From the IMG/VR virus record IMGVR_UViG_3300011116_000065, positions 1 through 24,672 of that record: a stretch of 24,672 bases of DNA, one strand, 5' to 3'. Source of the stretch: a virus. Both the position numbers and the translations under genes were made by a program. This document shows, one piece after another, positions 1 through 24,672 of the stretch (its first letter is position 1; every line of letters starts with the position of its first letter). The notes beneath the pieces were generated by a model, which did no database searches, had not been told where the DNA came from, and saw nothing but the letters and a program-made list of their open reading frames with translations.

Positions 1-1050
1 ATATTTTGCAGATACGGTGCTTGTTCCCGCATTGAGATTTGTTGCATCCATCGCATCTGCTGCCCGCTGCGCGTAGAGATCAACTTGTGACTGTTGCCCA
101 GAAGGCTGTGTAACGGGTCGCCCGCCTTCTTGGTCTGCAAACAAGCCAGCAGGCTCTTGGATGTCTTGAGTAAGAGAGTCCAAAATTGTTTGGCGCTGCT
201 CTTCAGTTGTTTTGGGTTTTTTAGGGGCAAATATTTCTTTTGCACCTTGTACCCCAGCACCTAAACCACCGCCCACTATTGCAGCCTCTGCCCCACGGGT
301 AAGCGCTTCTTCTGCGCTTAAACCTTTTTTGGTTCCTGCGGCTTCACCAAGATACGATGCTTCTTCTTCAGCGGCTTCAGTGCCCGCTTGAATACCTGTT
401 TCTTTCGCAATTCGCCCGGTTATAGAAATACCCTGAGTAGGTTTAAACAAACCTTTAGTGGCAAACGCTTCAAGTTTGCTTTCAATAATAGCGGCAGTAG
501 CTGCTGCGGTTACATCACCAACAGTAGCGTCGTCAAGAGTTTTTTCGTCGTTCTTAACACGCTCATCCAAAATTTCTTTTGTACGCGCCATAATGTAGGC
601 GGTAGGGACTCTTACTGCGGCAACCATATCAGGCATGGACGTTATTACCCGTTCGGTAATAAAAGGAACAGCTTTAAGCGGGTTGCTTCCCAGTTCTTTA
701 AGTTGCGTACTTGGTTGGTAACCCAAGCTCTCATCAAAGCCTTTCAACGATTTAGCCCAGTCAAACAGAGGCTGAAGCTGCTTTTTGTTTTTAATATCTT
801 CTTCTGGTATGCCTGACAAAGGCACAGCAAGTTCTAATTTATCCCCAACCCGTTCGGCAACTTCAGCTACCGAATCCACAAAAGCGCCGGTTAAAGAAGC
901 CGTGCGACCAACCAACCCAATAAGTGGGTTTGACGTAGTTTCTTGTGGTTGTTGCGGTGGTAAGGTTGGTTCGGATGACGCAACGGCGTACTTATCCCAA
1001 GGCCCCGAAGTTGGGCCTGCTTGATATTTATCCCAAGGCCCAGTAGCCAT
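1..1050 (-). CDS. Large virion/ejection-like protein, N-terminal part (runs off left edge)
   Basis: The frame is open for 350 codons from ATG at 1050 to the window edge, so the C-terminus is missing. The start has AGGTGG about 8 nt upstream and lies 3 nt after the preceding stop. Residues 4-9 and 16-21 both read GPWDKY, a motif I associate with the N-termini of large virion-associated phage proteins. Then come a Pro/Gln-rich linker, an amphipathic stretch (about 45-75) and Ala/Gly-rich segments around residues 175-190 and 255-275, the last reading GGGLGAGVQGAKE. No enzymatic motif is visible in the part present. Its position after two other Gly/Ala-rich proteins suggests an internal or ejected virion protein. 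That role is inference; the reading frame itself is certain. Confidence 0.72.
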   Translation of the reverse strand, partial: MATGPWDKYQAGPTSGPWDKYAVASSEPTLPPQQPQETTSNPLIGLVGRTASLTGAFVDSVAEVAERVGDKLELAVPLSGIPEEDIKNKKQLQPLFDWAKSLKGFDESLGYQPSTQLKELGSNPLKAVPFITERVITSMPDMVAAVRVPTAYIMARTKEILDERVKNDEKTLDDATVGDVTAAATAAIIESKLEAFATKGLFKPTQGISITGRIAKETGIQAGTEAAEEEASYLGEAAGTKKGLSAEEALTRGAEAAIVGGGLGAGVQGAKEIFAPKKPKTTEEQRQTILDSLTQDIQEPAGLFADQEGGRPVTQPSGQQSQVDLYAQRAADAMDATNLNAGTSTVSAKY

Positions 1051-1053
1051 ACG

Positions 1054-3345
1054 CTATACCACCTTTTCCCAGTTCTTTGGATTTGATGGGTCTCCGCCTT
1101 TGAAGCGATGCCCGTCTTCTATAGTACCTACGCGAGGGGTTATAGTGCCAAGTTTATCTCTGTTCTTGGCCGATATAGCTTGTTTTTGAGCATCGGTCAT
1201 TCCAGCATCTGATGCGGCGGGAGCACGTTTTTGCTCTTGGTTTGCTCTTGCTTGGTCAATGATTTCTTGCTTAACTTGTTGCAAAATGCGGTTGTAATTA
1301 TCCTGCGCTTCTTGCAATTTAACTGGGTCACTTCCTGCTTTTAGGATTTCCCATTTGGCTGTTTCTACGCGCCCGTCTTTCATGGCTTTGTCTGTGATAA
1401 CCGCAGATTGTTCCAATGATTTATCTGGCCCAGCGTATTTAACACCATAACGTGCTGCACCGATTTCAGTCATAGCCTGTTTATATTCTTCGGGTGTAAG
1501 TTTTCTACCCATACGTTTTTCATAATCGCTGAGCATACGTTCAAACTCACCGGGTTTATTTAAGGCTTCGCGTTGAACAGCAGCGTGCATAGCCGCAACT
1601 TCTTTTGCGTTTTTGCCTTGCAACTCGGTTTGAGCCATACCGCTTTGCAACTGAGCAACTTTCTCTTGGATGCCAATCTTTGTCTTGTAGGCTTCTTGTG
1701 CTTGTGCTTGTGCTTTGTCTTCCAAGCCCATAGCCAGTTTGGCGTTTCCTTCTTTGCGTGCTTGTTGAGCGGTAGCCAACAAGATTTCAGACTGACGCAG
1801 CTTGTCGTCAACTTCTCTATGTTCTTTCTTGAGACGTCCAACTTCGCCAATGAATGCTTCGCCCGCTTGACCAAGACCAGAAACAAGTTGTTCGGTTTGA
1901 CTGCGACCCCTCATTTCTTTAGGAGTCGACAACAACTTCAAACTTGCCATAGCAATGGCAAGACCCTTGTCTTTTTCCATTTGATCCGCCAGCGCCGCTC
2001 TTTTGGATTTTGTTTCTTCCAAATACGGCTTTGTAACGTCTTCTCCCATGAGTCTTTCAACCATAGGTTGGCGGCTCATAACTCCTTGCTCATACTGTTC
2101 TGCTGTTTGCACTGGAGGTTGTTGCTGAGACATAGCTTGTAAATCAGACAAACTTTGCTCAAACCTGTTTCCATAGGTGTCACCGCCTTTGGCAAACGCC
2201 ACAATACCGCCACCAGCCATCATCGCTTCTTGTTGTTCAGCTGGGATTTGATCAAAGGCTGAACCAAGCCAGTAGTTTAAAGAAGCCGATTGCGCTTGAA
2301 TTGCATTTAATTCTGCGATGCGCTCATCAATGGCTTGTGCTGTATCTACGTCTCGACGTGCAAGAGCGGCTTGTTTGGCTTTTTGTAAAGCTTGAATGCT
2401 GTACATGTCATCAACAATAGCGTCTTTATTGTCTTGGCTTGTGACTGAACTTTCGTTGCCAGCATATCTTTTTATTTCTCCGCCTTCAGCGTATCTGATA
2501 ACAGGTTCGCTCTCATCTACAAGTTCACCCATAGCCATACCACCATCAGCGTATGACTTCATCAAACCACCTTCAGCACCGAACAAACCAGACTTACCAA
2601 AGCCATAAGCCGCGCCACCCAAGCCCGCCAAAGTCTGCACCATACCGGGGCCTGAGCCTTGATAAACCGAGCTGGTTGACTGCTGGCCCAACGGCAAACC
2701 ACGCACCAAGTCAGACATGAAGCCCAACTGCTTGTACGGGTAGTTTTGCTGGTTCAGGAAGTCTTGATACGCCACATCCAAAGGACGTTGCGCTTGCTGT
2801 TGCTGTTGTGCGCCCATTTGTCCTTGCATCTGCGCAAGGCCGGATTGCTGTTGGATGCCTTGGCGGAACTGATTGGCAGCTTGTTCGTATGCAGCTTGCG
2901 AACCTCTGGCTTGAATATCACCCATTTGCTGGGCAAGGTTACGCTCACGTTCTGCCCGCATGATTGCATCACGGCCACCGCCAAACGCACCTGCTTGGGT
3001 TGCTTGGGCTTGTTGCTGAGTACCTGCTATGCCAGCTTGACGACCAGCCTCACGTTTCTCAATGTCCACCACATTCTGCATGTAAGGAGACATGTATTCA
3101 CCAATACCGGCTTTAAACCCAGCCGGGCCAGCATCCATACCACCAACTGTTTTAAATGCCTGCTCTTGGAGTGGCTGAAACCCAGCGATGCGTTGCCCGC
3201 CGTATTGCCGGTACGGGTTCTGATTGATGTCGGTAAGGGCCGCGCCCTTGGCCATAACATCTTTGGCATACGGCTTCGCCCACTCAGGTAACTCAGATAC
3301 CTGAGTTGTTTTTTCTGGCATTGATGGTTGTGACGGACTGCACAT
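1054..3345 (-). CDS. Internal-virion-like structural protein, 763 aa
   Basis: The start is ATG at 3345 with GAGG 8 nt upstream; the SD overlaps the TGA of the acetyltransferase gene. The N-terminal third is Gln/Ala-rich, with a GGGRDAIMRAERERNLAQ segment and a poly-Gln patch, then PLDVAYQDFL and YPYKQLGFMSDLVRGLPLG. I recognise this pattern from virion proteins of uncultured aquatic phages. The centre carries short Gly-Gly motifs (YADGGMAMG, YAEGGEIK, FAKGGDTYG). The C-terminal half is charged and helical, probably coiled coil, and ends in GHRFKGGDPSNPKNWEKVV, a tail seen in other phage virion proteins. Size and position suit an internal core or DNA-ejection protein, but no lysozyme or transglycosylase motif is visible. 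The family is recognised; the function is inferred. Confidence 0.75.
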   Translation of the reverse strand: MCSPSQPSMPEKTTQVSELPEWAKPYAKDVMAKGAALTDINQNPYRQYGGQRIAGFQPLQEQAFKTVGGMDAGPAGFKAGIGEYMSPYMQNVVDIEKREAGRQAGIAGTQQQAQATQAGAFGGGRDAIMRAERERNLAQQMGDIQARGSQAAYEQAANQFRQGIQQQSGLAQMQGQMGAQQQQQAQRPLDVAYQDFLNQQNYPYKQLGFMSDLVRGLPLGQQSTSSVYQGSGPGMVQTLAGLGGAAYGFGKSGLFGAEGGLMKSYADGGMAMGELVDESEPVIRYAEGGEIKRYAGNESSVTSQDNKDAIVDDMYSIQALQKAKQAALARRDVDTAQAIDERIAELNAIQAQSASLNYWLGSAFDQIPAEQQEAMMAGGGIVAFAKGGDTYGNRFEQSLSDLQAMSQQQPPVQTAEQYEQGVMSRQPMVERLMGEDVTKPYLEETKSKRAALADQMEKDKGLAIAMASLKLLSTPKEMRGRSQTEQLVSGLGQAGEAFIGEVGRLKKEHREVDDKLRQSEILLATAQQARKEGNAKLAMGLEDKAQAQAQEAYKTKIGIQEKVAQLQSGMAQTELQGKNAKEVAAMHAAVQREALNKPGEFERMLSDYEKRMGRKLTPEEYKQAMTEIGAARYGVKYAGPDKSLEQSAVITDKAMKDGRVETAKWEILKAGSDPVKLQEAQDNYNRILQQVKQEIIDQARANQEQKRAPAASDAGMTDAQKQAISAKNRDKLGTITPRVGTIEDGHRFKGGDPSNPKNWEKVV

Positions 3346-3354
3346 TTTTGTACC

Positions 3355-3816
3355 TCAAAATCTATAAATCATTTGTGTAGCTGCCTCTTTAAAACCCATT
3401 CGGCCCCAAAGCTTCGCCACTCTCAAATCTGTCATTGCTGATACGTGCAACCGTTTCACACCACGGCGTTTCAATTCTTCTAAACCAAATTGAACAAGTT
3501 TTTTACCGACCCCATTTCTGTGTTCTTTGACAACAAAAATAGTATCCTCCTGTGCAATTAAGTCCTGATTATGCATATCGTTTGTAAGATACACGTTAAT
3601 GTACCCGCACGCAATACCCTCGTGCCTAAGCACAAAAGTCAACAAGCTACCGTTTTCACACGCTTTCCCGTATTCATTCAGTCTTGGGTTGTACGGTGAG
3701 TAATCAAACCCCTCAGCGTTCAAACGGTCTGTCATTTCGGAATAGTGCTGCCGGTACAAGGGTTCAAGTTCCAAGTACGTATCAGTGAACTTTTCCAGAG
3801 TAATGACATAACTCAT
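3355..3816 (-). CDS. GNAT-family N-acetyltransferase
   Basis: A 153-residue protein of typical GNAT length. Motif A lies at residues 93-108 (IFVVKEHRNGVGKKLV), with the acetyl-CoA pyrophosphate-binding loop at R100-N-G-V-G104. It is followed by a helix, a beta strand (KRLHVSA) and the closing WGRMGFKEAATQMIY segment typical of the fold. The family transfers an acetyl group from acetyl-CoA to an amine; the substrate cannot be read here. The ATG overlaps the upstream stop by 4 nt (ATGA), so it is translated with two structural genes. That placement suggests a virion protein or a host protein made late in infection as substrate, which is inference. Confidence 0.85.
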   Translation of the reverse strand: MSYVITLEKFTDTYLELEPLYRQHYSEMTDRLNAEGFDYSPYNPRLNEYGKACENGSLLTFVLRHEGIACGYINVYLTNDMHNQDLIAQEDTIFVVKEHRNGVGKKLVQFGLEELKRRGVKRLHVSAMTDLRVAKLWGRMGFKEAATQMIYRF

Positions 3817-5102
3817 GCTGGCAAATATTTTTCAGCCCGGCTGTTCTTGGCGACCTTGCCCTTACCCACAGTTGAACTGCGAGCCTTCTGAATCCTGTCC
3901 ATCATGGCGTACAGCTTGCGTGCGCCAGCCTCGGTTGAGCCGTTGCCTAACTCAGAAACGATACGCGCAGGTACGACAAACTCGCCGTCGGCTAAACGTG
4001 CAGGTTGCTTTTTGCCTATCACAGCAGGGATAGAGTCGGACACGCCATCGCCCGGGCCGCGCAGTAATCTACCGCCGTCTGAGTAATCGCCAAGATGAGA
4101 CATACCACCATCGGCAAACCGAGGAGTGGTTCTCTTGACGTATTGCGGAGCGAAATACTTTTGTTCCGCGCCGTATGGGCTGCTTGACGGTGTTGGATTG
4201 GTGGGGTTAGCCATAAAGTCGTACTGCTGACCCGGGTCGCTATCAACTGGGGTTGGCGCGGGGGGTTTTGGTTTTGAGTCCTCGTACAGGCTATAGGCTG
4301 TCGGCGCAGCGGCAGCGGCAAGAGTGGTCTTAGGGCCAAATGTATTGGGGTCGTTTGTAAGATTTTCGTAAAACCTATCAAAACCACCGGATCGAGTTAA
4401 ATCTTGAGCGCCCTTGCCCATAGTACTTAAACGCTCCCCAGCAGTTCCAGTATCAAATGCTGCTTGCTGATTTGCCAAGGCATCGCTATATCCCGAACCG
4501 ATTACGCTTGGTGTTGGCGTGACCGGATTGAAACCCATCGTTTGAGCCGTTACAGGGGTCGTAGACGGTATTTGGCTAAACATTTGTGTTGGTGACATTG
4601 GCGCAGTGCTTCCCGGTGTAATACTGGCAAGGTCTGAAAGAGGCGTAACTGACGGCGCGGCGGGTACTTGCGCCATAACAGAAGGAGTTGCAGCCGTAGA
4701 TGCGGTAGAAGCTGCTGGTTCTAAGGCTGCTGCCTGTACCCCAGACGCCCCCAATGCACTACCAATACCGGCCCCGCCATATGCGCCAAGGCCAGCAATC
4801 AAACCCTTTTTCAAGTCCCCTGTCATAAGTCCAGTGCCGCCGCCAACAAGTAATCCTGCGGTCATTGGGTTGATTAACCCGCCAGAAATTGCAGTCAAAC
4901 CAATGCCAGCAACCATCGGCAGCAGGGATGACAAAAACCCAGCTTCGGGCAGGCCAGTGTGGGGATTGGTGGTCAAATGCCCGCCATGAGCCATAGCAAT
5001 GTCGTTTAGACTTTTGACCTCGCCCGGGGTCATGTGGACGAGCATTGTGTCCGGGCCTCTGCCGTGGGCAGCAAGGTGTTTTGCAGCGTGCTGTAGGCTC
5101 AT
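3813..5102 (-). CDS. Gly-rich virion protein, 429 aa
   Basis: Starts at ATG 5102 with GAGG about 7 nt upstream. The N-terminus (HAAKHLAAHGRGPDTMLVHM) is a conserved opening I recognise from aquatic phage virion proteins. Residues 56-125 are Gly/Ala-rich and hydrophobic, like a glycine zipper, so they could insert into a membrane. The middle is Pro/Ser/Thr-rich and probably disordered. The C-terminus has FADGG and SDGG motifs, then GPGDGVSDSIPAVIG and LADGEFVVPARIVSELGNGS, a conserved block found near the ends of tape-measure and related tail proteins. A part in the tail or ejection apparatus is likely. Alternatives are a tail-fibre base or a pore-forming internal protein. No catalytic motif is seen. 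Confidence 0.75.
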   Translation of the reverse strand: MSLQHAAKHLAAHGRGPDTMLVHMTPGEVKSLNDIAMAHGGHLTTNPHTGLPEAGFLSSLLPMVAGIGLTAISGGLINPMTAGLLVGGGTGLMTGDLKKGLIAGLGAYGGAGIGSALGASGVQAAALEPAASTASTAATPSVMAQVPAAPSVTPLSDLASITPGSTAPMSPTQMFSQIPSTTPVTAQTMGFNPVTPTPSVIGSGYSDALANQQAAFDTGTAGERLSTMGKGAQDLTRSGGFDRFYENLTNDPNTFGPKTTLAAAAAPTAYSLYEDSKPKPPAPTPVDSDPGQQYDFMANPTNPTPSSSPYGAEQKYFAPQYVKRTTPRFADGGMSHLGDYSDGGRLLRGPGDGVSDSIPAVIGKKQPARLADGEFVVPARIVSELGNGSTEAGARKLYAMMDRIQKARSSTVGKGKVAKNSRAEKYLPA

Positions 5103-5136
5103 TTTTGCCTCTTAAATAGGGGGTTGGTGGATCGTA

Positions 5137-5808
5137 TCATGTTGGGAGTCTGGAGACAAATGTCATTGTGGCTACCACAGACTGAGTAGACGGCTTGGTC
5201 GGGGTTCCTGAAGCTGCGTAATATTGAATCGACACGTTGGCGCTGGTGGTTGACCAGTAAATTTGAACGTAGTCATCTTTATTCATGGACAGGAAATAGT
5301 TCCAACCAATGATGCTGTGAAACGGATCTGCTGGAGATTTTCTGGCAGGTAGACCAATCTTGCCGGTTGACCCAGTTATGTCTGCGGACGAACCCCCGTC
5401 ATTACCCTGCCTGAGCCAAATAAATATATCTTGCGGGGCAACATCCGTAGATTGCACCTGCGCACTGAACTGGAGGTTGTATATGCCAGCGTTTTCAACA
5501 GTAATCTTGGACGAGCTGATTGACACGCCGTTTGAAAAGTCTGTGGTGTTGAGCGTCATCAACGTGGCGGTATTAGCCGTCGTCGTTTGACTCTGGTCGC
5601 TGGAGAACGCGCCGTACGGGAACTTGAGGTACTTACCACCTGTTGGCCCAAGCAATGAGCCAAACGCATTGTCAAGCTGGTTGAAATACAACCGCAGCAC
5701 ATTTGCAAACTGATCTTGGTACTGTCGCTCGTATGTGTTTGTCCCTAGCGGCAAATTAGGCGCAACTGGGTTTAAAAAATCAAGTGTTTTGGGGTCAAAC
5801 GTAGCCAT
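5137..5808 (-). CDS. Virion protein with C1q/TNF-like jelly-roll domain
   Basis: A 223-residue protein whose ATG overlaps the TAA of the nozzle-like gene (TAATG), so the two are translationally coupled. Residues 26-50 (YERQYQDQFANVLRLYFNQL and onward) form a conserved helix. From about residue 63 a beta-rich domain begins (FPYGAFSSDQSQ, GVSISSSKITVENAGIYNLQ, GWNYFLSMNKDDYVQIYW) with the strand and loop order of C1q/TNF-like jelly rolls. In phages this fold occurs in receptor-binding and decoration proteins. Coupling to the nozzle-like gene favours a tail-tip or fibre-attachment role, which is inference. A short 34-nt spacer without visible hairpin follows. Confidence 0.72.
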   Translation of the reverse strand: MATFDPKTLDFLNPVAPNLPLGTNTYERQYQDQFANVLRLYFNQLDNAFGSLLGPTGGKYLKFPYGAFSSDQSQTTTANTATLMTLNTTDFSNGVSISSSKITVENAGIYNLQFSAQVQSTDVAPQDIFIWLRQGNDGGSSADITGSTGKIGLPARKSPADPFHSIIGWNYFLSMNKDDYVQIYWSTTSANVSIQYYAASGTPTKPSTQSVVATMTFVSRLPT

Positions 5809-8183
5809 TAAGCGCCTCTGCGTCCATCCGGTCTGATGTCAATACGGGGCGCACCGAGTTGCCACTGAAGACCAAGTTGGTTTCCATCAACCCTGAACGA
5901 CATCTGCCGCCCGCGAACTCTGATATACACGTACTGCGTAAACGCTTCGATTGGCACAGTCGCCGTTCTGGTTACTGTGCCGTAGTCAACACCGCCTTCT
6001 GAGGCTGGGTTGTTGTATCCAGAGCCGGAGCTTTGCAACGGCAGTAAGCTCATGGTGACTTGAGGACTTGCTGCGCTTGAACCACGGAACGTGATGTCAG
6101 GAATCAAACGCCATACAAAACCAAATTGATGCCCATCACCAATGTCAAATTCAGACGAGGTGATGTACGACTCGATGGCCTGTGGCGTTCCGCTGGTGTT
6201 GTCGTCTTCGCCGTACTCATGGTAGACCAGATTGTTGCTGTATGTCGCAGCAATTGGATAATCGTTTAACCCAGAATCCAGCCACGCAGTTCTTGGAAGA
6301 GACCCGTAATACCAAATATCCTCGGCGTAGTTGTACACAACATACCGATCAATCACAGTTGAGCCGGAAGTGCAATAAAACCACCAAACTTCATTGAAGC
6401 CTTCGTTTGTTCCAGCAAAGAACTGATTTTGTTCGTCAAGGTTGATGTCACTGTAAATAAACTGACGCAAGTCACAACGTAAAGTCTGCACCCGACCATC
6501 GTATTTGTAAAACTTGTCTACGCCCATCCAATACACCACGCCCGATGCAATGATGGCGGTGTTGTAACCAGCCAAGGAAATGTTGTCCCCAAGGAGCTGC
6601 GTACTCCAAATGTACGGTGGGCCAAGATACTGCATAGAGTACAAGGAGGTGTCCGTAAACACCACGATCTCTTGGCGAGCCTGAACTGCGGTCAGTATTT
6701 CTGAGCCATGAGAGAGGCGAATAAACCCAGCTTGGTTTGTGACTGCGGGTGTCCAGTTGGTCACCGACTCCTGATCTGACCAGCGAATCAACATGGGGTC
6801 TATTGTTGTGTCGGCTGAAGCGTAAGCTGAACAGCCAAACGCAATCGTGAAGCGGCTGGCATCAGAGACCATCGCAAAGTTAACCAACGCCGGTACATCA
6901 GACGCGCCGCCTAAAGACGTGACTGGGATGCCGTAAGGCGATACGTACTGCGTACCTGACTGAGTGCCGGATGTATTGATATACGTACCCGCAATTGCGT
7001 TGGCAAATGTTGTCGCCAGCCTAAAAGTCGAGCCTGATGCCCCACCAACGTAGTACACCGTACCGGAAGTCAAGCCAGTCGGTAAAGCACCGGAAGTCAA
7101 TAAGACAACGGCTTGGCCTGTTATCAAGCCGCCGTTTGACAGTGTAAATACGCCGGGAGAAGCAATCGTGATGCTCACTGCGTTTGGCGTTGAACCTACA
7201 GAAGCATTCCAGTAATACATCGGGCCGCCACGATAACCAAATACCAAGTCCTGCCCAAAGTTGTTCTGCCACCATAACCGCAGTGGCGTTGTACTTGGAA
7301 GGCCGATACCCCAAGCGCCATACCCCCAAGGCCCTGCGCCCCATCCTGTGATCGGTTGAGCAACATCTCTACCAACAGGTATTTCGTAGTAGGCATTGAC
7401 GGGGTTACCACCTTTGCTGCTACCAGCGTCATAGGTTCCTGCGGCAACTGGAGTTTGGATGGTGTACGTATTGGTATCCACCACCGTGATGGCAAAACTC
7501 TGGTTCATCACTGCGGCAGTCAAGCCACTGTTGACATACACGGACTGCGTACCCGACTGCGTACCGGAAGTGTTGATGGGCGCACCGTTTGGCACGTTGG
7601 CGAGCTGAAATGTTGAACCTGTTGCGCCTACAACGTAGTACTGCACCCCTGAAGTCAAGCCAGTCGGCAATGCTCCGGTTGTCAAAAGCACCACAGGTGT
7701 GCCGTTTGCTGGTACGTAAGTGGCGGGTGTAAACACAGCAGGGCTGGCAATCGTGACGGTGAAAGTCTGTTGACTCAGAGCCGTTGCACCAAAGAAAGTC
7801 ACGTAGTCGCCGTCGGTTGCCCCGTGAGAATTATCAGTAACAGTCACAGTGGTTGAACCAGCAGTTGCTGCAAACGGCCCATTCAATCCTGTCTGTACAG
7901 CACGCAGCGGCGTGATGTCGTTGTATGCACCGCCTTCTACAATATAAAACTTCAGGTTTGTGCCAACGCCAATATAAAGAATACCGCCCAATGAAGACCA
8001 TGACCACAATGAGCGGCATGTACCAACGTAGGTGTAGTTGGATATCTGTTGCCACCCGCCGATCTTCTCTGGCGTGCCTTGACGAAAACGAACCTTGTCA
8101 CAGTCGTACCAACCACCTTCAGTGGTGTACCGTGTATTTTCTCGGTTCAGCCCGGGTTTAAACAGAATCTTTTGTAATGGCAT
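5808..8183 (-). CDS. Tail nozzle-like / tail tubular protein B-like, 791 aa
   Basis: Begins MPLQKILFKPGLNRENTRYT and continues GGWYDCDKVRFRQGTPEKIG, the signature opening of a large tail protein family widespread in uncultured short-tailed phages. The core segments PMLIRWSDQESVTNWTPA, YLGPPYIWSTQLLGDN, YWMGVDKFYKYDGR and NEGFNEVWWFYCTSG look like beta-propeller blades. The end IDIRPDGRR is also conserved. By analogy with SU10 nozzle and T7 gp12 proteins it would form the distal end of a short tail. Two copies of one module interrupt it (residues 142-217 and 336-415, listed separately). The ATG at 8183 is fixed by homology; the SD is weak (TTGAAG). It follows the endolysin gene by 4 nt. Confidence 0.8.
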   Translation of the reverse strand: MPLQKILFKPGLNRENTRYTTEGGWYDCDKVRFRQGTPEKIGGWQQISNYTYVGTCRSLWSWSSLGGILYIGVGTNLKFYIVEGGAYNDITPLRAVQTGLNGPFAATAGSTTVTVTDNSHGATDGDYVTFFGATALSQQTFTVTIASPAVFTPATYVPANGTPVVLLTTGALPTGLTSGVQYYVVGATGSTFQLANVPNGAPINTSGTQSGTQSVYVNSGLTAAVMNQSFAITVVDTNTYTIQTPVAAGTYDAGSSKGGNPVNAYYEIPVGRDVAQPITGWGAGPWGYGAWGIGLPSTTPLRLWWQNNFGQDLVFGYRGGPMYYWNASVGSTPNAVSITIASPGVFTLSNGGLITGQAVVLLTSGALPTGLTSGTVYYVGGASGSTFRLATTFANAIAGTYINTSGTQSGTQYVSPYGIPVTSLGGASDVPALVNFAMVSDASRFTIAFGCSAYASADTTIDPMLIRWSDQESVTNWTPAVTNQAGFIRLSHGSEILTAVQARQEIVVFTDTSLYSMQYLGPPYIWSTQLLGDNISLAGYNTAIIASGVVYWMGVDKFYKYDGRVQTLRCDLRQFIYSDINLDEQNQFFAGTNEGFNEVWWFYCTSGSTVIDRYVVYNYAEDIWYYGSLPRTAWLDSGLNDYPIAATYSNNLVYHEYGEDDNTSGTPQAIESYITSSEFDIGDGHQFGFVWRLIPDITFRGSSAASPQVTMSLLPLQSSGSGYNNPASEGGVDYGTVTRTATVPIEAFTQYVYIRVRGRQMSFRVDGNQLGLQWQLGAPRIDIRPDGRRGA
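6939..7178 (-). repeat. Inserted beta module, copy 2, in the nozzle-like protein
   Basis: Residues about 336-415 repeat copy 1: ITIASPGVFT, then AVVLLTSGALPTGLTSG, YYVGGASGSTFRLA and INTSGTQSGTQYV. It sits between PMYYWNASVG and VTSLGGASDVPALVNF, which are adjacent in relatives as I remember them. The DNA is also very similar to copy 1, for example around the GALPTGLTSG codons, which points to duplication or recombination rather than convergence. Confidence 0.75.
7533..7760 (-). repeat. Inserted beta module, copy 1, in the nozzle-like protein
   Basis: Residues about 142-217 carry VTIASPAVFT, PVVLLTTGALPTGLTSG, YYVVGATGSTFQLA and INTSGTQSGTQSV. The module splits a small beta domain whose halves, DGDYVTFFGATALS before it and LTAAVMNQSFAITVVD after it, belong together in relatives. 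It is therefore a domain inserted inside a domain. Exact edges are approximate. Confidence 0.75.
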
Positions 8184-8187
8184 GGCT

Positions 8188-8655
8188 TCAAGCTACAAGT
8201 CCGGGTAAATATGTGGTCTTGCCAGCAACTTTCATAGCGGTCAACTCTTGCTTCTTCAAGTTGTCCGGATCGTAACTGACATGCACCCAGCCGCTGTCGG
8301 GAATGCCGGGGGTATAGAACTCCAGAATCAACTGGGTGTAGTCCAGATTATCCATGATCCACTGCGCCAACTCAGCGTTGGGTACGCCGGGAATCTCTAT
8401 ATCGGCTGCTTGGCCCTTGCAATGGTCTGAGGTACGACTTCCGCCTACCGCTGCATTTGAGTCAGGAGAGCGGAACCCAGAGTTCACCTTGACACCCTTG
8501 CCGAAGTGATCTCGGATAGGCTGGAGAATCCGCTCAGCCAAGATTTTGAGGTACTCGGTTTCCACTGGGCCGGGCGTGTTGTCAATGTTTAAACGCAGGG
8601 CTGTCTCGGATTTGGTCAGTTCGTGCAGGGAGAAGTTGGCGGTCAACTGTGTCAT
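8188..8655 (-). CDS. Endolysin, peptidase M15A-type
   Basis: A 155-residue protein starting FSLHELTKSETA. It has the M15A zinc-site pattern: NSGFRSP at 58-64, SDHCKGQAAD at 76-85 and WVHVS at 123-127. Likely zinc ligands are H78, D85 and H125. The family cleaves peptide bonds of peptidoglycan cross-links (D,D-carboxypeptidase/endopeptidase). There is no signal peptide, so it would need the holin to reach the cell wall. The ATG overlaps the Rz stop by 4 nt (ATGA), placing it in the same lysis block as the spanins and holin candidate. All key residues are present and the length is complete. Confidence 0.88.
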   Translation of the reverse strand: MTQLTANFSLHELTKSETALRLNIDNTPGPVETEYLKILAERILQPIRDHFGKGVKVNSGFRSPDSNAAVGGSRTSDHCKGQAADIEIPGVPNAELAQWIMDNLDYTQLILEFYTPGIPDSGWVHVSYDPDNLKKQELTAMKVAGKTTYLPGLVA

Positions 8656-9122
8656 TTCATGCCCCTTACTTGGTTGTACTGCTCGATGCAGGTGTTGAGT
8701 TTGCGGATGGCTGCGTCACCTTCGGCTGCGATGGCGATAAGAGTTTCAGCAGCTTGTCGGTCAAGTTCGGCTGATGCGGCTCCGCTGTCACTTCCGCTGG
8801 CAGGGGCGGAGGGTTCGGACACTGATACGGGGCAGTTGGCTTTGACAGGAATGCGCAGCTTGAGACTGCCATCGGCAAGATCAGTACGCAGCTTAGTCTC
8901 TTTAATCCGTGCAACATCGTTGGCTTTCCTCAAAGTCTGGGCGTAGGTTTGTGCCACCTGCGCCATGCGCTGTTCTGTCTCCCGTGCCTTCTCATTCAAG
9001 GCGGCAATCTCTAATTGCTGACGGGTGTATTCTGCATCTTTTCCTTGCCAATATCCAGTGCCAAAGCTCGCCAAAACAGCCAAGATGACACCAAGAATGA
9101 CGTAGGGGTTAAGGATGCTCAT
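8652..9122 (-). CDS. Rz: Rz-like i-spanin
   Basis: A 156-residue protein with one N-terminal membrane segment (residues 7-24, VILGVILAVLASFGTGYW), then a charged, probably coiled-coil stretch (28-80) with AALNEKARETEQRMAQVAQT. This is the i-spanin layout: inner-membrane anchor plus periplasmic helix. A Ser/Ala/Pro-rich linker and a second helix follow, with Cys in KANCPVS and LNTC that could form disulfides. It overlaps the holin candidate by 4 nt (ATGA) and contains a complete second gene in another frame (8666-8917). Spanins fuse inner and outer membranes at the end of lysis, which implies a Gram-negative host. Confidence 0.85.
   Translation of the reverse strand: MSILNPYVILGVILAVLASFGTGYWQGKDAEYTRQQLEIAALNEKARETEQRMAQVAQTYAQTLRKANDVARIKETKLRTDLADGSLKLRIPVKANCPVSVSEPSAPASGSDSGAASAELDRQAAETLIAIAAEGDAAIRKLNTCIEQYNQVRGMK
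8666..8917 (-). CDS. Rz1: Rz1-like o-spanin lipoprotein, embedded in Rz
   Basis: An 83-residue frame lying wholly inside the Rz gene. It starts with ATG after an AGGA-type SD about 9 nt away. The N-terminus is a lipoprotein signal: basic MLHGLKR, hydrophobic LSCVLILPMA, then lipobox V-S-S-C with C21 as the lipidated residue. The mature part opens with the Pro-rich CPNPPPLPAEVT typical of Rz1 and continues as a short polar chain. An outer-membrane lipoprotein partner of the i-spanin is the expected role. Although it is nested in another frame, the signal peptide, lipobox, Pro-rich region and position agree, so I regard it as a real gene. Confidence 0.85.
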   Translation of the reverse strand: MLHGLKRLSCVLILPMAVSSCAFLSKPTAPYQCPNPPPLPAEVTAEPHQPNLTDKLLKLLSPSQPKVTQPSANSTPASSSTTK

Positions 9123-9445
9123 TCGCCGGTCTTTCCACGGACGTAGGCTTGTGCTGCCATGAACGCCACCACAATCGTTCCCATTGCTGCGCAGTAGGTG
9201 GTGACCAAGCCATTCAGGGCGTTGACTTTGTCCAGCGCCACCAGTTCAGAAGCCAAGTACGCAATAAGCGCAGGGGGAGCAACCAGTGCCGCCCAAGCCA
9301 TGATGCGCTGCTGGTCAGCCATCTTGTCCATGTTCTCAATCTGCATCATCCGTTCGGAGCGAGCCAACTCCGTATCCGTCACCACACCGTCATGGTCGGT
9401 GTCAAATTGGTTGTAGCTTGAGTCTTTTTCCAGTTGCTTACTCAT
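9119..9445 (-). CDS. EF-hand holin-like membrane protein
   Basis: I chose ATG at 9445 (108 residues): it has GGAG 8 nt upstream and overlaps the previous stop as ATGAGTAA. Residues 15-26 (DTDHDGVVTDTE) match a canonical 12-residue EF-hand loop, with D15, D17, D19, G20, hydrophobic V22 and E26. A charged helix follows, then two membrane segments (about 49-70 and 79-101) and a basic end. Two TM segments just upstream of Rz, Rz1 and endolysin are what a holin would look like. EF-hand loops also occur in similar small phage membrane proteins I have seen. Holin function and calcium binding are both inferred. Confidence 0.65.
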   Translation of the reverse strand: MSKQLEKDSSYNQFDTDHDGVVTDTELARSERMMQIENMDKMADQQRIMAWAALVAPPALIAYLASELVALDKVNALNGLVTTYCAAMGTIVVAFMAAQAYVRGKTGE

Positions 9446-9656
9446 GTTTCTTTCTCCGGTCAAAAATGGGGTTGTCCGTGAATTCTTTTGGACTGTCCCG
9501 ATTCTTCCTCTCAATTTCCCGTCGTAGTTTCTCTACCTTTTCAATCTGCGCCTTGCTCTCATGCTTGGTCTCCAGTATGTCCAAATACAGAAACGCCAGC
9601 AAGGGCAACATCAGCGCAACCAGCACCACCGCCACAATCCAACCCAGCATCCCCAT
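9438..9656 (-). CDS. Small membrane-anchored coiled-coil protein
   Basis: I start this gene at ATG 9656, giving 72 residues: one membrane segment (5-26, GWIVAVVLVALMLPLLAFLY) and a charged helix with LETKHESKAQIEKVEKLRRE. That ATG overlaps the upstream TGA (TGATG) and has a strong GAGGAG 6 nt before it. The frame is open further upstream to an ATG at 9779, which would add a basic Pro-rich stretch and a 124-nt overlap with the previous gene. I think that extension is a shadow, but it cannot be excluded. The topology resembles lysis or membrane-remodelling accessories; no family is assigned. Confidence 0.65.
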   Translation of the reverse strand: MGMLGWIVAVVLVALMLPLLAFLYLDILETKHESKAQIEKVEKLRREIERKNRDSPKEFTDNPIFDRRKKHE

Positions 9657-10354
9657 CAAACGCTCCTCAGTTGTTTCAACCACAGGAACCACGTCCACAG
9701 GTATGCGATAAGGATCAAGGTTAGGACGGCTGCTCCTGCTCGCAGGTTTTGGCTTCTTTCCCTTTGGTGTCGTTGCCATCTCAGTCTTCGCTCCCGCTGT
9801 TCTTGGGCCAGCCTTGCGGCTTCTTGTTCAGCGGCGATGATGTCCCGCATCTCAAACACCTTGGAATACAGCGCCCCCATCTCTGGTGGACTCTGATAAA
9901 CCATCGTCTCCCTGATCGTCTTCTCCAGCTCCGCCATCTGATCCATTGCCATCACCCGCTTCAATGCGGCTTCCATCTGGTTTTGGTCAGGTTCGTAGAC
10001 GTTTCTGGACTTTTCTTCTTCCTCCCGAATGTGTGCGGCTAACTGCTCTTGAATCCTGAAGAACTCGGTGAGTTGCTTGACAACATCAACCATGACTTGG
10101 GTTTCGTCAACGGCAACGAACTTCTCTTTCTTTTTCGCCACAGGCTTCGACGCTGGTCGAGGTTTAGGCTTCGCGCCAAAGAAAGCAGAAATCTTTCCCC
10201 AAAATCCATAGATTTCTTTACCGACCCCGATGGCCTCATCAACCGTGGCTTTGACCTCCATGAAAGAAATCTTCGCCTGCTTGTATAGCTCACAACCTTC
10301 TTTGATTGCGGCGACACAAGCATTGGCGGCGAAGAGAAGGCTGATTGGGTCAAT
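9656..10354 (-). CDS. Conserved TM/coiled-coil protein with probable ATT start
   Basis: The frame runs upstream of the first ATG (10261) to a TAA at 10358-10360. The added residues read (M)DPISLLFAANACVAAIKEGC and onward, a conserved phage N-terminus. No ATG, GTG or TTG lies in frame before it, but an ATT at 10352-10354 stands 6 nt after GGGG, exactly where DPIS needs a start. The 232-residue product has an N-terminal amphipathic region, a Lys-rich patch (KPKPRPASKPVAKKKEK), long charged helices with AAEQEAARLAQEQRERR, and a membrane segment near the end (about 206-224, AVLTLILIAYLWTWFLW). It sits between the tail fibres and the lysis genes. Function unknown. If ATT is not used, ATG 10261 gives 201 residues. 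Confidence 0.65.
   Translation of the reverse strand: MDPISLLFAANACVAAIKEGCELYKQAKISFMEVKATVDEAIGVGKEIYGFWGKISAFFGAKPKPRPASKPVAKKKEKFVAVDETQVMVDVVKQLTEFFRIQEQLAAHIREEEEKSRNVYEPDQNQMEAALKRVMAMDQMAELEKTIRETMVYQSPPEMGALYSKVFEMRDIIAAEQEAARLAQEQRERRLRWQRHQRERSQNLRAGAAVLTLILIAYLWTWFLWLKQLRSV
9663..9668 (-). promoter_or_regulatory. SD GAGGAG that decides the 9656 start
   Basis: GAGGAG lies 6 nt before ATG 9656. With the TGATG overlap it favours the short form of the membrane/coiled-coil gene over the upstream ATG at 9779. Confidence 0.6.
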
Positions 10355-10365
10355 GTTTTACCCCG

Positions 10366-10770
10366 TTAAGTCTTCAAGTTTCTGAGTTGGTCAGTTGTTG
10401 TGCATGAATCTGCCAACTTGGTGATGTCACGCAGTCTTTGCTTTTCAGCCACGATTGCTGTGGTGTCTGCGCCTGTTTCCAATGCTCTTTGAAACGCAAC
10501 ATCTTGTGCCGCTAACAAAGGCTCTCGTTCCATCCGCAGACGCTTCTTTGTTATGTCTTTGGCTTTGGATAGGTTGACTGACACCACGCCATCTTGCAGT
10601 TCCCATGCGTCAAAGAAGTCATTCTCAGCGTTTGGCAGACTGTCCATGTCAACAATGATGGAATGCTCTGGTGTGTCTTTTTCTTTGGTTGCTTGAATGT
10701 CTAATTCGCCAGTAGGCACACAGACAGAAACACATCCAAATTCATTTGTAAAAATAATTGCTTGTGTCAT
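10366..10770 (-). CDS. Tail-fibre assembly/chaperone-like protein
   Basis: A 134-residue protein with AAAGGA 6 nt before the ATG. The N-terminal half is mixed beta and acidic (HSIIVDMDSLPNAENDFFDA, then WELQDGVVSVNLSKAKDI). The C-terminal half is helical and charged (KKRLRMEREPLLAAQDVAFQ, RALETGADTTAIVAEKQRLR). This two-part plan, acidic N-terminus plus helical C-terminus directly after fibre genes, is common among phage tail-fibre assembly proteins and tail chaperones. I recognise the family as a conserved phage one without a solid name. Its immediate upstream neighbour is the fibre protein at 10780-11298, a plausible client. Confidence 0.65.
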   Translation of the reverse strand: MTQAIIFTNEFGCVSVCVPTGELDIQATKEKDTPEHSIIVDMDSLPNAENDFFDAWELQDGVVSVNLSKAKDITKKRLRMEREPLLAAQDVAFQRALETGADTTAIVAEKQRLRDITKLADSCTTTDQLRNLKT

Positions 10771-10779
10771 GTTTGTCCT

Positions 10780-11298
10780 TTAGCGGAATACAGAAACATT
10801 TACAAATGTTTCATCAATAAAAGCCCTGCCTGTATTAGCTGCTGCTTGAGCAGTAAATGTTTGAACCAGTAAAGTTGTTGTTGTATAAGTGCTTGCTATA
10901 GCATCCGTGATATTTAGAGCAGTACTACTTGCGTCTCCTGCTGTTACTTGTGCGCAATAATTTGCATCTGTCATTGCAGTTGTAAAATTAACTGTATAAC
11001 TTCCTGTACTATTAAAAGTAACAGAACTAACATTAAAAGAAGCATTGATTGCCCTTGTTGCCGTTCCTTTGTAATTTACCCACGCACGACACAGCGTTCC
11101 AATTTCAGTGCCAGCGCTGTCTTGAAATACAGTTGGCGTTGCGCTTGCCGCAGATTTGATTGTTGCGATTGTGGGTGTAGTCAGTGTCTTATTTGTCAGC
11201 GTCTGAGTATCAGTTGTACCGACACCTGCGCCAGCAGTATTAGCCAGCCCGCCTGCTGGGTACGTTACACCGGCTGTTCCACTAATTGATGTTGGCAT
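10780..11298 (-). CDS. Short tail-fibre protein
   Basis: The start is ATG 11298 with AAGGAG about 7 nt upstream; the frame is open further but that part overlaps the preceding gene. The protein has 172 residues. The N-terminus PTSISGTAGVTYPAGG and TQTLTNKTLTTPTI are typical fibre-shaft sequences. The distal domain (SAGTEIGTLCRAWVNYKGT, ASFNVSSVTFNSTGSYTVNF, TAMTDANYCA) is a beta-rich module I know from the ends of phage fibre proteins. It is probably a short, trimeric adhesin or a fibre tip. The SD contains the TAA of a 10-codon remnant reading frame (11310-11342). Confidence 0.72.
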   Translation of the reverse strand: MPTSISGTAGVTYPAGGLANTAGAGVGTTDTQTLTNKTLTTPTIATIKSAASATPTVFQDSAGTEIGTLCRAWVNYKGTATRAINASFNVSSVTFNSTGSYTVNFTTAMTDANYCAQVTAGDASSTALNITDAIASTYTTTTLLVQTFTAQAAANTGRAFIDETFVNVSVFR

Positions 11299-11305
11299 GT
11301 TTATG

Positions 11306-11312
11306 CTCCTTA
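11306..11312 (-). promoter_or_regulatory. SD TAAGGAG shared with the remnant stop codon
   Basis: TAAGGAG lies 7 nt before ATG 11298, and its TAA ends the short frame 11310-11342. This is the same stop-plus-SD arrangement seen at genuine gene junctions elsewhere in the window. Confidence 0.55.
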
Positions 11313-11342
11313 TTCGTAGAGGATGTTGATTGTTATGGTCAT
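11310..11342 (-). pseudogene. Vestigial C-terminus of a fibre paralogue (MTITINILYE)
   Basis: Between the 801-nt fibre gene and the next one lies a 10-residue frame whose ATG overlaps the upstream stop (ATGA) and whose TAA lies in the next SD. Its end, INILYE, matches the C-termini of the two paralogues at 12339-12866 (VNIMYEG) and 12870-13457 (INILYEG). The simplest reading is the leftover 3' end of a third paralogue replaced by the 11339-12139 gene. It could instead be a translated coupling leader, or chance. Confidence 0.5.
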
Positions 11343-12139
11343 TGTGCAATTTCCATCAAAGTAATTGAGCAAAGAGTGCTAACCATGTCTGTGGTGTCAG
11401 TATTTGATGGCGATCTATTTATATAAGTAGTACCATTTGTAGAAGTTTGAATTTTGTAAGTTGTTGCAGAAGTTGTTGCTGGAGAATCTAAAAATTCACC
11501 AGAAGTTGTCCAATAAGGATTGGCATCCGAAAATTGACCTCGAACAGCACTATGTCCTTTAATTCTGTTTGTGCCTTGTGCGCCATTTCCAACTGCTGTT
11601 GAATTTCTTACTATTTGAAACGCATGATATGTTGTTCCTCCAGCAGTAGACCCATTGATTCTGTATTGAATCAGTATTTTGCTGGTAGAAAATGTTGGTG
11701 TTATTGATGCAGACAAACCAGTTATATCAGCATAAGTTGCACCTGTTATTGTTAATTGGGAATCTGTAGTAGCTTGTACAACCTGCAACACAGTACCTGC
11801 TGTTGCGTAGTTTGTCATTGGATACCAAGTTGTATTTGACAAACGATAAACAAATGTCACAGCAGAACCCGCACCAAAAGAAGTTGGTGGGCGCACAATA
11901 CTCTGCCCAGTGTTGGCGTTCACAGTCAGTGCTGTGATTGTCTTGGTTGAACTGAATGTGATGGTCATTCCATCCACAGGTGATGCTGGCATTGTGATTG
12001 TGCCGGTAGCCAGCGTACCAGCAGGGTTCATCACCAGTACGTTTACACCAGCGGCAAATGTGTAGGAGAACCCCGTTGTTGGGGTTTGGAAGTCGTACTG
12101 CTGAAGCAGTCCGTTGGTTCCGTCAAGTTTGGCTGTCAT
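11339..12139 (-). CDS. Tail fibre / receptor-binding-like protein, 266 aa
   Basis: ATG 12139 has GGAG 6 nt upstream and overlaps the end of the preceding gene by 17 nt. Residues 1-120 are a beta-rich shaft (TITMPASPVDGMTITFSST, then NTGQSIVRPPTSFGAGSAVT). From about residue 116 comes VLQVVQATTDSQLTITGATY, then GLSASITPTFSTSKILIQYR and TTYINRSP, ending in ITLMEIAQ. That C-terminal domain is widespread at the tips of phage fibres and pseudo-tailspikes, so a host-binding role is likely. Complete and of normal length. A small paralogue remnant follows in another frame. Confidence 0.75.
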   Translation of the reverse strand: MTAKLDGTNGLLQQYDFQTPTTGFSYTFAAGVNVLVMNPAGTLATGTITMPASPVDGMTITFSSTKTITALTVNANTGQSIVRPPTSFGAGSAVTFVYRLSNTTWYPMTNYATAGTVLQVVQATTDSQLTITGATYADITGLSASITPTFSTSKILIQYRINGSTAGGTTYHAFQIVRNSTAVGNGAQGTNRIKGHSAVRGQFSDANPYWTTSGEFLDSPATTSATTYKIQTSTNGTTYINRSPSNTDTTDMVSTLCSITLMEIAQ

Positions 12140-12335
12140 TGGTTACTCCTTGTTCGGGCGCTGGTTGTGCCGCCTGTGCTTCAGCCAAAGCCTGTGCTTC
12201 AGCAAGTGCCTTAGCTTCTGCCTCAGCCGCTGCTTGTGCCGCTACTGCTGCGTCATGGATTGCTTGTTCTTCAGGTGTGTATTGAACGATTGTGGTTACG
12301 CCTGTTTCACAATTGACTACGATTCTGTGTGTCAT
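12123..12335 (-). CDS. Small Ala-rich coiled-coil protein
   Basis: A 70-residue protein with AAGGA about 6 nt before the ATG. The N-terminus THRIVVNCETGVTTIVQYTPEE is a recurring opening of small phage proteins found next to tail fibres (nucleus NCETG, then a strand, then T-x-E-E). Residues 25-60 are almost entirely Ala, Glu and Gln with the near-repeat AEAQALAEAQA, so a single long helix or coiled coil is expected. It sits between fibre genes and overlaps the next by 17 nt. A fibre chaperone or tail assembly helper is possible; no certain function. Confidence 0.6.
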   Translation of the reverse strand: MTHRIVVNCETGVTTIVQYTPEEQAIHDAAVAAQAAAEAEAKALAEAQALAEAQAAQPAPEQGVTNDSQT

Positions 12336-12338
12336 TTC

Positions 12339-12866
12339 TTATCCTTCATACATGATGTTTACTGTGCCAGCGTCAAAGGTATCAGTGCCGTTAACTGTGG
12401 TGAGACGAATAGCAGTTAGAGGCGCGGCAAGAGCAATAGAGCTTCCACTTAAACAACCTGATGCATTACCATCAAATATAGTTGCTGAAGCCACCCAAGT
12501 GTTGCCTGTGATATTTGCGATAGTCATTGTTCCGTAAAGAGTCCTTGCACTAGCACCTGCGCCAGACGCAATAACAGGTATTCCCGTTGTTACGTTAGTA
12601 TTTGTTGTGTTTGCAAACCAACCCCCGCCAAGATACCCAGATGTTGTGTAACTTGTTGACCCAGTTCCTAATTGAACTTGAATAATTGAAGATAAATTTA
12701 CACTTACACCATTAAACATAACGGTGATCCGCTTCACCCAACTGGGGATGCCAGTAAAGTCAATGCTTGTACCTGATGTAGAGGCAACCGCAGTGCCAGA
12801 GGTAATCCCCAGCACCGCACCTGAGTTGATTGTTACGCTTGCTGAACCGTCGATCGTGGTACTCAT
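12339..12866 (-). CDS. Beta-rich tail-fibre protein, paralogue B
   Basis: A 175-residue protein starting 3 nt after its upstream paralogue, with GAGGG 8 nt before the ATG. It shares with the 12870-13457 product the core GTAVASTSGTSIDFTGIP, then WVKRITVMFNGVS, the QLG and TSGYLGG segments, and the end NGTDTFDAGTVNIMYEG. Between these the two diverge strongly, as expected for diversified adhesin loops. The family is common in tail-fibre regions of uncultured phages. It is probably a head- or tail-borne beta-sandwich adhesin; the exact location in the particle is unknown. Confidence 0.7.
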   Translation of the reverse strand: MSTTIDGSASVTINSGAVLGITSGTAVASTSGTSIDFTGIPSWVKRITVMFNGVSVNLSSIIQVQLGTGSTSYTTSGYLGGGWFANTTNTNVTTGIPVIASGAGASARTLYGTMTIANITGNTWVASATIFDGNASGCLSGSSIALAAPLTAIRLTTVNGTDTFDAGTVNIMYEG

Positions 12867-12869
12867 TGC

Positions 12870-13457
12870 TTAACCCTCGTAAAGAATATTGATTGAACCA
12901 GCATCGAAGGTGTCAGTGCCGTTGGTGGTTGTGATACGGATTCGGTCAAGAGTGTCAGAAAGCGTTTTAGCTCCTGAAGAAACACCCATGTAAATACCGC
13001 CAGATTCATTTCCATACATAGTAGAACTTAGAACCCATTGGTTAGAACCAAGCAGGGTAAGAACAGCTTGTGTTGTATTTACTTGAACAGCCGCACCTGT
13101 TCTATTTAAAAGCATTGCAGATGAAGCCCATGCAGTTTGCGTTCCGTTTTGCAAGCACCCGCCAGCATACCCGCTTGTCTCAATACCACCAGAATCACCA
13201 AGTTGCAAAATTAATGTGGAAGTTCCATTTGTCGAAACACCACTAAGCATCACTGTGATTTTCTTCACCCACGCAGGTATACCAGTGAAATCAATAGATG
13301 TCCCACTGGTAGACGAAACAGCAGTACCTAGCGTAATCCTCTGCATCTGCGCCCGAGACGCATTGCTGTCAGTCCCATAGAACTGTCCGTTGTATTCAAG
13401 GTTTCCTGTGGCTGGTGTACCAATCAGCGTGTCAGAAGTTAAAACAAGTATTGACAT
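12870..13457 (-). CDS. Beta-rich tail-fibre protein, paralogue A
   Basis: I start at ATG 13457 (195 residues): it has AAGG about 8 nt upstream, and the reading before it is a shadow of the previous gene. The N-terminus MSILVLTSDTLIGTPATG, then LEYNGQFYGTDSNASRAQMQ, is a fibre-type anchor that the downstream paralogue lacks. The rest is the shared fold GTAVSSTSGTSIDFTGIP, WVKKITVMLSGVS, LQLGDSGGIETSGYAGG and TFDAGSINILYEG. So this copy has an anchor plus the domain, and the next gene has the domain almost alone. That suggests tandem duplication followed by loss of the anchor. Confidence 0.72.
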   Translation of the reverse strand: MSILVLTSDTLIGTPATGNLEYNGQFYGTDSNASRAQMQRITLGTAVSSTSGTSIDFTGIPAWVKKITVMLSGVSTNGTSTLILQLGDSGGIETSGYAGGCLQNGTQTAWASSAMLLNRTGAAVQVNTTQAVLTLLGSNQWVLSSTMYGNESGGIYMGVSSGAKTLSDTLDRIRITTTNGTDTFDAGSINILYEG

Positions 13458-13459
13458 GG

Positions 13460-13723
13460 TTAAGCCTTTGGATATTTGTCTTTGACTGCTTGAATTGCGG
13501 CTTTCCATGCATCCATGCCGCCATGAAACAACAAGTCAAACTGGTCTGCAAATGATGGGTATTCAGCCGCACGAAGTTCTTTGTATGTCGGTGCTGGTGG
13601 TTGTGGGCGCAGTGCTTCTGCTTCCTCATCAGTGATGGGTGTGCAATTTGGCAACCATTTAGCTGGGTCATCGCCTTCGTCAAGCCAATACAGTTTGTTT
13701 TCTGAGTCTTTGAAATGTGGCAT
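13460..13723 (-). CDS. Tail-fibre assembly-like protein, 87 aa
   Basis: The ATG follows TAAGGA, which contains the upstream stop. The N-terminus PHFKDSENKLYWLDEGDDP, then WLPNCTPITDEEAEALRP, and the C-terminus ELRAAEYPSFADQFDLLFHG and DAWKAAIQAVKDKYPK, are a familiar pairing. The last part (YPS..DQ.D...HGG...W...I..VK..YPK) is conserved in small proteins encoded beside tail fibres in many phages. It probably acts in fibre folding or attachment. Soluble, no membrane segment. The start codon and both conserved ends are present, so the gene is intact. Confidence 0.65.
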   Translation of the reverse strand: MPHFKDSENKLYWLDEGDDPAKWLPNCTPITDEEAEALRPQPPAPTYKELRAAEYPSFADQFDLLFHGGMDAWKAAIQAVKDKYPKA

Positions 13724-13732
13724 TGTTTTTCC

Positions 13733-14095
13733 TTAACGCAATTCTCGCCATGCTTGAATAGAAGCATTTGTACATGAATATGTTGAACCAGCAGGAACAA
13801 TAAATGTCATCGGCACTTGTGTGGTGCTTGTTGATGGAACTACAGTTACAGCATCTACAACAAATGATGCTGTGCCACCACCAATAGTTATTGCAACAAA
13901 AATTGGTTTTCCTGTGCTATTTGTATATGTAGTCCCAGAAACTCGTGTTACGGTTTGCCAAGTCTGCCCACTTGTACCAAGCATTGAAAGCTCTCCTGTC
14001 GCCACAGGCAAAGTAGCTGTATTTGTTCCAGCAACAGCAGGGGCGGCAAGTGTGACTTGTCCCGACGTGTCTCCTGTTAAAACAAGTGATGCCAT
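13733..14095 (-). CDS. Short tail-fibre protein, 120 aa
   Basis: ATG 14095 has AAAGGA 7 nt upstream. The N-terminus ASLVLTGDTSGQVTLAAPAV then AGTNTATLPVATGELSM is the classic tail-fibre opening and resembles the start of the next-upstream gene. The distal half (TWQTVTRVSGTTYTNSTGKP, IFVAITIGGG, IVPAGSTYSC, IQAWRELR) matches a beta domain found at the ends of phage fibres. The short length suggests a stub or adaptor fibre. No truncation is visible. Confidence 0.72.
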   Translation of the reverse strand: MASLVLTGDTSGQVTLAAPAVAGTNTATLPVATGELSMLGTSGQTWQTVTRVSGTTYTNSTGKPIFVAITIGGGTASFVVDAVTVVPSTSTTQVPMTFIVPAGSTYSCTNASIQAWRELR

Positions 14096-14104
14096 ATCAA
14101 TCCT

Positions 14105-14398
14105 TTATAAAACAACCCAGCGTGAACCCGCTGGAAGAGTTACCGTTACACCCGCATTGAGTGTGATGGGGCCGGTTGACATGGCACACGATCCCGATGT
14201 CACTGAGTATGTGGTTGTCACGGTCTTGGTGTTTTCGTAAATGGGAACGCCTGTCACCAACGCTGTGTTGGACTGCGCCACAGGGATTGTTCCGCTGATT
14301 GCTGACAGCGTCTGTGTGTAGTTGCTGTTTGTGTTTGGGGATGAGACGGTAATCGTTCCCGACCCGCTCGCATTTCCCGCAATTGATACTTGAGACAT
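14105..14398 (-). CDS. Short mosaic tail-fibre protein, 97 aa
   Basis: ATG 14398 follows TAAGGAG, which holds the stop of the upstream gene. The first 40 residues (SQVSIAGNASGSGTITVSSP and onward) are of the same fibre-anchor type as the neighbour at 13733-14095. The last 43 residues (14108-14236) align without gaps to the C-termini of the two genes before it, ending PITLNAGVTVTLPAGSRWVV. The gene is therefore an anchor joined to a cap with almost nothing between. A very short fibre or a capping subunit is plausible. Confidence 0.7.
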   Translation of the reverse strand: MSQVSIAGNASGSGTITVSSPNTNSNYTQTLSAISGTIPVAQSNTALVTGVPIYENTKTVTTTYSVTSGSCAMSTGPITLNAGVTVTLPAGSRWVVL

Positions 14399-14407
14399 GT
14401 TTTCTCC

Positions 14408-15208
14408 TTAAACCACAGTCCACACAGAACCAGTCGGAACCGTTACTGTGATACCAGAATTGATGGAAACCGGCCCGAACGTACCAGCGTTTTTGTTTGT
14501 GGTGATTGTGTAGCTTGAAGTGACGGTCTGTCCGTTTTGGAAGAATATCTCATCGTTGCCACCGCCTGTTGCTCCGCCGCCACCCCCTGCGACTTTCACA
14601 AAGTCGGCTGAAGTCATGGTTGTCGAAGAGACCGTCTGAGATGTGCTGACAGTGTAAGTTCCTGCCCCGCCTGTGCCAGTCAAGAACTCTGTGACGTATG
14701 TGCCTGCGGTCACGCCTGTACCGGTCAAGAACTGCCCAACCTGAATACCACCCGCAGCAATCGCAGACACCGTCATGGTCGTGCCGGATATGGAGGCTGT
14801 GTATTCCGCAGTTTTGTTGTTCCACACCACCAGCGCAGAACTGTTTGGGCCAATCAGTACGCCAGCAGAGTATGAGCTGGATGTGCCACCACGAATATAA
14901 ATATTGCTGCCGTCTGTGCAGTTGTTGACCACCACGTAGGTTTTGCTCTGCTGTGGGGCGTAGATGTATCTGCTTGTACCCGGTGCGCCTGTGGCAATCA
15001 GTATGGCTGTTCGTGCTTGGTTCTGTTGCCCCGCGCCAGTTGTGGTCAGTGTCCAGTCGCCAGAGGTTACGCTGACTGTAGAGTATTGGGCGATAGCATC
15101 CTCTACCAGTTGAGTCAACTGGGAGTTAACCGTGGAACCCCACGTGTTGGTGAGTTCCCCAGTTACGGGTTGTACAAACCCTAGCAGTGATGTATATGAG
15201 GATGGCAC
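14408..15208 (-). CDS. Tail-fibre protein, 266 aa, GTG start
   Basis: The start is GTG 15208, with AAGGAG 8 nt upstream; no in-frame ATG lies near. The opening [20 protein letters not shown] then [20 protein letters not shown] is a well-conserved phage tail-fibre N-terminus. Residues 60-130 form the usual beta domain ([53 protein letters not shown]). An inserted module (about 136-199) precedes [11 protein letters not shown]. The last 43 residues are the cap shared with the two neighbouring genes. Probably a fibre attached to the short tail. Confidence 0.78.
14612..14803 (-). other. Inserted beta module within the 266-residue fibre protein
   Basis: Residues about 136-199 read [36 protein letters not shown] and [19 protein letters not shown]. 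This unit recurs in many unrelated phage structural proteins. Here it separates [11 protein letters not shown] from [11 protein letters not shown], which are contiguous in relatives as I remember them, so it looks like a clean insertion. Confidence 0.55.
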
Positions 15209-15240
15209 GTTTAAACTCCTTCTTGCATTCTATTGGTTTA

Positions 15241-15699
15241 TCAGACAACAGTCCATACTGAACCCGTCGGAACTGTGATCGTGACCCCCGTGTTAACCGT
15301 GAGTGGCCCTGCGCTCAAAGCGTTTCTTCCGCTGTTGATGGTGTAGTTTGCCGTGATGGTGGTGTCGTTCTCCATCATGCCCGTTGAGCCGGTAACTGAT
15401 CTGCCTGCGGGGTAGGTGACAAACACATCTTTTGTACCCGCACTGAAATTCACCAAGCTGCCTGAGTTGCTGGAAGCCAGCACCGTGTCTCGGCTCAGGG
15501 TTGTACCGGAAGACGTATACGTACCCACACCCACTTCCCACTCAGAAGTGCCTTGCCCAGCAATTGTGTAATACGTTATGTTGCCATTCCCAACGACAGC
15601 AAAAGACTGAAAGCCTGTTACGGCTCCGGCAAGCGTGACTGTGCCTGTACCAGCGGTGGTAGTAGTTTCCCGAACGCGATCAGCTAAAACCAATGCCAT
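15241..15699 (-). CDS. Tail-fibre protein, 152 aa
   Basis: Starts at ATG 15699 with only a weak SD (GAGAG). Residues 1-100 (ALVLADRVRETTTTAGTGTV, GAVTGFQSFAVVGNGNITYY, GTSEWEVGVGTYTSSGTTLS, ASSNSGSLVNFSAGTKDVFV) are a highly conserved module that begins tail-fibre proteins in very many phages. Normally it leads into a long shaft; here it goes straight to the 43-residue cap at 15244-15372 ([20 protein letters not shown]). The result is a short anchor-plus-cap fibre, the second of three with the same cap. Function as a tail-attached fibre base is inferred from the conserved N-terminus. Confidence 0.78.
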   Translation of the reverse strand: MALVLADRVRETTTTAGTGTVTLAGAVTGFQSFAVVGNGNITYYTIAGQGTSEWEVGVGTYTSSGTTLSRDTVLASSNSGSLVNFSAGTKDVFVTYPAGRSVTGSTGMMENDTTITANYTINSGRNALSAGPLTVNTGVTITVPTGSVWTVV

Positions 15700-15708
15700 G
15701 TCTTACTC

Positions 15709-17097
15709 TCAGGTTGTCCCAATCTTTGTCCAAGTATTGGGGTTGCTGTCATTTATTTCTGCCCAGTCAGCGGACTCTGCGGTGTTTAGATTTGCCCAGC
15801 CCGCACTTTGGGCTGCGTTGATTGTCGCCCAAGTTGCGCCTTCTGAGGTGTCTATGTTTGACCAGTTTGCGGTTTGACTGTCGTTGATGAGTTCCCACAA
15901 GAATCGGGCAAAGAACGAGTCCGATACCGTGATGGTTTCTTGGATGGCGGCGATGAATATCTGAGACGCAGTGACCGCATCAATTACACCGCCAAACTCC
16001 TCAATCAGCGCCTCAAATGTGGCAAACGCTTCCATTGCATCCGTAGCCACGGAAGACTCACTGATGTCGGTCAAGAACAAGAATGCGCCTGTTACAGAAT
16101 CCGTGGCAGTAGCGGACTCGCTGATTGAACCAAGAAACGCAAATGAGCTGTCTACAGTATCTGTCGCAGTCACTGATTCTGCAATCTGCGTGGCGTAAAT
16201 CGGTGTCGTTGAATCTTCATCCGTCGCTGTCGCTGTCTCTGCTACATTTGTAGCAAAAGTTTGTACCACAGAATCTGAATCTGTCGCTGTCACCGTCTCT
16301 GACACCACCCCGCCAAAACTTGCTGTAGATGCAATCGCATCTGATGCAGATGCTGCTTCCTCCACCGGAGCGTTGAATGTGCTGGCGGCTACTGCGTCGG
16401 AGTCTGTGGCTGTAACTGTTTCAGATACTGCGGACAAGAACACAAGCAATGCAGACATGACATCTGTTGCAGTTACTGATTCTGCTATTGCTGTTACAAA
16501 ATCTTGCGCTGCGGAGATTGCATCTGTTGCCGTAGCTGTTTCTGACACCGCCACAGCAAAGTCTTGTGTAGATGATATTTCGTCGGTTGCAGTCGCTGAT
16601 TCAGATACCGCGCTTGGGAATTCTGCCGCTGCTGATATAGCGTCCGTTGCTGTTGATGTTTCAGACACCGCTGCCAAAAAGGTCAACAATGATTCAACTG
16701 CATCAGATGCAGTAGCTGTCTCGGATACGGCTGATACAAATTCTTGGATTGCAGATATGGCATCCGTTGCCGTTACTGCCTCGGATATATCTGTTGCAAA
16801 AGTCTGTAAGGCTGAGAGCGTATCAGTGGCTGTCGCAGATTCAGAAATATCAGTGGAGAATGTCGCCGCAGCCGAAATGGAGTCTGTCGCTGTAGATGTC
16901 TCAGAAACTTCCGCCAAAAATGTCAGTAAAGACGAAATTGAATCAGTGGCGGTAGAAGTCTCGGATACATCCGAATTAAAAGTTAAAAGCGAAGATATGC
17001 TATCCGTCGCTGTGGCTGATTCAGATACTGAGGCAGCAAATGTATTACCACTGAGCGACGAAAACGGGGCTTGTGAGAATGCGGTTAAACCAAACAC
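15709..17097 (-). CDS. Tandem-repeat tail protein, 462 aa
   Basis: The start is GTG 17097, the first possible codon after an in-frame TGA, with GGGG about 6 nt upstream. After a 22-residue opening (FGLTAFSQAPFSSLSGN) come 19 repeats of 20 residues (two have 21). The consensus is roughly VSE-S/T-A/V-T-A-T-D-x-I-S plus an aromatic position, so the chain is very rich in Ser, Thr, Ala and acidic residues. The last 58 residues switch to five Trp repeats spaced exactly 11 residues apart. I have seen similar repeats in uncultured phage proteins but know no function. A fibrous shaft or surface spacer attached to the tail is the likeliest role. Confidence 0.72.
   Translation of the reverse strand: MFGLTAFSQAPFSSLSGNTFAASVSESATATDSISSLLTFNSDVSETSTATDSISSLLTFLAEVSETSTATDSISAAATFSTDISESATATDTLSALQTFATDISEAVTATDAISAIQEFVSAVSETATASDAVESLLTFLAAVSETSTATDAISAAAEFPSAVSESATATDEISSTQDFAVAVSETATATDAISAAQDFVTAIAESVTATDVMSALLVFLSAVSETVTATDSDAVAASTFNAPVEEAASASDAIASTASFGGVVSETVTATDSDSVVQTFATNVAETATATDEDSTTPIYATQIAESVTATDTVDSSFAFLGSISESATATDSVTGAFLFLTDISESSVATDAMEAFATFEALIEEFGGVIDAVTASQIFIAAIQETITVSDSFFARFLWELINDSQTANWSNIDTSEGATWATINAAQSAGWANLNTAESADWAEINDSNPNTWTKIGTT
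15712..15885 (-). repeat. Five 11-residue Trp repeats (33-bp period)
   Basis: The last 58 residues of the repeat protein have Trp at positions 8, 19, 30, 41 and 52 of this segment, an exact 11-residue period. The unit is roughly W-x-x-I/L-N/D-T/A-x-E/Q-S-A-x. Confidence 0.85.
15886..17031 (-). repeat. 19 tandem repeats of about 20 residues (60-bp period)
   Basis: Residues 23-404 divide into 19 units; 17 have 20 residues and two have 21. Most keep E at position 3, A-T-D near 7-9 and a large hydrophobic residue near 17. Units 17-19 are the most degenerate. The period keeps the frame, so changes in copy number would alter length only. Confidence 0.88.
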
Positions 17098-17111
17098 TCA
17101 TGCCCCGCCAT

Positions 17112-17288
17112 TTAAACGGCAGCCAGCTCGGACTCAGCAAACCAACGCTGTTGAGGATTGCCATCAACATCAGTCCACTCAATCAGATATGACACGTTGC
17201 CGTCGTCGTCCATGCGCATTGCAATCACTGGGCCTTGGGGTACAACGCCAGCCAGCTTTACGACATCGCCTTTTTTGAATGTTGCCAT
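17112..17288 (-). CDS. Small SH3-like protein (DUF2158-like), 58 aa
   Basis: I start at ATG 17288, with AAGGA about 8 nt upstream; longer readings are shadows of the endonuclease gene. The sequence ATFKKGDVVKLAGVVPQGP, then AMRMDDDGNVSYLIEWTDVD and RWFAESELAAV, has the plan of small DUF2158/KOW-like barrels: a GD-V-V-x-L strand, a central strand, and a closing W-F-x-E-x-E-L. Function unknown; nucleic-acid or protein binding is possible. It lies between the endonuclease-like gene and the repeat protein. Confidence 0.65.
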   Translation of the reverse strand: MATFKKGDVVKLAGVVPQGPVIAMRMDDDGNVSYLIEWTDVDGNPQQRWFAESELAAV

Positions 17289-17304
17289 TTTTATTCCTTC
17301 ATCT

Positions 17305-17871
17305 TCACGCAACCACATCGGCAAAAGTTTTGCCATGAATAATATTCAACACCGTTTTCTTACTCACTCCAAGCTCTGTAGCAATCGCTTGTGCAGTCAT
17401 TGTCGGATAATTTGCCCGTACATACAACGCATCTTTTGGCTGTAACTTGGAATTTGGACGCTCAGAAATAGGCAATGTAACCGCATCTTGTTCTGACATA
17501 CCTTTTTTCAGCCTGTGCAAAATTGCAGCACTTCGACAACCAAGTTCTCTAGCCCATTCAGCCAAAACTTGCGTCTTGCCGTTGGCGGTTATATGCCGGT
17601 TATTTCTCTTGTTTTTTGCTTGCTCTGCGCGTGTGGCCCATCGGCAGTTTGATGGGCCATAGTTTGCACTGTTGTCAATACGCTCCAATGTGCCACCTTC
17701 TGGTAATGGCCCCATGTCAATCAAAAACTGAGCAAACCCTTCTGCGCCATGCCAGCAAGCGTCAACACAAATCCCGCGCCCACCATAATTGGCGTAACTT
17801 TTTTGATTTGTGTTGTAACACCTGTTGTGCATTGTTCGCCAAACTCCAAGAAGTTTTTTTGAATGTTTCAT
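17305..17871 (-). CDS. Homing-endonuclease-like protein with C-terminal HTH
   Basis: A 188-residue protein with a strong GGAGG before ATG 17871. Residues 10-90 hold a signature I know from phage homing-endonuclease-like proteins (often labelled HNH or AP2-like): VWRTMHNRCYN, YGGRGICVDACW, FLIDMGPLPEGGTLERIDNS, YGPSNCRWATRAEQAKNKR. Residues 95-134 (GKTQVLAEWARELGCRSAAI, LKKGMSEQDA) and 150-181 (TAQAIATELGVSKKTVLNII) look like two DNA-binding units, the second a clear helix-turn-helix. This domain order suits a free-standing homing endonuclease. It interrupts the late structural genes, follows the largest gap here (43 nt), and has a possible promoter. Catalytic residues are not certain. Confidence 0.7.
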   Translation of the reverse strand: MKHSKKLLGVWRTMHNRCYNTNQKSYANYGGRGICVDACWHGAEGFAQFLIDMGPLPEGGTLERIDNSANYGPSNCRWATRAEQAKNKRNNRHITANGKTQVLAEWARELGCRSAAILHRLKKGMSEQDAVTLPISERPNSKLQPKDALYVRANYPTMTAQAIATELGVSKKTVLNIIHGKTFADVVA

Positions 17872-17896
17872 GTATCCTCCAATGTTGTTACATCAG

Positions 17897-17925
17897 AGTA
17901 TACCCAAGTTTAGTTTATCCCGCAA
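17897..17925 (-). promoter_or_regulatory. Possible promoter for the homing-endonuclease-like gene
   Basis: On the minus strand TTGCGG and TATACT are separated by 17 nt, 26 nt before ATG 17871. The -10 is good (5 of 6), the -35 poor (TTG only). It lies in the window's largest gap, overlapping the previous stop. Chance occurrence is quite possible. Confidence 0.25.
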
Positions 17926-18496
17926 GTGACAAAGTATACGATACATTTAGTGTGTCACCTGACACAACAGAACGATCTCCGGGGGAGGTGAAGTCTGAGG
18001 CTGAGTACAGAGTACCAGTCGAGCCACCTTTGGTGTTGTTACTTGTCAAGAACGCTCCACCGATTGTTGCGGTTGCGTTGATGCTGAACACTGCCGGAGA
18101 AGCAGAGTTTGTAGCCACAGATGGGTTGGCTGTGGTCGGTGTGGCAAAAGAACATGCTGGGCGGGTAGCTTGGCTGTAGCCTGTTTGCTCTGTCCATCCA
18201 ATGTGTGAAGACATGGTGTCAGATGCAGCAGGGTTGTTTGTTGAACCCGAACCGTATAAGCCGATGTACCAAGTGGCGGTGTAAGCACTACCAAGGAAGT
18301 ACTTGTTGTTCATGTCTTGCAGACCACCGTTGACAACCAAATTGGGGCATACCGCTTCCCACTTTAGGTTGCCGTCCTTGTCAAAGCACTGCATGGTGTA
18401 AACGCCCTTGGCTGAAGCAGACTCGCCAGCTTGTAAGGCTTGTGTGATTGCGCTACCAACAGTATCGGTAGCTTGAGATTTTTCAATTGCTGACAT
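17915..18496 (-). CDS. Conserved beta-rich phage virion protein, 193 aa
   Basis: ATG 18496 follows TAAGGAG, which contains the preceding stop. The core KWEAVCPNLVVNGGLQDMNN, then YFLGSAYTATWYIGLYGSGS, NNPAASDTMSSHIGWTEQ, TNSASPAVFSINATATIGGA, FLTSNNTKGGSTGTLYSASD and GDRSVVSGDTLNVSYTLSL is a strongly conserved family in uncultured tailed phages, found with connector and tail genes. Structure is probably all beta after a helical first 30 residues. A tail or decoration protein is the likely role; none is established in my knowledge. The gene looks complete. Confidence 0.7.
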   Translation of the reverse strand: MSAIEKSQATDTVGSAITQALQAGESASAKGVYTMQCFDKDGNLKWEAVCPNLVVNGGLQDMNNKYFLGSAYTATWYIGLYGSGSTNNPAASDTMSSHIGWTEQTGYSQATRPACSFATPTTANPSVATNSASPAVFSINATATIGGAFLTSNNTKGGSTGTLYSASDFTSPGDRSVVSGDTLNVSYTLSLAG

Positions 18497-18506
18497 TTGT
18501 TACTCC

Positions 18507-18929
18507 TTAAACAAGTCGAATGAGTGCTGATGTGCTGGTGTTGGCAGGCATCGTCACAGTGAAAGTATTGCTGGATGTTTTGTCGTTACCAAAATCAAGC
18601 ACACAGATTGCGCCGTTGTCTCCGGCTTTGTAAATCAAAGCCCCTCTTGCAGTGATCTGCCCCGTCCAAGACGGTGAAGAAAACGACACGTATGTAACGC
18701 TGCCAGACGCCGTAGCTTCGGATGTAATAGTCGTCGTTACGACTTGCCCGCCTGCTACATAGTCTCCACCAGAAGCCTCGCCAGTTGCAGTGTAGGTTGT
18801 GGTGGTTTCATCCAGCGTTGCATCATTTGTGTACAGGGCCAAATAAAACGTATCTGAAGTCAGATTGATCGTTGCATTGGCTAACCCTGCCCGCAAGGTG
18901 TTGCAAGAAAAGTTTCCTGTGAATGCCAT
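18507..18929 (-). CDS. Conserved beta-rich phage virion protein, 140 aa
   Basis: The gene starts at ATG 18929, overlapping the adaptor stop (TGATG); the TTG one codon upstream is unlikely. The sequence has TFYLALYTNDATLDETTTTY, GEASGGDYVAGGQVV, VTYVSFSSPSWTGQITARGA, LIYKAGDNGAICVLDFGNDK and a closing ALIRLV. This pattern (short beta domain with ARGALIY and VLDFG) is a widespread small phage structural family. Coupling to the adaptor gene suggests a neck or tail component, which is inference. No enzymatic feature is visible. Confidence 0.7.
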   Translation of the reverse strand: MAFTGNFSCNTLRAGLANATINLTSDTFYLALYTNDATLDETTTTYTATGEASGGDYVAGGQVVTTTITSEATASGSVTYVSFSSPSWTGQITARGALIYKAGDNGAICVLDFGNDKTSSNTFTVTMPANTSTSALIRLV

Positions 18930-19618
18930 CAACGAACCCCATTATTCTGAGGAAGCGGCGGCAGTCTAAACTGTCCACTGCGATAGGCATCCTGTCTTTC
19001 AAGACCATCACCCATGCGTTGAGCCAAAGCCAAAGCTTCCTTGTATTTGCCGTCGTACAAGGCAACCATATCAGCCTCACCCTTCATATAGGTATAAGCC
19101 TCGACAAGTGTTCCGTACAACAGGACAGTGTCAAAGTTGTCTCCCAACCATGTGGTGGTTGCAGTTGTGATTGACTCGGGGTAATAGTAGTAATGCAACT
19201 CAACGTCATACGCCGCATCAGGTGTCGGGCCAAGGATAAAACTCAACTCGTTTGTGATGATAGGGCTTGGTGCATTTGTGGTGGTTGGGCCAAACAACGC
19301 ATAGTATTTCGGAAGAGCTGTGTCAGTTGGTTTTGGATATGCCTGACGGATGAAGTTCACATCCTTATTCAACAGATACTCGTAGTTGCCATCCGCATCA
19401 ATCACAGCCAACGAAAATGTTGACAAAAAATCACCGGGGCAAGATAAGTATTTGTTGTTGGCTACCGTGATGCCAGTTACGTTTTTACGGATGGCGGGAA
19501 ACTGAACCGAGTTGTAAATGCGCTGCTCTGCCTGAGTTATGAACGTGTTCATATTCACCGTGGGTACGGTGTTCTCAGTGTAGTCAGTGACCGCAGCTAC
19601 AAGCTCAGAATAGTTCAT
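18929..19618 (-). CDS. Head-to-tail adaptor, SU10-adaptor-like
   Basis: A 229-residue protein whose ATG overlaps the preceding stop (ATGA). It shows the typical opening NYSELVAAVTDYTENTVPTV, FITQAEQRIYNSVQFPAIRK and the later YDVELHYYYYPESITTATTT, WLGDNFDTVLLYGTLVEAYT, YMKGEADMVALYDGKYKEAL. This is the family I know as the SU10-type phage adaptor, which links portal to tail in short-tailed phages. The helical N- and C-terminal parts around a beta middle fit that fold. Length is normal. Presence of this protein supports a short-tailed (podovirus-like) particle. Confidence 0.75.
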   Translation of the reverse strand: MNYSELVAAVTDYTENTVPTVNMNTFITQAEQRIYNSVQFPAIRKNVTGITVANNKYLSCPGDFLSTFSLAVIDADGNYEYLLNKDVNFIRQAYPKPTDTALPKYYALFGPTTTNAPSPIITNELSFILGPTPDAAYDVELHYYYYPESITTATTTWLGDNFDTVLLYGTLVEAYTYMKGEADMVALYDGKYKEALALAQRMGDGLERQDAYRSGQFRLPPLPQNNGVR

Positions 19619-19815
19619 GCCATTGGGCCTCTGGCCATCAAGCCTTTGGTAGCCGCGCCAGTGCCACGGATTTTGATGCCGTCAGTTTTGGTAGGTTTGT
19701 ATTCGCCACTGCGTGTATTGGCAACTGAAACATTTGCTTCGCGCAGATACTTCTTGTTGTCACCAATACCAGCTTCTTGGATGGGTGCTTTTTGAGGTTG
19801 TTTGTACTCAGCCAT
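19615..19815 (-). CDS. Small conserved phage protein ending RGTGAATKG..ARGPMA
   Basis: I start at ATG 19815 (66 residues), one nucleotide after the upstream stop, with AGGGG about 9 nt before. The sequence AEYKQPQKAPIQEAGIGDNK, KYLREANVSVANTRSGEY and KTDGIKIRGTGAATKGLMAR is strikingly conserved across uncultured aquatic phages as I recall. Its end (TDGIKIRG) loosely echoes the ADG-x-A-x-R-G tail of the small genes at 22-24 kb. Basic, probably disordered, no known function. Its frame overlaps the adaptor gene by 4 nt, so it may be a partner of the connector. Confidence 0.7.
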   Translation of the reverse strand: MAEYKQPQKAPIQEAGIGDNKKYLREANVSVANTRSGEYKPTKTDGIKIRGTGAATKGLMARGPMA

Positions 19816-19816
19816 A

Positions 19817-19993
19817 TTATTTACCCCTGCCAGCACTACGCTGATTCATGATCTTGGCCATGTTGCGACCATACTTGAGCATGTCGCTGTTGGTCTTGCC
19901 GCCAGCACGCATCTTTTTTGCACCGGGGTGCATGCGCTGCTCATGGGCTTTGACCTCTTTATCAGCGATCTTCTTTACCTGTTTTGTGTCCAT
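19817..19993 (-). CDS. Small basic conserved phage protein, 58 aa
   Basis: Two ATGs stand side by side (19996 and 19993). I choose the second because its spacing from TAAGGAG is 6 nt rather than 3. The sequence DTKQVKKIADKEVKAHEQRM, GAKKMRAGGKTNSDMLKYGR, NMAKIMNQR is basic, with a helical first half, and recurs in related phage clusters. No function is known. It lies between the Zn-ribbon-like gene and another small basic gene in the connector block. Confidence 0.65.
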   Translation of the reverse strand: MDTKQVKKIADKEVKAHEQRMHPGAKKMRAGGKTNSDMLKYGRNMAKIMNQRSAGRGK

Positions 19994-19999
19994 CATCGA

Positions 20000-20006
20000 C
20001 TCCTTA
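20000..20006 (-). promoter_or_regulatory. SD TAAGGAG carrying the upstream stop
   Basis: TAA ends the Zn-ribbon gene and GGAG serves the next start; it lies 6 nt from ATG 19993 and 3 nt from ATG 19996, which selects the second. Confidence 0.55.
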
Positions 20007-20429
20007 TGTCGTTGTAACCGTAACTGTACCAAGTTCTACCGTTAAAACCAAATAATTTGGAGTTAAAGCAGTATCAAAAAACGATGCTCCGCCAACCGGA
20101 TTCCATCCCCATTGAAAGATTCGACTACCGGCCTCTACTGTTCCCGCCCCATCTGGCCCGTTGCCAGTTGGAACAAGTTGCAAACCATTCGTACCAGACA
20201 GCACATAGCTTCGATCTGGGCGAGGATTCCTCAAAGCCTGTGGATCATCAACTGGCCACATGCCCAACTGCAACTGCGGGTGGTCGGGATCCCAGCATTC
20301 CGGGCAAACAAGCAAATCGTACTTCTTTGTCTTGATGATCTCAGTTTTAAGAACCTTCAATTTGAACCGTTGGTCGCAGCGATCGCACTGGGCAATCGCA
20401 TACTTACCGCTGGCAAACCTATTGCCCAT
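20004..20429 (-). CDS. Zn-ribbon-like phage protein, 141 aa
   Basis: ATG 20429 has GGAGG 6 nt upstream, formed by the last codons and stop of the previous gene. Residues 1-45 carry FASGKYAIAQCDRCDQRFKL and LLVCPECWDPDHPQLQLG, with paired C15/C18 and C42/C45 suited to bind one zinc. PVDDPQALRNPRPDRSY is a conserved follow-on in phage relatives. The C-terminal half (GWNPVGGASFFDTALTPNY, then VTVTTT) is a beta tail. It could be a nucleic-acid or protein-binding structural component; the context of connector genes favours a particle protein. Family recognised, function unknown. Confidence 0.7.
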   Translation of the reverse strand: MGNRFASGKYAIAQCDRCDQRFKLKVLKTEIIKTKKYDLLVCPECWDPDHPQLQLGMWPVDDPQALRNPRPDRSYVLSGTNGLQLVPTGNGPDGAGTVEAGSRIFQWGWNPVGGASFFDTALTPNYLVLTVELGTVTVTTT

Positions 20430-20431
20430 CG

Positions 20432-21358
20432 TTACCTCCCAATGTAGGTTTGACGGGGCACAAGTCTCAAGGCTGCTTTCTCATGATCTTCGTAGGCGGC
20501 AAGTTCCCAAGCTTCGTCGTACTGCTGCTTCAATATGGGCAAACGCTCCATACCTGTAGGGATCTTCCCAGCGATGTAGTACGACAAGCCAGCGGCCATG
20601 CAAGGGATGAAGCGAAATGGCACGTCCATGATGTTGACACCGCCACCTGCGTCTTGGGTTCGACGCAAGCGCCAATACACCAACTGATACTGTTGGGCAT
20701 TGTCTGGGGTTGGCCAAACGGTGACTGCGGGAACTTGCTGCCAGTAAACGGCTGTACCGCTTGTGTGGCTGGCCGCCGTGGTGTTTTGCTGGCCACGGAA
20801 GCAGTTGTACAAAATGTTGCCTGAGATATAGCTGTAATTGATGATCTCGTTGTCGATCTTTACAAACCCAGCGGCGGGAAGTCCAACCACGGAGTCCAAC
20901 GTAATCTGAGTGTCGGTACTGGTGATTGTTCCGCTCAAAGCTAGTCCTGTGGGCGAAGTCTGGCCGTTGTACCGCTGAATCCAAATCTGGATGGGTCTGG
21001 CTTGAGTGATCTTGTTGGGTATCGTAGCGTAGGTGGAGACGCTGATACGTGTGATGGTCAAATCAGCCTGAGTCGAAGCCACGTTTGCGCCTGTGCGAAT
21101 GACATGCTCCAGCAGGTCGATAGTGTCGTCAGGTAATGGGTAAGTGTTTTGTCCCTGCACCAAGTCAATTGTGCCGGTCTCAATTGTCCACAGGTTGATG
21201 CCCCGGTTGGCCCAATCTGCAAACATGATGTTCAAACTGCGTCTGGCTGTACGCAGGTCATAGCCAGTGCGAAGCTCGCTACCGGCGCGTTCAAATGCCT
21301 CCTCGACCAGCTCGGTGAGGTCTAGGTTAAAGCTGACTGCGCCAGAGGTATTTGCCAT
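20432..21358 (-). CDS. Head-tail connector / tail protein with inserted domain, 308 aa
   Basis: Starts at ATG 21358, 1 nt after the small gene before it. The N-terminal LTELVEEAFERAGSELRTGY, DLRTARRSLNIMFADWANRG and INLWTIETGTIDLVQGQNTY, and later TVWPTPDNAQQYQLVYWRLR, form a conserved phage family seen next to SU10-like adaptors. The C-terminus (GKIPTGMERLPILKQQYDEA, then QTYIGR) is helical. An Ig-like insert (about residues 136-208) lies between IQIWIQRYNG and VTVWPTPD. A connector or tail-tube protein is likely; the exact place in the neck is inferred. Confidence 0.7.
   Translation of the reverse strand: MANTSGAVSFNLDLTELVEEAFERAGSELRTGYDLRTARRSLNIMFADWANRGINLWTIETGTIDLVQGQNTYPLPDDTIDLLEHVIRTGANVASTQADLTITRISVSTYATIPNKITQARPIQIWIQRYNGQTSPTGLALSGTITSTDTQITLDSVVGLPAAGFVKIDNEIINYSYISGNILYNCFRGQQNTTAASHTSGTAVYWQQVPAVTVWPTPDNAQQYQLVYWRLRRTQDAGGGVNIMDVPFRFIPCMAAGLSYYIAGKIPTGMERLPILKQQYDEAWELAAYEDHEKAALRLVPRQTYIGR
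20735..20953 (-). other. Inserted Ig-like/beta domain in the connector protein
   Basis: Residues about 136-208 (TLDSVVGLPAAGFVKIDNEI, INYSYISGN, CFRGQQNTTAASHTSGTAV) match a small module common in phage structural proteins: a G-x-x-x-I-D-x-E-x-I-x-Y strand pair, then RG...T.A.H. It interrupts the path from IWIQRY to TVWPTPD. Confidence 0.5.
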
Positions 21359-21359
21359 G

Positions 21360-21533
21360 TCACTTCATTTTCTTGAGGGTTTGGGCCAAACGCGCACGCT
21401 GACCCAGTTTGCCGGGCTTTTTGGCGGCTGCTGCCAGCTTCTTGGCGGGGATGGGCTTGTCGCCCTTTACGCCTAGTTCAGCACGCAACGCACCGGGTTT
21501 TTTGATCGCTTTCTGTATCCATTTCTCAGCCAT
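21360..21533 (-). CDS. Very small basic phage protein, 57 aa
   Basis: This frame of 57 residues starts at ATG 21533, overlapping the upstream stop (TGATG), and ends 1 nt before the connector gene. It reads AEKWIQKAIKKPGALRAELG, then VKGDKPIPAKKLAAAAKKPG and KLGQRARLAQTLKKMK, which is highly basic and helical. The opening KWIQKAIKKPGAL is a conserved start of small phage proteins. Without it a 170-nt gap would appear in an otherwise gap-free operon. Function unknown. Confidence 0.8.
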   Translation of the reverse strand: MAEKWIQKAIKKPGALRAELGVKGDKPIPAKKLAAAAKKPGKLGQRARLAQTLKKMK

Positions 21534-21766
21534 CACCTGTACCCCGCTGTTTTCTTTGCCACCTTGGGTGGCTGCTTCACAAACTGCTTGCCCGCCGCCT
21601 TCCCTGCTCTCTTGGCTCTTGTCGTTGCCGCATACTCAGCAGGACTCAAAGCCTTGATCGCCTTCTCTGGCAAGTACCGCTCGCCCGTGTCTGATGACCG
21701 TTTGCCGGACTTGGTACGCCATTTCTGGGCCGTCCAATCCTTGAGGGATTGCTGCGGCGCTTTCAA
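21533..21766 (-). CDS. Small basic phage protein with TTG start, 77 aa
   Basis: The open frame extends upstream through the previous gene, but only a TTG at 21766 fits: it overlaps the upstream stop as TTGA. From there the product is (M)KAPQQSLKDWTAQKWRTKSG, then KRSSDTGERYLPEKAIKALS, PAEYAATTRAKRAGKAAGKQ and KKTAGYR. The block TKSGKRSSDTGERYLP is conserved in many aquatic phages and large viruses. Lys/Arg-rich, no membrane segment, no known function. The gene after it starts within its stop (TGATG), so it is part of a tightly coupled string of small genes. Confidence 0.65.
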   Translation of the reverse strand: MKAPQQSLKDWTAQKWRTKSGKRSSDTGERYLPEKAIKALSPAEYAATTRAKRAGKAAGKQFVKQPPKVAKKTAGYR

Positions 21767-22041
21767 TCTCTGTAACCCCCGCCAGCAGCCTTGTATTTCT
21801 TGGCTACCAACTGTGCTTTCCTCGCTGACCACTGGCCTGCGCCAGTGCCTTGGGTTGCTGCGGCTTTGACCTGAGACACGATCCGCTTGCGCAGCTCGGG
21901 CTTGGTGTAATTGCCAGCAGCGTTGACCTTGCCACCGCCCTTGTACATGTCCACGTCCTGTGGCTTGTCCTTGCGGCGAATGACTTTCTTCCCCGGCATC
22001 TTTGACGGGTTGATTGCTCCCATGCCGCGAGAGGCCATCAT
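21763..22041 (-). CDS. DUF5872-like small basic protein, 92 aa
   Basis: ATG 22041 overlaps the upstream stop (TGATG); a second ATG follows at once. Residues 1-30 are a basic leader (KKVIRRKDKPQDVDMYKGGG). The rest, NYTKPELRKRIVSQVKAAAT, GAGQWSARKAQLVAKKYKAA, GGGY, matches a motif family I know from phages and phycodnaviruses, to my memory DUF5872. No biochemical function is established. It is basic enough to bind nucleic acid. Gene intact. Confidence 0.65.
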   Translation of the reverse strand: MMASRGMGAINPSKMPGKKVIRRKDKPQDVDMYKGGGKVNAAGNYTKPELRKRIVSQVKAAATQGTGAGQWSARKAQLVAKKYKAAGGGYRD

Positions 22042-22262
22042 CAGATCATCGTCCCACGAGTTTTGCCGCGCTGAGCGCAGCCATCAGCACGGCTGGAGGC
22101 AGAACCGCCTTTAGCCATACCCTTGACCTTTTTGCCATCCACACGAATGTCTTGACCGGGCTGCTCAGGCATGCCCGGCTCACCCTTTTTGAACTTGCGT
22201 CCAGCAGATGCGTCGTCAATGTCTTTTGGCGCTTGTTTATTCTTTTCCAGATCGTCGTTCAT
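22041..22262 (-). CDS. Small tagged protein, 73 aa, ends ADGCAQRGKTRGTMI
   Basis: I start at ATG 22262 because a GAGGTG SD built on the upstream TGA lies 5 nt before it. Residues 1-50 are polar (NDDLEKNKQAPKDIDDASAG, RKFKKGEPGMPEQPGQDIRV). Then come DGKKVKGMAKGG and SSRADG and the 15-residue tail shared with three other genes nearby. The protein is probably disordered and its function is unknown. The shared tail and the AKGG motif tie it to the rest of the cluster. See the tag finding for the comparison. Confidence 0.65.
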   Translation of the reverse strand: MNDDLEKNKQAPKDIDDASAGRKFKKGEPGMPEQPGQDIRVDGKKVKGMAKGGSASSRADGCAQRGKTRGTMI

Positions 22263-22269
22263 GAGCACC

Positions 22270-23154
22270 TCAATACATTTTGCAACGGGTTTTGCCGCGA
22301 GATGCAATCCCGTCAGCGCGTTTGGAGGCAGAAGAAACCTTGGAAGTCATGCCGCCGGAAGCCATCTTTTTGACCGCGCCGCCACGCTTCATACCAGAAG
22401 CTTGTTTGGCCTCACGCGAACGACGCTCTGCGGGAGTTTCAAAGTTGCTTATGTAATCAGAAACGCCAGAAGCAACTGACTTGGCTTTATCCATCACCGC
22501 TTGCCGGTTTGCTGCTGCTTGTGCGCTTGAGGGTACCTTACCGGGGGTAAAGTCAGTGGCTGGCGCACGGCGGGGCACATAGTTTTTCATGCCTTCAGCT
22601 GAAGACGACACGGTGCTTTTAGGCGCAGGTGGCGTAGATGATGTTGCTGGAGTAGCAGTCGGTGTGCGGCGCGGCACATAGTTCTTCATGCCCTCTTCTG
22701 ACGAGGACACTGTACTCACAGGTTTTGGTGCTGCACGTGTGCCGCGACTCATATCAGCTTCCAAATCACGCTTTTCTGGGGCAAGTTTGATTGATTTATC
22801 AGACGGCTCAGATACCGGCTTGAGGGGTTTAGTTTCAACAGCCGATGGAGTTACCGCCACAGATTTGGGTTTGGGTGTGGGTTTTACATCCAAATTAGGT
22901 TCAGACTTATCTGGCCCGGGGGTAGTAGTCCCAGCCGCTCCTTTGGTTGATATGGAGGTAGATTTATCTGACTTGTCCGCCTCGGCAATACTCTCTGCTG
23001 GAGTTTTTAGCCGGGTTTCTGTAGATTTATAGCCCGGGCCGGTATCTTCTTTACCTTTGGGGGACTCTTTATCCTTGTCCTTACCTTTAGACATCATGTA
23101 TGCCGCGCCCGCAAGCGCAGCAAGTCCAGCTAATTTTCCAGCGTTTTTTGCCAT
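22270..23154 (-). CDS. Disordered tagged protein with N-terminal hydrophobic segment, 294 aa
   Basis: ATG 23154 follows TAAGGAG, which holds the previous stop. Residues 8-22 are hydrophobic and Gly/Ala-rich (LAGLAALAGAAYMM), perhaps a membrane or packing segment. Residues 23-200 are rich in Lys, Pro, Ser and Thr and probably disordered; a block of 17-18 residues (STVSSS-E-EGMKNYVPRR) occurs twice, 99 bp apart. The C-terminal region has KRGGAVKKMASGGMTSK and ends in the shared 15-residue tail, with Cys where the others have Gly. The family is unknown to me. A virion-associated linker or internal protein is one possibility. Confidence 0.65.
   Translation of the reverse strand: MAKNAGKLAGLAALAGAAYMMSKGKDKDKESPKGKEDTGPGYKSTETRLKTPAESIAEADKSDKSTSISTKGAAGTTTPGPDKSEPNLDVKPTPKPKSVAVTPSAVETKPLKPVSEPSDKSIKLAPEKRDLEADMSRGTRAAPKPVSTVSSSEEGMKNYVPRRTPTATPATSSTPPAPKSTVSSSAEGMKNYVPRRAPATDFTPGKVPSSAQAAANRQAVMDKAKSVASGVSDYISNFETPAERRSREAKQASGMKRGGAVKKMASGGMTSKVSSASKRADGIASRGKTRCKMY
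22567..22716 (-). repeat. Direct repeat in the disordered tagged protein
   Basis: Two copies, at about 22666-22716 and 22567-22617, encode STVSSSEEGMKNYVPRR and STVSSSAEGMKNYVPRR. They lie 99 bp apart in the same frame. The match at the protein level is nearly perfect, suggesting recent duplication or a selected motif. Confidence 0.8.
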
Positions 23155-23164
23155 GATTTACTCC

Positions 23165-23689
23165 TTAGCAGTAGGCCTTGCCGCCCTTTTTCATGCCCAG
23201 TGGTTTAGAACCAGACATCTTGACCATTGATCCTTTGGAGATACCGCTTTTTTGAACAGCATGCTCGCCTTTACCTTTTGTGCCGCCGGAAGGAACTTTA
23301 CCCATCTTGGCAGAAGTGATGCCGCCCGTTGCCATCTTTTTCATACCGCCTTTTTTCATGCCGTATTCCTCTTTTTCATGTTTGATCATGGACTTGGGTG
23401 CGCCCTTTTTCTCCATGAATGAAACTTCTTTTTTGGCCATTGCTTTGGATTCTTTCATTTCGCCACCTTTTTTGAAAAGTTCCTGTTTACCTTGATTGGT
23501 TTTAGGGTTGTTAATTGTTTGTCGGTCAGCGCGGGTTGCAACTGATCGGTCTTTGCCAAACTTCATGCCTTTACTGGCTTCGCTGAAGTCTTTACCCACG
23601 GATTGTGGAACTCCGGCCTTCTTCGCAAATGCTGGATTGTGCGCCACAGCATCCATGAATTTCTTTTGTTTAAGACTTGTTGCTGGCAT
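23165..23689 (-). CDS. DUF3008-like basic protein, 174 aa
   Basis: I start at ATG 23689, because PATSLKQKKFMDAVAHNPAF then AKKAGVPQSVGKDFSEASKG is a conserved N-terminus resembling DUF3008 (MPATSK-type) proteins; the upstream extension is a shadow of the holin-like gene. An AAGAAAG SD lies about 8 nt before. The rest is very Lys/Met/Gly-rich, with repeated KKGG and ATGG motifs (KKGGEMKES, MKKGGMKKMATGG, MKKGGKAYC). It lacks the ADG tail of its neighbours but shares these motifs. Perhaps a nucleic-acid-binding internal protein; function not established. It overlaps the upstream gene by 20 nt. Confidence 0.65.
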   Translation of the reverse strand: MPATSLKQKKFMDAVAHNPAFAKKAGVPQSVGKDFSEASKGMKFGKDRSVATRADRQTINNPKTNQGKQELFKKGGEMKESKAMAKKEVSFMEKKGAPKSMIKHEKEEYGMKKGGMKKMATGGITSAKMGKVPSGGTKGKGEHAVQKSGISKGSMVKMSGSKPLGMKKGGKAYC

Positions 23690-23876
23690 CGTTGTCTTTC
23701 TTACGATTGACGATTTTCTGCACCGTGTCTGTTTCATAGATACGGATGCACATCCAGACAATAGTCAACAAAGAACCAATCAAAGCTACTGTTGGCGTGA
23801 GCCACCCCATAACGCTAGTTGCGGCTACTGCCACAGCTGCGCCATCTGTAGTTACCTTTATATCGTGCGTGTTCAT
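23670..23876 (-). CDS. Holin-like small membrane protein, 68 aa
   Basis: ATG 23876 overlaps the previous stop (ATGA). After a polar start (NTHDIKVTTDG) come two hydrophobic stretches (about 12-35 and 36-46: AAVAVAATSVMGWLTPTVAL, SLLTIVWMCIRIY) and a charged tail (ETDTVQKIVNRKKDNDASNK). Size, topology and the IYETDTVQ..V segment resemble small phage holins of the T7-like or class II kind. However, it lies 14 kb from the lysis block, which already has a holin candidate. So it could be a second holin, an antiholin or an unrelated membrane protein. Confidence 0.5.
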   Translation of the reverse strand: MNTHDIKVTTDGAAVAVAATSVMGWLTPTVALIGSLLTIVWMCIRIYETDTVQKIVNRKKDNDASNKS

Positions 23877-24064
23877 ACAAACTTGCCTTTTGTTTTACCA
23901 CGCTGAGCGATGCCATCAGCGCGACGAGAGGCGGTCATGCCGCCTTTTTTCATTGCCGTGTACTGCTGCGAATTAGGGTCGTAGGTGTACTTAGGTGCGG
24001 CTTCTTCTTTCTTACCGCGAATCAACTCTATTATTTTTTCTGGTAATTCTGCAAAAAGTCCCAT
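23873..24064 (-). CDS. Small tagged protein, 63 aa, ends ADGIAQRGKTKGKFV
   Basis: ATG 24064 directly abuts the upstream stop. The N-terminus GLFAELPEKIIELIRGKKEE is an amphipathic helix. A Tyr-rich linker (KYTYDPNSQQYTAMKKGG) leads to MTASRRADG and the 15-residue tail common to four genes here. No function is known. The arrangement, a short helix joined to a common tail, suggests the helix is the variable part and the tail a common targeting or binding element (inference). Confidence 0.65.
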   Translation of the reverse strand: MGLFAELPEKIIELIRGKKEEAAPKYTYDPNSQQYTAMKKGGMTASRRADGIAQRGKTKGKFV

Positions 24065-24388
24065 TTACACAAACCTACCTTTCGTCTTGCCTTTGGTGGC
24101 GCAGCCATCAGCTTTGGTGACGTATCCGCCATCTGCGCAGTTCCATGCACGGAGGCTCTTGTTAATCCTCGAATCCGGATCGCTTGCGGTCTTGGCGCTC
24201 GTAAGCTTAGCTTTCATGCCTTTCATTCGGGCGCAGAAAGAGTCGCGGCGACTGCCGCCCTGTGGCTGAGGTGGCTTCAACCCGGGTTTCCCCGGATTTG
24301 CTGCGTTGTAGGAAGCTCGTCCTTTGGCGTTCAGCCCGCCTTTGGGATTCTTCCCTTCCGCTCTCTGCCATGCGGGTGACTTAGCCAT
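24065..24388 (-). CDS. DUF6321-like tagged protein, 107 aa
   Basis: ATG 24388 overlaps the upstream gene end by 8 nt (ATGGCTAA). The opening AKSPAWQRAEGKNPKGGLNA, then KGRASYNAANPGKPGLKPPQ and PQGGSRRDSFCARMKGMKAK, LTSAKTASDPDSRINKSLRA is a well-known conserved phage and cyanophage small protein, to my memory DUF6321. Function unknown. The C-terminus adds WNCADGGYVTKADG and the shared 15-residue tail (CATKGKTKGRFV). It is the tagged gene with the most recognisable body. SD is weak; overlap suggests coupling to the gene before. Confidence 0.72.
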   Translation of the reverse strand: MAKSPAWQRAEGKNPKGGLNAKGRASYNAANPGKPGLKPPQPQGGSRRDSFCARMKGMKAKLTSAKTASDPDSRINKSLRAWNCADGGYVTKADGCATKGKTKGRFV

Positions 24389-24672
24389 AAAACACCATGA
24401 CAGAGGCAATGGTGGTTATGTCAACATAAATTCCAGAGTTAAACAGCAAGCCTTCATGGGGGAGCAACATGTAATCAGCCCCTGTTGTACCCGCAAAAAC
24501 ATTGACTGTTAAGCGTGTAGTACCACTTGCGCCGCCATCCTTAAACACCACTGATCCAGCAGTAGAAGCGGTCGGGATAATGCGAATAGCCTTAATCCGC
24601 GCCCGCCCAATTGCATGGCCAGCTTGGTCGTTTAATACTCCGTCTTCAGTGCGTATTGCACAGGCTAGGATG
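24381..24672 (-). CDS. Beta-rich small virion-type protein, C-terminal part (runs off right edge)
   Basis: The frame is open from the right edge for 96 codons to TAA at 24381-24383, so the N-terminus is missing. It reads IGRARIKAIRIIPTASTAGS, VVFKDGGASGTTRLTVNVFA, GADYMLLPHEGLLFNSGIYV and DITTIASVMVFYG. This pattern (VxFxDG, then G-L-x-F-N-S-G-I-Y-V, ending V-F-Y-G) recurs in small phage genes that lie near the capsid genes. The fold is probably a small beta sandwich. Function unknown. Capsid, portal and packaging genes are expected beyond this edge, which is inference. Confidence 0.7.
   Translation of the reverse strand, partial: ILACAIRTEDGVLNDQAGHAIGRARIKAIRIIPTASTAGSVVFKDGGASGTTRLTVNVFAGTTGADYMLLPHEGLLFNSGIYVDITTIASVMVFYG

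Follow-up and report, generated by a model that had tools for sequence, protein, structure and literature searches.

The window, that is, the entire 24,672-base virus contig that was analysed (IMG/VR record IMGVR_UViG_3300011116_000065), encodes on its minus strand, upstream of the genes for two portal-tail adaptors, four neighbouring proteins that end with variants of the same peptide, hereinafter the tag (Table 1). Among the 466 terminated ORFs of the window (at least 30 amino acids; last 17 residues compared), four C-terminal tags are present, vs 0.0 per shuffled proteome, and a degenerate DNA pattern with up to two mismatches allowed finds four matches, all exact and all on the minus strand, with 0 expected from 100 shuffles. 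A preliminary description of this DNA spoke of an exact 15-residue tail with a Gly-Gly patch just before it in most copies; all four tails indeed run to the stop codon and all four are preceded by Gly-Gly, but what they share is a consensus rather than an exact repeat, and the tag is longer than 15 residues.

Table 1. The tagged genes and their neighbours (positions in the window)
Feature	Position	Strand	Description
Protein ending ..MVFYG	24381..24671	-	~96 aa, cut by the window edge
Tagged gene 1	24065..24388	-	107 aa, DUF6321 domain (PF19846) with appended tag; Pfam E 8e-20
Tag 1, ADGGYVTKADGCATKGKTKGRFV	24068..24136	-	exact pattern match; predicted unstructured tail after the domain (AlphaFold)
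Tagged gene 2	23873..24064	-	63 aa, begins MGLFAELPEKIIELIRG
Tag 2, MKKGGMTASRRADGIAQRGKTKGKFV	23876..23953	-	exact pattern match
Small membrane-type protein	23670..23876	-	untagged, between tagged genes
MPATSLKQKKF.. protein	23165..23689	-	phrog_16759 N-terminal domain; between tagged genes
Tagged gene 3	22270..23154	-	294 aa; short N-terminal hydrophobic segment, long low-complexity middle, tag
Tag 3, MASGGMTSKVSSASKRADGIASRGKTRCKMY	22273..22365	-	exact pattern match
Tagged gene 4	22041..22262	-	73 aa
Tag 4, MAKGGSASSRADGCAQRGKTRGTMI	22044..22118	-	exact pattern match
Portal-tail adaptor 1	20432..21358	-	SU10_adaptor, Pfam PF24175
Adaptor 2	18929..19618	-	SU10_adaptor, phrog_2941

The likely starts of tagged genes 1 and 4 are the ATG codons at 24388 and 22262, respectively, the upstream TTG codons being disfavoured. 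In the AlphaFold model of the gene 1 product, the DUF6321 domain is predicted with moderate confidence, and pLDDT falls below 50 at residues 86-107, which comprise the tag, and at residues 39-42. Neither tagged gene 2 nor tagged gene 3 has a PHROG match or a Pfam match above the cut-off, and the sole PHROG match of the small membrane-type protein is very weak (E 0.077). The protein with the phrog_16759 domain ends with GMKKGGKAYC and contains a degenerate tag region near its C-terminus; most of its relatives carry the motif itself there, some 9-27 residues before the end of the protein. The product ending with ..MVFYG is encoded in relatives between the major capsid gene and DUF6321 (the gene order of L136, L141 and L277); the capsid gene of the window phage lies beyond the window edge. 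According to the interval analysis described below, the tag region is bounded downstream by adaptor 1 in phages of this group.

A scan of viral contigs with the tag pattern recovered at least 120 loci, so the pattern is far from rare, and the tails occur across many uncultured phages, as had been suggested. The consensus that emerges, [MYF]xxGG followed by a Ser/Ala-rich linker and [RK]ADG[IC]Ax[RK]GKT[KR]G[KR][MFI][VC]-stop, spans ~23-31 residues, and in most matches the stop codon lies exactly four residues past GKT[KR]. Part of the conservation of A, D, G, K and T in the core is a product of the search, since several core positions were set by the scan pattern; the pattern leaves unconstrained the GG, the make-up of the linker, the final three residues and the placement at the stop. 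In 256 of the 257 C-terminal copies, the 22 residues that precede the core include a GG, compared to 17% of background windows, and because it precedes nearly every copy, the tag has to be considered bipartite. The linker between the GG and the core comprises 3-11 residues, mostly 4 to 9, drawn from Ser, Ala, Thr, Val, Lys and Arg. About six of the last 16 tag residues are Lys or Arg, and Glu is absent from the consensus. A profile built from the tags also detects forms outside the scan pattern, such as SASKRGDGIAQRGKTRGRMV. The preliminary description called this a C-terminal tag, and the motif is indeed mainly C-terminal (288 copies), but 159 copies are near-C-terminal, as in the phrog_16759-type family, and 36 are N-terminal, as in proteins of 61-64 residues that are encoded between the two adaptors and begin with MAYTRSADGIAKKGKTEGK. 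None of the annotated families in Pfam, PHROGs, NCBIfam and PADLOC has a profile that covers the tag, and among 118 tagged representatives no family was matched by more than two; the tag profile has no match among PDB sequences, and a search of the literature for the motif strings, DUF6321 and shared C-terminal signals retrieved no paper that describes the tag.

Upstream of the tag, the tagged proteins have little in common. The four bodies in the window show no mutual BLAST match at E<0.05, in agreement with the original observation that they are unrelated, and among 273 C-tagged bodies collected, a single within-locus pair out of 158 is similar, over 20 residues. These bodies fall into 113-170 families, depending on the threshold, and in the alignment of 118 family representatives, invariant columns are confined to the tag. 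Full-length homology among the tagged proteins, which would have undermined the notion of a shared tail, is ruled out by the body comparisons and the family clustering. The bodies also change fast: with the low-complexity filter on, homologues of a C-tagged body (tag excluded) are present, on average, in 8% of the other genomes, compared to 87% for the capsid protein and 66% for the untagged genes between the adaptors. Seventy per cent of the C-tagged bodies lack any relative with the filter on and 30% with it off, the median number of relatives in the latter case being 2 of 54 genomes; thus, the bodies of different genomes are not all unrelated but in part evolve very fast. They consist to 80% of disorder-promoting residues, with few hydrophobic ones, and are slightly basic. 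Apart from DUF6321 and the phrog_16759 domain, comparison of the bodies with Pfam, PHROGs, PADLOC and NCBIfam yields essentially no match, and hence there is no direct sign of an anti-defence or ejection function in these four libraries. Both recognised bodies point to virions: the phrog_16759 domain is also found at the head of PHROG families annotated as virion structural, and in cyanophage S-P4, DUF6321 is the C-terminal end of a 529-aa annotated structural protein.

The modularity of the tag is best seen in DUF6321 (PF19846), a domain of ~80 residues with predicted helices that is present in cyanophages and pelagiphages and is the same domain that makes up the body of tagged gene 1. Among the copies compared, 21 are tagged and 119 are not, and in the alignment all untagged copies end at W[NK]C, which is where the tag of the window copy starts. 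The tag is thus appended exactly at the end of the domain, as a separate, exchangeable addition that is missing from most copies, and we regard this comparison of sequences as decisive for modularity.

The distribution of the tag was assessed with locus statistics derived from contig fragments in which genes were called with a simple ORF caller. When contigs were sampled by their capsid or neck genes rather than by the tag, 62 of 65 turned out to be tagged. Sampling by the major capsid gene gave at least one tag at 33 of the 36 loci with a complete capsid-adaptor interval, and sampling by adaptor 2 gave tags at all 29 loci with the full interval. The count per genome and the neighbourhood, both raised as questions by the preliminary description, can be specified accordingly: there are one to five tag matches per sampled locus, and 151 motif matches lie within the capsid-adaptor interval vs 11 outside. 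Conversely, 121 of the 128 loci sampled by the tag pattern contain the same terminase, portal, capsid or adaptor genes. The gene order is terminase, portal, GroES, putative scaffold, capsid, decoration-type genes and DUF6321, followed by the small membrane protein, the phrog_16759-type protein, the tagged genes, two small basic genes, adaptor 1 and adaptor 2. The capsid protein of the relatives matches Phage_capsid_4 and Mu-like gpT (the AlphaFold model of the capsid has a pLDDT of 34). Planktothrix phage Pag-Yong1 and near-identical records possess one diverged C-terminal tag, GGMIGRDGCAKRGRTKGRFI, and such single diverged tags, detected by the profile only, are present in Pag-Yong1, Synechococcus phage MinM2 and Pra-JY27. 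No tag was found in the sampled structural regions of several cultured relatives, namely the Pelagibacter phages HTVC023P and HTVC027P, Roseobacter phage CRP-902 and Caulobacter phage RW, nor in the metagenome-assembled DSL-LC04. A tblastn search of 50,697 phage records gave no match, the 28-aa query being too short for a fair test, and 84,980 genomes of cellular species contain four matching contigs, at least two of which carry phage genes. Thus, the tag is widespread in one group of phages and is nearly always located in the capsid-neck operon. The group is labelled aquatic on the basis of the habitats of the named relatives and of the statement in the preliminary description.

The same clade harbours two further tags that occupy the same place as the ADG tag and are likewise preceded by GG. 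The C-terminal [KR]GWGxARGARxAK tag, present in 41 contigs after a similar KKGG, occurs as a rule once per genome and usually alongside ADG tags, whereas RGAGCAxKGxRxCKM (also in the form RGAGCAxKGVRxCKM) is present in 19 contigs, with the ADG tag in none of the 19. In the capsid tree, the RGAGCA-type genomes form a nested group inside the ADG-tag clade, and therefore the tag type was exchanged as a unit. Such exchange would fit a recognition element, although inheritance alone could also yield the pattern. A search for the reader by way of substitutions specific to the RGAGCA type gave one capsid site and little else, and so no strong partner candidate: one capsid position is T1-invariant yet differs in all RGAGCA-type genomes.

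The preliminary description further held that the DNA is similar between the copies and that the tag might have been spread by duplication or recombination. The first statement has to be softened, as the four 48-nt core copies of the window are 42-69% identical, and the second is, for recent events, not supported, as the copies differ at most synonymous positions. Between loci and different bodies, pS in the tag is 0.73 and pN is 0.24, and the resulting ratio of 0.33 is likely to be an overestimate, given that pS is almost saturated; with synonymous sites nearly saturated and the peptide kept, it is the protein and not the DNA that is under purifying selection. Codon identity at sites with the same residue is slightly higher within a genome (0.467) than between genomes (0.425; 3 of 500 permutations as high), and one of 107 within-genome copy pairs reaches 94% nucleotide identity. 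The tag copies are, judging from these comparisons, old, or exchanged only occasionally; recent duplication of the tag is ruled out by the synonymous divergence. The same data leave hardly any room for the view that the tag is a DNA-level element, be it a recombination linker or a ribosome-binding device, whose translation is incidental. In 70% of cases, the tag directly adjoins or overlaps the start codon of the following gene, compared to 43% for untagged genes, but Shine-Dalgarno-like motifs are no commoner there than in other abutting genes (0.26 vs 0.30), and this lack of enrichment rules out a role in ribosome binding or translational coupling; furthermore, a DNA element does not explain why the peptide is kept while pS is near saturation.

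So what could the tag be for? Its portability, the selection at the protein level, the near-confinement to the head-neck operon and the exchange of tag types together suggest that it is a portable bipartite recruitment tag, in which GG and a flexible linker precede RADG[IC]AxRGKTRGKMV, recognised by one shared head-assembly reader, a candidate explanation to which we give about an even chance. Under this hypothesis, the tag would be read at the protein level by a single partner, presumably a head component such as the scaffold, the inner face of the major capsid protein or the portal, and would load hypervariable, mostly disordered small proteins into or onto the prohead. Delivery together with the DNA, as in the case of the internal proteins of T4-like phages, is conceivable. 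On this reading, the tagged proteins would probably end up in or on the capsid. Against it weigh the N-terminal motif in the neck-region protein, which would suit the portal or the neck no less than the inside of the capsid, the failure of the substitution search to yield a strong partner candidate and the scarcity of family matches for the bodies. Searches of the PDB with the capsid protein, the adaptors and the tagged protein of Pag-Yong1 retrieved nothing.

The main rival to this scenario, which we consider possible albeit rather doubtful, is that the tag is a structural anchor that fixes small disordered proteins to the portal, an adaptor or the outer capsid, with no delivery to the host. 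The roles that come into question here are permanent glue, decoration and assistance in assembly. The placement of the tagged genes between the capsid and adaptor genes, the N-terminal motif of a small protein whose gene lies between those of the two adaptors and the mostly disordered bodies devoid of enzyme domains all speak for such an anchor, but glue and decoration proteins are usually about as conserved as their target, whereas here the bodies turn over while the capsid and the adaptors are conserved. Alternatively, the near-invariant GG might be a cleavage site at which a protease removes the tag after assembly. This is unlikely: although the GG precedes the C-terminal tags at variable spacing and also both alternative tags, the conservation downstream of it exceeds what a cleavage site needs, and the search of head-operon proteins revealed no protease family beyond the similarity of the capsid protein to capsid-protease fusions. 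Processing and recruitment can in any case coexist. That the basic, Gly-rich tail binds and condenses the packaged DNA appears quite improbable even given its Lys/Arg content and the slightly basic bodies, because a purely charge-based role would call neither for near-invariance at the ADG, A and T positions nor for replacement of the tag by other defined ones. Finally, the C-terminal position and the basic-then-hydrophobic end could be those of a degron or host-factor ligand that is recognised in the host, by a protease or chaperone, and not in the virion, and MuA-like ClpX signals resemble the end of the tag, a likeness that serves as a lead only; the occurrence of the motif at N-terminal and near-C-terminal positions and its limitation to the head-operon genes of one phage clade make this very improbable.

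A broader version of the recruitment hypothesis, put forward tentatively as possible rather than probable, is that the ADG-GKT, GWGxARGAR and RGAGCA tags belong to a so far undescribed class of exchangeable C-terminal address labels that mark hypervariable proteins in a large podovirus-like clade and are matched by a cognate virion reader that changes together with the tag type. If so, the labels would give a phage a modular means of loading delivered effectors and of exchanging them for others. Should the tag indeed send proteins to the capsid, a hidden set of virion proteins in a widespread phage group, most of them without a known family, would be recognisable by sequence alone, and this set would be the natural place to look for new counter-defence and takeover proteins; the tag itself would provide a short C-terminal handle for loading of particles, a counterpart of the N-terminal signal of T4.

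The idea, voiced at the outset, that the tag follows the logic of capsid targeting from the opposite end of the protein agrees with the findings: diverse proteins share one peptide that is mainly C-terminal. The internal proteins of T-even phages are a highly diverse set that have only the capsid targeting sequence (CTS) in common (PMC3012670). The likeness is that, in both cases, a short peptide is common to diverse small proteins of one phage; the CTS, however, is N-terminal, whereas the tag, known here from sequence, is mainly C-terminal and includes the GG element. The cleavage motif of the T4 prohead protease gp21 contains a Glu, which is missing from the tag consensus. Given that the end, the sequence and the GG element all differ, the tag is best classified as working like the CTS without being a member of that class. 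In phage P1, a short terminal peptide of DarB, 30 residues in length, is all that a foreign protein needs for entry into the capsid (PMC9024508). The DarB signal is N-terminal, and the Dar proteins lack a common consensus, as opposed to the one consensus in more than 100 families here. Encapsulins, in which short C-terminal cargo-loading peptides on different cargo proteins are read by a shell of the HK97 fold, share with the tag the attachment of a C-terminal peptide to unrelated bodies, although encapsulin shells are cellular compartments.

Besides the ADG tag (the C-terminal ADG-GKT peptide borne by unrelated proteins of one phage clade), a further C-terminal tag, [KR]GWG[MI]ARGARxAK[IMV]x, preceded by KKGG, is found on differing bodies in the same clade (sampled contigs L073, L279 and L325-L363), usually as one copy per genome alongside ADG tags. 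A third tag, VRGAGCAxKGVRxCKM[MVC], is present in 19 contigs of the ADG-tag clade (L233 and L364-L381), and the ADG tag was found in none of these 19. The contigs with the third tag form a nested clade in the capsid tree, and column 223 of the capsid alignment, an invariant Leu in the ADG-type proteins, is Gly in 12 of the 12 proteins from genomes with the replacing tag. This Leu/Gly difference is a possible, though weak, hint at the reader, that is, the proposed head-assembly partner recognising the tag.

Three phage records of 65,014 bases each (OQ594354.1, OL906435.1 and PP438419.1) encode an identical tagged protein in all three cases, and their stated hosts differ, being Synechococcus, Planktothrix and Planktothricoides; these records possibly represent a single phage deposited three times, or else a phage with a broad host range. 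Capsid (87% identical), adaptors and tags are all encoded on JAGYJT010000012.1 (L125), an 83.8-kb contig assigned to a Chitinophagales MAG; it is probably a phage contig that was binned with this MAG.

Proteins and open frames of the window and of one related contig (L142)
Feature	Source	Positions	Strand	Remark
763-aa protein	window	1054-3345		weak similarity to DNA ejection protein (phrog_4287)
462-aa protein	window	15709-17097		consists of degenerate ETATATDAISA-type repeats
Long open frame	window	16373-17278	plus	antisense to 462-aa repeat protein
Small protein	window	19615-19815		ends TDGIKIRGTGAATKGLMARGPMA
61-64-aa protein	L142	11926-12114		N-terminal ADG-GKT motif; about 20 similar

The 763-aa protein contains several ..A[DEK]GG patches that resemble the patch with which the tag opens. 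The genes for the 61-64-aa proteins lie between the two portal-tail adaptor genes, and their products end in GRN[LM]A..QKRG. Throughout the clade, short proteins adjoining adaptor 2 share the TDGIKIRGTGAATKGLMARGPMA ending, which bears a distant resemblance to the ADG tag.
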